Made by a program: the position numbers and the translations under genes. From Synechococcus sp. C9 (GTDB taxonomy: Bacteria > Cyanobacteriota > Cyanobacteriia > Gloeomargaritales > Gloeomargaritaceae), in NCBI RefSeq assembly GCF_022984075.1, contig NZ_JALAAD010000001.1:1344455-1408454 (forward strand): a stretch of DNA of 64,000 bases. Reading direction: 5' to 3'. The notes under the pieces are model-generated. The model saw only the letters and a program-made list of their open reading frames with translations. It was not told where the DNA came from and made no database searches. This document shows positions 1 to 64,000 of the stretch, piece after piece (within the stretch, counting starts at the first letter, position 1; every line of letters starts with the position of its first letter).

Positions 1-277
1 TGCGGGCGGCGGCAATGGCTCGTTCCCAAAAATCCGCGCAGGGTTGGGCGTGGGGAAAATATTCCGCCATCACCTGGGTGGCTTCCCCCAAGGTAGTGGC
101 CCGCAGGACGGCGTAGGAGGTGGGCATCCCCTGGAGCAAAGGGCCCAGGGTGGCGGTGGGGATCGGTTCAATGATCGGCAGTTCGGTCAAGTCCCCTTCT
201 TCTTTCCAAAAGCAGTGGGCAAGCCCTAATAGCAGATAGGATTGGGGATTCAGGTCAGGGGGAAGGGCGGGCAACAT
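1..277 (-). CDS. Conserved cyanobacterial protein, partial (C-terminus outside window)
   Basis: An open frame runs leftward from an ATG at 277 and leaves the window. The visible 92 residues begin MLPALPPDLNPQSYLLLGLAHCF, with acidic and proline-rich stretches and no membrane segment or signal peptide. The style resembles a small conserved soluble cyanobacterial family, but I cannot give it a function. It lies 9 bp downstream of the next leftward gene, so the two probably share a transcript. The upstream neighbour is a one-pass membrane protein, which gives no strong hint of role. Confidence 0.6.
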   Translation of the reverse strand, partial: MLPALPPDLNPQSYLLLGLAHCFWKEEGDLTELPIIEPIPTATLGPLLQGMPTSYAVLRATTLGEATQVMAEYFPHAQPCADFWERAIAAAR

Positions 278-286
278 GGAGAAACC

Positions 287-610
287 TTAGGGCTGGGTGA
301 GCCAAATGACCTGGCGTTGGTGCGGTTGCAGGCGATGGGTCGCTTTTTGTTGTAAACGGGGTTGCTGTTGGGGGTCAAAGGTGCGTTGAAACTGGGTCTG
401 CAATTCCCGTACCTGGGCTTCCGTGCGTGCCAATTCGGTTTGCAAAAATTGCGAGCGTTGTTGCTGTTGCTGGTGGTAGGGAATTAAACGTACCAATGCC
501 ACGACCATGCCGGTACACACCAATCCCTGGATGGCAAAACCCCAAAATAATTCCTGGCTGGAGGGAACTTGGGCGGGGCGGTGAGCGACTGAAGGACGGG
601 GGGCTGGCAT
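287..610 (-). CDS. Small single-pass membrane protein with coiled coil
   Basis: A 107-residue protein read from the ATG at 610; a longer reading would need a TTG at 625. It has a short Pro/Ala-rich N-terminus, one hydrophobic segment (about residues 22-42, FWGFAIQGLVCTGMVVALV), then a Gln/Arg/Leu-rich coiled coil and a C-terminus ending QRQVIWLTQP. This pattern occurs in a conserved but uncharacterised cyanobacterial family. The topology suggests a membrane-anchored coiled-coil scaffold (inference). It is divergent from the M48 protease, with about 60 bp between the starts, so the two promoters share that gap. Confidence 0.65.
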   Translation of the reverse strand: MPAPRPSVAHRPAQVPSSQELFWGFAIQGLVCTGMVVALVRLIPYHQQQQQRSQFLQTELARTEAQVRELQTQFQRTFDPQQQPRLQQKATHRLQPHQRQVIWLTQP

Positions 611-670
611 ACTGGGGAAAGACAAAAGAACTGCAATCTGAGCTTATGCGCCTAGTTTATATTAATTGTC

Positions 671-1612
671 ATGTCAAAAGCTGTCCACTCCCGTTGGCAC
701 CCTCTCGCCGGTGACGCTTCCATGAGGCAAGTCATGCACATGATACCCAAGGCATTCCGGCGCAAGGAATCCCTCGCTCCCTGGCGGGTTCCCCAAGGGC
801 TACGGCGTTGGGGGGTATTTGTCCTACTGTTGGTTTTGAGTTTGGGCTTGGTGGTGGCACCGGTGCAGGCCCAACGGAGTGGGGTGCCCTGGCCGGTACT
901 ACTCCAACGGGGGTTAGAAATTCTGCAATGGAGCAACCTCTCCGACCGGCAGGAGGTGCAGTTGGGACAGCAAATCCATCAACAACTTCTGGGGCGGGAA
1001 TTTCAGGTACATAACGACCCGGATTTGCAACAATATATCACCGAGATTGGTCAACGGCTGGTGGGGGTGAGTGAACGCCCCAATTTGCCCTACGAATTTA
1101 CCCTGGTTCGCAGTCCCCAGGTGAATGCCTTTGCCACCATGGGCGGGTTTGTGTATGTGACGACGGGGCTACTCAAAAGTGTGGACAACGAGGCCCAATT
1201 GGCGGGGGTGATCGGGCATGAAATTGGGCATATCACTAATCGTCATGTGGTACGGCAGTTGCAACAGTTGGCGGTTGCCCAGGGGATTAGCACCCTGTTG
1301 GGGACGGATGGGAGTCGGTTGAATGCGGTGGTGATTGAATTGGCTCTGCGTCGCCCCCGCAGTCGGGAGCATGAACTGGAGGCGGACCGCAGTGGTTTGA
1401 ATTATTTGCTCCGTTCTGGGTATGATGCCCGGGGGTTGTTGGAATTTTTGGCAAAACTCCAAGGTCAGGGCACCCCGCCCACCTTTCTCAGTACCCACCC
1501 GGCTCCCCAAACTCGCATCGTCGCCCTGCGGGAACAAATGCCTGCCAACTCATCCGGTGGGGGCACCGACCCGCAAGCCTACCGACAACGGGTGCTTAGC
1601 CGCTTGCCCTAG
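671..1612 (+). CDS. M48-family zinc metalloprotease, secreted or membrane-anchored
   Basis: Residues about 48-70 form a hydrophobic export segment (VFVLLLVLSLGLVVAPVQAQ) after a basic stretch. The peptidase domain carries the zinc motif HEIGH near residue 183 (coordinates about 1217-1231) and the downstream glutamate ligand region REHELEADRSG, both hallmarks of M48 (BepA/HtpX-like) peptidases. The C-terminus includes the usual STHPAPQTRI segment. Proteins of this type degrade or help assemble envelope proteins in the periplasm. In-frame ATGs at 671, 722, 734 and 740 leave the start uncertain; the signal-like segment follows all of them. No TPR tail is present, so it is the short cyanobacterial form. 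Confidence 0.9.
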   Translation: MSKAVHSRWHPLAGDASMRQVMHMIPKAFRRKESLAPWRVPQGLRRWGVFVLLLVLSLGLVVAPVQAQRSGVPWPVLLQRGLEILQWSNLSDRQEVQLGQQIHQQLLGREFQVHNDPDLQQYITEIGQRLVGVSERPNLPYEFTLVRSPQVNAFATMGGFVYVTTGLLKSVDNEAQLAGVIGHEIGHITNRHVVRQLQQLAVAQGISTLLGTDGSRLNAVVIELALRRPRSREHELEADRSGLNYLLRSGYDARGLLEFLAKLQGQGTPPTFLSTHPAPQTRIVALREQMPANSSGGGTDPQAYRQRVLSRLP

Positions 1613-1711
1613 GGGGATACCCTGCTTCCCCAAAAGCCCATGTTGAAACGGATATAACCTGAGAAGTTCCAGCGAACAGTACACTGGAAATAGTGTGAAA
1701 CCCTAACCGTC

Positions 1712-2464
1712 ATGTTCCTAGCCATTGCCAATCACAAGGGTGGGGTTGGGAAAACCACTGCCACCCTAGCACTAGGGGGCTTATTGTCCGAGCTAGGAGC
1801 CTGTTTGGTGGTTGACCTCGACCCCCAGGGGAATCTCACCACTGGTTTGGGGGTGGAATTGGGTTCCGACCAGCCGGGAGCGTACCATTGGCTGACCGGG
1901 CAAGTCACCAGCGCCCAGGTGATTCAAAAAACCGCCAGCGGTCTCTATCTGTTGCCTGCCGATGGGAATCTCAGTCGGGCAGAAATGGAACTTTTACAGA
2001 AAAGTGGAGCGTTTTACACCCTGCGGGATCGGTTGGCGGGCTGTCGGGAACAGTTTCGCTATGTGTTGATGGATTGCCCTCCCAGCCGGGGACTCCTGAC
2101 GATCAATGCCCTCGCCGCCGCTGACTATGTACTGATTCCCGTCCAGTGCCAATTTTTTGCGCTCAAAGGGCTGTCGGCACTCTTGGAAACCGTGGACCAC
2201 GTCCAACGCCGCCTGAATCCCAAATTACATATCCTGGGGGTGTTACCCACGATGGCGGAAATGCAAACGATCATGACTCAAGATGTCCTAAATGCCCTCA
2301 ACGCCCAGCAAAATTTTCCGATCTTCAAACCCCTCCCCAAATCCGTGAAATTTCCCGAATCCAACCTGGCTGGGGAACCGATTCATCGTTACACCAACGA
2401 CCGCCGCCTCCTGGAACCCCTGGTGGAATTGGTCAAATTTATTCAACGGCAGGAAAAACCGTGA
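1712..2464 (+). CDS. ParA/Soj-family ATPase
   Basis: A 250-residue deviant-Walker ATPase. The N-terminus MFLAIANHKGGVGKTT carries the Walker A motif with the signature lysine (residues 9-16). A Walker A' region (VVDLDPQGNLTTGLG) and a Walker B-like LMDCPPSRG follow. Family members form ATP-dependent dimers on nucleoid DNA and position chromosomes, plasmids or protein complexes such as carboxysomes. It is followed with a 4-nt GTGA overlap by a small protein that could be its cargo adaptor or ParB/McdB-like partner. No parS-like array was recognised nearby, so chromosome partitioning is not established. Confidence 0.88.
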   Translation: MFLAIANHKGGVGKTTATLALGGLLSELGACLVVDLDPQGNLTTGLGVELGSDQPGAYHWLTGQVTSAQVIQKTASGLYLLPADGNLSRAEMELLQKSGAFYTLRDRLAGCREQFRYVLMDCPPSRGLLTINALAAADYVLIPVQCQFFALKGLSALLETVDHVQRRLNPKLHILGVLPTMAEMQTIMTQDVLNALNAQQNFPIFKPLPKSVKFPESNLAGEPIHRYTNDRRLLEPLVELVKFIQRQEKP

Positions 2465-2784
2465 AACCCCGCCCCCGCCTCACCGAAGACAACAACCCCC
2501 TCAACCGCCGCCCGGTTTCCAGTGGGGATAGCCTAACGCCCCCGGTGACCACCCCCCCGGCCACCGAATGGGTGAGCTATCAAATCCCCCCCGAATTGCG
2601 GCAGGAATTGCACGCCCTACAACAACAATGGCAAACCCAAATGCCGGAACTCACCGAGTCGCAACTGGTGGAATTGGCACTGAAATTTTTTTTAGACCAA
2701 TCCCGCAAGGTGCCGCCGCCAAAACCAACACCCCAACTGCCCCCCACCGCCGAACCAGAAGATTTAATGGGTTATTTGGATTAA
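2461..2784 (+). CDS. Small protein translationally coupled to ParA
   Basis: The 107-residue frame starts at a GTG whose last bases overlap the parA stop (GTGA at 2461-2464), a classic coupling. It has a disordered, Pro/Thr-rich N-terminal third, a central helical segment (about residues 40-85, WVSYQIPPELRQELHALQQQ to ELALKFFLD), and a Pro-rich acidic tail ending EDLMGYLD. The central part looks like the dimeric helical DNA-binding or adaptor segments that accompany orphan ParA proteins. It has no recognisable ParB nuclease domain. A role as ParA partner is inferred from position only. An upstream in-frame ATG (2146) lies inside parA and is unlikely. Confidence 0.65.
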   Translation: MKPRPRLTEDNNPLNRRPVSSGDSLTPPVTTPPATEWVSYQIPPELRQELHALQQQWQTQMPELTESQLVELALKFFLDQSRKVPPPKPTPQLPPTAEPEDLMGYLD

Positions 2785-2795
2785 TCGCAAAATTA

Positions 2796-2890
2796 CAGTC
2801 TTTTAAGTAATTATGGGATACATTGGTCAATCATGCTGAGGTTTTAGAATAATCAAGGCTTTTTGTATCCTGTAATTGACAAATAAACTG
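2796..2890 (+). repeat. MITE-like element, family A, internally deleted copy
   Basis: Begins CAGTCTTTTAAG and ends with a one-mismatch form of AGACTG (AAACTG), flanked on both sides by TA. It matches the 116-bp copy at 6192-6307 and the inverted 119-bp copy at 52003-52121, sharing the internal stretches TTATGGGATACA and GGCTTTTTGTATCC, but lacks about 20 bp in the middle. It lies just after the ParA-partner stop and at the edge of the decayed methyltransferase fragment. Confidence 0.75.
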
Positions 2891-2908
2891 TATATCCTTC
2901 AAGCGATT

Positions 2909-3259
2909 CTACTCCACTCTAAAGACTTTCAAGACTTCATCGCCCAGGTGGTTGATGACTTTCACAGCGATATTACCCGATGTGGGTTTGGGGAAAGGGC
3001 GGGAGGTGTCGCTTCTCAGTGTGTCCCAGGTGGCTTCGTCTATTTCGGCTCTGAGGGAGTTTTTCAGGGCTTTGTAGGAGTCGCTACTGGCTCCAATAAA
3101 ATAGGCATGACGGACAAAAAAGCTCTCATGGTTGTAGTTGGTGTCTAGGAACCAACAGGCAATTTCATCCCCATCGCTGGAGCGTACTTCCCCAGTTTGG
3201 GGGTGAAAGACATCCACGCCACGAATTTGCACTTGATAAAATTTTTTAGGACTGACCAT
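2909..3259 (-). pseudogene. C-terminal fragment of an adenine-specific DNA methyltransferase (type III Mod-like)
   Basis: The 116-residue frame reads like the extreme C-terminus of type III restriction-modification Mod-type methyltransferases: QIRGVDVFHPQTGEV, DTNYNHESFFVRHAYFIG, and near the end GNIAVKVINHLGDEVLKVF. The catalytic DPPY and FxGxG domains are absent because nothing upstream continues it. Upstream in a different frame is an IS630-type transposase relic, and the downstream end lies beside a family A repeat. The best reading is the surviving tail of a deleted restriction-modification gene. It may still be translated from the ATG at 3259, but no enzyme activity is expected. The family call rests on recognition, not alignment. 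Confidence 0.6.
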
Positions 3260-3318
3260 ATCATCTCAATTGGATTAAATTCTGGTGAATAAACAGGGAG
3301 AGACAGCCTTTTAGGTGG
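3232..3318 (-). pseudogene. Relic of an IS630-type transposase C-terminus
   Basis: Read leftward from 3318, about 29 codons give PPKRLSLPVYSPEFNPIEMI followed by WSVLKNFIK. This matches the strongly conserved IS630/Tc1-mariner motif (LPPYSPELNPIE..W..LK) that carries the last catalytic acidic residue. It has no start, a stop lies just upstream in frame, and it runs out of frame into the methyltransferase fragment. IS630-type transposases insert at TA, matching the TA flanks of the family A repeats. Only a short peptide supports the call. Confidence 0.55.
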
Positions 3319-3421
3319 TTACAGGATACGGCTGTAAACCTCTAAACTCTTTTCCCAGATAGAAATAGACGAATGCCTGCGAGACGACAGACTAATGTAT
3401 GGCGCAAAAGCATCCTCCGCC

Positions 3422-5339
3422 TTACCAGGGGCTACCAATCATACTAAACCCAGACCAGAAGTAGGGGTGGGCAAAGTCTAGTCCTTTCACTTGAGCCAGT
3501 TCTGAGGGCAAAGGAATGCTCTGGCCGCTCCGGGTCACCAATCGTAGTTGTGGTCCTTCCACTTTGGTTTGACCCCGTAGTAATGCCAGTTGGGCTTGCC
3601 GTAGAGCTTCTGCTTTAATCGGGGTACTCTGGAGGTTGGTGTAAAATTCTGCCATCAAAGCAAAAGTGGAGGTATCATCCACATTCCATAGCGAGGCCAC
3701 TGCGGTTTGCACACCGGTTTTCACCGCCAAACCCGCAAAGCCAAATTCTACCGTTGGGTCAGTTATGTCTCCGATCAGTGTGCGACACGCCCCCAAGGTC
3801 AGTAATTCTACTCCCTGTAGGGAGAGTTGGGGCAATTGGGTGACGGGCAGGTTCTGATTGTTGCCAAATACAATGTAAGAATCACGCAAATCCCCAGGTT
3901 TGAAGGTGGCGTGGGTGGCCAAATGCACCATCCGAAATTGCCCCGACTTGCGCTCTTGGATCAACCGCTCTGGGGTAAAGTCTTGGTTGAGGAAATAGCG
4001 ACCCGGCCAGACGCTGGTAATGGTCTTCAGTTCCGTCGGCACAGAGGGCAGGGGGTTTTCATTGGCAAAGGTGGAAGCACCCATCGCCAATACCTCGGCA
4101 CCCTGGAGGGAGCGATAGCGGGTGGAAATCAGGTTGACACTGGGGGTCATCGCCAGATTGTATTTCTCAATTAGAAATTGCTTACCGTCATGGAGAGCGG
4201 CCAACGGCAGGAGGCGAATCCCCCTATCCGGTACCACCAGTAGGGTATCAATCCCTTGCGCTTGCAATTCTGGCGCAATCGGCTCAATTAGCCAGCGGTA
4301 GAGGGTTTGCGCATCTTTGAGGTATTCTTTGCCCCCCACCCAGCGACGGTCAGACAGCTGGTTGCGGAAGCGACTGATCACCCTGAAAACTTCATCCCGG
4401 CGGGCACTGGGCACTCCCCGATAGATAAGCGGTGCAGTTTTCGGTTGCTGAACCAGACCTGTTGCCAAATCAACCGAGGCCACCACGATGCCCTGGTTTT
4501 GGGCAACGCCTTGGGGAATGCCTGGGGTGAGCATTACGATACTTAGGTTGATTTGATCCAACACCCAATAGACAATAGCCGTTTTGCGCCCCGTTTGTTT
4601 GTAGATGTTTTGTAAAAGAGTCTGGACATCCGCAGCGGAACGCAGGGTATTGGCGGCTTTCACCCCCAAATAGTTGGCAAACTCCGCACCGAAGGCCACA
4701 TCCAGGGAGAAAATCCCCTCCTCGGTTGCCACGTCCAGTTCTGTCCTGAGAACTTTGGTACTTTTATCGGTGACATCACTCAAAGTGATGGTATTGCCAA
4801 TGAAAGCGAGAAGATTATTCTTGTCCTCACCATTGCTGACGAACGTGGAACCAAATTCAGAAATACGGAGAACCCCCGGCGCACTTCCAGCTCCCGTGCC
4901 TTGGTAAATGATTGTGCCGCTGTTCGTACTCACGAAGGCATTAGACAGAATACCGACATTTGCAGTACCTATACCTCGCCCTATGCCTAGAATACTGATC
5001 GCTCCACTATTACTAATAATTTGCGTGTCTAGTAAAGACACCCCTAAATTGAAATTCGTTCCATTCCCCCCTATTCCTTGATAGGTAATGTTGCCACTCT
5101 CGGTCTTTACTTGAACACCTGTACCTTGCAAAATACCTTGATTCAATTCCTTTGTTCCCCCCCCACGGCCGTTGATGCTAATTGACCCCGTGGTAAAAAT
5201 CTTGGTGTTTTTACCTTCTAAAAAGACACCAGTGTTCCTGTCCATTCCATCGCCTCCTATGCCTTGGTAGGCGATATTCCCGTTAGTACTACTGACCTGG
5301 GCACCAGTACTTTGAACAATGCCAAGGTTGCCTTCACCT
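3422..5339 (-). pseudogene. CHAT-domain protein with haemagglutinin-like repeats, 5' end removed by an IS
   Basis: The surviving 639 codons have two parts. The N-terminal part holds Gly/Asn/Ser-rich repeats of the GNITYQGIGGNG type, like beta-helical filamentous-haemagglutinin proteins. The C-terminal part is a CHAT (caspase HetF-associated with TPRs) protease domain with its catalytic His in VHLATHA and Cys in LTLGACRT, ending HPYFWSGFSMIG. The frame meets the inverted repeat of the IS5-type element at 5340 and continues antisense into it only by accident. No N-terminal coding sequence is found on the far side of the element, so insertion was accompanied by deletion. The protease core is intact, but a native start and signal peptide are missing. 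Confidence 0.8.
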
Positions 5340-5396
5340 ATAGAACCCATTTGACATCTTATAGAATATAGAGACATGGACTCAGTGGAGATAGTT

Positions 5397-6239
5397 ATGG
5401 CGTATTCCAGCGACCTTAGTGATGCAGAATGGGAGATTGTTGAACCGCTGTTATTGGAATTGCTACCTAAGAAGAAAAAAACTCGTCCCCCGAAATGGAC
5501 AAATAGACAAATCATTAATGGCATCTTGTATCAACTCAAAAATGGTTGTAATTGGTGCGACTTACCTAGAGACTTACCCCCTTATTCAACTGTTTACTGG
5601 CACTATAAACAATGGCGAGCCGCTGGAGTATTGACCGAGTTGATGCACAGATTGCACCAACAGGTACGAGAGCAGGTTAAAAAAAAATCCCAATGGACAA
5701 CCCTAATCATCATTGACTCCCAAGCGGTAAAAAATACTTGTAATGCGAGTATTGATTCTAAAGGATATTGTTTTTACAAAGCTACTAATGGTATCAAGCG
5801 ACATTTGGCTGTAGATACCCTTGGATTTCCTTTTTTCACTCATTGTACGCCTGCCAATGTATCGGATGATGTGGGATTAGTGGAAATGTTGACCCTAAAT
5901 ATGGATTATTTTAGGGCTGAGCCGGTGACGATTCCCAAAATTACAATTTTGTTAGACCGGGGTTATCATATTAACTTTTTAATCAAAAAATTAGAGCAGA
6001 TTTATCCACAAATTATGACCAAAATCCGCTTTGAATTGTCAAGGAAGCCGTCAAAACAAAAGAAATCAGGCTTTGTGCCTGTGACGGCTAGGTGGGTGAT
6101 TGAGCGGTCGAATGCTTGGATGGAGCGGTGCAAGAGTCTGGTCAAGAACTTTGAACGAACTCTGACCCATGCCGTCACCAAAATAAACCTACAGTCTTTT
6201 AAGTGCTTATGGGATACAGTTGAACCCCACTTGCCGTAA
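5397..6239 (+). CDS. IS5-type DDE transposase with C-terminus replaced by a nested MITE
   Basis: The start is the ATG at 5397, preceded by GTGGAG; an ATG at 5376 is also in frame. The N-terminal helix-turn-helix (MAYSSDLSDAEWEIVEPLL) and the NGCNWCDLPRDLPP block are followed by the DDE core: IIDSQAVKNT, ILLDRGYH and RWVIERSNAWMERCK. After codon TKINL the frame enters a family A repeat at 6192 and ends with the foreign tail QSFKCLWDTVEPHLP. Removing 6192-6309 joins TKINL to CFICLMVKRLASPP and a stop at 6352-6354, the ending expected for this family. Activity of the altered protein is unknown; the three catalytic acidic residues precede the insertion. Confidence 0.88.
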   Translation: MAYSSDLSDAEWEIVEPLLLELLPKKKKTRPPKWTNRQIINGILYQLKNGCNWCDLPRDLPPYSTVYWHYKQWRAAGVLTELMHRLHQQVREQVKKKSQWTTLIIIDSQAVKNTCNASIDSKGYCFYKATNGIKRHLAVDTLGFPFFTHCTPANVSDDVGLVEMLTLNMDYFRAEPVTIPKITILLDRGYHINFLIKKLEQIYPQIMTKIRFELSRKPSKQKKSGFVPVTARWVIERSNAWMERCKSLVKNFERTLTHAVTKINLQSFKCLWDTVEPHLP

Positions 6240-6307
6240 GTCAATTATTATTCTGAGCCTTGAGAATGATGGAGGCTTTTTGTATCCTTTAATTGATAAA
6301 TAGACTG
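6192..6307 (+). repeat. MITE-like element, family A, inserted in the IS5-type transposase
   Basis: A 116-bp element with termini CAGTCT and AGACTG, flanked by TA at 6190-6191 and 6308-6309. Excising the element plus one TA exactly restores the transposase frame. This proves the element moved as a unit with TA duplication, as for Tc1/mariner/IS630-mobilised elements. It contains no coding capacity. Confidence 0.85.
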
Positions 6308-6437
6308 TATGTTTTATTTGCCTTATGGTGAAGCGTCTCGCATCTCCTCCTTGAAATCTCAAATGGGTTCTATGTGCAGATGCTAATATGGTTCAGCTAA
6401 GCTCATCCATCTGTCGGTATAAAAAATTATTATTTCC

Positions 6438-7541
6438 ATGCCCTTACCCCTGGCGATTGTCCTGGGCACCCGCCCGGAAGCCATTAAACTTGCGCCTGTG
6501 ATTCAGGTTTTACGCCAAAACCCCCACTGGCAGGTCACGGTGATTACGACCGGCCAACATCGGGAAATGGTCGCTCAAATCTTCAGTTGGTTTGATTTAC
6601 AGTGTGATTACGATTTGGAAATTATGCAACCGGGGCAAACCCTGGAGCAAATTACCTGTCGGACGCTGGAACGGTTGTCCCCTTTGCTGAAAACCCTCCA
6701 ACCCCGGTTGGTACTGGTGCAGGGGGATACGACCACGGCATTTGCGGCGGCGCTGGCGAGTTTTTATCAACGCCTTCCCATCGGTCATGTGGAAGCGGGG
6801 TTACGCACGGACGACCTGTTCAGCCCCTACCCGGAAGAGGCAAACCGCCGACTGATTTCCCAGATTGCCCAGTTGCATTTTGCCCCCACCCCCCTGGCAG
6901 TGCAGTACCTGGAACAATCCCGGGTGACTGGACAGATTCATCACACTGGCAATACGGTGATTGATGCCCTGTTGCAGGTGGCGGCGCAACAGCCCGATTG
7001 CCCCATCCCTGGTTTGGATTGGCAAAAGTACCGGGTACTGCTGGCGACAGTGCATCGCCGGGAACATTGGGGGGAACCCCTGGCTCGGATTGCTCAGGCG
7101 TTTTTGGGGATTCTGGCGCAGGTGCCGGATACCGCCCTGGTACTGCCACTCCATCCCAATCCCCAGGTGCAAGCGATACTCAAGCCCGCCCTGGCCGACC
7201 ATCCCCGCATTTTTTTGACCCCGCCCCTGGACTACCCGCAACTGGTGGCTGTCCTGCAAAAGTGTTACCTGGTGCTCACCGACTCTGGCGGCATTCAGGA
7301 GGAAGCCCCTGCCCTGGGTAAACCGGTTTTGGTCCTGCGGGACACGACGGAACGCCCGGAGGCCATTGCGGCAGGAACGGCGGCACTGGTGGGAACCGAT
7401 ACAGACAAAATTATTACCAAAGCCGTGGAATTGCTCCGGGAACCCCAGCAGTACGCTCAGATGGCGAATGCGGTGAACCCGTTTGGGGATGGCAAAGCGG
7501 CCCAACGTATTGATAAAATTATTACAGAATACTTAACTTAA
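6438..7541 (+). CDS. wecB: UDP-N-acetylglucosamine 2-epimerase (non-hydrolysing)
   Basis: A 367-residue cytosolic enzyme interconverting UDP-GlcNAc and UDP-ManNAc, the precursor for ManNAc-containing surface polysaccharides. Family landmarks are GTRPEAIKLAPVI at the N-terminus, TGQHREM, VQGDTTT, GHVEAGLRT, the catalytic-region HRREHWG and LTDSGGIQEEAP, and LRDTTERPEA near the C-terminus. The length is normal. No polysaccharide genes flank it. It is followed after 5 bp by radA, so the two are probably co-transcribed. A TATAAA-like -10 lies just upstream, after the end of the IS. Confidence 0.95.
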   Translation: MPLPLAIVLGTRPEAIKLAPVIQVLRQNPHWQVTVITTGQHREMVAQIFSWFDLQCDYDLEIMQPGQTLEQITCRTLERLSPLLKTLQPRLVLVQGDTTTAFAAALASFYQRLPIGHVEAGLRTDDLFSPYPEEANRRLISQIAQLHFAPTPLAVQYLEQSRVTGQIHHTGNTVIDALLQVAAQQPDCPIPGLDWQKYRVLLATVHRREHWGEPLARIAQAFLGILAQVPDTALVLPLHPNPQVQAILKPALADHPRIFLTPPLDYPQLVAVLQKCYLVLTDSGGIQEEAPALGKPVLVLRDTTERPEAIAAGTAALVGTDTDKIITKAVELLREPQQYAQMANAVNPFGDGKAAQRIDKIITEYLT

Positions 7542-7546
7542 ACCCG

Positions 7547-8923
7547 ATGGCAAAAAGCCGCAGTCACTACATTTGCCGGGAATGTGGGGCGGAGTACAGC
7601 CAGTATTTTGGCCAGTGCCGCAACTGTGGGACGTGGAATAGTTTGGATGAGGTGGCGGTGCTCCCAGAGCGGGGGCGGAAATCTCGCAGTGGGGGGATAG
7701 CGCAACCCCGGCAGGCTTTGCCCTTGTCCCAGGTGAGCGACCAGGATTGGCAACGGTTGTCCACGGGTTCGGGGGAGTTTGACCGGGTGTTGGGGGGCGG
7801 CATTGTCCCCGGTTCCCTGGTGCTGGTGGCGGGGGATGCGGGGATCGGCAAGTCAACGTTGTTATTACAAACGCTGGCGGCTTTGGCAGGGCAGATGCCG
7901 GTTTTATACGTCTGTGCGGAGGAGTCGGCGCAACAGGTGAAATTGCGGGCCAAGCGGTTGACCACGGCGGCGGATGGGGAGCAGTTGTACCTACTGGCGG
8001 AAACCCAGTTGGAGGCAATCTTGGCGGAATTGGACAGTCTGCATCCCCCGGTGGCGGTGATTGACAGTATTCAAGCCCTGATGTATTCGGCTTTGACTTC
8101 GGCTCCGGGTTCGGTGGCGCAGGTGCGGGAATGTACGGCGGCGTTGATGCGGGTAGCCAAGCAAAATCACACGGCGTTATTTATTGTTGGACATATTACC
8201 AAGGAGGGGGCAATTGCCGGGCCAAAAGTATTGGAGCATTTGGTGGATACGGTGCTGTATTTTGAGGGGGATGCGTTTGCCAATTTTCGCTTGTTACGGG
8301 CGGGGAAAAATCGCTTTGGCCCCAGTTATGAATTGGGCATTTTTGAAATGACCCCACAGGGCTTAAAAGAAGTCACGAATCCTTCGGTTTTATTCCTCAG
8401 TCATCGGGAATCGCCAGCGCCGGGAGTGGCCACGATTGTTGCCTGCGAAGCCAGCCGTCCCCTACTTGTAGAAATTCAAGCATTAGTTAGCCCCACCAGC
8501 TATGGCACGCCCCGGCGGGTGGCCACGGGTATTGATTACAATCGGTTGGTGCAAATTTTAGCAGTGTTAGAAAAACATCTGGGCGTTCCCCTGGCGAAAT
8601 TTGATGTGTATGTGGCTTCGGCGGGGGGGTTGGGGGTGTCGGAACCGGCGGCAGATTTGGGCATTGCTTTGGCGGTGATGGCCAGTTTTCGCAATTGTTT
8701 GGTCGAGCCGCAAACCGTGTTAATTGGGGAACTGGGTTTAAGTGGGCAAATCCGGCCGGTGCAACAGTTAGAAACCCGGCTGAAGGAAGCGGTGAAATTG
8801 GGCTTTCAACGGGCGATTATTCCTATGAATAACACTGAGGCTATCCCTGGGTTGGCACTGATCCCGGTACAGCGGATTTTGGCGGCGATTTTGGCGGCAC
8901 TACCAGCGGCGGCAGGGGGTTAA
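7547..8923 (+). CDS. radA: DNA repair protein RadA (Sms)
   Basis: This RecA-like ATPase promotes branch migration during recombinational repair. The N-terminus has the four-cysteine zinc finger (C10, C13, C24, C27), then Walker A GDAGIGKST near residue 100, the RadA-specific KNRFG motif in AGKNRFGPSYELG, and a C-terminal Lon-protease-like domain (VYVASAGGLGVSEPAADLGIALAV) without a protease serine-lysine pair that I can identify. The length of 458 is normal. It sits between wecB and aroC on the same strand; the 22-bp gap to aroC suggests a wecB-radA-aroC transcript. Confidence 0.96.
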   Translation: MAKSRSHYICRECGAEYSQYFGQCRNCGTWNSLDEVAVLPERGRKSRSGGIAQPRQALPLSQVSDQDWQRLSTGSGEFDRVLGGGIVPGSLVLVAGDAGIGKSTLLLQTLAALAGQMPVLYVCAEESAQQVKLRAKRLTTAADGEQLYLLAETQLEAILAELDSLHPPVAVIDSIQALMYSALTSAPGSVAQVRECTAALMRVAKQNHTALFIVGHITKEGAIAGPKVLEHLVDTVLYFEGDAFANFRLLRAGKNRFGPSYELGIFEMTPQGLKEVTNPSVLFLSHRESPAPGVATIVACEASRPLLVEIQALVSPTSYGTPRRVATGIDYNRLVQILAVLEKHLGVPLAKFDVYVASAGGLGVSEPAADLGIALAVMASFRNCLVEPQTVLIGELGLSGQIRPVQQLETRLKEAVKLGFQRAIIPMNNTEAIPGLALIPVQRILAAILAALPAAAGG

Positions 8924-8945
8924 ACTTCTGGCACAATAGAAACCT

Positions 8946-10037
8946 ATGGGGAATACATTTGGGCATTTGTTTCGGGTCACGACCTTTGGGGAGTCCCACG
9001 GGGGGGCGGTGGGGGTGGTCGTCGATGGCTGTCCGCCCCGTTTGCCTTTGGAGGTGGCGGAGATTCAGGCGGAACTGGACCGGCGGCGGCCGGGGCAAAG
9101 CAAAATTACCACACCCCGCCAGGAACTGGATCGGTGTGAAATTCTCTCCGGGGTGTTTGAGGGGCAAACGCTCGGCACACCAATTTTGCTCCTGGTGAAA
9201 AATCAGGATGCTCGTAGCCAGGACTATCAGGAAATGGCCAGCACGTTTCGCCCTTCCCATGCGGATGCCACCTATCAGGCCAAGTACGGTATTCGCAATT
9301 GGCAGGGGGGGGGACGGGCTTCTGCCAGGGAAACGATTGGGCGGGTGGCGGCCGGGGCGATTGCCAAAAAAATTCTGCGCCAGGTGGCGGGGACGGAAAT
9401 TTTGGCTTACGTGGAGCGGGTGAAGGATGTGCAGGCCTGCGTTGACCCCGAACGGGTGACACTGGCGGAGATTGAGAGCAATATTCTGCGCTGTCCGGAC
9501 CCGGAAATGGCCGCCCAAGCCATTGATTTGATTGACACCTACCGCAAGGAGGGCAATTCCGTCGGGGGGGTGGTGGGCTGTGTGGCCCGCTCGGTGCCGG
9601 TGGGGTTGGGGGCACCCGTATTTGACAAGTTGGAGGCGGATTTAGCCAAGGCGGTGATGTCTCTGCCTGCCAGCAAAGGGTTTGAAATCGGCTCTGGGTT
9701 TGCGGGCACGATGCTGACTGGGCGGGAACACAACGACGAATTTTACCGGGATGAGCAGGGCCGGATTCGCACCCGTACCAACCGCTCCGGGGGCATCCAG
9801 GGGGGCATCAGCAACGGCGAAACGATCTATCTGCGGGTGGCGTTCAAACCTACGGCGACCATTTTGCAACCCCAGGCGACGGTCACCCAAGACGCTGAGG
9901 AGGTGGTACTGACACCGAGAGGCCGGCACGACCCTTGCGTGTTACCCCGGGCGGTACCGATGGTGGAGGCGATGGTTGCCCTGGTGCTCTGTGACCACTT
10001 GCTCCGCCATCAGGCGCAATGCCGCATCTGGGAGTAA
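8946..10037 (+). CDS. aroC: Chorismate synthase
   Basis: Converts 5-enolpyruvylshikimate-3-phosphate to chorismate, the last shared step of aromatic synthesis, with reduced FMN as cofactor. The signatures are [18 protein letters not shown] at the N-terminus, the central [14 protein letters not shown] and [10 protein letters not shown], and near the end [21 protein letters not shown]. Its 363 residues are complete. It is likely the last gene of the radA transcript; a convergent gene follows after 30 bp. Confidence 0.97.
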
Positions 10038-10067
10038 GGTTCTCTTGCTCAAACCGGGCGATAGGGA

Positions 10068-10526
10068 TTACTGTTGCAGGAATTTTGCCAGGATTGTCAC
10101 CTGCGCCAACAGCACAATCAAACAGTCCACCAGGCGCAATTGCCCATCGGGAAATTCCAGCACCAGGGGTTCAAACACCAGGGCCCGGGGGCGTTGCAAA
10201 GCCGCTAGCGCCGCATCCACAATCCGGGTGGAACTGGGAAGTTGTAATTTGTCCGCCTTCAGCACTTCCACCAAAATCTGAATCGGGCGTTTGGGGTAAA
10301 TTTCGGAACTATAAACCTGTTGCATATGGGACTCAAACCGTTGGCGGCCAATGGCACCAATCACCGTGTCCCCGTCCACAATCATCATCCCCGGCACATC
10401 CGGGTGATTTTTCATGTACTCCATCACCTCCCGGGTCAAGGTGGCGGCAGGCACTTTATAATCGTGGGACGGCAAAACATCCAGGGTGGCGGCGGGGGTG
10501 AGATGGCTAAAATCAGGATAGGACAT
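10068..10526 (-). CDS. CBS-like signalling protein, cyanobacterial
   Basis: The ATG at 10526 is preceded by GAGGTG and is preferred over the in-frame ATG at 10559. The 152-residue product contains a CBS-like fold segment: PGMMIVDGDTVIGAIGRQRFESHM followed by a linker and a second half (STRIVDAALAALQRP). Similar segments precede diguanylate cyclase or phosphatase domains in larger signalling proteins, but here the module stands alone. A role as ligand-sensing adaptor is inferred; no partner is adjacent. It has no membrane segment. Confidence 0.65.
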   Translation of the reverse strand: MSYPDFSHLTPAATLDVLPSHDYKVPAATLTREVMEYMKNHPDVPGMMIVDGDTVIGAIGRQRFESHMQQVYSSEIYPKRPIQILVEVLKADKLQLPSSTRIVDAALAALQRPRALVFEPLVLEFPDGQLRLVDCLIVLLAQVTILAKFLQQ

Positions 10527-10604
10527 ACAAACACCTCGGCGACGTGATGGGGAAGCCAACTTTTACCATAGCCAGTTCCCTGGCCCCCGGTGGTTAAGCG
10601 CAAG

Positions 10605-11315
10605 TTAAGGTTCCCGTCCCATTGCCCAGCGGATTTGCCGGATCATGCCCCGCAACAAAGCCAGTTCTGCCGGGGTGGGAGTCGCCCGGTACAGGAGGTG
10701 GCGGATTTTGGCCATGCGCCGTTCCCGGGTGTGGGGGTAGAGGTAGCCCACGGTGAGTAACAAATCTTCTAAATCCCGCAGATAATCCTCTAGCACGTCC
10801 AGGGGCACGGATAGGGTGGGGGGCGGGTTGGTTGGGGAACATTCCTGCTGGTACTGATAAATTTCGTACAGGCAAATCCCCACCGCCTGCGCTAAATTCA
10901 GGGAATGATACTCGGGACTGGTGGGCAAGGTCACCTGCCGTTGGGTCAATTGCAGTTCCGCCCAGGTGAGTCCCCGCTCCTCCGGGCCAAAGACCAGTGC
11001 CACCGGCTCTGTATCTGCCAACAACCAGGGCAAGACCTGTTTGAGGGGTTCCCCGGGGGGATTGCGTCCGAGGGTGGCCACCGCTCGATGACAACCGGTT
11101 AGGGCTGTGGTCAGGTCAGGCACCACCTGCGCCTGGGTGAGGATTTCCGGGGCATGAACCGCCATCCGCCGTGCCCTTTCCCCTAACCAATCACACCGGG
11201 GTTGTACTAAAATCAGTTCCCGGCTGGCAAAGTTTTTCATCACTCGGGCGACGGCTCCCACATTCAATTCCCCCGCCGGTTCGACCAGAATAATTCGCAC
11301 GGATGGCCTATTCAT
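10605..11315 (-). CDS. trmJ: TrmJ-type tRNA/rRNA 2'-O-methyltransferase (SpoU family)
   Basis: This 236-residue SPOUT enzyme transfers a methyl group from SAM to a ribose in tRNA. The start region MNRPSVRIILVEPAGELNVGAVARVMKNF contains the conserved N-P/G..IG..AR-type motif 1. The knot motifs 2 and 3 are seen as LVFGPEERGLTWAEL and HSLNLAQAVGICLYEI. A C-terminal helical extension (LEDYLRDLEDLLLTVGY, then RHLLYRATPTPAELALLRGM) is typical of TrmJ. Which RNA is methylated is not shown by sequence. Confidence 0.85.
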   Translation of the reverse strand: MNRPSVRIILVEPAGELNVGAVARVMKNFASRELILVQPRCDWLGERARRMAVHAPEILTQAQVVPDLTTALTGCHRAVATLGRNPPGEPLKQVLPWLLADTEPVALVFGPEERGLTWAELQLTQRQVTLPTSPEYHSLNLAQAVGICLYEIYQYQQECSPTNPPPTLSVPLDVLEDYLRDLEDLLLTVGYLYPHTRERRMAKIRHLLYRATPTPAELALLRGMIRQIRWAMGREP

Positions 11316-11579
11316 CGGTTTGTGAGGGAAGCTAGTCTCCCTGTAAGGTTGGTTGTGGGGGCAATTTTTGCTCCGAAGGAATCAAATTTCTGAGGGTAAT
11401 TTTAATGAGAGTTCGGAGGTATTCTCAATAATCAGAGTTTCAAGTAAGTAATGATGTCGTATGGTGATCAACGCCCAAAATCCTTTTAGGGAGAGAGGTT
11501 TACTAAGATTATGTCCCATGCCAACATTAGTAAAGTGAAACTCTCCAAATTGTTACTCGCAATTAAATAACGGCACTTT

Positions 11580-11849
11580 TTAGCACGTTTCCGCAGTGGG
11601 AGCCACCGCCGCTTCTTGCCAGGGGCATTCATACCGCTGGGCGTAATAGTCCAGGAGTTGTTGGAGCCGTTCCGCCTGGGCAGGGGTCTCCCAAGTGCAG
11701 GTAATGCCCCCAATTTGGCTATGTTCGTAGGCAAAGGGAGTTTGGGGGGGCAATAGGTGGGTTTCGATGCCAAACAGGGCGCAGTGGGCACTCAATTCCC
11801 GATACACCCCCAGGGGTAATTTGGGCTGGTAGAGAGTGCGCTGGATCAT
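11580..11849 (-). CDS. Small conserved protein coupled to the PedR-like regulator
   Basis: The start is the ATG at 11849, overlapping the stop of the upstream LuxR-type gene as ATGA. The 89-residue product begins MIQRTLYQPKLPLGVYREL and has several aromatic and cysteine residues but no membrane segment or recognised domain. It looks like a small cyanobacterial hypothetical. Translational coupling suggests it works with, or is regulated alongside, the redox-type regulator; no function is assigned. Confidence 0.6.
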   Translation of the reverse strand: MIQRTLYQPKLPLGVYRELSAHCALFGIETHLLPPQTPFAYEHSQIGGITCTWETPAQAERLQQLLDYYAQRYECPWQEAAVAPTAETC

Positions 11850-12115
11850 TCCGGGATGATACAGCAGTTGACCCCATCCACGCAGACTTTGCCGGATTGT
11901 AATGCCCAACGTACCAGGGCGACCCGGTTTTCGGTGGCGGTTTTGGTGAGAATGTTGCTGATGTGGTTGTCCACGGTGCGTTTGCTGATTTCCAGGCGTT
12001 CGGCTATGTCCTGGTTTTTTAAGCCAGCGGCTACCAATTCCACAATTTCAATTTCCCGTTCGGAGAGGACAGAACGGGGGGGCGGTTGACGTTTTAAGGT
12101 TTCTGAATCTGCCAT
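11846..12115 (-). CDS. pedR: PedR-like LuxR-type transcription regulator
   Basis: An 89-residue protein that is essentially one LuxR-type helix-turn-helix: LSEREIEIVELVAAGLKNQDIAERL, then EISKRTVDNHISNILTK. There is no receiver domain. This minimal architecture and the C-terminal cysteine-bearing tail (GKVCVDGVNCCIIPE) fit PedR, the cyanobacterial regulator that senses photosynthetic electron transport through the thioredoxin system. The cysteines are plausible redox switches (inference from the family). It is coupled to a small downstream gene, and a TPR gene lies 20 bp away in the opposite direction of coding order, on the same strand upstream. Confidence 0.8.
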   Translation of the reverse strand: MADSETLKRQPPPRSVLSEREIEIVELVAAGLKNQDIAERLEISKRTVDNHISNILTKTATENRVALVRWALQSGKVCVDGVNCCIIPE

Positions 12116-12135
12116 AGCCAGCGGTGGGTAGGGAA

Positions 12136-13272
12136 TTAATACCCATCATAGGGCAAGGGTTCCGCAGATTCTGGTCTTTTACTTGGTTTGATTTTCGATT
12201 TGGGTGGGGGCTTGACCTCGCTGAGCAGTTGTTCGACCTGGCTGAGACCGGTGGCATTCTCCTGCCGTTGGTAGAGGCTCCGGGCGGTGAGCAGGACGCT
12301 TTCGGCTTCCACATTTTTCTGTTGGCGGTGCAGGGCGAACCCCAATTGGTGGTGGGCGATGGCTAATTCTGGCTCCAGTTGGATCACCTGGCGGTAGGCG
12401 AGCACGGCTTGTTCCCAGTTTTGCTGTTGGATGTACAACTGCCCCAGGGCGGTGTAGGCACGGGCGGGTTGGAGTTGGACGGCCAGTTCATAGGTGCGGA
12501 TGGCGCCGGGCAGGTCGCCGGTGGTTTCCTGGAGTTTCGCCAGTTGGAAGTAAATTTCTGCGTCCTGGGGGTTGAGGGCGAGGGCGTTGAACAGGAGTTG
12601 TTTGGCGCGGGGGGTGTCCCCTTTTAAGGCCCAACTGAGGGCGATCAACCGCTGGATGGTGGTGTTGCGGGGGGCGAGTTGGGCGGCTCGGGTGAGGGTA
12701 TCCAAGGCCCGTTCCGGTTGTTCGGTTTTCAGCCAGACCCGTCCCAGGGCTTCGTGGAGCGCCACGGATTTGGGGTTCAGCACCAGGCCCCGCCCCAAGG
12801 TTGCCAAACTGGCTTGGGGATTGCCCAGGCGTTCCTGGGTGGCGGCTAAGCCCAGATAGGCGGTCACTTGCCGGGCATTTAAGCGTAAACTCCGATTGTA
12901 ACTGCCGCTGGCTTCCAGATATTCCCCCAGTTCCGCCTGCACCAGGGCCAGGGCGTTGAAAAAGTCGGCATTTTTGGGGCTGAGGGTGACGGCCCGTTGG
13001 TAGGCAGTCAGGGCGGCGGGCCAGTTCCTCTGTTGGGTGTGGATGTAGCCAATGGCCGCAAAAACCGCCCCATTATCCGGGGACAATTCCGCTACCCGTT
13101 GGTACACTGCCAAGGCGGCGGTGAGATTCCCCTGGCGAACCAGTTCCCGCCCCTGCCGCAGGAGTTGGTTGACATTTTGCTGAACCGCAGGCACCCGCAT
13201 CGGCGGGGTTTGCGCCAACACCGGGGTACCCACCAGCCCGGCACTAACGCTGAGTAAAAGTGGCCAGATCAT
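12136..13272 (-). CDS. Exported TPR-repeat protein
   Basis: The product has 378 residues. The first 21 form a signal peptide (MIWPLLLSVSAGLVGTPVLAQ), so it is likely periplasmic or membrane-associated. About eight to nine TPR units follow, recognisable by repeated A..Y...L...P motifs such as ALAVYQRVAELSPDNGAVF and ALTAYQRAVTLSPKNADFF. The last 30 residues are basic and proline-rich. TPR proteins of this type scaffold multiprotein assemblies, but nothing identifies the partner. It is on the same strand as, and 20 bp upstream of, the PedR-like gene. Confidence 0.8.
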   Translation of the reverse strand: MIWPLLLSVSAGLVGTPVLAQTPPMRVPAVQQNVNQLLRQGRELVRQGNLTAALAVYQRVAELSPDNGAVFAAIGYIHTQQRNWPAALTAYQRAVTLSPKNADFFNALALVQAELGEYLEASGSYNRSLRLNARQVTAYLGLAATQERLGNPQASLATLGRGLVLNPKSVALHEALGRVWLKTEQPERALDTLTRAAQLAPRNTTIQRLIALSWALKGDTPRAKQLLFNALALNPQDAEIYFQLAKLQETTGDLPGAIRTYELAVQLQPARAYTALGQLYIQQQNWEQAVLAYRQVIQLEPELAIAHHQLGFALHRQQKNVEAESVLLTARSLYQRQENATGLSQVEQLLSEVKPPPKSKIKPSKRPESAEPLPYDGY

Positions 13273-13352
13273 TCCTGCATATTACCTGGTGTGTGAAGAT
13301 AGTGGGTTAAAACCCGTTTTCCAGAATAGCGGCTTTCGGAGCGAAGGGTATC

Positions 13353-14567
13353 ATGGCGGCAATTCCTACACTACCTATTATTAATGAGCTTATTCATGAG
13401 CGTTTGGGTAAATCAATGGGTGATGCCAGCTTTTGGCAGTCCATCGCAACCCAACGCCACGCCCACGCCCAACGTTACCAACCCTGGCTGGGTGAGGGGA
13501 ATGGTGCGAATGCCCCTTTTACGGTTGTGGTTATCGGGGCACCGGGGGTAGGGAAATCTACCCTTTTGCGCCAGTTGATTCACCCTTTGCCCCTGGCGGC
13601 GGGCACCACCCCCTGGCCGGTAAGTGTTTTTACGCCGGAACCGCCGGTGCTGTGGACGGATACCCCCGGTTGGAGCAGTGACCAAGCTCCCGCCATTCGG
13701 TGCGCCCTGGAGCAGGCGGATGTGTGTTTATGGGTGGTGACCGAACCCGATACTTCCCCGCCGGAGTTGGGAATGATGCTGAAAACCTGGGGTCGTCCCG
13801 TGGTGAAGGTGATTAATGTGCGGGGGGGTGCGATGCCAGCCTTTGCTCCTCCCCAGGGGAATCTCATTGCCACGGTGGCAGTCCGTTTATTTCCCCACCC
13901 CCAACCCCTGCGCCGGGAATGGCCGGATGGCCGGGTGGAGTGGGACACGGTAACTTTGGCCGCTGACCTGACCCCCCTGCAAACCCTGGTCGCCGACCTC
14001 TTGACCTCCCAAACGGCCATTCGCACAGTCAATCAGTTGCAACACCTGGCAGACCGGGAGCGGCAATGGGCACACCAACAAGGGCAAATGCCAGTGGCGT
14101 GGGCACCCCTGCTGGTTAAGTCCCTACTTCTAACCCTCAGTCCGGGGGGCTGGTTGAGCCTGGGGCTTTCCCTGGGGACGGATTTGGTAACGCTGGTTTT
14201 CCTCAGCCGCCGTTTGCATCTGCCCTTTACCCGTCACGGCATCAACCGGCTCCTGGTTGCTCTGGTCGTTAGTAGTGCCACGGCAGGTTGGCTGGGGGAG
14301 GTGGGCGAATGGGGGGGAATGATGGCGCTGGGGCAAGGACTGTGGGGGGGTCTGACCAGCTACGGACTGCAACGGGTCGCCCGCACCTATCTCCAACAGG
14401 GAATGACTTGGCAAGCGGATGGCCCCGACCGGCTTTTGCGGCAGATTTACCAGCACCTCACCCCGGGCACCTGGCTCCATACTTGGGTTGCCAGCCTGAT
14501 CCAACCGGACTTGGGCAAGTCTGACCATTGGACGAGGGATGACACCCCTAGCGGCGGTCAAAGTTAA
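13353..14567 (+). CDS. P-loop GTPase with C-terminal membrane region
   Basis: The 404-residue protein has Walker A GAPGVGKST near residue 60 and a G3-type DTPGW near residue 104. The expected G4 (NKxD) appears degenerate, as VKVINVRGG. The C-terminal third is hydrophobic (VAWAPLLVKSLLLTLSPGGW, GLSLGTDLVTLVFL, LLVALVVSSATAGWLGEVGEW), like Era/dynamin-related GTPases with DUF697-type membrane tails. A membrane-associated regulatory GTPase is the likely role; the precise family is uncertain. Its last 20 bp overlap the convergent downstream gene. Confidence 0.75.
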   Translation: MAAIPTLPIINELIHERLGKSMGDASFWQSIATQRHAHAQRYQPWLGEGNGANAPFTVVVIGAPGVGKSTLLRQLIHPLPLAAGTTPWPVSVFTPEPPVLWTDTPGWSSDQAPAIRCALEQADVCLWVVTEPDTSPPELGMMLKTWGRPVVKVINVRGGAMPAFAPPQGNLIATVAVRLFPHPQPLRREWPDGRVEWDTVTLAADLTPLQTLVADLLTSQTAIRTVNQLQHLADRERQWAHQQGQMPVAWAPLLVKSLLLTLSPGGWLSLGLSLGTDLVTLVFLSRRLHLPFTRHGINRLLVALVVSSATAGWLGEVGEWGGMMALGQGLWGGLTSYGLQRVARTYLQQGMTWQADGPDRLLRQIYQHLTPGTWLHTWVASLIQPDLGKSDHWTRDDTPSGGQS

Positions 14568-14916
14568 ATTTGCGGGGACGGGCGGGTTTGTCCGGGTTGG
14601 ATAGGGGTCGCTCGGGCGGTTCGGGGGTATCACTGCGGCTGGCCTGGGCGGCTTCGGCGGCCTTTCTCGCTTCCCGTGCCTGGGCAATTTTGTCCAAAAC
14701 TTCCTGGGGGACTTTTTCCAGCAGGAGGGCGGGCAGGGCGTACTGTTCATCGCCCCAAGCCTTGCGGCAACTCAGGGTCGCCATCGGTTGACCGTTGGAC
14801 TTGATGTAGAGGGATTTGACCGTGAAGATGAATTTGGCTCCCTTTTCATTGCGAAACCACACCGGGTCTCCTTCTTGGATACCCAACTGGTCAAGGGAAA
14901 GCTCTTTTTTCGGCAT
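14548..14916 (-). CDS. Conserved cyanobacterial protein of unknown function
   Basis: A 122-residue soluble protein. Residues 1-75 form a compact beta-rich domain (SLDQLGIQEGDPVWFRNEKG, then TVKSLYIKSNGQPMATLSCR), followed by a charged Ala/Arg helix and a Pro-rich basic tail ending RPRKFNFDRR. The tail could bind nucleic acid or an acidic partner (inference). It overlaps the 3' end of the GTPase gene tail to tail by 20 bp. No function is recognised. Confidence 0.65.
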   Translation of the reverse strand: MPKKELSLDQLGIQEGDPVWFRNEKGAKFIFTVKSLYIKSNGQPMATLSCRKAWGDEQYALPALLLEKVPQEVLDKIAQAREARKAAEAAQASRSDTPEPPERPLSNPDKPARPRKFNFDRR

Positions 14917-15032
14917 GGAGGGCGGACTCCCAGATAAACCAGCGCAGGTAGGGATTTTTACTGTACCGCATTTCCAGCGGCTTTTCTGCTTAAAATTATG
15001 CCATGCGGAACCGGTGCAGGAGCAATTGGGGG

Positions 15033-16328
15033 ATGGAGGAAACGCTCAGGGAGTTAATGACCCAAGCCCAAACCGCGGGGGCAACCCAGGTGCAGGTGCA
15101 GGTGGAGGCGCACCGCTCCCAACCGGTGAATTTTGAGGCGAACCGGCTCAAGTCCATCGAACGTACCCAATCCCAAACCGTTGCCCTCTGGCTGTGGCGG
15201 GGGGGAAAACCGGGGGTGGCAGTGGGGTCAGGGGCGGTTTCCCCGGAGGCGTTGGTGGCAAAAGCCTTGGCGGTGGCGGACTTACATTCCCCAGAACCGG
15301 TGCAGTTACCCACCGGCGGGGTACGAGAATTTGCAGAACTCCACCCGCCCCTGGCACCGGAGGTATTGATCCCCTGGGGGCTGGAGATGATTGCCCAAAT
15401 CCGCCGGGCGTTTCCCGAAGTCCTCTGCCAAGGGGGCTTGAGTTGGGAGGAGTCCCTGACCCGCTTGGTCACCTCGGAGGGGTTGGACTACACCTACCGC
15501 ACCACCGCCCTGGAGGTGGGCATGGCCTGTGAATGGGTGCGGGGAGATGACTTTCTCGCCGTTGCGGAACACACCCGTACCCAGGCGGATTTTGACCCCC
15601 AGCCCCTGGTCACTCGCCTGTGCCAAGCCCTCACCTGGGCGCAACAGAATGTCCCCATTCCCCCCGGTCGCTGGCCAGTACTGCTCACCCCTAAAGCCGC
15701 CGATTTGCTCTGGGAACCCATCCAAGCCGCCCTGAATGGTCGTCAAGTCCTGGAGGGCGCATCCCCCTGGGCCCAACGGCGGGGCGAACGGGTCGCCCAT
15801 CCCCATCTCACCTGCCGCCAGGAACCCCATGTCCCCCTGCACGGCTGTCCCTTTGATGACGAGGGGGTGTTGACCCAACCCTTGACCCTGATTGACCAGG
15901 GGGTGCTGACCCGCTTTTACACCGACCAGTACACCGCCCGCCAGTGGGGGGAAGCCAGCAGTGGCAACGGGTTTCGCCCTGGGTTGACCCGCGCCCCCTT
16001 CCCCAGTCTGGTGAACTGGTGGGTACAGCCCGGTGACCTGAGTGAATCGGCCCTCCTGCGCCAGTTGGATACGGGCTTGGTGGTGGATCAGGTGCTAGGG
16101 GGCGGTGCGGACATTTCCGGGGATTTCTCGGTGAATGTGGATTTGGGCTACTGGGTACGGGGCGGCGAAATCCAAGGGCGGGTCAAGGACACCATGATCA
16201 GCGGCAATGTGTACGATATACTGCAAGGGGAAATCCTCCTGGGAGCCAATGCCACCTGGCAAGGGGACAGTTTCACCCCAGGGATTATCATTGACCAAGT
16301 CACCATCACCAGCCAAACCACCCCATGA
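15033..16328 (+). CDS. pmbA: TldD/PmbA-family metallopeptidase-like protein
   Basis: Starts best at the ATG at 15033, preceded by GGAGCAATTGGGGG; 15003 is also in frame. The 431-residue product has the family features: an N-terminal domain with VNFEANRLKSIERTQSQT, and a C-terminal domain with VLLTPKAADLLWEP and QVLGGGADISGDFSVNVDLGY. TldD/TldE(PmbA) pairs form a heterodimeric zinc protease on unfolded peptides; the TldE half lacks the HExxxH motif, as here. No tldD partner is in the window. It overlaps the next gene by ATGA, so they are coupled. Confidence 0.85.
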   Translation: MEETLRELMTQAQTAGATQVQVQVEAHRSQPVNFEANRLKSIERTQSQTVALWLWRGGKPGVAVGSGAVSPEALVAKALAVADLHSPEPVQLPTGGVREFAELHPPLAPEVLIPWGLEMIAQIRRAFPEVLCQGGLSWEESLTRLVTSEGLDYTYRTTALEVGMACEWVRGDDFLAVAEHTRTQADFDPQPLVTRLCQALTWAQQNVPIPPGRWPVLLTPKAADLLWEPIQAALNGRQVLEGASPWAQRRGERVAHPHLTCRQEPHVPLHGCPFDDEGVLTQPLTLIDQGVLTRFYTDQYTARQWGEASSGNGFRPGLTRAPFPSLVNWWVQPGDLSESALLRQLDTGLVVDQVLGGGADISGDFSVNVDLGYWVRGGEIQGRVKDTMISGNVYDILQGEILLGANATWQGDSFTPGIIIDQVTITSQTTP

Positions 16329-16681
16329 ATATTCGTCTTACCCCAGCGGCGGTTGGTGCCATTCACCATTGGCAGAGACGCACGGGTCAGGAAGGTACCC
16401 ATTTGCGGTTGGGGGTCGCCCCCGGCGGCTGTGCGGGATATTACTATACATTGTCTTTAGAAAATATGGATAAAATTAATCCAGAATTAGACGCAACCAA
16501 CGACACAATGGGGGTAACCGTGGTGATCCCCACACACCAGCGAGAACTTCTATCCGGCTTAACCCTGGACTACACGGAGGACCTGGTGGGGGGGAGTTTT
16601 CGCTTCAACAATCCGCAGGCGCACCAGACCTGTAGTTGCGGGCATTCCTTTGCGCTCACCCCTGGGGACGCACCACCATAA
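16325..16681 (+). CDS. A-type iron-sulfur carrier (IscA/HesB family)
   Basis: The 118-residue protein starts at an ATGA overlap with the pmbA-like gene. The fold markers are IRLTPAAVGAIHHW at the start, LRLGVAPGGCAGYYY with the first conserved cysteine, and the terminal CSCGHSF with the paired cysteines. Together these ligate a [2Fe-2S] or [4Fe-4S] cluster for transfer to target apoproteins. The C-terminal ten residues are longer than in SufA. Its 3' end overlaps the convergent cobI gene by 26 bp. Confidence 0.88.
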   Translation: MNIRLTPAAVGAIHHWQRRTGQEGTHLRLGVAPGGCAGYYYTLSLENMDKINPELDATNDTMGVTVVIPTHQRELLSGLTLDYTEDLVGGSFRFNNPQAHQTCSCGHSFALTPGDAPP

Positions 16682-17360
16682 GCGAAAAGTAGGACAATTG
16701 CAAATCGGGATAGGCGGTTAAATCACGATAAATCCTTTGTTGCGGCCAACCGACCCACTCCACCACATAGCTCGCTGTTAGTAAATTGTGCTTGTGTAAT
16801 CCCCGCCACAATTCCGGGTAATGTCTCGCCATTTTCAGCACCACAATCACCTCAGCGTGGGACAAAGCCGCCTCTAGGGGTTCCCAACCCTGCACCGCCG
16901 GGAGCACCAGCAACCGTTCCGTTTGTTGCACCAGGGGCAACCCCACCGCCGCCGCCGCCGCACAGGGGGAACACACCCCCGGAATCACCTGAATTTCAAT
17001 CTCAGGATGGGCGGACAACCCCTGGGCAATGTAAGTAAAGGTGCTGTAAAAACTACTGTCCCCTTCACAGACAAACGCCACATCCAAACCCTGACGCAGA
17101 GGGATCAATATCGCTTGAACTGCCTGTTGCCAGAGCCGGGTAGTGGTGGCTGGGTCATGGCTAAAGGCAAATTCTAGGGGTAAAATCCGGGTGGTGTCCG
17201 GGACATGATGCTGAATGATTTGGGCGGCGACACCGGGGGCATGCTGACGACCTTGGGGCACACACACCACCGGCACCCGCTGGAGGATGTTCCAGGCTTG
17301 CAGGGTGATCTGCTCCGGGTCACCAGGACCACAACCAATGCCATAGAGTTTGCCAAGCAC
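16656..17360 (-). CDS. cobI: Precorrin-2 C20-methyltransferase
   Basis: A SAM-dependent tetrapyrrole methylase (CobI/CbiL) that adds the C20 methyl group in cobalamin synthesis. A GTG start at 17360 gives LGKLYGIGCGPGDPEQIT, the conserved N-terminal glycine-rich loop; a farther TTG at 17381 would overlap the upstream gene. Other motifs are VAFVCEGDSSFYSTF, IQVIPGVCSPCAAAA and VVLKMARHYPELW. The length of about 234 is normal. No other cobalamin genes or cobalamin riboswitch are nearby. It follows a TPR gene and petN on the same strand. Confidence 0.9.
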   Translation of the reverse strand: MLGKLYGIGCGPGDPEQITLQAWNILQRVPVVCVPQGRQHAPGVAAQIIQHHVPDTTRILPLEFAFSHDPATTTRLWQQAVQAILIPLRQGLDVAFVCEGDSSFYSTFTYIAQGLSAHPEIEIQVIPGVCSPCAAAAAVGLPLVQQTERLLVLPAVQGWEPLEAALSHAEVIVVLKMARHYPELWRGLHKHNLLTASYVVEWVGWPQQRIYRDLTAYPDLQLSYFSLMVVRPQG

Positions 17361-17362
17361 CC

Positions 17363-17824
17363 CTAGCCCCAACCCGCCCAAACGATTAACCCCAGGGAAA
17401 TTCCCACCAGGGCAATCGGGACAAAATAATTAGTTTGTACTGCAATCAATGCCGTTGGTGGCTCCGGGGGCAGGGGTAAGGGTTTCGTTTTGGGCTTGCC
17501 TAAGGGGAAACTGGGGAGCGGCTCATCGGTAATCGGGGGGATTTCATTGAGCCATTCCGCCCGCCGTTGCAGTTGGGGTGCCTCCAGGATGTACAGCACC
17601 CGTTGGCTCTGTTGGCGAATTTGGGGGTCGGGGTGACTGGTCAGTTCCCGGCATAGGTCACGCGCCAGTTGCCGCTGTTGATTGGCTTCATACGCCATGA
17701 CCAACCAAAGTTTCACCTGGGGGTCGTGGGGACGGCTAACCCGGGCAGATTCTAACGCCGCCACCGCTTCCCGGTACCGCCCGGATTCCATCGCCCGCAG
17801 ACCTTCGTGGTAACAATCCGGCAT
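17363..17824 (-). CDS. TPR-like protein with C-terminal membrane anchor
   Basis: The product read from ATG 17824 has 153 residues. An N-terminal helical-repeat region (CYHEGLRAMESGRYREAVAAL, then QVKLWLVMAYEANQQRQLARDL) is followed by a proline-rich linker and one C-terminal transmembrane segment (YFVPIALVGISLGLIVWAGW). This is a tail-anchored topology with the TPR in the cytoplasm. It lies 15 bp after petN and directly before cobI, so all three may share one transcript. A role in assembling a thylakoid complex would be speculative. Confidence 0.75.
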   Translation of the reverse strand: MPDCYHEGLRAMESGRYREAVAALESARVSRPHDPQVKLWLVMAYEANQQRQLARDLCRELTSHPDPQIRQQSQRVLYILEAPQLQRRAEWLNEIPPITDEPLPSFPLGKPKTKPLPLPPEPPTALIAVQTNYFVPIALVGISLGLIVWAGWG

Positions 17825-17838
17825 GGGGGCAGGGGTGA

Positions 17839-17928
17839 CTAGAACCCGTTGCGACCCCAGACCACCAGGGCAATGGAGAAGGTAAAGCTCGCCATCACCG
17901 CCACCCACGCCAGGGAAATAATGTCCAT
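17839..17928 (-). CDS. petN: Cytochrome b6f complex subunit VIII (PetN)
   Basis: A 29-codon gene read from the ATG at 17928: [20 protein letters not shown], then LVVWGRNGF and a TAG stop at 17839-17841. It is one transmembrane helix ending in the diagnostic VVWGRNGF of PetN, an essential small subunit of the thylakoid cytochrome b6f complex. It is short enough to be missed by automatic calling. It leads the leftward petN-TPR-cobI group. Confidence 0.95.
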
Positions 17929-18345
17929 AACCAGTTCCTTTGTAAAAACGCCATTCTATTTTAATTTAACTACAGGGCACCTCTATTTATTGTCACTACT
18001 GGAAGATTATTTCGCTGAGATACCTATATTATTGAGAACCACAGACGGGGGCTATGCCCCTGCGACCTATTTTTGGAAGTTCCCTTTAGTTCATTACTAT
18101 AACCCACTCAAAAGTTTTAAATAAACTAGGATTGCTATACTTACAAGGCTGTAGCACTACCGGCTTGTCATCTCTTAAAACAGTCTGCTTCAGCAGGTCG
18201 CTCAAAAGTCAGATTCCTGTGGGGGTGAGGGTCATGAGGGCAGAATACAGGCACGAGTGTGACCATCCTAAGATGTAAAGTGGTTAGGAAAATGTTCCTA
18301 GCTCTCTGGGCTAATGCTATCCTATGAAAAACTTTTCGCAGTACA
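17929..18345. other. Gene-free gap upstream of petN and of the multi-sensor gene
   Basis: About 417 bp between the divergent petN and the PAS/GGDEF gene. The middle holds a degenerate family B repeat (18034-18139). No small gene or RNA was recognised in the rest. The promoters for both directions must lie here. Confidence 0.6.
18034..18139 (-). repeat. MITE-like element, family B, degenerate copy
   Basis: Starts GAGAACCACAGACGGGGGC with the hairpin form GGGGGCTATGCCCC, and ends with the family B terminus AGGATTGCTATA at 18128-18139. The opposite terminus is lost. It corresponds in reverse orientation to the intact 123-bp copy at 36136-36258. Confidence 0.65.
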
Positions 18346-21300
18346 GTGATTTCCTGGCTCAGGGTTAATACCGGCTCAGCAGTCGGCGGATGGATGGGGG
18401 CTACTCCCACCGAGAATCCCCTGGTTTTGGGGGCAGAACTGTCGGTGACCGAGGGAATTGCCGCTTTTTTGGCAACCGAATCTACTTGGGCGGTGGTGGG
18501 TTCACAAAGGCATCCCCAGGGAATTATTACCGCCCGGGAACTGCTGGGGGCACCCGCCGGGGCAAGGCTGGGGGAATTGGTTGCTCCCGGCACCCCGTTA
18601 ACTTTGGCAGATTTGGCACAACCGGCGCAATTGGAGGCGAAAGTCGCAGACCGGAATTATGTATTGGTGGTGGGGGAGGCGGGGGAATGCTTGGGGGTGT
18701 GGGTGCGGCAACGGTGGCAGAAACTCCAGCAGGGCTATCACCTCTGGCAAAGCCAAACCATTGATATATTGATGAACCCCCGGGTGGTCACGGTTCCGCC
18801 GGAACTGCCGGTGGCGCAGGTGCGGGATTTACTCGCCCAAGGGGCGGATACCTGGGTGATGGTAGCACACCCCGAAAGCCCCCGCTATCCCCTGGGTTGG
18901 GTGGACTGGAGCAGGTTGTGGGAACCGGGAGCCACGGTGCAGGAGGTGATGTCCCCGCCCCGGCTGTTACCCGCAACCACGACCCTGTATGAGGCGTATC
19001 CCTACCGCCGGGAATGGGTGTTGGTGACGGATGCGGCGGGGTTGGTGGTGGGTTCGCTTACCCCCCCGGAGTGGGAGCGTTATGGGCATCCTTTTGCCCT
19101 GCAACAGGCGGTGGTGGATTTGCGGCAGACGGTCAACCAACAGGCACAGCAGGTTCAACAACTGACCACGAGCCTGCGCCGAAATCAGGAGCGGTTTGCG
19201 GCACTTCTGCGCTATTGCGGGGATGTGATCCTGGTGGTCAATAGCCAGGGAATCATTACTTACTGTAGTCCGTCGGTGCAAACGGTCTTGGGGTATGCCC
19301 TGGATGACCTGCTGGGGCAATTATTTTGCGCTCGCATTCACCCGGAGGAACGGGCAGAGATTGAAGCTCTTTTGACCCAAGCCCCCAACCAAACCGGGTT
19401 GATCCATTGGGAATTTCGCTATCAACGGCGGGATGGCAGTTGGTGCGACCTGGAGGCGGTGGGGAATCCCCAGTACTCGGACGTAAACCTGCGGGGCATG
19501 GTGCTGAATCTGCGGGATGTGGGCGAACGCAAGCACACCCTGCAACTGCTCACCCAAAAACACGCCGAACTGCGGGGGGTGTTCCGAGCCTTGCGGGATT
19601 TGTATTTTCGCTTGGATGGGCAAGGGTACATCCTGGACTGCCTGGATACCTGCCCGGAAAACCAGGTGGGGCGATGGATCGGCGACGTGTTACCGCCAAC
19701 GGCACGGGTGTTGCTGGCAGAGGGGCTGACCCAACTGCGCCAGGGGGCGGAATTAGCCCAATTTCGCTACAGCTATGGGCACCAAACCTGGACAGCCCGC
19801 TTGGTTCCCCTACCCCAACAGCAGGCGATTTTGGTGGTGCAGGAGGTGACTGCCCAAAGCCAATTGGAGGCGGCACTGCGGGCGATTGTGCAGATTCAGA
19901 ATTGGTTGCTGGCGGCGACGGTTCCCCAGACCGTCTATGACCGGATTGGGCAGACCCTGGGGGAAACGGTGGGGGTATCCCGGGTGTATCTTTTTGAAAA
20001 TCATGTTGATTCCCAGGGGCGGGTGTTGGCGGATCAAAAGGCGGAATGGTGTGCCCCAGGGGTAACGCCTGAAATGGACAATCCCCTCCTGCAAAATTGG
20101 GATTACGTGGGAATGGGGTTTAGCCGTTGGTTGGACATATTGAGCCGGGGGGAGGCGATTTACGGGGCGGTGGCGGAGTTTCCCCCCCAGGAGCGGGAGT
20201 TTTTGGCAACGCAGGACATTGTAAGTATTTTAGTAGTACCCCTCAAGGCGGGGGAGGAATGGTACGGGTTTCTGGGGTTTGATGTCTGTGACCAGGTGCG
20301 GCGGTGGCAGGAAACCGAGGTGAATCTATTGATGTCGGTGGGGACGGCGGTAGCGCAGAGCCTGCGGCAATGGCAGATGGAGCGGGCAATCCAGGATTCG
20401 GAGGAAAAATACCGCCAGTTGTTGGAAGCCTCCAGTGATGCCATTTGGGTCAGCGATGGGGAAACCGGGCGAATTGTGGAAGTGAGTCCCCAAGCGGAGG
20501 TCTTGACGGGGCACAGCCGGGCGCAGTTGCTCGGTCGCTATCAGTGGGAATTGCACCCCAGGGCGGCACAGGCGACCATGCGTCAGGATTTTTACCACTG
20601 GGTGCGGCGGGGTGGCACCGGGGAACAGGAGGTGGCGGCGCAGGTACAACGGGCGGATGGGGAGACGATTCCGGTGGAAATTACCGCCCGGGTCTTGACT
20701 TGGCGGGGGCGTTCCCTGCTGCGGAGTGCGGTGCGGGATGTACGGGAGCGGTTGCAGTGGGAGGCGACCCATCGGGTTCTGCTGGAAGCCATGCCCCTGG
20801 GAATTGCCATCCTCCAAAAACGCAGGTTGGGGTTGGTGAATCCAGCCCTGTGCCAAATGCTGGGCTACGGTCGCACGGAATTGGAGAGTCTTTCCCCCCA
20901 GGCGTTGGTGAATTTGGTGCATCGGGACGACCGGCAAAAGTTGCGCCAAGCCTACCGGCGCTGGCAATGGGAGGGTGTGGCGGTGGTGCCCCAGGAACTG
21001 CGGGTCTGGCATCGGGATGGGGTGTTGCTTTACTTGGAATGCTACGGGCAACCCCTAAAAATGGCTGGGAGCAGTGCCGTACATTTAACCATCAAGGATG
21101 TGACCGAAAACCGGCGGATGGCGCAGGCGTTGAACCAAAGCTTGGAGCAGTTCCGCCTCACCTTTGAGCGTTCCCCGGCGGCGATGGCAATTACGGATGT
21201 GGAGGGGCGATTTTTGCGGGTCAACCCCGCCATGTGTGAATTATTGCAGTATGAAGCGGAAACCCTGCTCGCCCAGGGGTGTGTGAATTTTATCCACCCG

Positions 21301-23565
21301 GATGACCAGGAGCGCTACAGTGCCGTCAATGCCCAATTGCTACGGGATGAGGTGCCCCAAATGACCCTGGAATTGCGCCTGTGTCCCCAACCGGAGCGGA
21401 CGTTGTATGTGCAGTTGAGCAAGGTGGTAATTGCCCGCAATCGGGATCAAGAACCCGTGCTGTTCCTCTCCCAGTTGGTGAATGTGACGGAACGGGTGCT
21501 GGCGCAACAGTCCCTCCGGCGCAGTGAAGCCCGCCTCAAATTAGCCGCCCAGACCGCCGGGATGTTGGTGTGGGAATGGGATATTCGGACAGATATGACC
21601 GAGACCAACCGCTACAGTATTGACCCAGGTCTTCATCCCCCGGCAGAACCCCTGACCCTGCGTTTACCCGGTCTGAGTGCCTTGCAAAGTATGCACCCGG
21701 AGGATTTGCCTACCGCCCTCACCCTGCGCCAACGCTACCAACGGGGGGAGATTGACCGGGCGGAACACCGGCACCGGATTTTGGTTCCCGATGGCACCTG
21801 CCGCTGGATGCAATCCACCAGCCAGTTGATCCGGGACGAAGCGGGGCAACCCCTGCGGGTGGTGGGAGTCTCCCTGGATGTGACCGAGGAGATGAATTTG
21901 CTCCAGGCGGTGCAGACCAGCGAAGAACGGCTCCGCACGGTGGTGGAAGACCAAACCGAATTGATCTACCGGGCGAAGGCTACCGGGGAATTGACGTTTG
22001 TGAATCCGGCTTTTTGCCGCTATGCGGGTCGCTCGGAGGCGGAATTGCTACATCAGCCTTTTTGCCATCCCTTCCATCCCCAGGATCAGGAGCAGTTTAC
22101 CCAGCGGGTGGGGGCACTTACCCCCGGTACCCCTACATTTACGATGGAATGCCGTACCGCCCAGGTGCCGGAACGGTGGTACGAATGGACGATCCGGGGG
22201 CTGTTTGACCCGCAGGAACGCCTCTGGGAGGTGCAGGGGATTGGTCGGGACATTACGGAGAAAAAACTCGCCGAAGCCCAACTCCTGTACGAAGCCCTCC
22301 ACGACTCCCTGACGGGTCTGCCCAACCGCAGTCTGTTTTTAGACCGGTTGCAACAGGTGTTGGCGCGCTACCAACGGGATAACCACCTTGGTTTTGCGGT
22401 GTTGTTTGTGGATTTAGACCGGTTCAAGGTGGTCAATGACAGTCTGGGGCATCAGGCGGGGGATAAACTGTTGGTGACCATTGCCCAACGACTGCGGTCG
22501 GTGGTGCGGGCGGGGGACACGGTAGCGCGGCTGGGGGGGGATGAATTTGCCATTTTACTCACCCCCTTCGCCCCGGAACAGGTCGGGAACCGCCTGCCCG
22601 AACTCCTACGGGTGATCGCCCAACCGCTGGTGATCGAGGGACAAACTGTCACATCCCACGCCAGCATTGGGGTGGTACTCAGTCATCCCCATTATCAAAC
22701 CCCAGAGGAAATGCTGAGGGATGCGGACATCGCCATGTACCAGGCGAAAAACCAGGGGCGAGCCTGCTATGTGGTCTTTGCCCCGGAGATGTTTATCCAG
22801 GTGGTGGACGACCTGCGCTGGGAACGGGAACTCCGCACTGCCCTCGATCAAGGGCAACTGGAGGTGGATTACCAGCCCATTCTCGCCGGGGAAACGCCCC
22901 TGGGAGTGGAAGCCCTGGTGTATTGGCATCATCCCGAACGGGGGCGACTCCCCCCCACCGCCTTCCTCCCCGATGCGGAAGCGACCGGCTTGCGGGTGCC
23001 CCTGGGCTGGTGGGTCTTGACCACGGCGGCGACCCAGATGATGCAGGAGCCGCTATGCCAGTCCTTGTCCTTGAGCGTCCAGGTGTGCCGGTACCAGTTG
23101 CACCAGGGGAATTTTTTGCCCCAGTTGCAGGAGATATGCGCCACCACCGGACTGCCACCCCACCGCCTGCGGTTGGAACTCACGGAACAGACGGTCATGC
23201 TGGCGCACCAGGAACGCCCAGAATTGCTCCGGCAACTGCACAGCCTGGGGGTGGGACTGACCGTGGCGGATTTTGGTGCCAACCCTGCCTCCCTAGGTCG
23301 CCTACATCGCTGGCCCGTCACCGCCCTGAAAATTGACCCCTCCTTTGTCAGCCAGGTGGAACAGCAACCCCATTCCCAGCGCCTCATCCAGGCGATCATT
23401 GTCCTGGCACAAAACCTGGGCATCACCCCCATTGCCGCCGGGGTGGAAACGCCCGCCCAAAAAGCCATCCTGCAACGGCTCGGCTGTACAGCACTCCAGG
23501 GCACTGCGATTATGCCGCCCCTCTCCCTAGAACAACTGCGGGAATATCTCATCAAAACCCCATAA
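18346..23565 (+). CDS. Multi-sensor diguanylate cyclase: CBS-PAS(x7)-GAF-GGDEF-degenerate EAL
   Basis: A very large cytosolic sensor (1739 residues from a GTG at 18346; start uncertain). The order is: CBS-like pair (about 30-235), short coiled coil (250-280), two PAS domains (283-400, 408-505), GAF (506-680), five PAS domains (685-800, 805-920, 935-1050, 1063-1180, 1193-1305), GGDEF (1312-1470) and EAL-like (1495-1735). The GGDEF site is intact (RLGGDEF), with an RxxD inhibitory site (RAGD) five residues before it, so it should make c-di-GMP. The EAL-like part keeps EAL and LELTE but has VQVC for VNxS, ADFG for DDFG and AAGVE for AEGVE, losing metal ligands, so hydrolysis is unlikely. No membrane segments are seen. 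Confidence 0.92.
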   Translation: MISWLRVNTGSAVGGWMGATPTENPLVLGAELSVTEGIAAFLATESTWAVVGSQRHPQGIITARELLGAPAGARLGELVAPGTPLTLADLAQPAQLEAKVADRNYVLVVGEAGECLGVWVRQRWQKLQQGYHLWQSQTIDILMNPRVVTVPPELPVAQVRDLLAQGADTWVMVAHPESPRYPLGWVDWSRLWEPGATVQEVMSPPRLLPATTTLYEAYPYRREWVLVTDAAGLVVGSLTPPEWERYGHPFALQQAVVDLRQTVNQQAQQVQQLTTSLRRNQERFAALLRYCGDVILVVNSQGIITYCSPSVQTVLGYALDDLLGQLFCARIHPEERAEIEALLTQAPNQTGLIHWEFRYQRRDGSWCDLEAVGNPQYSDVNLRGMVLNLRDVGERKHTLQLLTQKHAELRGVFRALRDLYFRLDGQGYILDCLDTCPENQVGRWIGDVLPPTARVLLAEGLTQLRQGAELAQFRYSYGHQTWTARLVPLPQQQAILVVQEVTAQSQLEAALRAIVQIQNWLLAATVPQTVYDRIGQTLGETVGVSRVYLFENHVDSQGRVLADQKAEWCAPGVTPEMDNPLLQNWDYVGMGFSRWLDILSRGEAIYGAVAEFPPQEREFLATQDIVSILVVPLKAGEEWYGFLGFDVCDQVRRWQETEVNLLMSVGTAVAQSLRQWQMERAIQDSEEKYRQLLEASSDAIWVSDGETGRIVEVSPQAEVLTGHSRAQLLGRYQWELHPRAAQATMRQDFYHWVRRGGTGEQEVAAQVQRADGETIPVEITARVLTWRGRSLLRSAVRDVRERLQWEATHRVLLEAMPLGIAILQKRRLGLVNPALCQMLGYGRTELESLSPQALVNLVHRDDRQKLRQAYRRWQWEGVAVVPQELRVWHRDGVLLYLECYGQPLKMAGSSAVHLTIKDVTENRRMAQALNQSLEQFRLTFERSPAAMAITDVEGRFLRVNPAMCELLQYEAETLLAQGCVNFIHPDDQERYSAVNAQLLRDEVPQMTLELRLCPQPERTLYVQLSKVVIARNRDQEPVLFLSQLVNVTERVLAQQSLRRSEARLKLAAQTAGMLVWEWDIRTDMTETNRYSIDPGLHPPAEPLTLRLPGLSALQSMHPEDLPTALTLRQRYQRGEIDRAEHRHRILVPDGTCRWMQSTSQLIRDEAGQPLRVVGVSLDVTEEMNLLQAVQTSEERLRTVVEDQTELIYRAKATGELTFVNPAFCRYAGRSEAELLHQPFCHPFHPQDQEQFTQRVGALTPGTPTFTMECRTAQVPERWYEWTIRGLFDPQERLWEVQGIGRDITEKKLAEAQLLYEALHDSLTGLPNRSLFLDRLQQVLARYQRDNHLGFAVLFVDLDRFKVVNDSLGHQAGDKLLVTIAQRLRSVVRAGDTVARLGGDEFAILLTPFAPEQVGNRLPELLRVIAQPLVIEGQTVTSHASIGVVLSHPHYQTPEEMLRDADIAMYQAKNQGRACYVVFAPEMFIQVVDDLRWERELRTALDQGQLEVDYQPILAGETPLGVEALVYWHHPERGRLPPTAFLPDAEATGLRVPLGWWVLTTAATQMMQEPLCQSLSLSVQVCRYQLHQGNFLPQLQEICATTGLPPHRLRLELTEQTVMLAHQERPELLRQLHSLGVGLTVADFGANPASLGRLHRWPVTALKIDPSFVSQVEQQPHSQRLIQAIIVLAQNLGITPIAAGVETPAQKAILQRLGCTALQGTAIMPPLSLEQLREYLIKTP

Positions 23566-23566
23566 A

Positions 23567-23596
23567 CAAAAAGTGCCCCCGCCGAGGGAGCCACTT
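23567..23596 (-). terminator. Intrinsic terminator on the minus strand
   Basis: Read leftward: AGTGGCTCCC, loop TCGGC, GGGGGCACT, then TTTTTGTTT. The stem pairs AGTG with CACT and CTCCC with GGGGG around a single bulged G. Both neighbouring genes are on the plus strand and the plus-strand reading lacks a T-run, so this terminator serves a leftward transcript. Confidence 0.6.
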
Positions 23597-23731
23597 GCAT
23601 ATCGTCAATCGGAGGGTTGGAATAGCTTACGCTAGGTTTTTACAATACATTTCTTCTCTCTAGGATTTCGTATCGTGGGCTACGAATGGTTCATTTCCAG
23701 GGGGAAACCCTAGGGGCTACAATAGGGAACG
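23567..23731 (-). ncRNA. Candidate small RNA antisense-oriented between two plus-strand genes
   Basis: The only support is structural. A leftward intrinsic terminator (23567-23596) has no protein gene upstream of it, and the same short gap holds a perfect 6-bp stem TTCGTA/TACGAA around an 8-nt loop (about 23667-23687) and a CCCTAGGG palindrome. The 5' end is unknown; the transcript would be at most about 160 nt unless it starts inside ileS. No known cyanobacterial RNA family was recognised. Confidence 0.3.
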
Positions 23732-23749
23732 GTGAACCGGCGGGGCAAC

Positions 23750-26569
23750 ATGGCTGAGTTGGGAGGCGAGTACAAAACGACGTTAAATTTACCGCAAACG
23801 GATTTTGCCATGCGGGCAAATGCCACCGTGCGGGAACCAGAAATTCAAGCCTTTTGGCAAAGGGAGGGCATTCCCACCCATTGTGACCCCCAAGCCCCGG
23901 CGTTCATTCTCCACGATGGTCCCCCCTACGCCAACGGGGACATTCACATGGGCACGACGCTCAATAAAATTCTCAAGGATATTATTAATAAATTTCATCG
24001 CCTGCGGGGGTATCGCACGCCCTATGTGCCGGGGTGGGACTGTCATGGTCTGCCGATTGAACTCAAGGTTTTGCAGGAACTGCCAGCATCGGTGCGCCAA
24101 AACCTCACGCCGATGGAATTGCGCCAGCGGGCACGGGATTATGCTTTGGCGGCGGTGGAACGGCAGAAAAAAAGTTTTCAGCGGTGCGGGGTGTGGGGGG
24201 ATTGGGAACATCCCTATTTGACCCTGCAACCGGAGTACGAAGCCGCCCAGATTGGCGTATTTGGGGCAATGGCGCTCAAGGGGCACATTTACCGGGGCTT
24301 GAAGCCCGTGCATTGGAGTCCCAGTTCCCGGACAGCGTTGGCGGAAGCGGAATTGGAGTACCCGGAGGGGCATATTTCCCCCAGCATTTATGTGCGGTTT
24401 CGCATGACGGAACTCACTCCCTCAGCCCAGGCAGTATTGGGGGAATTTGCTGGGGAACTGTATCTCGCCATTTGGACGACCACGCCCTGGACATTGCCGG
24501 GAAATGTGGCGGTATCGGTGCATCCTGAAATCACCTACGCCCTGGTGCAAAGTGATGGGCAGGGGTTGGGGATCATTGCCGCCGAGTTAGTCAAAAAATG
24601 GCAAGAAATTACGGGTTCGGAAGTAGAAATTCTCCGCACCTTTCCAGGGAAAATTTTAGAGTTCTGCCAATATCAACATCCTTTATTTAACCGCCAGGGT
24701 ATGGTTACCTTGGGCGAACACGTCACGGTGGAATCCGGCACGGGTTTAGTGCATACGGCACCGGGGCATGGGACAGAAGATTACACGGTGGGACAGCGGT
24801 ACGGTTTGCCCTTACTTTCGCCGGTGGATGATGGGGGCTGTTTCACCTCAGAGGCAGGTCAATTTGCCGGTTTAGCGGTCTTAAAAGAGGGAAACGAGGC
24901 AATTATTGGCGCATTACAGCAGGCGAATTTATTAGTCAAACACCAACCCTATCAGCATAAATATCCCTACGATTGGCGCACCAAAAAACCCACCATTTTC
25001 CGGGCAACGGCGCAGTGGTTTGCTTCGGTGAGCGGCTTTCGGGAATTGGCTTTGCAGGCGATTCAACAGGTGCAGTGGATTCCCGCCCAAGGGGAAAATC
25101 GCATTACGGCAATGGTACAAGAACGCACGGATTGGTGTATTTCCCGCCAGCGCACCTGGGGCGTACCGATTCCGGTTTTTTATGATGTGGAAACCGATGA
25201 ACCCTTGTTAAACGCCGAGACCATCCAACACATTCAAAATATTGTGCGGGAGCAGGGGGCGGATGCCTGGTGGACACTGCCTTTAGAGGAATTATTACCC
25301 CCTCAATATCGGCATAATGGTCGCCGTTATCGCCAGGGCATGGACACGATGGATGTGTGGTTTGATTCCGGTTCTTCCTGGGCGGCAGTGTTAGGACAAC
25401 GTCCCGAATTGCACTATCCGGCGGATGTGTATTTAGAAGGTTCCGACCAGCATCGGGGTTGGTTTCAATCCAGTTTACTCACTTGTGTCGCAGTGCATGG
25501 TTTTGCCCCTTACAAAAAAGTGATCACGCATGGGTTTGTGTTGGATGAACAGGGGCGCAAAATGAGCAAATCCTTGGGCAATGTGGTTGACCCCCTGCTG
25601 GTGATCAATGGGGGCAAAAATCCCCAAAAGGAACCCGCCTATGGAGCGGATGTTCTGCGTTTGTGGGTGGCTTCGGTGAACTATACCGATGATGTGCCCC
25701 TGGGAAATACCATCCTCAATCAAATGGCGGATGTGTATCGGAAAATTCGCAATACGGCTCGCTTTTTATTGGGGAATTTATACGATTTTATCCCGGAAAA
25801 ACACGGGATTCCCTACGCAGAATTGCCCGCTTTAGACCGCTACCTTCTCCATCGCTTATGGGAAGTCACCCAAGAAATTACCCAAGCGTTTCAAGAGTTT
25901 CAATTCTACCATTTTTTCCAAATTATTCAAAATTTTTGTGCGGTGGATTTATCAAATTTTTATCTCGATATCGCCAAAGACCGGCTGTATATCAGCACGG
26001 CAGGGGGCTACCGGCGGCGCAGTTGTCAAACCGTATTGGCTGTGGTGGTGGAAACCTTAGCGAAATTATTGGCACCGGTACTCTCCCATTTAGCGGAAGA
26101 TATTTGGCAATTTATCCCCTATGCGGTGGGGGCAAAATCCGTATTTTTAACCAAATGGGCGGAATTGCCCGGGGATTGGCATCAACCGGAATTGGCGAAA
26201 ACCTGGCAGAAATGGCGGGAATTGCGGACGGATGTGAATAAGGTTTTAGAATCTGCCCGTGCCGCCAAAACCATCGGTTCTTCTTTGGAAGCCCAGGTGA
26301 GCATTGGCGTTGCTGACCCCCAATTATTTGCGGAATTAAACGCCTTAAATACCCCCACCAACGGCGTGGATGAATTGCGTTATTTACTCCTGGTTTCCCA
26401 GGTGCAGGTGAGCCAGGGAGACGCACCCCATCCCTGGGAAATTCAGATGCAATTAGCGACAGGCAAAAAATGCCAAAGGTGTTGGAATTATTCCGAACAG
26501 GTGGGGCAAAATTCCGATCATCCTGATATTTGCGAACGTTGTACTGCCGCCCTAGCCGGAAAGTTTTAG
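23750..26569 (+). CDS. ileS: Isoleucine-tRNA ligase
   Basis: A class I aminoacyl-tRNA synthetase charging tRNA-Ile. The start at ATG 23750 (MAELGGEYKTTLNLPQTDF) fits the family better than a GTG at 23732. It has the HIGH-equivalent PYANGDIHMGTTLNK, the CP1 editing domain with WTTTPWTLPGN and HTAPGHGTEDY, the KMSKS motif in GRKMSKSLGNVV, and a C-terminal zinc-binding motif with CQRC and CERC. The length of 939 is normal. Its stop overlaps the convergent HMA-protein gene by 4 bp. No T-box or other leader was seen. Confidence 0.97.
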   Translation: MAELGGEYKTTLNLPQTDFAMRANATVREPEIQAFWQREGIPTHCDPQAPAFILHDGPPYANGDIHMGTTLNKILKDIINKFHRLRGYRTPYVPGWDCHGLPIELKVLQELPASVRQNLTPMELRQRARDYALAAVERQKKSFQRCGVWGDWEHPYLTLQPEYEAAQIGVFGAMALKGHIYRGLKPVHWSPSSRTALAEAELEYPEGHISPSIYVRFRMTELTPSAQAVLGEFAGELYLAIWTTTPWTLPGNVAVSVHPEITYALVQSDGQGLGIIAAELVKKWQEITGSEVEILRTFPGKILEFCQYQHPLFNRQGMVTLGEHVTVESGTGLVHTAPGHGTEDYTVGQRYGLPLLSPVDDGGCFTSEAGQFAGLAVLKEGNEAIIGALQQANLLVKHQPYQHKYPYDWRTKKPTIFRATAQWFASVSGFRELALQAIQQVQWIPAQGENRITAMVQERTDWCISRQRTWGVPIPVFYDVETDEPLLNAETIQHIQNIVREQGADAWWTLPLEELLPPQYRHNGRRYRQGMDTMDVWFDSGSSWAAVLGQRPELHYPADVYLEGSDQHRGWFQSSLLTCVAVHGFAPYKKVITHGFVLDEQGRKMSKSLGNVVDPLLVINGGKNPQKEPAYGADVLRLWVASVNYTDDVPLGNTILNQMADVYRKIRNTARFLLGNLYDFIPEKHGIPYAELPALDRYLLHRLWEVTQEITQAFQEFQFYHFFQIIQNFCAVDLSNFYLDIAKDRLYISTAGGYRRRSCQTVLAVVVETLAKLLAPVLSHLAEDIWQFIPYAVGAKSVFLTKWAELPGDWHQPELAKTWQKWRELRTDVNKVLESARAAKTIGSSLEAQVSIGVADPQLFAELNALNTPTNGVDELRYLLLVSQVQVSQGDAPHPWEIQMQLATGKKCQRCWNYSEQVGQNSDHPDICERCTAALAGKF

Positions 26570-27795
26570 GCAGACATGGCAAACGCTGGCAGATTCACCG
26601 TTGATTGAGACGTAACCTCTGGAGATTCCGGGACTAACAAACCACAGTGCGCCAACGCAATCAGGGTGGCACAGGTATTAATGCTCACGGCACCGATGGG
26701 ATGGAGTCCCCAAAACAGCCCCGCCGCCACCACCAGCAGGTTGGGAACCGTCACCATCGCAATCGCCTGGTAGATTTGGGCGAGGGTCGCTTGAGCGCAG
26801 TCCAATGTCAGTAAAAATTGCTCTGGTTGTACTGAAATCTTTTGCCCCGCAGGGAGCGTTAATTGCCAATGGGAACCGGTCGCCCGCAACCATGCCCCCG
26901 GAGCCAGGGGTGCCTGCGCCACCGTCACACTGATGCCCCGCCGGTTCAAGGACTGAATCAAGGAATCCCGTGCCAGAGCGGGTTCCAGCGTCAGATGCCG
27001 CAGGTGTGCCAAGGTTTCCAGGGTCGCCCCGTCCGGTAAACCGGTTTGCACCAACCCCCGATGCACTGCCAGGGGCAACACCACCCGCAAAGGCGTGGCA
27101 AAGTCCAACTGCAAGAGGGGCAACCCCGCCGCCAAGGAACCCGTCGCCAGCCAAATCAGGGACGTACCGAGCAACGTGGGGGGGAGTAAAAATTCTTCGG
27201 TTGTCACTACCAGGGATTGCGCCTGGGTATCCAGATTGCGCTCATCCAGCACGTGCAGATGGTGTTTGTACCGTCCTAAAATATCTGCCCCCACCAGCAA
27301 CAACGCCGGTGCCACAAATTCCCCCCGCAGAGTGTGTAGTCCCATCCACAGGGAGTCTAGTAATTCCACCTGAAGCCGTTGCCGGTACGCCAAACCCCGC
27401 AGAGCTTCGGTCACAAAAGGAAGTGCTGTAATTGCGATTCCTGCCCCCACCAACACCGCCGGAATTTCTAACGGCAGTGCCAACACACTCAACCCCAACA
27501 CGGTCAAGGAAAGGGGAAAATAATCGGCGGCTACCTCTAAAAATTCCTCATCTTTTGCCACCGCCAAAGTATCAAACAAGCGGCTAATGGCTGTTAATAA
27601 ATCCTCTAATTGCCAGCACGTCGGGTCGTAATGGATAATTAAAGAATGGGCGGCGGCATTGGTGCGAACGTCGGTAATTCCTTGCCAAGTTAATAATGTA
27701 GTTTCGATATGAAAAAGACCCCGATTGAAGTCATGGATGCGTAAACGCACCCGCCCCGGTATTTGATGAATGAGGGTGTAATGGGGGTGATTCAT
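26566..27795 (-). CDS. HMA-domain membrane protein resembling a P-type ATPase N-terminal region without a catalytic domain
   Basis: Residues about 1-75 form a ferredoxin-like HMA domain lacking the CxxC metal site but starting with a basic [13 protein letters not shown] motif. Pairs of transmembrane helices follow ([36 protein letters not shown], then [20 protein letters not shown]). The C-terminus ends in two hydrophobic stretches ([20 protein letters not shown]). The layout follows P1B-type ATPases, but the DKTG phosphorylation motif and nucleotide domain are absent. HMA domains with conserved basic residues instead of cysteines have been described in cyanobacteria as CoBaHMA; this one fits that description by eye. 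Function is unknown. It overlaps proS by ATGA. Confidence 0.75.
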
Positions 27796-29585
27796 GGGTT
27801 TAAGCTCCGAAAAAAATCCACAACATCTGATACTAAAATTTCCTGGGATATTCGCCCTTTGCGGGTGATGATTTCTACCTTATTTTGGGCGAGGGAACGC
27901 CCCGGCACGATCCGATAGGGAATCCCCAATAAATCCGCATCCTTGAATTTGACCCCCGCCCGCTCCGGTCGGTCATCCAAGAGTACCTCAATTCCCGCAT
28001 TTTGTAATTCCTGATAGAGTTTTTCCGCCACTTCTACCTGTTGGGGTTCCTGCATATTCGGGATAGAAATGATCACCAAATAAGGAGCAATAGGGGGTGA
28101 CCAAATGATGCCATATTCATCGTGGGATTGCTCAATAGCCGCTTGCGCCAACCGGGACACCCCCAACCCATAACAGCCCATCACCAACGGCACTTCCTGC
28201 CCCTGTTCATTGGTAAAGGTGGCTCCCATTTTTTCCGAGTATTTCGTCCCCAATTGAAAAATATGCCCAACTTCAATCCCCCTCGCACTGTGTAATATCT
28301 GCTGGGGGTCATGCACCGCCCGGTCACCCGCTTGGGCTTTGCGGACATCAACCACAGTCATTACGGCGGGAAATTCCTGCCCCCAATTGGCTCCTACCCA
28401 ATGGTAATCCACTTCGTTTGCCCCGGTGGCAAAATTCCGCAAATCCACCACCGTTTGGTCATATAAACGCAGAAATTTAGGGTGAATCTGTGGGTCAGTT
28501 TTTAAGTAATCATCCGGGAGATTGGGAGCAATGTAACCCCAGGGTAAATCCTGCTCTGCCCATTGTTTTTGATTCTCCTGATTGGCAATCGTCAATTTCA
28601 AAACCTGTTGTGCCTGGAATTGGGGAGCTAACCGGGTGATTTCATTGCTAAGTTTGACTTCATTAACCTCTTGATCCCCCCGAATACTCACTAATACCAA
28701 TATCATTAACCCCGTATCTAAAATCGCTTGATATAAAAGATTTTTGACCGTGTGGGTAGGGGAACAATTTAATGCCTCACAGAGCGTGGTAATTGTGGGG
28801 GTATTGGGTGTGAATTTTCGCTCTGGTTTAGTAAAAGCTGAAGGCGTTGCTTCCGGGGCTAAAGAAATCGCTTTTTCCACATTGGCGGCGTATTGTCCAT
28901 CCGGGGTATAAAGCACCTCATCCTCCCCCGCCTGCGCCAGGATCATAAATTCTTGGGAACCAGAACCGCCAATGGCACCGCTATCGGCTTGCACGGGGCG
29001 ATAATCCAGCCCACACCGTTCAAAAATCCGGCAATAGGCTCGGTACATTTTTTCATAGGATGCCCGCATTCCCGCCTCATCCGCATCAAAGGAATAGGCA
29101 TCTTTCATGATAAATTCCCGCCCCCGCATCAACCCAAACCGAGGTCGAATTTCATCCCGAAATTTGGTTTGAATTTGATATAAATTCAGAGGTAATTGGC
29201 GATAGGAACGGATCAAATTTCTCGCCACATCCGTAATCACTTCCTCATGGGTGGGTCCCAGTCCCAATTCCCGCTGTTGCCGGTCGGTAAGGGTAAACAT
29301 AATTCCCTCACCTTGCGTATAAGTGTCCCACCGCCCGGATTCCTGCCACAAACTTGCCGGTTGGAGTTGGGGCAAAAGACATTCCTGCGCTCCGGCGGCA
29401 TCCATTTCCGTGCGGACAATGTGCATGATTTTTTGCAGTACCCGCCACAGCAGGGGCAAATACACATAAATCCCCGGGCTCACCCGCCGGATATAGCCCG
29501 CCCGCAGGAGTAACTTATGGCTGATAATTTCCGCTTCCGCTGGGTCTTCCCGCAGGGTCACCAGCAACATCTGGGCACAGCGCAT
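27792..29585 (-). CDS. proS: Proline-tRNA ligase (bacterial type)
   Basis: A class II synthetase charging tRNA-Pro, 597 residues as expected. It begins [20 protein letters not shown]. It has the motif 2 region [22 protein letters not shown], a central YbaK-like editing insertion ([11 protein letters not shown], later [14 protein letters not shown]), motif 3 [10 protein letters not shown], and an anticodon-binding C-terminus with [18 protein letters not shown]. The downstream HMA protein overlaps its stop. A RibD-C-like gene is divergent 38 bp away. Confidence 0.97.
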
Positions 29586-29623
29586 ACATCTTCTACAATC
29601 AATATGACTTTCATCTTACGCCC

Positions 29624-30295
29624 ATGCGCCCCCACCTGACCGCCGTTTTCGCCATGAGTGCCGACGGGAAAATTGCCGATGTCCACCGCCAACCCGCCCG
29701 GTTTGGTTCCCCCGCCGACCGTGCCCATTTGGAACGCCAGGTTGCCCATAGCGACGGGGTAATGGTGGGAGCGAGAACCCTGTTGGCTCACGGCAGTGCC
29801 GCTCTGGTGCGTGATGCAGAATTACTGAAAATGCGTTCTGAGCAGGGCAAATCCCCCCAAACCTTACATATCATCTGTACCCGGAGCGGCGAGATGAACC
29901 GGGAAATCCCCTTTTTTCAGCAACCGGTGGAACGCTGGCTGGTTACCACAAACGCCGGGGCGACCCGTTGGCAGGAGGGACAGGAATTTACCCGCATTTG
30001 GGCAGATGTAACCTGGCAGGAACTATTGGCAGAATTTTATGCCCTGGGGTTGCGGCGGATTGGGGTGTTGGGCGGCGGCGGGTTAATGGCAGAATTGTTG
30101 AGCGCTCAGGTGATTGACGACCTGTGGTTGACCCTCTGTCCCCTGATTTGGGGAGGCGCAACCGCCCCCACGCCGGTGGATGGCACGGGTTTTTCCACCC
30201 CCATTCCCCTCACCTTGCTCAGTTGGGAACCCCTGGGGCAAGAACTTTTATGCCATTACCAAGTGCTGGCGGGCGGTGGGGAAACAGAACCGTAA
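29624..30295 (+). CDS. RibD C-terminal-like (dihydrofolate-reductase-fold) reductase
   Basis: The 223-residue protein matches the reductase half of riboflavin enzyme RibD: TAVFAMSADGKIADVHRQPA at the start, SDGVMVGARTLLAHGSAAL and RIGVLGGGGLMAELLSAQVIDDLWLTLCPLI. It lacks the N-terminal deaminase domain, as in stand-alone cyanobacterial and archaeal-type reductases. It could catalyse NADPH-dependent reduction of a pyrimidine or pterin intermediate, but the substrate is inferred only from the family. The next gene, an ATP-grasp ligase, starts about 84 bp downstream on the same strand. Confidence 0.8.
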   Translation: MRPHLTAVFAMSADGKIADVHRQPARFGSPADRAHLERQVAHSDGVMVGARTLLAHGSAALVRDAELLKMRSEQGKSPQTLHIICTRSGEMNREIPFFQQPVERWLVTTNAGATRWQEGQEFTRIWADVTWQELLAEFYALGLRRIGVLGGGGLMAELLSAQVIDDLWLTLCPLIWGGATAPTPVDGTGFSTPIPLTLLSWEPLGQELLCHYQVLAGGGETEP

Positions 30296-30378
30296 AATTT
30301 CACAAAAAAAATTCACAAACCTGCCGCCAAACCCGTCACCTGCGCCTGTTACTCTCAGGGAAAAGCCCCTCACATTCA

Positions 30379-31899
30379 ATGGCTATGAGTCGCTTTCAGG
30401 AACTGCAAGAGCATCTGCGTCAGCATTGGCAATCCTTGGATGCGGCTGCCAACATTCTGGTGGTGCCCTCGTTGAGTTTAGACCAGCAGGAAATGCGGAA
30501 AATCCAGGGCAGTCATCACTACGAAGAACGGCTGTTGTTTTCCCTGATTCGCCTGCGTAATCCCCGTGCCCGCATGGTGTACATCACGTCCCAACCCCTC
30601 CACCCCAGCATTATTGACTACTATTTGGAACTGCTCCCGGGGATGCCCGCCTCCCACGCCCGGGAACGATTGCTGTTATTTTCCACCTACGATGCCTCCA
30701 ACCGCCCCCTGACCGAAAAAATCCTGGAACGCCCCCGCCTGCTGGCACGCCTGCGCCAAGCCCTGCCCCCCAACCAGTCCTTCATGGTCTGCTTCAACTC
30801 CACCAGCCGGGAACGGGATTTGTCCGTCGCCCTGGACATTCCCCTGTGGGGGCTGGACCCGGAACTGCTCTACTGGGGCACCAAAGCCGGGAGCCGTCAA
30901 ATTTTTGCCGAAAGCGGCGTTCCCCACCCGGACGGCACCCCCCTGGTCTTTCACCCGGACGATCTAGCGGAAGTCACGGCGGAGTTGTGGGCACGGCAAC
31001 CCCAAGCCCGGCGGTTGGTGGTCAAATTGAACGAAGGCTTTTCCGGGGAAGGCAATGCCCTGCTGGAACTCCCCCCCGAACTCGGGGCAACCCACGCCGA
31101 ACGGGTGCAGATACTCAAAACCCAGTTTCCCCAGATGCGCTTTCAGTGTACGACGGAAACCTGGGAGAATTTTGCCCAACGCATTCGGGAACTGGGGGCG
31201 ATCAGTGAACTGTTTGTTGAAGGGGAAAACAAACGCTCCCCCAGCGTCCAAGGGCAAATCACCCCCGCCGGTACAGTCGAAATCCTCTCCACCCATGACC
31301 AGATTTTGGGGGGTCCCGACCAACAAATTTACCTGGGCTGTCGGTTTCCCGCTGACCCCGCCTACCAAGCCCAACTGCAAACCTGGGGCTTAAAAATCGG
31401 CTACAATCTAGCCGCCAAGGGTGCCCTGGAACGCTACGGGGTGGACTTTATCGCCCGGGAATTGCCCGATGGCAGTTGGGACCTCCAGGCGATTGAAATC
31501 AACCTCCGCAAGGGCGGCACCACCCACCCCTTCATGACCCTGAAATTTCTCACCAACGGCTTTTTCGATACCGAAACCGGACTGTTCCTCACCCCCCGGC
31601 AACAACCCAAATACTACATTGCCACCGACAACCTGCAACGCCCGTATTACCGGGGCTTACTGCCCAGCGACCTGCTGGATATTATTGTGTACAACAGCCT
31701 GCATTTTGACTCCACCACGGAAACCGGCACCGTGTTTCACCTGATGGGCTGTCTCTCCGAATTTGGCAAGCTGGGACTTACCTGCATCAGTGATTCCGCC
31801 GACAAGACCCAGCATCTGTTTGACCAGGTGGTACGCATTTTGGATGAGGAAACCCAACCCTCTCCTAACGCCACCCCACGGTCAGACTGTCCTGGGTGA
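30379..31899 (+). CDS. ATP-grasp ligase of the PGM1-like (carboxylate-amine/peptide ligase) family
   Basis: The 506-residue protein starts at ATG 30379, or 30385. An N-terminal pre-ATP-grasp region ([17 protein letters not shown], later [19 protein letters not shown]) is followed by the ATP-grasp core ([20 protein letters not shown]) and the metal-binding [15 protein letters not shown]. The C-terminal extension ends in [12 protein letters not shown] and overlaps the convergent dps gene by 35 bp. Relatives in cyanobacteria and plants resemble the pheganomycin peptide ligase PGM1, which joins a carboxylate to an amine via an acyl-phosphate. The product here is unknown. Confidence 0.78.
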
Positions 31900-32398
31900 G
31901 GAAATGATCCAGATGCGCCGCCCGCTCCTCGGTTTTGAGCAGGATTTGTTCATACAAATAGCGGGTCGCCCGGTCCCCCAAACTCTCCGCCTGCGCTGCC
32001 TGTTGCCGTAGCACCGTCAGAATCGCCTGCTCCGCCTGCAAATCGTGCTGGATCATCTGCCGACAGGTAAATAACCCATCCGGTTCCGGGCTAAACGCAC
32101 ACAGAGCCGCCAACTGGGTAAAACTCGCCGCCGGAATCCCCCCCAAATTATTCAAGCGTTCCCCCAGGTCGTGGGTGTGCCCCGCCACCGCCTCATAACT
32201 GTCCTGGAAATACTGATGGAGCATATAAAACTCCGAACCTTCCACGACAAAATGATGCTTTTGATACTGTAAATAAAGCGCCTGGAAGCTCGCCAACAAG
32301 CGGTTCATCCCCTCGCAAATCGGGCTGGTGACTTGCAAATCCAAACCGATGGCATTGGTCGCCATCTCCCCAAAGGAACGCACTAACGTCGCTGTCAT
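31865..32398 (-). CDS. dpsA: Dps-family ferritin with three-histidine ferroxidase site
   Basis: The 177-residue protein forms the usual four-helix Dps fold: [40 protein letters not shown], then the C-terminal ALCAFS to [10 protein letters not shown] helices. The ferroxidase positions by spacing are H (in KHHF), H (12 residues later in MLHQYF), then H where most Dps have Asp, and E in LGER. The same His substitution is described for DpsA of Thermosynechococcus elongatus, which binds zinc there and oxidises iron with O2. Dps dodecamers store iron and protect DNA. A strong promoter lies upstream. Confidence 0.9.
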
Positions 32399-32446
32399 GG
32401 AAATACCTCGCCGCTACGGATAACTAAAACAACAATCACATTTCCT

Positions 32447-32475
32447 AATATAGTCCAGGCTTTGGTGATTGTCAA
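32447..32475 (-). promoter_or_regulatory. Sigma70-type promoter of dpsA
   Basis: On the minus strand TTGACA (32470-32475) and TATATT (32447-32452) are separated by exactly 17 bp. The -10 ends about 48 bp upstream of the dpsA ATG, and a GAGGTAT ribosome-binding site lies just before that ATG. No start-site data are available. Confidence 0.75.
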
Positions 32476-32876
32476 CAAATTTCTGTAGATGAAAACAAGC
32501 TCTAGGGAAGCCCAAACCCAGGCTAAATGAATATAAAAAGCAATAAAATCACTTGCTGGCGGGTGCATTTAGGGAAAAAACGGGGTTTATTTTTTTGAGC
32601 TTACTATCAAAAAATGGCAACAAATTCCTGGTAGAAACGGACAAATTGATAATAGCTCTCAATAGTTGCCCCCCTAGCCTCTTGCCAATCGGATTGAATA
32701 CCTATAGTATGTCCAGAGCTTTTCGCAATAAGTTATCTTTTTGACCGATTGGCTATGGCTTGCCCGGCAAAAGTATCCTAGGGTGGTAGGCTCGGGACAG
32801 GGACGGGCGCAAAAGGTGAGGTAGCCCATTCTTTGGATGTTCTGCTTCTGTGACCTAATTTTTAGGGGTGTCCGCA
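32476..32876. other. Gene-free gap
   Basis: About 400 AT-richer bases upstream of dpsA and of the membrane-protein gene. A 9-bp inverted repeat GCCAATCGG / CCGATTGGC (about 32686 and 32745) brackets a stretch with TATAGTATG. I see no small gene or family A/B repeat here. The inverted repeat could be an operator or a terminator loop. Confidence 0.5.
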
Positions 32877-33562
32877 ATGAGGTATAGGGAGCAATCCACA
32901 AAAATAGCGTTTGGAATTACCGGGGTGTTGCTGTTTCTGCTATTCCTGCTGACCTGTTCCTTGGATGAAACCAGTAGAAACAACTTTCTGAACGAAGGCG
33001 GTTGGGTTGACGGTGCATCAGCTTTTATTTTTTTTTAGGTATTATATTTGCTGTCCACAAAGGAGGAACTGCTTACTTAAAGAAGTATTACCACCTGCTT
33101 GCACTCATGGCTTTGTTTACGCTTAGGGAGTTAGATTTTGATAAAAAGCTGGGAATCATCGAGGTTTTTAATAGTCGCTTTTATGTAAGTCACAGCCTAC
33201 CCTTGACGGCAAGAATCCTGGCTTTGGTGAGCCTTGGCTTGGTAGTTTATATTGTTATTTTTACTCTCTATCGTCATTCCCAATCTTTTTTGCTTGGACT
33301 GAAGCGGGGTTCCCGTATTTCCCAGGGGGTATTGATCGTTATGGTTCTGCTTTTTTTGTCCAATTTTATTGATGTTTTTGTGAGAAAATTAAACCGATTC
33401 GGAGTGACTATATCGCCTGCTACCTTTGTCTATTTTGATGCCCTAGAAGAGATATTGGAGTTGGGGATGGCAATCTTTATTTTCCTTACCATTGATACCT
33501 ACTTTCGGCACATCACAGCCCCACGCATCCCTGGACTGCCAACCGGGGGAGACAGCCGCTGA
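32877..33562 (+). pseudogene. Multi-pass membrane protein gene split by a frameshift at a T9 run
   Basis: The frame from ATG 32877 gives MRYREQSTKIAFGITGVLLF and a first helix, then stops at TAG right after a run of nine Ts (about 33028-33036). From the same run the -1 frame continues without a stop to 33562: FLGIIFAVHKGGTAYLKKYY, LIVMVLLFLSNFIDVF and ELGMAIFIFLTIDTY. Reading both parts gives a protein of about 228 residues with five to six membrane segments and no recognised family. A shorter protein from ATG 33107 is also possible. Either this is a real mutation or sequencing error in a homopolymer, or slippage on the T-run lets both products be made. Confidence 0.6.
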
Positions 33563-33632
33563 GGCTTAATGTTGGTTGGTGATTGCAAAATGTCGTATCG
33601 TGGTACTCTCAGGACAGTTTTTGGGGTAGGCG

Positions 33633-34883
33633 ATGGGACGGGCGGAAAAGGTGGTGTTAGCCTATTCGGGTGGGGTGGATACGACCGTATGTATCCCGTA
33701 TTTACGCCAGGAATGGGGGGTGCAGGAGGTGATTACCCTGGCGGTGGATGTGGGGCAGGGGGTGAGCTTGGCGACGGCGGAACTCCCGGAAACGGAAACC
33801 CGGCGGCAACAGGAATTGGAGGCGATTCGTGTCAAAGCCTTGGCGGCTGGAGCCAGTGTTTCCATTGTCAAAGATGTGCGGGCGGAATTTGTGCAGGATT
33901 ATGCCCTGCCTGCCCTCAAAGCGAATGCTCTGTACGAGGGTCGTTATCCCCTGTCCACGGCGCTGGCTCGCCCGTTGATTGCCAAATTATTGGTCGAGGT
34001 GGCTGAGGAGTACGGGGCGGATGGGGTGGCGCACGGCTGTACCGGCAAGGGGAATGACCAAGTGCGCTTTGATGTGTCCATTGCCGCCTTGAACCCGAAG
34101 TTGAAAGTGCTGGCACCCGCCCGGGAGTGGGGGATGAGCCGGGAAGAAACGATGGCCTATGGGGAACGGTTTGGCCTCACCTTCCCGGTGAAAAAATCCT
34201 CCCCCTACAGCATTGACAGCAATTTGTTGGGGCAAAGTATTGAAGCGGGGCCGCTGGAAGACCCTTGGTTTGAGCCGCCGGAGGAGATTTATTCCCTCAC
34301 CCAGTCGGTGGAACACGCCCCAGATCGGCCAGAGTATGTGACGCTGGAGTTTCACCAGGGCGAACCCGTGGCCCTGAATGGGGAACCCTTGGCTCCCGTA
34401 GCTCTGATGGAACGCCTGAACCTCTGGGCGGGGCGGCATGGGGTGGGGCGGCTGGACATGATCGAAAACCGGCTGGTGGGGATCAAGTCCCGGGAGATTT
34501 ACGAAGTACCGGGGTTGTCAGTACTGATTACGGTGCACCAAGCCCTGGAAAGTCTGACTTTGCCCAAGGATGTGACCCAGTACAAACGGGGGATTGAGGA
34601 CACCTACGCCCAGTTGGTCTATAACGGGTTGTGGTTTAGTCCCCTGAAGGAGGCATTGGATGCCTTTATCCAGCACACCCAACAGCGGGTGACGGGGCTG
34701 GTGCGGGTGAAATTGTTTAAGGGCATGGCAACGGTGGTGGGGCGGCAATCCCCCTATTCCCTCTACGACCCGAACTTAGCCACCTACACCGCCGAGGACG
34801 AGTTTGACCACCGGGCGGCAGAGGGGTTTATTTACGTCTGGGGGTTGCCCGTACGGGTGTGGTCCCAGGTGGGACGGGGTTAA
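33633..34883 (+). CDS. argG: Argininosuccinate synthase
   Basis: Condenses citrulline and aspartate with ATP in arginine synthesis. The 416-residue protein has the ATP-loop [15 protein letters not shown] at the N-terminus, [32 protein letters not shown] and [20 protein letters not shown]. The start [14 protein letters not shown] is typical. Its stop overlaps the convergent beta-lactamase-like gene by 4 bp. No ARG-box was identified. Confidence 0.97.
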
Positions 34884-36019
34884 TTCGAGCCGGTCGGGGG
34901 GGTGGAACGAGGGCGATTCAAATACTGATAACTTTTGCGGGAGAGTTCCTGGAGCAATTGCACCGCCTGGGGGTCGTTGTAGGCACTTTGGACAAAGATG
35001 CTGATCAAATACCGTTGACCCGTCGCCGTATCCACCATGCCTGCATCGCCGATAATAAAGCCAATATCCCCGGTTTTATGCCCAATCACCGCCCCAGGTC
35101 CCAACCCAGCGGGCAGTAAACTCCGGTTTTCCGTACTGCGAAGAATGTGCAATAGCCAATCCCGACTGCGGCGGGAGAGAATTTCCCCCCGTTCGATCAA
35201 CGCCAGGGTATGCACCAAATCGGCGGCACTGGTGGTATTGGTGCCCTTGAGGTCGGGCAGGAGATTCCGCACCACCGTTGCCTGTAACCCCCACTCCTGA
35301 AAGCGTTGGTTGACCACGTCCTTGCCCCCCAACCGCTCTAAAATCATATTGGTCGCCGTGTTGTCGCTGATCACGATCATGCGGGTAGCCGTATCCAACA
35401 GGGTAAAGGTCGTCCCCACCGGCTGGAACTGCATATCCCCAGAACCGCTCGCCACCAGGGCTTTGGTCATGGTCAACCGTTCCTCCAACCGCACCTTGCC
35501 CTGGTCCACATCCTGAAACAGGGCTAACAAAATGGGCAATTTGATCGTACTCGCCGCCGGTACTGCTTTTGTACCGCCCATATCCAGGTATTCGCCGCTG
35601 TCCAAATCCGCCGCATAGAGGGTAGCGGTGACCTTGGGATTCCGCTGGGTCAGGGGCAACAACTGGGCTTGCAAGGACTGCATCGGTGCCCGCCGGGGCA
35701 GTAGCTCTTCCAGGCTGGTCGGGCGCACCGGTTGGGGAATTAAGGCGGTTTGCTCACGGGTTTGTGGCCAAAAAAAACTTTGCCAGGTGGGGGGACGGTC
35801 CTGGGCTTGGAGGGGAAATTGCCCCAGGTGGTCATGCCCTTGACTGAGCCAGATATTTAACCCCGTGCCCGCCAGCACCCCCAGCCCTACCCCCAGGACT
35901 CCCAGGCGCACGCCGCCCAACAGCAGAGACCGCCACCAGGGTGTGGGACGGATTCGCCCGTTTAATTGGGTCAGGTTGCGACGGGTCGCCGAGTCTGGTT
36001 TGGGTTCGGATTTGGGCAT
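34880..36019 (-). CDS. Membrane-anchored class A beta-lactamase-like serine hydrolase
   Basis: The 379-residue protein has an N-terminal membrane anchor ([20 protein letters not shown], about residues 37-57) and an extracytoplasmic penicillin-recognising domain. The SxxK nucleophile is in [14 protein letters not shown], the SDN-type motif in [10 protein letters not shown] and the KTG triad in GHKTGDIG. The class A general-base glutamate region is not obvious, so it may be a D,D-peptidase-like or other serine hydrolase. It is typical of a conserved cyanobacterial family and need not give antibiotic resistance. Confidence 0.8.
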
Positions 36020-36135
36020 TGCACCGACATTGTGATTATGATTTGCGCCTAATGATAGCTCAATGATAGGGTCAAATCATCACATTACGGCAAGTTTAGC
36101 CCTGCAAACCACTGGTAGCAAGTTAAAAAAATAAC

Positions 36136-36258
36136 TATAGCAATCCTAATTGATGTGCATTAGCTTGCGTGCCGTAGGCATACAAAAATTTTTCAGAACC
36201 AAGGACGGGGGCAGTGCCCCGGCGACCCCCTGTTCCATTCTCATTTAGGATTCCTATA
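36136..36258 (-). repeat. MITE-like element, family B, intact copy
   Basis: A 123-bp element with near-perfect terminal inverted repeats TATAGCAATCCTAA and TTAGGATTCCTATA. It contains the family hairpin GGGGGCAGTGCCCC followed by the shared AGAACCAAGGACG stretch (in reverse). It lies in the gap between the beta-lactamase-like gene and the 5'-nucleotidase gene. The length matches the 124-bp period of the array at 54066-54555. Confidence 0.8.
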
Positions 36259-36276
36259 AAAAAAATAAGGCAAAAA

Positions 36277-37188
36277 TTACCCCTGGCGCAGGGGGGAATC
36301 ACTCCGGTAGGGCACCCGGCCGCTCGGCACCACCTGGGAAGCGGGTTCCAAATGCACCTCCTGGTCATCAAAGAAAATGTGCGCCCCAAACGCCTGCAAA
36401 ACCGCATCCTTCGGCAGACCCCCCAGGAAAAAAGCCGCATCCACCCGCACCCCCCACGCCCGCAGGGTTTTGATCACCCGTTCGTGGGCAGGACTGCTCC
36501 GTGCCGTCACCAGGGCAATGCGTACCGGCGACTGTTCCGGCGGCACCTGCTGTTGAATCGTACTGAGGGTGTGCAGAAATTTGGCAAACGGCCCGGCGGG
36601 TAAGGGTTGGTCCGCCCGTTCCCGTTCATGGTTACAAAAGGCCGCCAAACCCTGCTGTTTGTACACCCATTCCGCCTCATCGGCAAACAAAACCGCATCC
36701 CCATCAAAGGCGATCCGCACCTGTTGCGCCTGGGGAGCCAACCCCGGTGGGGGCGGGTACAATAAAGCCGCCGCAATCCCCGCATCAATCGCCGCCTGCA
36801 CCTCCGACTCCTCCCGGGAGAGCAATAAATCCAGATGAAAAGCCTGAAAATAGGGCACGATGGACTCCCCCCCCGTCAACGCCGCCCGGGTAATATCCAG
36901 CCCATAGTGTTGAATCGTATGGAAAATCCGCAGTCCCGTGTCAGGACTATTGCGGGACATAATAATTACTTCCACCAGTCGTTTGTCCGTCAATTCATTC
37001 AACCGCAGGAGTGCCTGCACCAGAGGAAACGCCGTTCCGGGCGGCAAAATTTCCTGCTCATGCTCTCGCTGATAGGCACTGTAGGCGGCTAAGCCCTCGG
37101 TCTGGAAAATTTCATCCTCCCGACTCAGATCAAACAAAGCCCGGGAAGAAATGCCAATGACCAGCAAACCGGCTAAAGAGTAGGACAT
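36277..37188 (-). CDS. 5'-nucleotidase (cytosolic, NT5-like)
   Basis: The start is the ATG at 37188; a GTG at 37200 is also in frame. The 303-residue product matches the 5-nucleotidase family: GLLVIGISSRALFDLSREDEIF at the start, RNSPDTGLRIFHTIQHYGLD, RAALTGGESIVPYFQAFHLDLL, RIAFDGDAVLFADEAEWVYK and GVRVDAAFFLGGLPKDAVL, with a C-terminal IFFDDQEVHLE. It probably dephosphorylates nucleoside monophosphates in the cytoplasm. Metal-binding HAD-type aspartates lie in FDGDAVLF. Neighbouring genes are unrelated. Confidence 0.85.
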   Translation of the reverse strand: MSYSLAGLLVIGISSRALFDLSREDEIFQTEGLAAYSAYQREHEQEILPPGTAFPLVQALLRLNELTDKRLVEVIIMSRNSPDTGLRIFHTIQHYGLDITRAALTGGESIVPYFQAFHLDLLLSREESEVQAAIDAGIAAALLYPPPPGLAPQAQQVRIAFDGDAVLFADEAEWVYKQQGLAAFCNHERERADQPLPAGPFAKFLHTLSTIQQQVPPEQSPVRIALVTARSSPAHERVIKTLRAWGVRVDAAFFLGGLPKDAVLQAFGAHIFFDDQEVHLEPASQVVPSGRVPYRSDSPLRQG

Positions 37189-37261
37189 TGAGCCTTGCAC
37201 ATTTTAGATTTCATTGTGACGGATTTGCCCCGCTGGGTAAACCCTGCCTCGCCTGAAGATG

Positions 37262-37330
37262 TAGCAATTAAGCAACAGAAATTTCCCAGAACCAAGTACG
37301 GAAGCGGTGCCCCGGCGACCTATCGGTACC
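37262..37330 (-). repeat. Family B repeat relic
   Basis: Contains GTAGCAATTAAG and AGAAATTTCCCAGAACCAAG, followed by GCGGTGCCCCGGCGACC. It shares the AACCAAG-GC hairpin block with the intact copy and is closely similar to the relic at 61735-61775 (AACAGAAATT.CCCAGAACCAAGTAC). It has no intact termini. Confidence 0.5.
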
Positions 37331-37363
37331 CCATCCTTTACCTGCGGGTGGCAAAAATCCCAG

Positions 37364-38650
37364 TCATTGACCAGGTTCAGCCGTAGGGAAATGCTGAGTG
37401 ACGTAGGTGATCGCTTCGGTGCGGTTGGTAATTTCCCGGTCTAAAAATGCTGAACGCACCTGGGCTAAAATCCGGCGAAATTCGGGGCCCGGTCGGTAGC
37501 CAAGTCGCTGTAAATCCTCACCGTTCAAAGGGGCGGTTTTTTGTGACCAATGCTGTAGGTAATGCCATAAAATTTTTTGCGTTTTACCCCGTTGTCGCAC
37601 CAGCACACCATACAAAAATTCTCGCTCGTAGGGGTCTAATTTTTGACAGATTTGACTGACGGATAAATCCAGAAGCAGGGGAAGATGGGATTCTAAAGTT
37701 GTTAATTGCCCCAGCCGTTTCTGGGCACCCAAGGGTAAATGTAAGTTACAAGCAACAGGTTCCCGGGCCTCAGCCGGTACATAGCTCAGTAGCAGTTCCG
37801 TGCGACAGGTGGGGGGAAACTTCCCATAGCTGGCGTAGCGCAGGGTGCGTTCCAATGCCCCAGTCCAATGCAGTTCGGGATGAATACACGCCCACGCCCC
37901 CAATGCTTCTAACCAACGTCCCGCCCGTACCCAGCCAGCCGTCTGCCACAGGTACGTTAATTCCGCCCGTAACCGGGTTTGTAAAGCAGGGGCTTGTCCC
38001 GGTTGTTGCCGCCAAAATTCGTACACGCCGCTGGCGAGGGTGTCCTGCCATTGTCCTAACGTTTCCGGGGCAAAGGTCAGTCCATAGCGTACCCCGTAGC
38101 GCACGCCCCGCCATAAACGGGTGGGGTCATCCCGAAAACTGTGGGGGTGGAGAACCCGTAGGTACTGCTTTTGTAAATCATTTTGTCCGCCCAGGGGGTC
38201 GAGCAGGGTGTCGCCGGGGGGCAACGCCAGTGCCATCGCATTGATGGTAAAGTCTCGGCGGTAGAGGTCCTGGTGGATGGTTGCCGGGGTGACGATGGGG
38301 TTGGCGGTGGGGTGGGGGTAGGTTTCCTGGCGGGCGAGGGCAATGTCCAGGGCTAAATCGGACCAGTGGAGGTCGCAGGTGAGAAATTTGGGGTGGGGTT
38401 GCACGGTAGCGCCGGGACGCAGGGCGGTGATGAGTGGGATGAGTTCGGTCAGGGCGTGGGGTGGGGCTTGGTCAAGTACCAGGTCTATATCGGGGAGGGT
38501 GATGGTCTGGTTTTGGGTGTGCGCCAGCCACAAATCCCGGACACCGCCGCCGACGAGATACCCCTGCCAACCCAAGTCCGCTATGATGCGGGCAATCTGG
38601 GTCAAAAATTGCCGCTGGTGGGGGTGTAACTGGTGCCAAAGGGGGTGCAT
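37364..38650 (-). CDS. cca: CCA-adding tRNA nucleotidyltransferase / poly(A) polymerase family
   Basis: A 428-residue class II nucleotidyltransferase. The catalytic region is at the N-terminus: GYLVGGGVRDLWLAH, then DIDLVLDQ carrying the metal-binding aspartates. It continues with RRDFTINAMALALPPGDTLLDPLGG and FRDDPTRLWRGVRYG, the RNA-binding head-neck signature. A body domain follows. Cyanobacteria may split CC- and A-adding activity between two genes, so the exact product cannot be read from sequence. It is divergent from ndhD. Confidence 0.9.
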   Translation of the reverse strand: MHPLWHQLHPHQRQFLTQIARIIADLGWQGYLVGGGVRDLWLAHTQNQTITLPDIDLVLDQAPPHALTELIPLITALRPGATVQPHPKFLTCDLHWSDLALDIALARQETYPHPTANPIVTPATIHQDLYRRDFTINAMALALPPGDTLLDPLGGQNDLQKQYLRVLHPHSFRDDPTRLWRGVRYGVRYGLTFAPETLGQWQDTLASGVYEFWRQQPGQAPALQTRLRAELTYLWQTAGWVRAGRWLEALGAWACIHPELHWTGALERTLRYASYGKFPPTCRTELLLSYVPAEAREPVACNLHLPLGAQKRLGQLTTLESHLPLLLDLSVSQICQKLDPYEREFLYGVLVRQRGKTQKILWHYLQHWSQKTAPLNGEDLQRLGYRPGPEFRRILAQVRSAFLDREITNRTEAITYVTQHFPTAEPGQ

Positions 38651-38783
38651 CCGGGGGAATGGGAACCGTAAATGGGAAAAATTACCGAGACCTGCCTAGA
38701 ATGAATAATGCCTACGTTAACAATAAATTTAGATTGTCTCAAAAGTTGCTTCGGTTCCGAACAAGGGTGGGGTGGCACTGGGA

Positions 38784-40223
38784 ATGTTGAGCGGGTTGGT
38801 CGGACTGCCCTTGGTGGCAATCGTGGGGGTGTGGTGCTGTCCTGTCGCTTGGGTGCGGCGGGTGGCGGTGGGGGGCGGGGTGGCGCTCCTGCTGTGGACG
38901 GGGCTGGTGTTGGCGCACTTTGATGTGCATACCGCTGGTTGGCAGATGGGGGAACAGGTGCCCTGGCTGGGGATGCTGGGGTTGAATTATGCGCTGGCGG
39001 TGGATGGGTTGTCCCTGCCGTTGTTGGGCTTGAATAGTTTGGTGCTCCTGCTGGTGTTGGCGAGTGAACCGCCGGTGGTGCGTCCCCGGTTGTATTACAG
39101 TTTGCTGTTATTGGTGGGTGCGGCGGTGGCGGGGGCGTTTTTGGCGCAGAATTTGCTCCTGTTTTTCCTATTTTATGAGTTGGAATTACTGCCCTTGTAT
39201 TTACTCATTGCTATTTGGGGGGGGGCACGCCGGGACTATGCGGCGGTCAAGTTTTTGGTTTATACGGCGATTTCAGGACTGCTGTTGCTGGCGGCTTTTT
39301 TTGGCTGGGCGGTGCTGAGTGGGGCGGGGGGGTTTGATTACGTTGCCCTGCACCCGGAAGCGTTGGGGCTGGGGGCGCAAATTGGGGTATTGGTACTCCT
39401 GCTGTTGGGGTTGGGGATTAAAATTCCTTTGGTGCCTTTGCATACCTGGTTGCCGTCTGCCCATGTGGAAGCATCCACGCCGGTTTCGATGCTGTTGGCG
39501 GGGGTGTTGTTGAAGTTGGGCACCTATGGGTTGGTGCGGTTTGGGGTGCAGGGGTTGCCCCAGGCGTGGCGGGTGTTGGCACCCTTTTTGGCGGGGTGGG
39601 CGGTGGTGAGTGTGCTGTACGGCTCGCTGATGGCGATTGGGCAACGGGATATGAAGCGGGTGGTCGCCTACAGTTCCATCGGGCACATGGGGTATGTATT
39701 GCTGGCGGCGGCGGCGGCGACTCCTGTGGCGTTGGTGGCTACGGTGGCGCAGATGGTCAGTCACGGGTTAATTTCAGCCCTATTGTTTGCCCTGGTGGGG
39801 GTGGTCTATCGGGTGACGGGCACAAGGGATTTGACCCAACTCCAGGGTCTGCTCACGCCGGAACGGGGTCTGCCGGTGGTGGGGAGTCTGATGATTTTGG
39901 CGGTGATGGCGAGCAGTGGCATTCCGGGTATGGTGGGGTTTGTGAGCGAATTTATGGTGTTCCGGGGCAGTTGGTCGGTGTTCCCGGTGTGGACGCTCCT
40001 GGCGATGGTGGGCACGGGCTTGACCTCGGTGTATTTTCTCCTGCTGGTGAATCGGGCGTTTTTTGGGCGGTTGACCCCGGCGTTGGCGAATTTACCGGCG
40101 GTTTCCTGGGGACAGCGGCTACCGGCAATTGTGCTGGCGGTGCTGGTGGTGGCGTTGGGGTTGCAACCGGCGTGGCTGGTGCGCTGGAGTGAGGCGACGG
40201 TGACGGCTTGGGGGTGGGGATGA
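38784..40223 (+). CDS. ndhD: NdhD-type proton-pumping subunit of an NDH-1 CO2-uptake complex
   Basis: A 479-residue membrane protein of the NuoM/NdhD family, with about 14 helices. It has the conserved FFLFYELELLPLYLLI (glutamate in TM5), GIKIPLVPLHTWLPSAHVEASTPVSMLLAG and VVAYSSIGHMGYVLL. The ATG at 38784 (MLSGLVGLPLV) matches family N-termini better than the GTG at 38772. Direct ATGA coupling to the CO2-hydration gene identifies it as an NdhD3/NdhD4-type subunit rather than respiratory NdhD1. Whether it is the inducible (D3) or constitutive (D4) form is not decidable here. No ndhF is adjacent. Confidence 0.9.
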   Translation: MLSGLVGLPLVAIVGVWCCPVAWVRRVAVGGGVALLLWTGLVLAHFDVHTAGWQMGEQVPWLGMLGLNYALAVDGLSLPLLGLNSLVLLLVLASEPPVVRPRLYYSLLLLVGAAVAGAFLAQNLLLFFLFYELELLPLYLLIAIWGGARRDYAAVKFLVYTAISGLLLLAAFFGWAVLSGAGGFDYVALHPEALGLGAQIGVLVLLLLGLGIKIPLVPLHTWLPSAHVEASTPVSMLLAGVLLKLGTYGLVRFGVQGLPQAWRVLAPFLAGWAVVSVLYGSLMAIGQRDMKRVVAYSSIGHMGYVLLAAAAATPVALVATVAQMVSHGLISALLFALVGVVYRVTGTRDLTQLQGLLTPERGLPVVGSLMILAVMASSGIPGMVGFVSEFMVFRGSWSVFPVWTLLAMVGTGLTSVYFLLLVNRAFFGRLTPALANLPAVSWGQRLPAIVLAVLVVALGLQPAWLVRWSEATVTAWGWG

Positions 40224-41332
40224 GGACGGCGGTGGCGGTGGCGACGGTCAAGGAACGGTTGCTGCAAGGGGGGGCACTGCTACCGGATACCCCGGAAAAT
40301 GTGGTGGAAGTGGTGGCAATTCTCAAAAGCTATGGGGTGGTGCTGGGGTACTATTGGGAAAATTTGATCTATATGTCCCAGGGGCAATTTTTGGTATTAT
40401 TTCCCTTTTTTAAGTATTTCAATGGGGAAGTAACGTGGGGCAAACTTTTGCGCCATTGGAATCACGACCGAATTAATTATGAATTTTCGGAATACTGTAT
40501 GCGGGCGATGCTCTGGCATGGGAGTCCGCCGTTGAACCGCTATGTGGATTCCCCGGAGTTTACCCAACTGGCGGAGCGGGCGATTCAGGCTAAAATTCGG
40601 GGGAATTTATTCCTACAATTTTTACATGGATGTTTCCCGGAATTTCTGCCGGAGCAGGTGAAAATGATGGTCTATACCAGTGTGTTGGGGCAGTTTTGGC
40701 GGGTGATGAGTCCCCTATTTTTAGACCTGTGGGAACGGTATCAGCGGGGGGAAATTCATACAATTACCGACGTGGTGGATCACATTCGGATGGGGTTAAT
40801 CCAAGCCGCATCCCAACCGATTACCTATGGGGTGAAAATTCGGGGGGAATTTTATCCTTTGCTTCCCGAAACGGCGGGGTTGGATTTTCTCACGGCGGCG
40901 GCGGTGCCCTACGTGGAGGCGGTGTTTTTTCGGTCGTTTCCCTTCATGGGCACGGTGTCCTACAATGCCCAGGCGTACCAAATCCCGGCGGATCAGGCGG
41001 ATTTTACCTACGGTGCGCTCTATGCCGACCCTCTGCCGATTGGGGGGGCGGGGATTCCTCCCACTTTGCTGATGCAGGATATGCGCCACTATCTGCCGGA
41101 AGAATTGCGCCAGCGTTACCGGCAGACCCCGCGCGGGTTGGGGGATGTGCGGGTGAAAATCTGCGAGTCGTTCCAAAAGTCCATGTTCTGTGTGACGACG
41201 GCGGCGATCCAAGCCCTGGCGCCCTATCCCCTGACCAGTACCGACCCCCAGGAGCGGCGGGCAAATGAACGGTATTTAGACGAGTGGTTGCAACGGTTGC
41301 GTGACTCCCGTTTGTTGGCGGTTCAGGGGTAA
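40220..41332 (+). CDS. CO2-hydration protein (CupA/CupB, ChpY/ChpX family)
   Basis: The 370-residue protein starts at an ATGA overlap with ndhD. It begins AVATVKERLLQGGALLPDTP and has FSEYCMRAMLWHGSPPLNRY, LQFLHGCFPEFLPEQVKMMVY, RSFPFMGTVSYNAQAY and SMFCVTTAAIQAL, all blocks of this cyanobacteria-only family. Members dock on the NDH-1 membrane arm and convert CO2 to bicarbonate at a zinc site, driving inorganic carbon uptake on the thylakoid. CupA versus CupB is not resolved. Only 28 bp separate it from a TPR lipoprotein gene. Confidence 0.92.
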   Translation: MRTAVAVATVKERLLQGGALLPDTPENVVEVVAILKSYGVVLGYYWENLIYMSQGQFLVLFPFFKYFNGEVTWGKLLRHWNHDRINYEFSEYCMRAMLWHGSPPLNRYVDSPEFTQLAERAIQAKIRGNLFLQFLHGCFPEFLPEQVKMMVYTSVLGQFWRVMSPLFLDLWERYQRGEIHTITDVVDHIRMGLIQAASQPITYGVKIRGEFYPLLPETAGLDFLTAAAVPYVEAVFFRSFPFMGTVSYNAQAYQIPADQADFTYGALYADPLPIGGAGIPPTLLMQDMRHYLPEELRQRYRQTPRGLGDVRVKICESFQKSMFCVTTAAIQALAPYPLTSTDPQERRANERYLDEWLQRLRDSRLLAVQG

Positions 41333-41360
41333 AGTAAAAAGGAGCGACCGGGAGTGGGGC

Positions 41361-41798
41361 ATGAAAGGGCGGAGACTGCTGGGGTGGATGCTGGCGCTGG
41401 TGGTGGCTGGTTGTGCCCCGGATACCAACAAGGTCTATGAGGAGGGGGTGCTGGCGCTCAAACAGGGTCGCCCTGGGGAAGCGGTACAAAAAATGAACCA
41501 GGTGCTGCAACTGCGCCCCGACTACCTGCCCGCCTACGAGCAACGGGGGATTGCCTACCTAAAATTGGGGGAATATCAAGACTCCGTCCGGGATTTGACC
41601 AAGGTTTTGGAAGCCAATCGGGACAATCCGGTGCTGTTGCGCCATCGTGCCATCGCCTATTTCGCCCTGGGGCGCACGGAACAGGGCAACGCCGACCTCT
41701 GCCGAGCCGCCGAACTGACCAAGGATACGAAGGTACAGGAAAATTGTGCCGAGCGGCAAAAAGCCGAGCAAACCCCCGCCCCGGACAATCCCGGTTAA
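41361..41798 (+). CDS. TPR-repeat lipoprotein
   Basis: The 145-residue product from ATG 41361 has a signal sequence and lipobox (LALVVAGC), so it is likely anchored in the membrane by a diacylglyceryl cysteine. Three to four TPR units follow: [40 protein letters not shown] and [20 protein letters not shown]. The C-terminus is short and proline-rich. Anchoring would depend on Lgt, encoded at 49261. The partner proteins are unknown. Confidence 0.8.
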
Positions 41799-41802
41799 AC
41801 CC

Positions 41803-42456
41803 ATGAGTCAGCAATTCGACCACCCGCCCCGGATACTATTTCTCTACGGCTCTCTGCGGGAACGCTCCTACAGTCGTCTGTTGGCGGAAGAAGCCGCCCG
41901 GATCATCACCGCTATGGGGGCAGAGGTGCGCTTTTTTCATCCCCGGGGTTTGCCCCTGTTCGGCGCAGAACCGGAAACCCATCCCCAGGTACAGGAATTG
42001 CGCGCCTTATCCCAATGGTCGGAAGGTCAGGTCTGGTCGAGTCCCGAGCTACATGGGAATATCTCCGGGCTGATGAAAACCCAACTGGACTGGATTCCCC
42101 TCGAAATCGGTGCCATTCGTCCCACCCAAGGGAAAACCCTCGCCCTGATGCAAGTTTCCGGCGGTTCCCAGTCCTTTAATGCGGTCAATACCATGCGGCT
42201 CCTGGGTCGGTGGATGCGGATGTTTACCATTCCCAACCAGTCCTCGGTGCCCAAAGCCTACCAGGAATTTCACGAGGACGGCACCATGAAGGAGTCCGCC
42301 TATCGGGATCGGGTGGTGGATGTGATGGAAGAACTGTACCGTTTTACCCTGCTGTTGCGGGAACGGGTGGACGAACTCACCGACCGCTACAGTGAACGCC
42401 AAGCCGCCGCCGCCCAACAGGTTGCCACCCTCGCCAACCAGGCAGTGCAGGCATGA
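41803..42456 (+). CDS. arsH: ArsH-type NADPH-dependent FMN reductase
   Basis: The 217-residue flavoprotein from ATG 41803 has [21 protein letters not shown] (flavodoxin-like phosphate loop), [20 protein letters not shown] and [20 protein letters not shown], diagnostic for ArsH. In cyanobacteria the enzyme reduces quinones and contributes to oxidation of organoarsenicals and arsenite tolerance. No arsB, arsC or arsR is nearby. It overlaps a phosphatase gene by ATGA, so the two are coupled. Confidence 0.9.
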
Positions 42457-42929
42457 ATCCCAGCGAGTCACCTATTCAAGCAAGCCTGTGGTGGGTCATA
42501 CCGGGAAAACTGGGCGGGATGCGTAAACCCACCCCTGCGGAAATTCCTGGGCTAAAATCCCTGGGCGTGGATGCGTTGGTATCGGTGATGGACGACCCCA
42601 GCAACCTGGATTTGTATGAACAAAATCATCTGCCATACCTCTGGCTCCCCACCACCGGCGGGCAAGCCCCCACCCCAGCCCAAGTGCGGGAATTGTCGGA
42701 ATTTGTCCATACCCAAAATGAACTATCCCACCGGGTTATCGTCCATTGTTCCAGTGGTCGCCGCCGCACGGGGACATTCCTTGCCGCTTACTTGATTCAC
42801 ACCGGGGTCGGAGCCGCTGAGGCGATCCAAACCATTCACCAAGCCAACCCGGCGGTGGAATTGCGGGAAACCCAGATGGCTTTTTTGCAAGCATTAGCCG
42901 ACCAAGTGCAGGGGTCAAAACAACCGTAG
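42453..42929 (+). CDS. Dual-specificity/tyrosine-phosphatase-like protein
   Basis: The 158-residue protein carries the HCx5R phosphatase loop in [19 protein letters not shown] near residues 92-102, and an upstream general-acid region ([19 protein letters not shown]). An Asp candidate lies in [16 protein letters not shown]. Such small cysteine phosphatases remove phosphate from protein tyrosine/serine or lipid substrates, which cannot be told from sequence. Its ATGA overlap with arsH suggests co-regulation, an unusual pairing since arsenate reductases also use a cysteine phosphatase-like fold. Confidence 0.8.
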
Positions 42930-43059
42930 CCATCCCAACCAAACCAACCGCCTCCCGGAACCGTATGCTAGGGTGAGAGCAACGCAGGGTAATCATTTGT
43001 CGTTTTTTCAATTTGGCATTCGCTGACCCGTTCCGCCGCCCATTGACCTATAGCTCCCC

Positions 43060-45378
43060 ATGACCTGGAACCTCACCACAACGCACAAAATCTGCACCTA
43101 CGCCCTAGTGGGGGTCAGTTTGTCTGCGGTCATGATTGCCAATGCCACCCACCCCTTGGCGAATGGGGTGTTTCTCCTGTTGGGGATAGCGAGTTGGTTT
43201 TGGGAACCCCCCCGGATTCAGTGGGAACGGTATGCCCGCCTGTGGATGCCCTTGACGGTGGCGGTTTTGGTGGTCTTGGTGCTGGGAACGATTGCCCTGC
43301 AAGCCAACCCGTTGGATGCGTCTTTATATTTACTGCTGTATCTGACCCTGGCGAAACTATTTCAGCGGGAACGCCCGGAGGACTACAACCAAGCCACCGC
43401 CCTGTCCTTTTTGTTGCTGGCGGCCACGACGGTTTACACCGATGATATTTTGTTTGGTTTGTTGTTTGCCCTGTATGTGATTTTGGGGGTGATGAATTTT
43501 ACCCTTTACCATCTACGGGTGCAGGTGCGGAGTCATCCCAAGGCGGCGGCCCAGTCCCGGCTGTTTGGTTCCAGGATGATGCTGGCCTTGTTTTGGGTGG
43601 CGGTGGCGACCTTTGTGATGTCGGTGGGGTTGTTTTTCCTGTTTCCCCGGATTGGGCTGGGCTTTTTTGGGCGGGGGGCAGGGCAACGGGAAGACACCGT
43701 AGGCTTTAATGAGCAGGTGAATATCGGGGATCATGGCCGCCTGAATCAGGATACCCAGGTGGTGATGCGGGTGGAATTTCCCGAAGGTCGTCCGCCCCAG
43801 ATCATGCCCCTGTATTGGCGGGGGGTGAGTTTTGACCGCTACGACGGCACGGCCTGGGTGCGTACCAAAATGCAGGGGGAGTTAAAATCCGCCCAAGACC
43901 GGGTGGTGGAGTTGCAACGACCGGCGGCAAATCTCTCCCTGATTCGCCAGGATATTTATCTGGAACCGTCCCCCCACCAGGTGTTGTTCGCCCTCAACCC
44001 CCTCTATCGGGTGAGACTGCCGGAAATGGTGCAGGGTCTGCGGGTGCAGGTGGGGCAGTTGGGGGAATCCCAAGACCGAGCCAGGATTATCCGCCAGTGG
44101 GGGCGTTCGGTGTTTTTGACCCGCACCGGCGATGTGTATTACAACTACGTGGGGGATGTGGGGTATCAGTACACGGCCTGGAGCCGCCCGATTTTCCCCA
44201 GTGCCAATGATCTGCGCCGGGTGGACTGGGATTTGACTTTGAAACGGGTGAATGAGCTATGGCCGCGCAACACCTATCTGCAATTACCCCCGGATTTGAA
44301 CCCCAAAATTCGGGAATTGGCGGAGGAACTGACCCGCACCGCGCCCACCACCTTTGATAAGGTGCAGGCGATTGAGGATTATCTGCGTGGCAATTTCACC
44401 TACACCATTGACCTGCCCGACCCCGGTGCCCAGCCGCCCTTGGATGCGTTTTTGTTTACCCACCAGCGGGGACATTGTGAATACTTTGCCACAGCGATGA
44501 CGGTGATGCTCCGCAGTATTGGCATTCCCGCCCGGTTGGTGAACGGGTATCTGGGGGGACGGTGGAACGCCTACGACCAATACCTGGCGGTGCAGGCGGC
44601 CAATGCCCACAGTTGGGTGGAGGTGCCCTTTGCCGGGTACAACTGGGTGACCTTTGACCCCACGCCGCCGGGAGCCTTGCCCCAGGTGGGAAACTGGTGG
44701 TCGGATTTGTACGATGCCCTGCGATTCCGGTGGAATAAGTACGTGTTGGAGTACAACCTGGATACCCAGATGGAAGGGGTAAAAGCGGTGCAATCCTGGC
44801 TCACGCCTGCGGGGAATCGCCCATCCCCCCTGAGCAATTGGCAAACCTGGTGGCAACAAAATGGTCTGCGTCTGGGGGTCGTCCTCGTGTTGACGGGGGT
44901 GGGGGGTGCCTGGGGCTATGCCAGTCGGGGGCAATCCTTCCGGGGACGGGACGGGGTGGGGCTGGTGGTACTGGTGGGTTTTACCGGCTGGGTGGCGCAA
45001 CCCCTAGCGGTGACCTGGGGAGCGGGTTTGGGGGGAATTGCCCCGGCTTTGGCTTATGTTTTAGCCCGTTATCTCCAGTGGGGAAAAACCCAGGCGACCG
45101 TACCGGCGATTTCCCGTTTGTATTTACAACTGCGAGACGAATTACCGCAACAGGGGTTGGCAATTACTCCCGATATGGGGCCAATGGCGGTTTTATTGAT
45201 GATCAAAACCAGTGACCTACCCCAGCGGGATGGAGCCGCCCAGGTGGTGGAAACCTACATGAATGTGCGCTTTGGCGGTCAAGCCCTCAGCCGTTCTGCC
45301 TTCCGAACCTATCAACAACAGGTGCAGTCGTTAATCCGAGAATGGCGCACCCGGCAGAAGCAAAAAATCCCCCACTAA
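43060..45378 (+). CDS. TgpA-type transglutaminase-like membrane protein
   Basis: A 772-residue protein. The N-terminal third has about six membrane helices (DUF3488-type), ending SVGLFFLFPRIGLGFFGRG. A large periplasmic transglutaminase-core domain follows with catalytic Cys in RGHCEYFATAMTVMLRSIG, His in ANAHSWVEVPF and Asp in TFDPTPP. Another membrane segment (LGVVLVLTGVGGAWGYASRG) precedes a C-terminal DUF4129-like region. Relatives process or cross-link envelope proteins. Its last 48 bp overlap the convergent hydrolase gene. Confidence 0.88.
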   Translation: MTWNLTTTHKICTYALVGVSLSAVMIANATHPLANGVFLLLGIASWFWEPPRIQWERYARLWMPLTVAVLVVLVLGTIALQANPLDASLYLLLYLTLAKLFQRERPEDYNQATALSFLLLAATTVYTDDILFGLLFALYVILGVMNFTLYHLRVQVRSHPKAAAQSRLFGSRMMLALFWVAVATFVMSVGLFFLFPRIGLGFFGRGAGQREDTVGFNEQVNIGDHGRLNQDTQVVMRVEFPEGRPPQIMPLYWRGVSFDRYDGTAWVRTKMQGELKSAQDRVVELQRPAANLSLIRQDIYLEPSPHQVLFALNPLYRVRLPEMVQGLRVQVGQLGESQDRARIIRQWGRSVFLTRTGDVYYNYVGDVGYQYTAWSRPIFPSANDLRRVDWDLTLKRVNELWPRNTYLQLPPDLNPKIRELAEELTRTAPTTFDKVQAIEDYLRGNFTYTIDLPDPGAQPPLDAFLFTHQRGHCEYFATAMTVMLRSIGIPARLVNGYLGGRWNAYDQYLAVQAANAHSWVEVPFAGYNWVTFDPTPPGALPQVGNWWSDLYDALRFRWNKYVLEYNLDTQMEGVKAVQSWLTPAGNRPSPLSNWQTWWQQNGLRLGVVLVLTGVGGAWGYASRGQSFRGRDGVGLVVLVGFTGWVAQPLAVTWGAGLGGIAPALAYVLARYLQWGKTQATVPAISRLYLQLRDELPQQGLAITPDMGPMAVLLMIKTSDLPQRDGAAQVVETYMNVRFGGQALSRSAFRTYQQQVQSLIREWRTRQKQKIPH

Positions 45379-46095
45379 CTGTTCCACCCGTGCCCGCTGG
45401 CGATCCAAAGTGATAATGTGGTCACACGCCGTCAACCAGTGAAAGTATTTTTCCGGGCTGGCCAACTCCTGAAACCCTGCCCAAGCGGCTTGTGGGTCCA
45501 CCACCCGGTCTGCACGGGATTGGATCATCAGGGTAGGTACCGTGATCTGAGCTAGGGATTTTTTTACTATACTTTGTAATTCCAACGCACTGCGGACAGC
45601 GGTTAAATTAAAATCCTGAAAAAAGCAAACCTGGCGGGCTTGGGCTTCCATTTCCGGGTCAGCAATCGGCAAACGCCACCGGGGTAGGCTGGAAATTAGA
45701 TAACCAACGCTATAAACCAAAGGGTAAAGCCCCCAAGGCATCCCCAAAAAAGGTGCCAATAGAACCAACCGAGCTAGCCTGACCTGGGCCGCCAGATGCA
45801 GGGCCAACAACCCCCCATTGGAAAAGCCCACCACCGCCACCTGTGCATGATTTTGAGCCAGGTGTTGGTATTCCGTATGAACACAATCCACCCACTGCGG
45901 CCAGGTGGAATCGGGCATCCGGGGTGTGGGTTGGTCATGGCCGGGCAGATTCATCCCCCGCACCGTCCAGCCCTGTTGATGCAGAAGTTCCCCCAGGGGT
46001 TGCAGTTCGTACACCCCGCCCCCCAAGCCATGAATCAGCAGACACGCCCCTGCCCCCTTGCCAACGTGGTAAAAAGGTTGATTGGTTAAACGCAT
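45331..46095 (-). CDS. Alpha/beta hydrolase (carboxylesterase-like)
   Basis: The 254-residue protein has oxyanion-loop LIHGLGGGVYELQPL, nucleophile elbow GFSNGG and the acid/histidine region QSRADRVVDPQ plus ACDHIITLD. The size and layout fit small cytosolic carboxylesterases (Est30-like). The substrate is unknown. Its 3' end overlaps the transglutaminase-like gene by 48 bp, with the C-terminus QLVGDFLLLPGAPFSD encoded in the overlap. Confidence 0.82.
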   Translation of the reverse strand: MRLTNQPFYHVGKGAGACLLIHGLGGGVYELQPLGELLHQQGWTVRGMNLPGHDQPTPRMPDSTWPQWVDCVHTEYQHLAQNHAQVAVVGFSNGGLLALHLAAQVRLARLVLLAPFLGMPWGLYPLVYSVGYLISSLPRWRLPIADPEMEAQARQVCFFQDFNLTAVRSALELQSIVKKSLAQITVPTLMIQSRADRVVDPQAAWAGFQELASPEKYFHWLTACDHIITLDRQRARVEQLVGDFLLLPGAPFSD

Positions 46096-46210
46096 CCAAT
46101 TTTGGGGACGAACTCGCCCATTAGGCTACCATGAAACCCAGGGGGCTGGTCTCTTTCCGAAATTACCCATAAATTGCCCAATTTTTATTATTGATCAGCT
46201 GGGGGAAGCA

Positions 46211-47458
46211 ATGGGACAAACCCGGACGTACCATGACCCGGTGCATGGAGCCATTACCCTCGACCGGCGAGACCCGGTGGAAGCCTTGCTGATCCGGTTG
46301 ATTGATACGGCTCCCTTTCAACGCCTGCGGCGGGTACGGCAATTGGGGGCGGCCAGTTTCACCTTTCACGGGGCGGAAGGCTCCCGGTTTACCCATTCCC
46401 TGGGGGTTTTGTGGGTGGCACGGCGGGTGTTTGACCGTTTACAAAGTAATTACCCAGAGTTACACAGCCATCGGGCAGTGGTTTTAGTTGCGGCTTTGTG
46501 TCACGATTTGGGACATGGCCCCTACAGTCATACGGGGGAAGAAATGTTCCAATTTCATCATGAAGTATGGACGAGTAAAATTTTATTTGCTCACCCGCAG
46601 ATTCGCCCAATTTTAGATGAATTTGCCCCGGATTTCGGACAACATATCCTACAAATTTATAAAAATAATTATCCTCTGAAGTTTGCGTGTCAATGGATTT
46701 CTGGACAATTAGATTGTGACCGATTGGACTATCTGATGCGGGATAGTTATCTCACGGGAGCGGCTTACGGGCGATTGGATTTAGACCGGATTCTCGCCGC
46801 CATTGACTACGATCCCAACCGGGGGGAATTGGTCGTGCATCCCAAAAGTTTAGCCGCCATTGAACATTACTTAGTAGTCCGGTATTTCATGTACGCTCAA
46901 GTGTATAACCATCGTAAAAATGTGGCAGTGACATGGATGTTATGCCGCTTAATTAAACGGGCGAAATTATGCCTAGAAAAAATATACTCTGATGCCACGA
47001 TGACCCGTTGGCTCAGTCAACCGATTGACAGTTTAGAATTAAGCGATTACCTGGCCGCCGATGATGACGTTTTGAATTACCATATACACCGCTGGACGGA
47101 AGCTGAGGATGGAATTTTAGCCGATTTATGTCAACGGTTTTTACAACGCAACTTATTCAAAATTGTCGAAATCACCCGCTGTTCTGAGTCAGAGCGACAG
47201 GAATTACTCAGGCAAACCCAGCAGGCTGTTCGGGAATTAGGGTGGGATGAGCATTATTATTGCGGTTTGTACCAGCGTTCGATTCGGGGGTACACCCTTT
47301 ACGACAAGGGCATTCAGGTGCAGACCAATCAAGGCATCCAAGAAATTAATGAACTATCCCCTTTAGTCCAATCCCTCAGCCAAGCCCAGACCCGAGCCTG
47401 GTTGATTTATCCCCGGGAATTAACTGCTCAAGTGATAGGATGGCTACCCCAAGGTTAG
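46211..47458 (+). CDS. HD-domain phosphohydrolase
   Basis: Starts best at ATG 46211 (MGQTRTYHDPVHGAITLDRR). The 415-residue protein has the HD-superfamily metal ligands in RFTHSLGVLWVARRVF and ALCHDLGHGPYSHTGEE, and a later LDCDRLDYLMRDSYLTG with the final Asp. This is the YdhJ/dGTPase-like group. Related enzymes hydrolyse dNTPs or nucleotide signals; the substrate here is unknown. It is followed by a convergent membrane-protein gene. Confidence 0.88.
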   Translation: MGQTRTYHDPVHGAITLDRRDPVEALLIRLIDTAPFQRLRRVRQLGAASFTFHGAEGSRFTHSLGVLWVARRVFDRLQSNYPELHSHRAVVLVAALCHDLGHGPYSHTGEEMFQFHHEVWTSKILFAHPQIRPILDEFAPDFGQHILQIYKNNYPLKFACQWISGQLDCDRLDYLMRDSYLTGAAYGRLDLDRILAAIDYDPNRGELVVHPKSLAAIEHYLVVRYFMYAQVYNHRKNVAVTWMLCRLIKRAKLCLEKIYSDATMTRWLSQPIDSLELSDYLAADDDVLNYHIHRWTEAEDGILADLCQRFLQRNLFKIVEITRCSESERQELLRQTQQAVRELGWDEHYYCGLYQRSIRGYTLYDKGIQVQTNQGIQEINELSPLVQSLSQAQTRAWLIYPRELTAQVIGWLPQG

Positions 47459-47476
47459 GTTAAAATTAACCACTTA

Positions 47477-48127
47477 TTAAAATGTCGAATTAATGGGATT
47501 CGCCCCCTGATTCATAATGTCCATGTAGGCTACCGTCATCGCACAATAGGTCAACGGTATAGTCAACAGTAAGCCAAAACCGCACAGCAGTAACCCCCCT
47601 AAATTAATCAAACCAAGTAATAGCGAAAATCCAAACATTGGGAAAAAGTTTTTGGTCACCAATTGCCGACTCATTTCCATTGCTGGCCAGAATTCTAAAT
47701 CTTGATCAATGATGAACAGTTGGGCAAAAGAATAGGCAGTTACCAGATAAATTCCTGGTACAATCAGACAGAGAAAACCTAGCAAAGTAAATAAACCAGA
47801 AACCAGTGCCGCCATAAAAAATACGGCAAACTTTTCAAACCCCTTGAAAAAGTCTCCGAACTCTACCGGCTCCCCCAATAAATGCTTGTACGCCACAATA
47901 AATAAACCAGCATTCAAAACAGGTGAAATGACAGAACTAACAATGGAACCGATAAAGGGAATAAACCCCAGCACTAAATTAATCCCAACGATGACAGCGA
48001 CATAACCAATAAAAATACCAAGTTTAGGTTGGAGAAGTTCCCAACCCCGAGAAATATATTCACCAATCTTGACTTGATACCCATAGGTTAATAATGGCGT
48101 AATATCCCGTGGCGCACCCGTCCTCAT
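47477..48127 (-). CDS. Multi-pass membrane protein (DUF975-like)
   Basis: The 216-residue protein read from ATG 48127 (RBS GGGGTGAAGG directly upstream) has four to six membrane segments, e.g. IFIGYVAVIVGINLVLGFIP, FFMAALVSGLFTLLGFLCLI and LLLGLINLGGLLLCGFGLLL, with the repeated pattern VPGIYLVTAYSFAQLFIIDQ. It resembles uncharacterised integral-membrane families. A GTG at 48136 is also in frame. No role is assigned. Confidence 0.75.
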   Translation of the reverse strand: MRTGAPRDITPLLTYGYQVKIGEYISRGWELLQPKLGIFIGYVAVIVGINLVLGFIPFIGSIVSSVISPVLNAGLFIVAYKHLLGEPVEFGDFFKGFEKFAVFFMAALVSGLFTLLGFLCLIVPGIYLVTAYSFAQLFIIDQDLEFWPAMEMSRQLVTKNFFPMFGFSLLLGLINLGGLLLCGFGLLLTIPLTYCAMTVAYMDIMNQGANPINSTF

Positions 48128-48287
48128 AGCCTTCACCCCTTTGAAACTACTTATTAATTCCCATGTTCCAGCGGTAATGTCAAGGTAAGGGGTAATTAAC
48201 AGAACTTATGAATTATACTCAAGGGCGATGGTTGGACTGGCATTGGGGGGAATAGTACACTAGAGGTTAAGAATTGAGGCAAATTTC

Positions 48288-48584
48288 ATGGCACGCTGGA
48301 ATGATGAAATGCTGGATCGCTTGGCCGACCAAACCCAAGCCAACACTGAGGCAATTAGCCAGTTACACGTTCAAACCCAAGCCAATGCTGAGGCGATTAC
48401 TCGGTTAGAAGCGCAAGTATCCGAACTGCGGGAGGGGCAAGCGATGATGATGCAAATTATCATGCAACAACAAAGTTCCATTGAAGAATTGCGTCAAGAT
48501 ACCCGTACCATACAAGCGGATGTGCGCTTACTTTTGGATGTCCTCACCCGCAATTATCCCAACGGTCATCAAGGGGTAAATTAG
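48288..48584 (+). CDS. Coiled-coil protein, tandem copy 1
   Basis: A 98-residue, largely helical protein starting [20 protein letters not shown]. It has heptad-like repeats ([20 protein letters not shown]), a Gln/Met-rich middle ([20 protein letters not shown]) and a short tail ending YPNGHQGVN. Coding bases are identical to copy 2 over all 297 nt; only the upstream flank differs. It is probably a self-associating coiled coil. No domain family was recognised, though short proteins of this style are common in cyanobacteria. Confidence 0.75.
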   Translation: MARWNDEMLDRLADQTQANTEAISQLHVQTQANAEAITRLEAQVSELREGQAMMMQIIMQQQSSIEELRQDTRTIQADVRLLLDVLTRNYPNGHQGVN

Positions 48585-48614
48585 TAAGTAGAAATCATAA
48601 TTGGAGTTGACCCT

Positions 48615-48911
48615 ATGGCACGCTGGAATGATGAAATGCTGGATCGCTTGGCCGACCAAACCCAAGCCAACACTGAGGCAATTAGCCAGTTACACGTTCA
48701 AACCCAAGCCAATGCTGAGGCGATTACTCGGTTAGAAGCGCAAGTATCCGAACTGCGGGAGGGGCAAGCGATGATGATGCAAATTATCATGCAACAACAA
48801 AGTTCCATTGAAGAATTGCGTCAAGATACCCGTACCATACAAGCGGATGTGCGCTTACTTTTGGATGTCCTCACCCGCAATTATCCCAACGGTCATCAAG
48901 GGGTAAATTAG
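48615..48911 (+). CDS. Coiled-coil protein, tandem copy 2
   Basis: Encodes the same 98 residues as copy 1; the two genes are identical at every base, and the 30-nt spacers differ at one base from that before copy 3 (GAGTTGACC vs GAGTTAACC). The start spacing is exactly 327 bp. This points to very recent duplication or ongoing gene conversion. Each copy has its own GGAG-type ribosome-binding site in the spacer. Confidence 0.75.
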   Translation: MARWNDEMLDRLADQTQANTEAISQLHVQTQANAEAITRLEAQVSELREGQAMMMQIIMQQQSSIEELRQDTRTIQADVRLLLDVLTRNYPNGHQGVN

Positions 48912-48941
48912 TAAGTAGAAATCATAATTGGAGTTAACCCT

Positions 48942-49259
48942 ATGGCACGCTGGAATGATGAAATGCTCGATCGCTTGGCTGACCAAACCCAAGCCAACAC
49001 TGAGGCAATTACCCGGTTGGAAGCTAAAGTTGAGGCGAATGCTGAGGCAATTACTCGGTTAGAAGCTAAAGTTGAGGCAAATACGGAGGCGATTCGAGAA
49101 CTGCGGGAGGGGCAAGCGATGATGGTGCAAATTATCATGCAACAACAAAGTTCCATCGAAGAATTGCGTCAAGATACCCGTACCATGCAAGCGGATGTGC
49201 GCTTACTTTTGGATGTCCTCACCCGAAATTATCCCAATGGACATCAAGGGGGTAACTAA
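48942..49259 (+). CDS. Coiled-coil protein, tandem copy 3 (diverged, 14-residue internal repeats)
   Basis: A 105-residue relative of copies 1 and 2 with the same ends but a different middle: two 14-residue units ([14 protein letters not shown] and [14 protein letters not shown]) and a third partial unit. Fourteen residues equal two heptads. Its stop is one base before the lgt start, so it is probably translated with lgt. It may be the ancestral form or an adapted copy. Confidence 0.75.
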
Positions 49260-49260
49260 A

Positions 49261-50085
49261 ATGGTTTTTACTTCTCCCGGCCCGATTATTTGGCAGTTTG
49301 GCCCCTTCGCTTTGCGTTGGTATGGACTGTTAATTGGTATATCGGTATTACTCGGATTGAATTTATCTCAATTTTTAGCTAAAAAACGCCAGATTGATCC
49401 AAATTTAATTGCGGATTTAGCATTGGCTTTAGTGATTTTTGCCCTGCTGGGTGGTCGGTTATATTATGTCCTGTTTCAGTGGTCGTACTATCAGCAAAAT
49501 CCCTGGGAAATTTTCGCCCTTTGGCACGGGGGACTGGCGATTCATGGGGCAATTTTGGCGGGTTTGGCGACTACTTGGTTCTATGCACGACAGCAAAAGG
49601 TTTCCCTCTGGGCATTAACCGATGTGTTGGTGCCTTCCTTAGCCTTGGGGCAAATGATTGGGCGGTGGGGTAATTTTTTTAATTCGGAAGCCTTTGGGGT
49701 GCCCACTGACTTACCCTGGAAACTCTATATTCCCTTGGAAAATCGTCCCCTAGAACTCCGTCAATTTGAGTATTTCCATCCCACTTTTTTGTATGAATCC
49801 CTCTGGAATTTACTGGTGTTGGTTTTGCTCTTGAACTTATTTTTTCGTTACCCTCGCCTGCGCCCCGGTACTTTAACTTTGGTCTATTTTTGTGCCTATA
49901 GTGTCGGACGGTTTTTTATTGAAGGACTCCGCACCGATAGCCTGATGTTTGGCTCTTTTCGCATCGCCCAGGTGGTGAGTGTGGTCGGTTTGGCGGTAGG
50001 GATTGGCGGTTTGCTCTGGTTATATTATTGGCGGCGCAATTTACCGGATGTGGTGCCTGCGGATTCCCGGTACAATAGGCTGTAA
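49261..50085 (+). CDS. lgt: Prolipoprotein diacylglyceryl transferase
   Basis: An inner-membrane enzyme that attaches diacylglyceryl from phosphatidylglycerol to the lipobox cysteine of prolipoproteins. The 274 residues include [32 protein letters not shown] with the essential His, and the signature [17 protein letters not shown], plus several membrane helices. The start at ATG 49261 ([20 protein letters not shown]) is typical. It sits directly after the coiled-coil triplication. Confidence 0.95.
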
Positions 50086-50111
50086 ACGATTGATCGTCCC
50101 TCCCCAAATTT

Positions 50112-50492
50112 ATGAGCGAAGCCTTGAATGTTTTGGGTACCCCTCTGCAACTATGTTGCCGTTCCCCGTTGACCGGCTTTTATCGCAATGGCTACTGTGA
50201 AACCGGTCCTGCGGACCTGGGGGTACATACGGTGTGTGCCCAGGTTACGGCGGAATTTCTCCAGTTCAGCAAGCAACGGGGCAACGACCTGATCACCCCG
50301 GCACCCCAATATCAGTTTCCGGGATTGAAACCTGGGGACCGCTGGTGTCTGTGTGCGAGTCGTTGGGAGGAAGCTCGCCGCTTCGGGATGGCACCGCCGG
50401 TGATCCTGACAGCAACCCACGCCAAAACTCTGGAATTGATCCCGCTCGCCGTACTGCAAGAATACAGCCTCAGTTTGCTTCAGCCCGAGTAA
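50112..50492 (+). CDS. DUF2237 family protein
   Basis: The 126-residue product has the family's conserved blocks: LQLCCRSPLTGFYRNGYCETG at the start, LGVHTVCAQVTAEFLQFS, GNDLITPAPQYQFPGLKPGD and RWCLCASRWEEA, with many cysteines. The function of the family is unknown. It lies 26 bp after lgt on the same strand and overlaps the 3' end of the convergent DUF3611 gene by 23 bp. Confidence 0.8.
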   Translation: MSEALNVLGTPLQLCCRSPLTGFYRNGYCETGPADLGVHTVCAQVTAEFLQFSKQRGNDLITPAPQYQFPGLKPGDRWCLCASRWEEARRFGMAPPVILTATHAKTLELIPLAVLQEYSLSLLQPE

Positions 50493-51021
50493 TTTGCCAC
50501 AGGGGCCAGAGGGTCGTCACCAGTCCCGCAAAATGGGCGGCAATCGTATTCAGTAAACCCTGTACCACCAAAATATCCAGGGCATCCACCGGTTGACTGG
50601 CAAGGGCAAGGGTACCTTGGGGGACCAACAAAGCCTTGGCGAATAAACTGCCAATCACCACAAAACTGCCCAGCAGAGTCGCCAACATCCCCACCAAAGC
50701 CACGCCCATTTCCAGGCACAGGTGGTTCAGGACATTTTCCTTGCGGGGACGATGTTCCCATTCCATCTCCGCCAACCGGCGTGCCAAATCCACACTTTGG
50801 TACTTGAGCCAAGTGCCCAGCCCCAGAGAACCAATCCCCACCAACCCCAGGGTCAACCCCGTGCCGCTTTGCAGGTTGATCCGCCGTTGCACAAGGGCAA
50901 ACAACAGGATGAGCAGAGCCACCACCCCCAACACCACCTGTACCCAAAAGCCCACCCAACTGGCTCGTTTGAGCGTCCGGGCGGCTTGGAGGCGACTAGA
51001 ACCCGAAGGAGGCACCGGCAC
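50470..51021 (-). CDS. DUF3611 membrane protein
   Basis: The 183-residue product has four membrane segments (VQVVLGVVALLILLFALVQR, LTLGLVGIGSLGLGTWLKY, VALVGMLATLLGSFVVIGSL and LLNTIAAHFAGLVTTLWPLW) and is of the cyanobacteria/plastid DUF3611 type. Possible starts are GTG 51021 or GTG 51015; both overlap the end of the upstream yggT-like gene, suggesting coupling. Plastid homologues are uncharacterised thylakoid or envelope proteins. Confidence 0.75.
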   Translation of the reverse strand: MPVPPSGSSRLQAARTLKRASWVGFWVQVVLGVVALLILLFALVQRRINLQSGTGLTLGLVGIGSLGLGTWLKYQSVDLARRLAEMEWEHRPRKENVLNHLCLEMGVALVGMLATLLGSFVVIGSLFAKALLVPQGTLALASQPVDALDILVVQGLLNTIAAHFAGLVTTLWPLWQITRAEAN

Positions 51022-51289
51022 CCCCCGCCAATTGGGTAAACAAAGTGGCTAAAAATTGGAGCAAGAGAAACGCCAAAATCGGGGAAAAATCAATGCCCCC
51101 CAAGGGCGGAATAATCGAGCGAAACAGATTCAAATAGGGGTCAGTCAGTTGGCTCAGGGTCAACCAGGGTTGGTTATACCAATTAATCGAAGGAAACCAA
51201 CTCAGCAATACCCGGATGACCAACAACACCAAGTAGATATTAATAAAACTAATGACACCTTGGAGCAATAACGGCACAGTGCTGGACAT
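50996..51289 (-). CDS. YggT-family membrane protein
   Basis: The 97-residue protein from ATG 51289 has two hydrophobic segments (LLLQGVISFINIYLVLLVIR and SPILAFLLLQFLATLFTQLA) around the conserved LLSWFPSINWYNQPWLTL and LFRSIIPPLGGIDFSP motifs. YggT proteins are linked to chloroplast/cyanobacterial membrane and division functions (YlmG/CCB3 relatives). It overlaps the next gene by 26 bp. Confidence 0.85.
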   Translation of the reverse strand: MSSTVPLLLQGVISFINIYLVLLVIRVLLSWFPSINWYNQPWLTLSQLTDPYLNLFRSIIPPLGGIDFSPILAFLLLQFLATLFTQLAGGAGASFGF

Positions 51290-51392
51290 GGAGCAAACCC
51301 CCAACCATTGACCACTTTTATCATAACCGTCCCTGCCCAAAAAATTTGCCCCAGTTAAAATAAAATCCAAAGGCGTTGGCTAATGCTGAACC

Positions 51393-51845
51393 ATGTCGTC
51401 CCTTTACGAGCAGGATTTTTACCAATGGACCCAACAACAGGCGGAATACCTACGCTTGGGCAAATTAGAATTACTTGACCGGGAAAATTTGCGGGAGGAA
51501 ATTGAATCCTTGGGCAAACAACAACGCCAGGAACTCCGCAACCGTTTGGGCATCCTCCTGGGGCATTTACTCAAATGGCACTACCAACCGGCAGGACGGT
51601 GCAAAAGTTGGCGAGCCACCATCCGGGAACAACGCCGGAACATTAAACAGGATTTGCAGGAAAATCCCAGTCTCAAGCCTTACTTAGACGAAGCGATTAC
51701 CCTAGGTTACCAACAGGGGCTAGATTTAGTTGACCGGGAAACCCCCCTCACTTTGGAGCAACTGCCCCCAGATTGCCCCTTTTCCACCGTGCAAATTTTT
51801 GAGGAACCCCTGTATTTACCAGGAGAAAAAACGATAAATTTATAA
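51393..51845 (+). CDS. DUF29 family protein
   Basis: The 150-residue helical protein begins SSLYEQDFYQWTQQQAEYLR and has the DUF29 blocks REEIESLGKQQRQELRNRLG, LKWHYQPAGRCKSWRATIRE and LPPDCPFSTVQIF. DUF29 is abundant in cyanobacteria, often in multi-copy families, and of unknown function. It stands alone here, followed by a gap containing two repeat relics. Confidence 0.85.
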   Translation: MSSLYEQDFYQWTQQQAEYLRLGKLELLDRENLREEIESLGKQQRQELRNRLGILLGHLLKWHYQPAGRCKSWRATIREQRRNIKQDLQENPSLKPYLDEAITLGYQQGLDLVDRETPLTLEQLPPDCPFSTVQIFEEPLYLPGEKTINL

Positions 51846-52201
51846 CCAAATGCCCCAAACCCATCGCCCTAGTTTTCTCCAAAGCATGGTTATTCCTGCT
51901 GTAGCAATTGCACTTGAATTGTAAGTAAACTTCTATACTTAAAAAGTTCATGGTCACAGAGCACCGCCCCGTCTTTGGTTCTCAGGCATTTCTATTCTTT
52001 TACAGTCTATTTATCAATTAAAGGATACAAAAAGCCTCGATTATCCTAAAGGCTTAGCATGATTGACCTACAGCAAGTGGGGTTCAATTGTATCCCATTC
52101 CCATAACCACTCAAAAGACTGTAATCCGGTAGAATTGGTGTATCAGTACAAATGGTGCTAATTCTGGTATGCTAAAAGGGCATTTAATATAAGTACAAGT
52201 C
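51846..52201. other. Gap containing repeat relics and the upstream region of a TPR gene
   Basis: A 356-bp gap. It holds a weak family B-like stretch (about 51955-51992: GTCACAGAGCACCGCCCCG, then TCTTTGGTTCTC) and an intact inverted family A element (52003-52121). I see no small gene. The last 75 bases must contain the TPR-gene promoter and ribosome-binding site. Confidence 0.6.
52003..52121 (-). repeat. MITE-like element, family A, inverted copy
   Basis: A 119-bp element with termini CAGTCT (52003-52008) and AGACTG (52116-52121), flanked by TA at 52001-52002 and 52122-52123. It matches the copy nested in the IS5-type transposase in reverse orientation, including AAAAAGCCTCG and TTCAATTGTATCCCAT. 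Confidence 0.8.
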
Positions 52202-52990
52202 ATGTCTGCCAACACCCAGCGTCCCTGGCTTAAATTCGTGATGGTTGTCGGTGGGGCGGCGTTCCTGGGCTTATCCGTGTTGCCATTTGTTGCTAATTTG
52301 CTCCCCCCATCTGCGACTCCCACCCCCAGCCCCCAGGATGAACGGGTGAGTGAAGCCAAGGGGTTTGAACTGGTCTTAGCCAAAGACCCGGATAATATTT
52401 ATGCCCTGCGTTCTCTTTTAGAGATTCGTTTGCAACAAAAAGACCTCAAAGGCGCTTTACCCCTGCTGGCACGACTGGCGAAAAATCACCCCGATGTCGC
52501 CGAATATCATATCCTTTTGGCACAAACCCAGGTGGAATTGGGGGACAAGGAAGCCGCCGTCAGCACCTATCGGCAATTTCTCCAACGTCAGCCGGGGAAT
52601 CTCCTGGCACTGGTGGGGGTAACGGACTTGTTGGTGCAGTTGGAACGCCCCGCCCTCGCCGAATCCATCGTCCAACAGTCCCTGGTAAAGGTCAAACCGG
52701 GAACAGCGGATGTTACAGGCATTCAAATTCAGATGGCCCGGATATATCTTGCCCAGGGGAAAGTGCCCCCAGCCTTAGCACTTTTGGATCAATTGATCAA
52801 ACAAAATCCCCAGGATTTCCGACCCGTTTTTGCCAAAGCCCAAACCCTCAACGCCCTCGGCAAAACCAAGGAAGCCCAACCCCTATTTGCCAAAGCCACC
52901 GAACTCGCCCCCCCCGAACACCGGGATGAACTGAAACGCTTAACCGCTGAAGCCACCCAACCCAGCCCCACCCCCACCAATTCACCCTAA
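52202..52990 (+). CDS. Membrane-anchored TPR protein
   Basis: The 262-residue protein starts MSANTQRPWLKFVMVVGGAA with one N-terminal membrane helix (to about residue 38), then a Pro-rich linker and four to five TPR units (FELVLAKDPDNIYALRSLLE, LLARLAKNHPDVAEYHILLA, RQFLQRQPGNLLALVGVTDL and LLDQLIKQNPQDFRPVFAKA). The C-terminus is Pro/Thr-rich. The TPR domain is probably exposed on one face of the membrane as a scaffold; partners are unknown. Its stop overlaps the convergent small gene by 9 bp. Confidence 0.8.
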   Translation: MSANTQRPWLKFVMVVGGAAFLGLSVLPFVANLLPPSATPTPSPQDERVSEAKGFELVLAKDPDNIYALRSLLEIRLQQKDLKGALPLLARLAKNHPDVAEYHILLAQTQVELGDKEAAVSTYRQFLQRQPGNLLALVGVTDLLVQLERPALAESIVQQSLVKVKPGTADVTGIQIQMARIYLAQGKVPPALALLDQLIKQNPQDFRPVFAKAQTLNALGKTKEAQPLFAKATELAPPEHRDELKRLTAEATQPSPTPTNSP

Positions 52991-53215
52991 CTGCCAACAG
53001 CGTTCCAGCCACGCCACCTGCTCGGATCGGGGTGCCACCACCTGGGTCACCACACTCCATACCAAAAGGGCGGCCAGCGGGGATTCCACATCAATTTCTA
53101 GTGCCTGATGGGGTTCACAGCGGCAGGGAATCCCCAGTTCCTGTAACCGCTGATAGATAGGCCAACGTTGCCCACCACACAACAATCCTTCGACTTCCTG
53201 TGCAGGTATCCCCAT
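52982..53215 (-). CDS. Small conserved protein of unknown function
   Basis: The 77-residue product from ATG 53215 begins MGIPAQEVEGLLCGGQRWPI and has GIPCRCEPHQALEIDVESPL and AALLVWSVVTQVV. A longer reading would need a TTG at 53287. A GGAGGGG lies about a dozen bases before the ATG. The protein contains two conserved-looking cysteines (CRC). No domain is recognised. Confidence 0.55.
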   Translation of the reverse strand: MGIPAQEVEGLLCGGQRWPIYQRLQELGIPCRCEPHQALEIDVESPLAALLVWSVVTQVVAPRSEQVAWLERCWQLG

Positions 53216-53340
53216 AAATTTTACGTGCCCCTCCGTGTTCTGACTCAAAGCTCCCTGAGTCGGGAACTTAATGATAATTATAGTCAAAAATCAACCTTTT
53301 GAAAATAATTGGCAATAAATGTGGATCTGGGGAATAGCCT

Positions 53341-53355
53341 CCTGTCCAGGACAGG
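53341..53355. repeat. Perfect 15-bp palindrome upstream of the flavodoxin-like gene
   Basis: CCTGTCCAGGACAGG is a perfect inverted repeat around a central A. It lies 118 bp before the flavodoxin-like start and 125 bp before the small leftward gene. It could be a regulator-binding site; no known operator was recognised. Confidence 0.5.
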
Positions 53356-53472
53356 GCGTGGGGTTTACCTGACTTCTGGGTTAATCCACTCCCTGACCCG
53401 AAAGTAAGTCCTTGTGGTACACAAACCCATCCCCTTATACTCGGAGTGCAAACACATTCAGGCAGGGAATGG

Positions 53473-54063
53473 ATGGCACGGGTAGCAGTAGTTTATTTTT
53501 CCGGTAGTGGGCACACCCATTTGATGGCTGAGGCGGTGGCGCAGGGGGCGGACTCGGTAGGGGAAACAACGGTGGATTTATTGCGGATTACGGGCGAACA
53601 GATCACCAATGGGCGTTGGCGGGATGAGGGGGTGATGGATGTCCTCAACCGGGCGACAGCGATTGTTTTTGGTTCTCCGACCTACATGGGTGGGGTGGCG
53701 GCGCAGTTCAAGGCATTTCTGGATGCGGTCAGCGGGGTGTGGTTTCAGCAGGGCTGGAAGGATAAGTTGGCCGGGGGCTTTACCCATTCCGGTTCCCTGT
53801 GTGGCGATAAGCAGGGGACGTTACTCTATCTCGCCATCAATGCCGCCCAACACGGGATGATCTGGGTGGGGTCAGCGGAAATGCCGGACGGAATGGGGGT
53901 CAACCGCCTGGGGTCGTTTCTAGGGGTGATGGGGCAAAGTCCCTTGGATATGAGTGGTGCCCCGGCCACCCTGGAGGCGGGAGATGGGGAAACGGCCAAG
54001 CGGTACGGTCAACGGATTGCTAAAATAGCGCAACAGTGGCAGGAAGTGATAAAACAAATTTGA
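53473..54063 (+). CDS. Flavodoxin-like NAD(P)H:quinone oxidoreductase (WrbA-type)
   Basis: The 196-residue FMN-binding protein starts at ATG 53473 after GCAGGGAATGG. The FMN phosphate loop is VVYFSGSGHTHLMAEAVAQG, followed by IVFGSPTYMGGVAAQFKAFL and the conserved GVWFQQGWKDKLAGGFTHSG. WrbA-type enzymes reduce quinones by two electrons under oxidative stress. An unusual palindrome precedes it. Confidence 0.85.
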   Translation: MARVAVVYFSGSGHTHLMAEAVAQGADSVGETTVDLLRITGEQITNGRWRDEGVMDVLNRATAIVFGSPTYMGGVAAQFKAFLDAVSGVWFQQGWKDKLAGGFTHSGSLCGDKQGTLLYLAINAAQHGMIWVGSAEMPDGMGVNRLGSFLGVMGQSPLDMSGAPATLEAGDGETAKRYGQRIAKIAQQWQEVIKQI

Positions 54064-54065
54064 AT

Positions 54066-54555
54066 GTTTTTGAATATGGGGCACTTCTAAAAATAGGTCG
54101 CAGGGGCACCGCCTCCGTCCTTAGTTCTGGAAAATTTCTGTATGCCTCCGGCACGCAAACTAACGTTAATCAAATAAGACTGCTATAGCAATCCCAAGTA
54201 AGTTTAGAATAGGGGTCGCAGGGGCGTAGCCCCCGTATTTGGTTCTGGAAAATTCCTGTATGCCTCCGGTACGCAAACTAACGCTAATCAAATAGGACTT
54301 TTGTATCTATAGCAATCCTAAATAAGAATGGAACAGGGGTCGCAGGGGCGTAGCCCCCGTTCTTGGTTCTGGAAAATTCCTGTATGCCTCCGGCACGCAA
54401 ACTAACGCTAATCAAATAGGACTTTTGTATCTATAGCAATCCTAAATAAGAATGGAATAGGGGTCGCAGGGGCGTAGCCCCCGTTCTTGGTTCTGGAAAA
54501 TTCCTGTATGCCTCCGGCACGCAAACTAACGTTAATCAAATAGGACTGCTGTATA
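54066..54555 (+). repeat. Tandem array of four family B MITE-like elements
   Basis: Hairpin starts (GTCGCAGGGG) occur at 54097, 54215, 54339 and 54463; intact unit starts (TATAGCAATCC) at 54184, 54308 and 54432 are exactly 124 bp apart. Each unit contains CAGGGGCGTAGCCCCCG (5-bp GC stem, GTA loop), TCTGGAAAATTCCTGTATGC and CGGCACGCAAACTAACG. Unit 1 is truncated and most diverged; units 3 and 4 are almost identical. The array fills the gap upstream of the S-layer-homology gene. Confidence 0.85.
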
Positions 54556-54677
54556 TGCTGATTATCTACAGAAAATTTTAAGACTAATCCGGTCTATAAA
54601 AGTTCCGCTAATGAACCAGAGGAACTTGGGTAAATTGCTTCCGTCTAAGCGGGCAGTTGTTACGTTATCAATCACCT
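54556..54677 (+). promoter_or_regulatory. Leader region of the S-layer-homology gene
   Basis: About 120 bp between the repeat array and the ATG at 54678. No canonical promoter could be fixed by eye, so transcription may originate in the array or here. Ribosome-binding purines close to the ATG are weak. Confidence 0.3.
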
Positions 54678-56015
54678 ATGCACACTACTTGGATGACCCG
54701 CCTAGGGCTTGCGGGTGGCTTGATTTTGACCTTAGCTACTCCTGGTTTCGCCTTCAGTGATACCCAAAATTTCTGGGCAAGTCGGTGTATTCAAGAATTA
54801 GCCAATCGGGGCATTGTTGGAGGTTATCCTGATGGAAGTTTTCGCCCCAATAATCCCGTGACCCGGGCAGAATTTGCCGCCCTGGTTGACCGGGCTTTTT
54901 TAACTGGTTCAGGAGCCAGAGGGGGTGCTACGTTCTGGGATGTTTCCCGCAATTTTTGGGCTTATGATGCGATCAATCAAGCGGCGGGGGCGGGATTTTT
55001 GTCCGGTTATCCCGATGGGACATTTCGACCTGAACAAAATATTCCCCGGGTGCAGGTTTTGGTGGCGCTCAGCAGTGGGCTGAATGTGACTCCCACCCAG
55101 CCACCGGCAGGGATTTTGAATCGGCTTTACCAGGATGCGATGAGTATCCCGGATTATGCCCGCCCTGGGGTGGCGGCCGCCAGCGAGCAACAGTTGGTGG
55201 TGAATTATCCCGATGTGAATATCCTGCGCCCCAACCAGTTGGCTTCCCGGGCGGATGTGGCGGCTAGTTTGTGCCAGGGACTGCGGTTAGCGGCTATTCC
55301 CAATCAGTACATTGCCGGTTATATGCCGACGACCCCTGCCCAACCCTCAACGGCGACCATTCCCCAGGGAACCCTGATGGTGACCCGCTCCGGCACGCAA
55401 CGGGTGATCCTCGCCCCCCAGGAGACCCTGCCCTTGACTCTGGATGTGGCGCAGGAGGTACGGGATAGCCAAGGACGGGTGGTAATTCCGGCTGGGAGTA
55501 GGATTCAGGGGCGGTTGCAACCGGCGGGGCCAGGTTCCCAGTTTGTGGCGCAAACCATCACCATCGGGGGACAAACCCTGCCCTTGAATGCCACCTCGCA
55601 ACCGGTGCGGCGGACTCAGGAGGTGAGTGAGCGGAGTTTACGACCCATTTTACCCGGAGCCTTGGTGGGAACGGCGGCGGCGGCTCTGATTGCGGGGGTG
55701 TCCGGTGACCGGCGCATTGAGGCGGGGGAAGTGCTGGCGGGTACCGTCACGGGAGCGGCGGCGGGCTTAAATTGGGGGCGCAAACCGGGGCAAGCCCTGC
55801 GGGATTTTGGGATTGGTGCGGGTCTGGGTGCCGCTGTGGGGGGGCTGTCCGGTGACCGGCGGGTGACCCCTACGGAAGTCCTGGGCGGTGCGGTTCTGGG
55901 TTCGGTGGTCGGGGGTGCGGCGGACCGTCGCCAAATTCGGGAAGTGATCGTGGTGGAACCGGCAACCGATTTGGTACTCACGGTGAATGAACCCCTGACA
56001 GTGCCGTTGCCCTAG
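54678..56015 (+). CDS. S-layer-homology protein with TrbI-like domain and C-terminal glycine-zipper region
   Basis: The 445-residue protein has a signal peptide (LGLAGGLILTLATPGFAFSD) followed by SLH domains: FWASRCIQELANRGIVGGYP, FWAYDAINQAAGAGFLSGYP and a degenerate third. Next is a VirB10/TrbI-like beta segment (LDVAQEVRDSQGRVVIPAGS). The C-terminus has glycine-spaced hydrophobic repeats, with two copies of a GVSGDRRIEAGEVLAG / GLSGDRRVTPTEVLGG unit flanking AVLGSVVGG-type zippers. SLH domains bind peptidoglycan-linked polymers, so it is an envelope protein. The combination with zippers is uncommon to my knowledge. Confidence 0.82.
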   Translation: MHTTWMTRLGLAGGLILTLATPGFAFSDTQNFWASRCIQELANRGIVGGYPDGSFRPNNPVTRAEFAALVDRAFLTGSGARGGATFWDVSRNFWAYDAINQAAGAGFLSGYPDGTFRPEQNIPRVQVLVALSSGLNVTPTQPPAGILNRLYQDAMSIPDYARPGVAAASEQQLVVNYPDVNILRPNQLASRADVAASLCQGLRLAAIPNQYIAGYMPTTPAQPSTATIPQGTLMVTRSGTQRVILAPQETLPLTLDVAQEVRDSQGRVVIPAGSRIQGRLQPAGPGSQFVAQTITIGGQTLPLNATSQPVRRTQEVSERSLRPILPGALVGTAAAALIAGVSGDRRIEAGEVLAGTVTGAAAGLNWGRKPGQALRDFGIGAGLGAAVGGLSGDRRVTPTEVLGGAVLGSVVGGAADRRQIREVIVVEPATDLVLTVNEPLTVPLP

Positions 56016-56158
56016 ATGTTTTAGGTGGCTCTAATGGCTAGTGTTCCCTGGGGTGCTGCGCTCCGGGGAATACTCAAGAATCGTAAATTTCGTTGCCCAA
56101 GGTATCACACTCCGGCTTGGCTCCGGTAGTATAGGAATAGTCAATTACCCCGGACTGG

Positions 56159-56533
56159 ATGACTCGTTTTGAACAACCCGACCCCACCACCCAACTGGCA
56201 TTGACGATTGCCCAGGCGGCGGACGAACGGAAGGGACGAGATATTCTGCTGTTGCGGGTTACCGAGCTTTCCTATTTAGCAGACTATTTTGTGTTGGTGA
56301 CGGGCTATTCCAGTGCCCAGGTGCGGGCGATTGCCCGGGGCATCCAGGATCAGGTGGCGCAACAGTGGCACACCCAACCCCGCCATCAGGAGGGTTCCGC
56401 CGAGGGAGGATGGGTTCTCCAGGACTATGGGGATGTGATTGTCCATATTTTCCTGCCCAAGGAGCGGGAATTTTACGATTTGGAACGGTTTTGGGCGCAC
56501 GCCGAACGGTTGGCTTTTTCCCCGGTTGGCTAG
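56159..56533 (+). CDS. rsfS: Ribosome silencing factor RsfS (Iojap/YbeB)
   Basis: The 124-residue protein has LTIAQAADERKGRDILLLRV, LSYLADYFVLVTGYSSAQVR and GGWVLQDYGDVIVHIFLPKE, followed by REFYDLERFW. RsfS binds ribosomal protein L14 on the 50S subunit and blocks subunit joining when nutrients are short. The length is normal. A tRNA-Ser gene follows 14 bp downstream. Confidence 0.95.
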   Translation: MTRFEQPDPTTQLALTIAQAADERKGRDILLLRVTELSYLADYFVLVTGYSSAQVRAIARGIQDQVAQQWHTQPRHQEGSAEGGWVLQDYGDVIVHIFLPKEREFYDLERFWAHAERLAFSPVG

Positions 56534-56546
56534 AATAACCGTACCA

Positions 56547-56631
56547 GGAGAGGTGGCAGAGTGGTCGAATGCACTCGACTTGAAATCGAGCGAGGCGCAA
56601 GTCTCCGAGGGTTCGAATCCCTCCCTCTCCG
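56547..56631 (+). tRNA. tRNA-Ser (anticodon TGA)
   Basis: The acceptor stem GGAGAGG pairs with CCTCTCC before the discriminator G. The anticodon arm is CTCGACTTGAAATCGAG with the TGA anticodon. A long variable arm precedes GGTTCGAATCC, as in all tRNA-Ser. The length is 85 nt without encoded CCA. It reads UCN codons. Confidence 0.97.
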
Positions 56632-56762
56632 TCCCTGTCGGGATAACTGCCGCCCCATCTGGCTGGTTGGGTGAAGCCATTGCCCTGCCAACTTGGGCAG
56701 AATAGTGCAGTCCTGGGGAGTTCCGGTGGTATAGTCAAAAAAGTTCTGTTTTGTGCCCCCCC

Positions 56763-57815
56763 ATGACCGCTGGTTCCCGCCATACCTATCTCCTCAAAAG
56801 CACCCAAAACATTCCCCTACCCCGTCCCCCGGTGTGGATGATGCGGCAAGCCGGGCGGTATATGCGGGCTTATCGGGAATTGCGGGAGCGTTACCCTAGT
56901 TTTCGGGAGCGGTCGGAAAACCCGGACTTGGCGGTGGAAATCTCCCTGCAACCCTTCCATGCCTTTGCGCCGGATGGAGTGATTTTGTTCTCCGATATTC
57001 TCACCCCTTTGCCGGGCATGGGCATCAATTTTGACATCATCGAAAGTCGGGGACCCCTGATTGACCCGCCCATTCGCACGTTGGCACAAATTCAGCAATT
57101 AACGCCCCTGGTTCCCGCGGAATCCCTCCCATTTATCGGTCAAATTCTCCGCACCCTCCGCTCGGAAATTGGCGAACGGGCGACCCTATTGGGGTTTGTC
57201 GGTGCCCCTTGGACGTTGGCGGCGTATGTGGTGGAAGGCAAAAGTTCTAAAGACTATACGGTGATTAAATCCCTAGCCTATCAAGAACCCCAGGTTTTGC
57301 ACCAATTACTGGGATTTTTGGCGGAACAGATTGCCACCTATGTCATTTACCAAATTGAACAGGGTGCCGAGGTGGTGCAAATTTTTGATTCCTGGGCGGG
57401 ACAACTCTCGCCGGTGGACTACCGCACCTTTGTATTACCCTATCAACAAAAATTGGTACAAAAAGTGAAAGCCACCTACCCGGATACTCCCTTAATTTTA
57501 TACATTTATGGCAGTGGCACCCTGTTAGAATTGATGGCTCAAACCGGCGTGGATGTGGTGAGTGTGGATTGGACGGTGGAAATGGCAACAGCCCGGCAAC
57601 GATTAGGCAATCTCTGTGTGCAGGGAAATTTAGACCCAGGGGTATTGTTCGGACCACCAGCATTGATCCGCCAACGCATCGGGGAAATTATCCAACAAGC
57701 CGGTCCCGTGGGGCATATTATGAATTTGGGGCACGGGGTGTTGGCAACTACTCCAGAAGACCATGTGCGGGTCTTTTTTGAAACCGTGCAACAATGGAAC
57801 CACAGGCAGGCATAA
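56763..57815 (+). CDS. hemE: Uroporphyrinogen decarboxylase
   Basis: Converts uroporphyrinogen III to coproporphyrinogen III for haem and chlorophyll. The start at ATG 56763 is favoured; a GTG at 56751 is in frame. Signatures are [70 protein letters not shown] and GNLDPGVLF. The length of 350 is normal. It shares the strand with rsfS and the tRNA, and an epimerase gene follows after 14 bp. Confidence 0.97.
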
Positions 57816-57829
57816 TTGGGCATTGAGGA

Positions 57830-58795
57830 ATGACGAAAAAACGCATTTTTATCACCGGCGGCAGTGGCTGTGTGGGTCATTATCTGGCGGAAATGCTCAT
57901 TCACCAAACCGACCATGAATTATTTTTTTTAATCCGTGATCCCCACAAGCTAAAATTCAATTTTCAAAGCCGACCAGGGGTACATTTAATTTCAGGTAAT
58001 TTACAGGATACTACCCCCTATATCAAACTTTTGCCGAGTATGAATAGTGCCATTTTACTGGCAACCCAATGGGGGGGAGAAGACACATTTAAGGTGAATT
58101 TAACAGGAAACTTAAGTCTCATGCAAGCCCTCAATCCGCAGATATGTGAGCAGGTGATTTATTTTTCTACCGCCAGTATTTTGGATCAAAATTTGCAATT
58201 ACTCCCCCAAGCCAAAACCCTGGGTACGGAGTATATTCGTTCTAAATTTATGTGCTATGAACAATTACCAACCCTCCCGATTTATCACCGGTTAACCGTG
58301 GTGTTTCCCACGTTGATTTTTGGGGGGGATAAGGATAAACCCCCTAGCCATATTTCCACCGGTTTAGACCAATTACCCCGTTATTTGCGGTGGGTGCGGT
58401 GGGTACGGGCGGATGGCTGTTTTCACTTTATCCATGCCCAGGATATTGCCCAAATTTTACTGTATTATCTTGCCCATCCTTCCCAAGAATTTCGCCAGTT
58501 TGTATTAGGAAATGAGGTGATTTGGCTGAATGATGCGGTGCAGGAATTGTGTGATTATTTTGGGGTCAGGATTCCCCCTTGGCGGTTGAATTTAACGCCC
58601 CGGCGGGTCGCTTTCTTCATGCGGGTTGCCCGGTGGTTGGGGGCACAGTTCATTCCCTGGGATGATTTTTGTGCGGAATACCGTTATTTTCGTTACGAGC
58701 CGGTGGTGCATCCGAGTCGTTTGGGGTTGCCTTCTCGCTGTCAGACGCTGTCGGAATTGTTGGGGGTTTTAGGCAGTAGTGTTGAATGTCCGTAA
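57830..58795 (+). CDS. NAD-dependent epimerase/dehydratase, C-terminus replaced by IS4-type insertion
   Basis: The 321-residue short-chain-type protein has the NAD-binding IFITGGSGCVGHYLAEMLI and catalytic YxxxK-type EYIRSKFMCYEQ with STASIL upstream. The last residues SSVECP are encoded by the inverted repeat of the insertion sequence. Before insertion the frame would have ended LLGVLGIPGTA with a stop at 59886-59888. The change replaces five native residues by six, so activity is probably kept. Substrate unknown. Confidence 0.85.
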   Translation: MTKKRIFITGGSGCVGHYLAEMLIHQTDHELFFLIRDPHKLKFNFQSRPGVHLISGNLQDTTPYIKLLPSMNSAILLATQWGGEDTFKVNLTGNLSLMQALNPQICEQVIYFSTASILDQNLQLLPQAKTLGTEYIRSKFMCYEQLPTLPIYHRLTVVFPTLIFGGDKDKPPSHISTGLDQLPRYLRWVRWVRADGCFHFIHAQDIAQILLYYLAHPSQEFRQFVLGNEVIWLNDAVQELCDYFGVRIPPWRLNLTPRRVAFFMRVARWLGAQFIPWDDFCAEYRYFRYEPVVHPSRLGLPSRCQTLSELLGVLGSSVECP

Positions 58796-59860
58796 TAAAA
58801 CTTAACATAAGGGGTCAGGGTTATCCTACGAGCGGCTCTACCCCTACGAGTTCCATGAAGCTACAGTGTCGGCCTATTTCTATTTGTAAATATCGCAACT
58901 TGTCAATCAATTCATAGGTCTTATTGTGACCTATCTCCAGCAATCTTAAAATTAGATAACCAATCAATACGGCATAAATCTGTAGCCGCACACCATTCTC
59001 ATTCTTGGTAATGATTCTATCCAATTTCAAGTGCATCTTTAGTGCCTTCCAAAGCAACTCAATTCGCCAGCGCAAACGATAGGCTGAACAAATCTCTTCA
59101 TCCGTCATCGAAGTCACGTTAGTCGCTAGCCTATATTCTGTGTTTTCCTCTTCATTAAAAAATTGAATTACCCGAATATCCGGATTGTCAGGTTGCAACT
59201 TCATATTATTTCTAATCCGCACAATAAACAATGTATTTCGTTTACACATTTCGTCCATTAATTTCCAGGAAGCAAAACCCCTATCCATGATACCAACGGC
59301 ATTCTCAGGTATCGTCCCAATCACAAGATGCCCAATTTTATGGTCATTAGTCTTTCCAAATATAATTGATTCGTCACCGATATTGCCCTCATTTATATCC
59401 AGGCCAAGCGTCAATTTTACCTGCTTGTAGTGCCAGAATAATTTGCTGGTCAGGGTGATAATGGTAGAATCTAATGGGAATAAGTGCTTAAATTCACCTT
59501 GATGATGTTTAAGCCGTTTTTGCAGTTCTCTTAGGATCACTTGAAACGGCTCGGTGCTACGATGTTTACACGCCTTAGAAAACGTTGATATGTCAACTTT
59601 AAAATTGAGATGATTCAAGAGGAAGAATAAGCCCCGCATGGTGGCGACTCTTGCATCTAAAATGAAGTGCATCCATATGAGTACAAACAAGCGAGTATCC
59701 AAGACTGGATAGTCGTTTTTGGGAAGAAGGTTCAGCAAGGGCTTGATAAGTCCCTGAATTTGTCGTCTCATAAAAATACTGTTACTCGTGGTTTCTACCA
59801 ATCTAAAATACCATTTTTAGTCTCCCTTTTCCACCCTTTCGTTAACATTCAACACTACTG
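58774..59860 (-). mobile_element. IS4-type insertion sequence with 9-bp target duplication
   Basis: The inverted repeats CAGTAGTGTTGAATGT (58774-58789) and its complement (59845-59860) bound the element. The target duplication GGTTTTAGG is at 58765-58773 and 59861-59869. Total length is 1087 bp with one transposase gene. The 9-bp duplication and a YREK-like motif agree with IS4/IS10-type elements. It lies in the 3' end of the epimerase gene, just before the convergent gatC. Confidence 0.92.
58821..59771 (-). CDS. IS4-type DDE transposase
   Basis: The start at ATG 59771 gives 316 residues (a TTG at 59801 would add ten). DDE blocks are FPLDSTIITLTSKLFWHYKQ, NAVGIMDRGFASWKLMDEM and YRLRWRIELLWKALKMHLKL, the last with the Y-R-E-K spacing of the family. 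The full frame is intact and the terminal repeats are perfect, so the element may be mobile. Confidence 0.92.
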   Translation of the reverse strand: MRRQIQGLIKPLLNLLPKNDYPVLDTRLFVLIWMHFILDARVATMRGLFFLLNHLNFKVDISTFSKACKHRSTEPFQVILRELQKRLKHHQGEFKHLFPLDSTIITLTSKLFWHYKQVKLTLGLDINEGNIGDESIIFGKTNDHKIGHLVIGTIPENAVGIMDRGFASWKLMDEMCKRNTLFIVRIRNNMKLQPDNPDIRVIQFFNEEENTEYRLATNVTSMTDEEICSAYRLRWRIELLWKALKMHLKLDRIITKNENGVRLQIYAVLIGYLILRLLEIGHNKTYELIDKLRYLQIEIGRHCSFMELVGVEPLVG

Positions 59861-59884
59861 GGTTTTAGGGATTCCTGGTACTGC

Positions 59885-60175
59885 CTAACCTTCCCGCAGG
59901 ATTTGGGGCACTTGGAAAAAGTGGTCTTCCGGGGCGGGAGCAATTTCCAGGAGTTTCTCCGTCAGGGTCGAGGGCACGGGTTGGTCGGGACGCAGGACAT
60001 TGGCGGTATTGACGGCGTGGGCGGTGGGGGGTACATCCGCCAAATCCAGGTTTTGTAATTGCGCCATGTAGTCCAAAATCGCCCCCAATTGACCGCTTAA
60101 TTCTGTAATTTCAGCCGGGGTGAGTTCCAACCGGGCGAGGTGTGCCAGATGGGCGGTTTGTTCTAGGGTGATCAT
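59885..60175 (-). CDS. gatC: Aspartyl/glutamyl-tRNA amidotransferase subunit C
   Basis: The small subunit of the GatCAB complex that converts Glu-tRNA-Gln (and Asp-tRNA-Asn) to the amidated form. The 96-residue protein has the signature LEQTAHLAHLARLELTPAEI, LDYMAQLQNLDLADVPPTAH and AVNTANVLRPDQPVPSTLTE. It is complete, with an ATG at 60175. gatA and gatB are not in the window. Confidence 0.95.
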   Translation of the reverse strand: MITLEQTAHLAHLARLELTPAEITELSGQLGAILDYMAQLQNLDLADVPPTAHAVNTANVLRPDQPVPSTLTEKLLEIAPAPEDHFFQVPQILREG

Positions 60176-60379
60176 GGTGTTTTTATCAAAATTCCCGCAA
60201 CTGTATTATAGGGCATTTCTCAACATAAATTTCAGGGCTGTCACTACCCATTTCTGCATATCAGAATCACCCTAAGTTTGAGCTATTTTTGCACGGGAAA
60301 TAACAGCAAATAATTGCGCATAAAATTCCTTCAGAGTTGCCCATGAACCCACCTTGATTTGCTAAGTGTAAAATTTACC

Positions 60380-61588
60380 CTAGCGTATGGGAGCAAATCC
60401 CGCCTCTTTGATTAACTTTTGCCCCTCATCGCTGAGGAACATATTGGCGTAGGCGACCCCAGCCTGTTCATCCAGGGTGCCATCCCGGCGAATGATAATA
60501 AACAACCGGCGGGTAATCGGATAACTCCCATCCGTAATCACCGCTGAATTGACTTCCTTGCCCCCAATATCCGGCGATACATAGGGTGACCCCGCCTCTT
60601 TCGCCAGGGGCACAATGCGTACCATCTCCTGCCGCACCACTAGGGGAATGTTGGCATAACCGATGCCCCCAGGGGTAGCTCCCACCTGACGCAGGGAATG
60701 GGTGGTGTCCCGAATTTCCCGCACGTTGGGTCCCAGATTTTGCCCCAGTAGGACATCCTCTTTGAAAAAGTCCACCGTGCCCCCGGCTTGCAAATTGCGG
60801 CTGAAGGGCACAATGGGCAGATTTGGTCCCCCCACCTGTTGCCAATTGGTCACTTTCCCCGTGAATATATCCCGCACCTGCGCCACCGTTAAACCGGGGA
60901 TTTGCACCCCCGGATGGACATAAATGGCGAGGGCATCGTTGGCGATGGCGACCTGCTCCAGCCGAAACCCCCGGGTTTGCGCCCGCTGAAATTCACTATC
61001 CTTGAGGGGACGGGAGGACTGCCCAATCGCCAATTGACCGTTGATCAGCATCTCAATCCCCGCCCCCGAACCGGGTTTCCCCCCCGGCGGCTCCACATAA
61101 CGCAGGCGAAAGTTGGGATGGGCTTGGTAAATGAGATTATTAATCCGCTCGGAGCGTAAGGGGGCAAAGGTGGTGGAATTGCCATAGTTAAACGTGCCAC
61201 TGGGTACATTCGGTACTTGCGCCAAGGTGGAAACCGTAGTAATCCCTGAGGCACTGGTGGCTGGCGCAACTGAGGTGGCTTGGGTCGGGGCAGAGGGACT
61301 GGGACTGACTGCCGGGCTGGCAACCGGACTAGGGGAAGCCGTAGGCGATTGGGCGGGTGGGGGAGAAGCCGGGGAAACGACAGGGGACTTGTCCTGCCGG
61401 GCAAACTGAGTGAGTACCCAATAACCACCGCCACCCAACACCGCTATCCCAGCGACCGTCGCCAGAATCGGCATCAAGGGCAATCCCTTCTTCAGTCTGT
61501 AGCCGCAAATCTCACACTTGGACGCATTTATCGGGTTGCGTTCGTAGCCGCACTGGGGGCATTTCACATAGCTATAGTCCTGTGCCAT
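60380..61588 (-). CDS. Zinc-ribbon, membrane-anchored PstS-like phosphate-binding protein
   Basis: The 402-residue protein has an N-terminal zinc ribbon (YVKCPQCGYERNPINASKCE ending CGYRLKKG), one membrane helix (ILATVAGIAVLGGGGYWVL, about residues 41-59) and a Ser/Pro-rich linker. A periplasmic-binding (PBP-like, PstS-type) domain follows, with LAIYVHPGVQIPGLTVAQVR, DIFTGKVTNWQQVGGPNLPI and PGGIGYANIPLV. In classic PstS the domain is secreted; here it is tethered with a cytoplasmic zinc ribbon, suggesting signalling rather than only capture (inference). No pstCAB genes are adjacent. Confidence 0.8.
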   Translation of the reverse strand: MAQDYSYVKCPQCGYERNPINASKCEICGYRLKKGLPLMPILATVAGIAVLGGGGYWVLTQFARQDKSPVVSPASPPPAQSPTASPSPVASPAVSPSPSAPTQATSVAPATSASGITTVSTLAQVPNVPSGTFNYGNSTTFAPLRSERINNLIYQAHPNFRLRYVEPPGGKPGSGAGIEMLINGQLAIGQSSRPLKDSEFQRAQTRGFRLEQVAIANDALAIYVHPGVQIPGLTVAQVRDIFTGKVTNWQQVGGPNLPIVPFSRNLQAGGTVDFFKEDVLLGQNLGPNVREIRDTTHSLRQVGATPGGIGYANIPLVVRQEMVRIVPLAKEAGSPYVSPDIGGKEVNSAVITDGSYPITRRLFIIIRRDGTLDEQAGVAYANMFLSDEGQKLIKEAGFAPIR

Positions 61589-61681
61589 TACCCTAAACCC
61601 AAATGTTTATGGTTCCATATTAATCATAACCGCTCTCATTGGTGGGAATCTCAGAACGATTTTTGGCGATCTCCCCTAAAC

Positions 61682-62065
61682 GTGGGCAGTGCCAGCTTTG
61701 TCGGTGCTTTGAGCGGGTTTCCTGCTCGATTAACCAACAGAAATTCCCCAGAACCAAGTACAGGGGTGGTGCCTCCTATTGTTCCTCTTGCTGAACAGCC
61801 CCCTACATTTACTTTTGTTTCCCTATTGAATCAAAATCAGGAACAATGGTTTTCCTTGGCAGGGCTGAATGCCCGGGAAATCATCCTCTCATCAGAGACC
61901 TTCTTGTGTACCACGGTGCCAGTGAATCAGGAGCAAGAGGAAGCCAAATCCTTTACCCTTTTTGTGCCGGGTTCAGAAGGGCGTGTGCAGATACCCATGC
62001 AAACCTATTGGCAACCCGGGCAATTCCTGGAATGTAAAGGGGAAACCGGTGTGAGCTTGCGATAA
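61682..62065 (+). CDS. Uncharacterised protein, N-terminus possibly contributed by a repeat
   Basis: Read from GTG 61682, the 127-residue frame begins VGSASFVGALSGFPARL, passes through a family B relic giving a Pro-rich NRNSPEPSTGVVPPIVPLAE, and ends in a soluble-looking C-terminus (FTFVSLLNQNQEQWFSLAGL, AKSFTLFVPGSEGRVQIPMQ). No domain is recognised and the start is weak. It may be a truncated gene whose 5' end was disrupted by a repeat. Confidence 0.35.
   Translation: MGSASFVGALSGFPARLTNRNSPEPSTGVVPPIVPLAEQPPTFTFVSLLNQNQEQWFSLAGLNAREIILSSETFLCTTVPVNQEQEEAKSFTLFVPGSEGRVQIPMQTYWQPGQFLECKGETGVSLR
61735..61775 (-). repeat. Family B repeat relic
   Basis: AACAGAAATTCCCCAGAACC, then AAGTACAGGGGTGGTGCC, matches the relic at 37262-37330 in the same orientation and the AGAACCAAG-hairpin block of the intact elements. 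The terminal sequences are missing. Confidence 0.5.
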
Positions 62066-62096
62066 AACATAGGGTTGCGGTAGAGGTGCCCTGCTG

Positions 62097-63098
62097 TTAA
62101 AACAATTTGAAGTCAAATTCATCCTCCTCCGCCTGCCGTTGTCGCATCTTTTTGGGGTCAGGGGCAAAGGTCAACCACAACGGAAACTGTAACAAACCTA
62201 CGGGCACCGTCCCATCCCCCTCATCCATGACAATAAAGGGCACCAAATCCTCCCGTTCCAACCGATCCGCCTTTTGCGCCAAAGCCTCTGGGGACTCAAA
62301 CAGCAAAATCCCCCCGTCCGCCCCAAAGTCCGCCCGACTGATGCCTAGGCAGTCTTGTAAACCCCGTCGCCATTCCCCTAAACGTTCGGGGCCATTGGCG
62401 AGTACTAATACCCGCAGGTCAATATCATACAGTTGCCGCAGGATAGAAATAATCGCCGCCGTGACCAAGATATTTTGCAACCGACTGCCCAAACTCCGCA
62501 GGGCACCCCGGCCCCCCTGTTCCAAAAACCACCGGCGTACCCGTTCCTCATGCACCGGCTCAAAGGTACGGCGCAATTGCCACGCTGGCCCGTAGTAATC
62601 CGGTTGGGTGCGGTATTGTTCCAGACATTCCTCGATCACCTCCACTTGGTCGGCATAGGTGGCGGCGGCCAATTTCAAGGGAGCGGCTTTGGCAGGCACC
62701 GGGGAGGGGGGTTCCGGCTCCACCACCGGGGCAGAGGGAGGGGCAGGCAGGAGGGGCAATTCCTCCACACTGGCGACCAAATCCTGCAACGCCCCCCGCA
62801 GGTAATCCTTGAACCCCTGCACCCGCACGGCAATATCCTGGGAAGCCCCGGCAAAGGTCGAGCGCATTTCCTTTTGGATACGTTCCTGCCGCCGTTCCAA
62901 CTGTTCGATGCTAATTTGCAGTTTTTGCTTGCGCTCTTCTAACTCCCGCAGTGCCTGGGGCAACACCTGCTGGTACTGACTTTGCACCTGTTGGAGTTGG
63001 TTTTGCCAGTCCGCTTTTTCCGCCTGCAACCGGGCAATTTCCGCCTGCAATTCTTGAATTTGCGCTGTCAGCGCGGCGACATCCGAGGGTTCCATCAA
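62097..63098 (-). CDS. DUF3086 protein with N-terminal coiled coil
   Basis: The 333-residue protein has a long coiled coil (residues about 5-90: QIQELQAEIARLQAEKADWQ and onward), a Pro-rich linker near 125-145 and a C-terminal DUF3086 domain (YADQVEVIEECLEQYRTQPD, RRWFLEQGGRGALRSLGSRL). The family is restricted to cyanobacteria and of unknown function. It overlaps the upstream DUF3119 gene by ATGA. Confidence 0.85.
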   Translation of the reverse strand: MMEPSDVAALTAQIQELQAEIARLQAEKADWQNQLQQVQSQYQQVLPQALRELEERKQKLQISIEQLERRQERIQKEMRSTFAGASQDIAVRVQGFKDYLRGALQDLVASVEELPLLPAPPSAPVVEPEPPSPVPAKAAPLKLAAATYADQVEVIEECLEQYRTQPDYYGPAWQLRRTFEPVHEERVRRWFLEQGGRGALRSLGSRLQNILVTAAIISILRQLYDIDLRVLVLANGPERLGEWRRGLQDCLGISRADFGADGGILLFESPEALAQKADRLEREDLVPFIVMDEGDGTVPVGLLQFPLWLTFAPDPKKMRQRQAEEDEFDFKLF

Positions 63099-63487
63099 GC
63101 GGTTTCTCTAGGGGGACAATAGTGGGCAAGATAACGGCGCAAAGCCACCGGGTCAAACAAAACCGGCACAAAATGAATGCGGTCATGCTCCCGAAAAAAT
63201 AAAATCACCGGCAGACCCGGCCAAAACAAATACCAATCCTGCCAGTCCTGGTAGGGAAATGCTCGCAGGGGTTGCCCGTTACGGGTCAAAACCACCGCCG
63301 TTTCCGTAAATGTCCAGCGCAATACCGTAGTTTGCCACCCCAAAAAGCCAGCGAGCACCCCTAGCCCCAAACCCGTCGGCCACGACCACACCGCTACGGT
63401 TGCACCCATCGCCGCCAACCCCATCGCTACCCGATAATCCGGGTCAAGGGTCAACGGCACCGTCAGGGTGGGGGAAGTAGTCTGCAT
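63095..63487 (-). CDS. DUF3119 protein
   Basis: The 130-residue protein begins MQTTSPTLTVPLTLDPDYRV and has two hydrophobic segments (MGLAAMGATVAVWSWPTGLG, LGVLAGFLGWQTTVL), then FPYQDWQDWYLFWPGLPVIL. It resembles the cyanobacteria/plastid DUF3119 family, a PH-like membrane-associated fold. It is coupled to DUF3086 by an ATGA overlap, a pairing that suggests shared function. Confidence 0.85.
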   Translation of the reverse strand: MQTTSPTLTVPLTLDPDYRVAMGLAAMGATVAVWSWPTGLGLGVLAGFLGWQTTVLRWTFTETAVVLTRNGQPLRAFPYQDWQDWYLFWPGLPVILFFREHDRIHFVPVLFDPVALRRYLAHYCPPRETA

Positions 63488-63613
63488 CGCTGAATGGGGG
63501 GATGTTTTATCTGCTTTATCTAATTGTAAAGAAAGTGTAGCCGAAACCGGCGTTGCCCCGCTTGCCCTCTACAATAAAGGCAACCCTGTGCGGCCGTTTG
63601 GCTGGGATTTACC

Positions 63614-64000
63614 ATGACGTTACCCCCCCAAGAAGCCCTAGCGGGCATTAAGGTATTAATTTTCATGGCGCGGGCCGACGGCATTTTTCGGGCGGAGGAG
63701 GAGCAAATTCTCCTGGAAACCTACGAAACCCTGGGGTTGCCCCCGGAAGTCTCACTTTTGGATTTGGTGCGGGAAGACATTGACCTGGAGGCGGAACTGG
63801 CGCACATTACCACCCCCGCCGCCCGAGAGCAGGTGTATGCGGCCGCTTTAGCCCTCGCCTGTGCTGACCGCAACCGCTCGCCGGAGGAACGGGAAGTGCT
63901 GGCACGGATCAAAAACGCCTTTGCCGTCGCTACTCCCAAAACTGACCTGTTGCAACGGTTTATGGACGACACCCGCAATACCCTGTTACCGGCGGAGATT
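63614..64000 (+). CDS. TerB-like protein, partial (runs off the window)
   Basis: The ATG at 63614 starts a frame open to the window end (129 codons). It begins MTLPPQEALAGIKVLIFMAR with ADGIFRAEEEQILLETYETL, the acidic DGxxxxEE pattern of the TerB/DjlA-like helical metal-binding fold. A second repeat ALACADRNRSPEEREVLARI follows. Homologues in cyanobacteria are uncharacterised and not necessarily tied to tellurite. Confidence 0.75.
   Translation, partial: MTLPPQEALAGIKVLIFMARADGIFRAEEEQILLETYETLGLPPEVSLLDLVREDIDLEAELAHITTPAAREQVYAAALALACADRNRSPEEREVLARIKNAFAVATPKTDLLQRFMDDTRNTLLPAEI

Follow-up and report, generated by a model that had tools for sequence, protein, structure and literature searches.

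In the 64,000-nucleotide stretch of Synechococcus sp. C9 analysed here (the window, G000:C1:1344455-1408454 of the 2.96-Mb host genome, designated G000), a single element occurs as four head-to-tail copies at 54078-54553, with an FMN-reductase-like gene on one side and an S-layer-homology gene on the other. We think it likely that a non-autonomous MITE, derived from an IS630 (Tc1/mariner-type) transposon, was amplified locally in head-to-tail fashion to give this array, mostly through unit duplication at this locus and with a chimeric first unit. Tandem Repeats Finder reports the array as 54096-54554, with a period of 124, 3.8 copies and 91% matches. The array is more than chance: a 400-kb systematic sample contained three abutting pairs, against approximately 0.05 expected under uniform insertion.

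Unit 1 (54078-54187, plus strand) is a chimera, in which the left end is of family B (GGGGCACTTCTAAAAATAG) and the right half, joined to it within the hairpin core, is of the family-A long form; nhmmer matches it over positions 25-122 of the long model only. Units 2 (54184-54307), 3 (54308-54431) and 4 (54432-54553), all found by nhmmer, are full family-A long MITEs on the plus strand, beginning at 54184, 54308 and 54432, with unit-to-unit steps of 118 bp (unit 1 to unit 2), 124 bp and 124 bp. The unit 1/2 junction (54177-54194, G000:C1:1398631-1398648), AGACTGCTATAGCAATCC, is a near-palindrome in which two ends share TATA, two-sided and direct. The unit 2/3 junction (54296-54316) carries a private 6-bp change (GGACTTTTGTATCTATAG), repeated at the unit 3/4 junction (54420-54440). 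An earlier note on this DNA had described three 124-bp units and a truncated one: the head-to-tail array is confirmed, with steps that are not uniformly 124, and one unit is indeed incomplete, namely the first, as a chimera with a family-B left end and not by simple truncation. The note had also equated the unit length with that of the single intact family-A long copy dispersed at 36136-36258 (minus strand, found by nhmmer), which is 123 bp counted from TATA to TATA. This equation fails; the ancestral element measures 118 bp, to which a TA duplication is added, and the agreement is a near coincidence because 124 represents 118 plus the 6-bp change at two junctions. Copies outside the array are single within the window, as the note had it, but tandem copies recur in the genome.

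Family A has a long form of 118 bp and a short form of 97 bp, with ends TAGCAATCC…GGATTGCTA, a GC-rich hairpin core, and a 21-bp hairpin insert (TATGCCTACGGCACGC) that distinguishes long from short; intact copies in the host genome have inverted ends TATAGCAATCCTAA and TTAGGATTGCTATA. Of 54 end pairs collected there, the length from TATA to TATA is 101 in 23 and 122 in 15. Pattern searches of the same genome gave 409 matches to the end motif with at most one mismatch (control 2), 232 to the core motif with at most three (control 0), and 116 to the second-hairpin motif with at most three (control 10). Pattern counts are whole, whereas DNA-search counts are lower bounds, because those searches score only part of their first-look candidates (e.g. 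40 of 392). Matches occurred in seven of 39 searched genomes: the host, all but one of the six further genomes of its genus, and one genome outside it (L037), which matched the end motif only; in G001 and G006 the core motif was the sole match. The element is thus short, non-coding and abundant, both here and in close relatives, with terminal inverted repeats and a TA duplication. At the gathering score, Rfam finds just a tRNA in the window and no family that fits the array. A plasmid search with a 4-kb region query gave, among the ten matches listed, only short ones near the tRNA gene. The window holds other repeats: a tandem repeat at 48288-49251 in a coding-looking stretch (period 327, 2.9 copies by Tandem Repeats Finder), and at 52001-52124 a MITE-like repeat (TACAGTCTATTTAT...AAAAGACTGTA) with about 30 or more copies in the sister species (G002) and ends resembling those of another IS630 element there (L098, L115).

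The Pfam domain DDE_3 (IS630) is present in five of the seven genomes of the genus. Among 30 DDE_3 loci inspected, one in G004 (L102), which is 1151 bp long and contains a pair of reading frames that overlap, has family-A ends exactly around the gene. Homologues with the same ends occur in the host genome (L118, C1:2734232-2735363, 1132 bp, by eye also with two overlapping open frames) and in G002 (L119). DDE_3 elements with TATAGCAATCCTA ends are therefore found in three genomes, G000, G002 and G004; their 13-bp ends are the same as those of the MITE, and in L118 the likeness continues on the left side for about 27 bp. L119 itself contains an inserted short family-A copy; compared with the uninterrupted host copy, the site reads CACC-TA-TTA, and therefore TA was duplicated. 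A second nested MITE (host locus L060 against L118 and L102) gives AAAC-TA-TC. Because TA is duplicated on insertion, the element proper is TAGC...GCTA, 97 or 118 bp. The earlier reading of the unit as a MITE is upheld by the inverted ends, by the TA duplication shown twice, and by the same-ended IS630 transposon in the same genome; the genome-wide search for unit and transposase thus yielded many copies and a same-ended IS630-type element. On this sequence evidence, family A is an IS630-derived MITE, probably moved by the enzyme of its larger IS630 relative. The transposase encoded within the window itself (58821-59801, minus strand, DDE_Tnp_1) was rejected as the source of mobility: it belongs to a Pfam family other than that of IS630, and the family-A ends found in the window do not flank the gene.

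An orthologue of the S-layer-homology gene is present in all seven genomes of the genus. G002, whose protein is 94% identical, has one intact 118-bp copy at the site where the host has four; the right flank of this copy aligns with that of unit 4, and its left end resembles unit 2, with which it has AATCCCAA...GTTTAGAA in common. One intact copy at the same site in the sister species indicates that this array grew in place. The gene upstream of the site differs between the two genomes. Inspection by eye found a family-B copy at the locus in G004, B and A remnants in G005, short core-like pieces in G006 and G001, and no full family-A element at the locus in G001, G003 or G006. A repeat of this kind lies upstream of the S-layer-homology gene in four of the seven genomes. 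When a 20-kb query was compared with G002, alignment blocks often ended at such repeats, as at window position 36137 (uncounted).

Where tandem copies meet, they have a GGATTGC-TATA-GCAATCC palindrome in common. The joints fall into three registers, according to whether the two ends overlap by TATA, by TA or not at all. The exact joint pattern with zero to four free bases, sought in seven genomes, matched in four and returned 30 loci; two further G002 sites returned none, and one looser locus (L131) was left out of junction scoring. Ten junctions in eight places among these loci have an annotated element abutting both sides, and by eye all are direct. Genome-wide orientation from match lists was rejected because long lists are truncated and favour the forward strand; the 18-bp palindrome was sought instead, allowing three mismatches, in a way that is neutral to orientation. 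This search found 40 sites in the host genome (control 1), of which 14 are two-sided (11 places, all direct), 24 one-sided, and two without an element. In total, the 24 junctions scored, from 19 places in three genomes, are all direct and none is inverted. In the 400-kb sample (62 matches), neighbours within 60 bp are 9 direct to 1 inverted, against 11 to 22 for those farther apart. Long palindromes are unstable in bacteria, so selection may explain the direct-only joints.

Further arrays show the range of forms. At G000:C1:1819737-1819948 (L185-L187) a short-form array has period 97 and three identical joints, and at L066 3731-4195 (G000:C1:2623730 on) four 123-bp units have a family-A left end and a family-D right end, CACTTGAATTGTGAG. 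The same joint also occurs in records named Nostoc, Trichodesmium and Oscillochloris; two of these (L161 and L163, titled uncultured Oscillochloris and Nostoc) have abutting MITE-like elements with other interiors, the Oscillochloris pair apparently direct by eye.

How such arrays grow was addressed by comparing units within and outside 18 arrays, partly chosen from forward-strand lists, by identities that ignore gaps and against fetched copies only (135 in the host genome). In nine, two of them marginal (712k and G002 1756k), some pair is closer than any outside copy fetched; in the other nine, no pair is. Units 3 and 4 of the window are 96.6% identical, against at most 91.4% for the best outside copy, while units 1 and 2 resemble outside copies (0.909 and 0.923) roughly as much as they do other units of the array. 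The motifs CTCCGG and CAAAC occur together, among motif matches listed (at most two mismatches), in only the four array units. The two identical odd junctions of units 2-4 are a mark of unit duplication, and three uniform arrays elsewhere (947k, G004 2479k and G004 370k), with units 98-100% identical, point to the same process. Mixed arrays point to insertion at the end of a resident copy: at both G002 1690k and G002 412k a young copy abuts an old one, and between the two places the young copies are 100% identical. Both routes named in the earlier note, serial insertion and amplification, thus seem to occur, and unit duplication is the best supported at this locus. Under the proposed mechanism, an IS630 transposase would have brought the MITE in trans to the site in an ancestor common to G000 and G002. 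Further units could then arise either by insertion of a copy at a TA in or beside a resident end, leaving the GGATTGC-TATA-GCAATCC joint, or by slippage or unequal recombination between the TATA or TA at the two ends of one unit and, later, between whole units. Units 2-4 would be products of duplication, and recombination within the GC-rich hairpin core that both families have would have given unit 1 the left half of a family-B MITE.

A possible, although rather unlikely, alternative is that all tandem units come from repeated transposition into the TA of a resident end, with inverted pairs lost as unstable long palindromes. The nine arrays whose units resemble outside copies more than they resemble one another fit such a history, and the three joint registers are expected if any TA in the terminal TATA can serve as target. 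The private letters and the identical odd junction common to window units 2-4, however, argue against it, as do the nearly identical units of the three uniform arrays. Pure transposition predicts about half of the pairs to be inverted and none was scored, so that either removal of palindromes or a different mechanism is needed. One such mechanism would be transposase-made MITE circles with abutted ends (GGATTGCTATAGCAATCC) that recombine into a resident copy; this would account for both the direct-only orientation and the exact 97- and 118-bp periods, but no circles were seen, and ISY100 is described as giving linear excised fragments in vitro (PMC2170065), making this explanation improbable.

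Left and right end types in the 62 sample matches were A/A in 21, B/A in nine, B/B in eight, A/B in three and others in 21; the control for the B end was 15 of 2000. BIME/REP repeats are mosaics of palindromic units; in the elements studied here halves are exchanged around the hairpin core, but MITE ends and a TA duplication are present. MITE families share a hairpin core and trade halves, and unit 1 is a B/A chimera. The exchange that would have made unit 1 is putative, and the predicted reciprocal chimera was not found: beside the host gene orthologous to the gene upstream of the G002 S-layer-homology gene there is instead an intact short family-A copy, and at the FMN reductase gene in G002 only a family-D-like remnant. 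Remnants or elements of other families lie elsewhere in the window (18020-18072, 37267-37321, 51952-51997 and 61720-61774), having mainly the hairpin core in common with the array units.

The array follows the gene for an NADPH-dependent FMN reductase-like flavoprotein (53446-54063, plus strand; PF03358, E 4.7e-10) and precedes the S-layer-homology gene (54678-56015, plus strand; PF00395, E 2.2e-30, two domains). It ends about 30 bp upstream of a segment of about 90 bp (54586-54677, plus strand), conserved before the start codon in four species (the host, G002, G004 and G005), that contains an inverted repeat, AAGTTCC..GGAACTT, outside the array. In G002, a family-C MITE (at locus L042) is inserted in the loop of this repeat, a natural disruption of the leader. 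The array might be a kept regulatory element, whose hairpins end FMN reductase transcription or tune the S-layer-homology gene. Three weak terminator-like hairpins on the plus strand, single MITE transcripts with more stable folds than shuffled sequences (z -2.3 to -4.3), and the recurrence of such repeats at this position in the genus would suit that role. The T tracts are poor, however, the fold of the plus-strand RNA of the whole region is no more stable than that of shuffled sequences (z -1.24), and any element with inverted ends will form hairpins automatically; moreover, the element at the site varies by species, relatives having other elements or none, and the conserved segment lies downstream of the array. 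No match was found to a sigma-70-like promoter sought in the region. A kept regulatory function is therefore a poor prospect; control of the S-layer-homology gene by the array is a candidate idea, neither supported nor refuted, and with respect to the envelope gene the array most likely rides along as a passenger. That it is an assembly artefact, an explanation for which no support was found, is hardly credible, since its units differ in sequence and similar arrays occur in G002 and G004.

Read in this way, the puzzling repeat acquires a sequence of events, from one ancestral copy through growth in place to a chimeric edge, which comparison of strains can check, and a mobile partner together with a non-autonomous element in one genome makes a test system for tandem arrays of bacterial MITEs and for their direct-only bias. 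MITE families that trade halves can leave marks of genome rearrangement. A broader proposal, doubtful as it stands, is that the resident MITE end is a preferred site of landing or duplication that gives direct tandems only, and that the shared core lets families swap halves. If true, head-to-tail growth would be a regular route of multiplication for IS630-type MITEs with TATAGCAATCC ends, and the hairpin core would allow different MITE families to exchange halves, new elements being assembled combinatorially.

Several described systems resemble this one in part. RUP (Repeat Unit of Pneumococcus) is described as a 107-bp MITE with ends like those of IS630-Spn1, with copies inside IS630 copies, as in family A; family A is distinguished by its hairpin core rich in GC, its two lengths, its mosaic halves and its head-to-tail arrays, the last of which the description of RUP does not mention (PMC3049150). 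ISY100 of Synechocystis, a Tc1/mariner/IS630 element, is likewise cyanobacterial and inserts at TA with TA duplication, but it is autonomous (PMC2170065); the likeness is one of published description. The MITEs of Anabaena sp. 90 are also short inverted-repeat elements in many copies, but are described as type II, with no matching IS, whereas one was found for family A (PMC3542288); Nezha would be a further cyanobacterial MITE of this short, inverted-repeat, many-copy kind. The composite repeats BOX and BIME, as described, combine modules variably, as here, and BOX has a tandem part, but what recurs in our array is an entire MITE, complete with its ends (PMC3049150). The main text of a 2024 review of prokaryotic MITEs is without the words tandem, nested and IS630 (PMC10969869), and listings of the open-licence PMC literature showed nothing on cyanobacterial arrays in which IS630 MITEs stand head to tail. 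As these sources describe them, pneumococcal RUP/IS630-Spn1 and ISY100 are the closest systems; the main new points here are the direct-only tandems and the swappable halves around a common hairpin.
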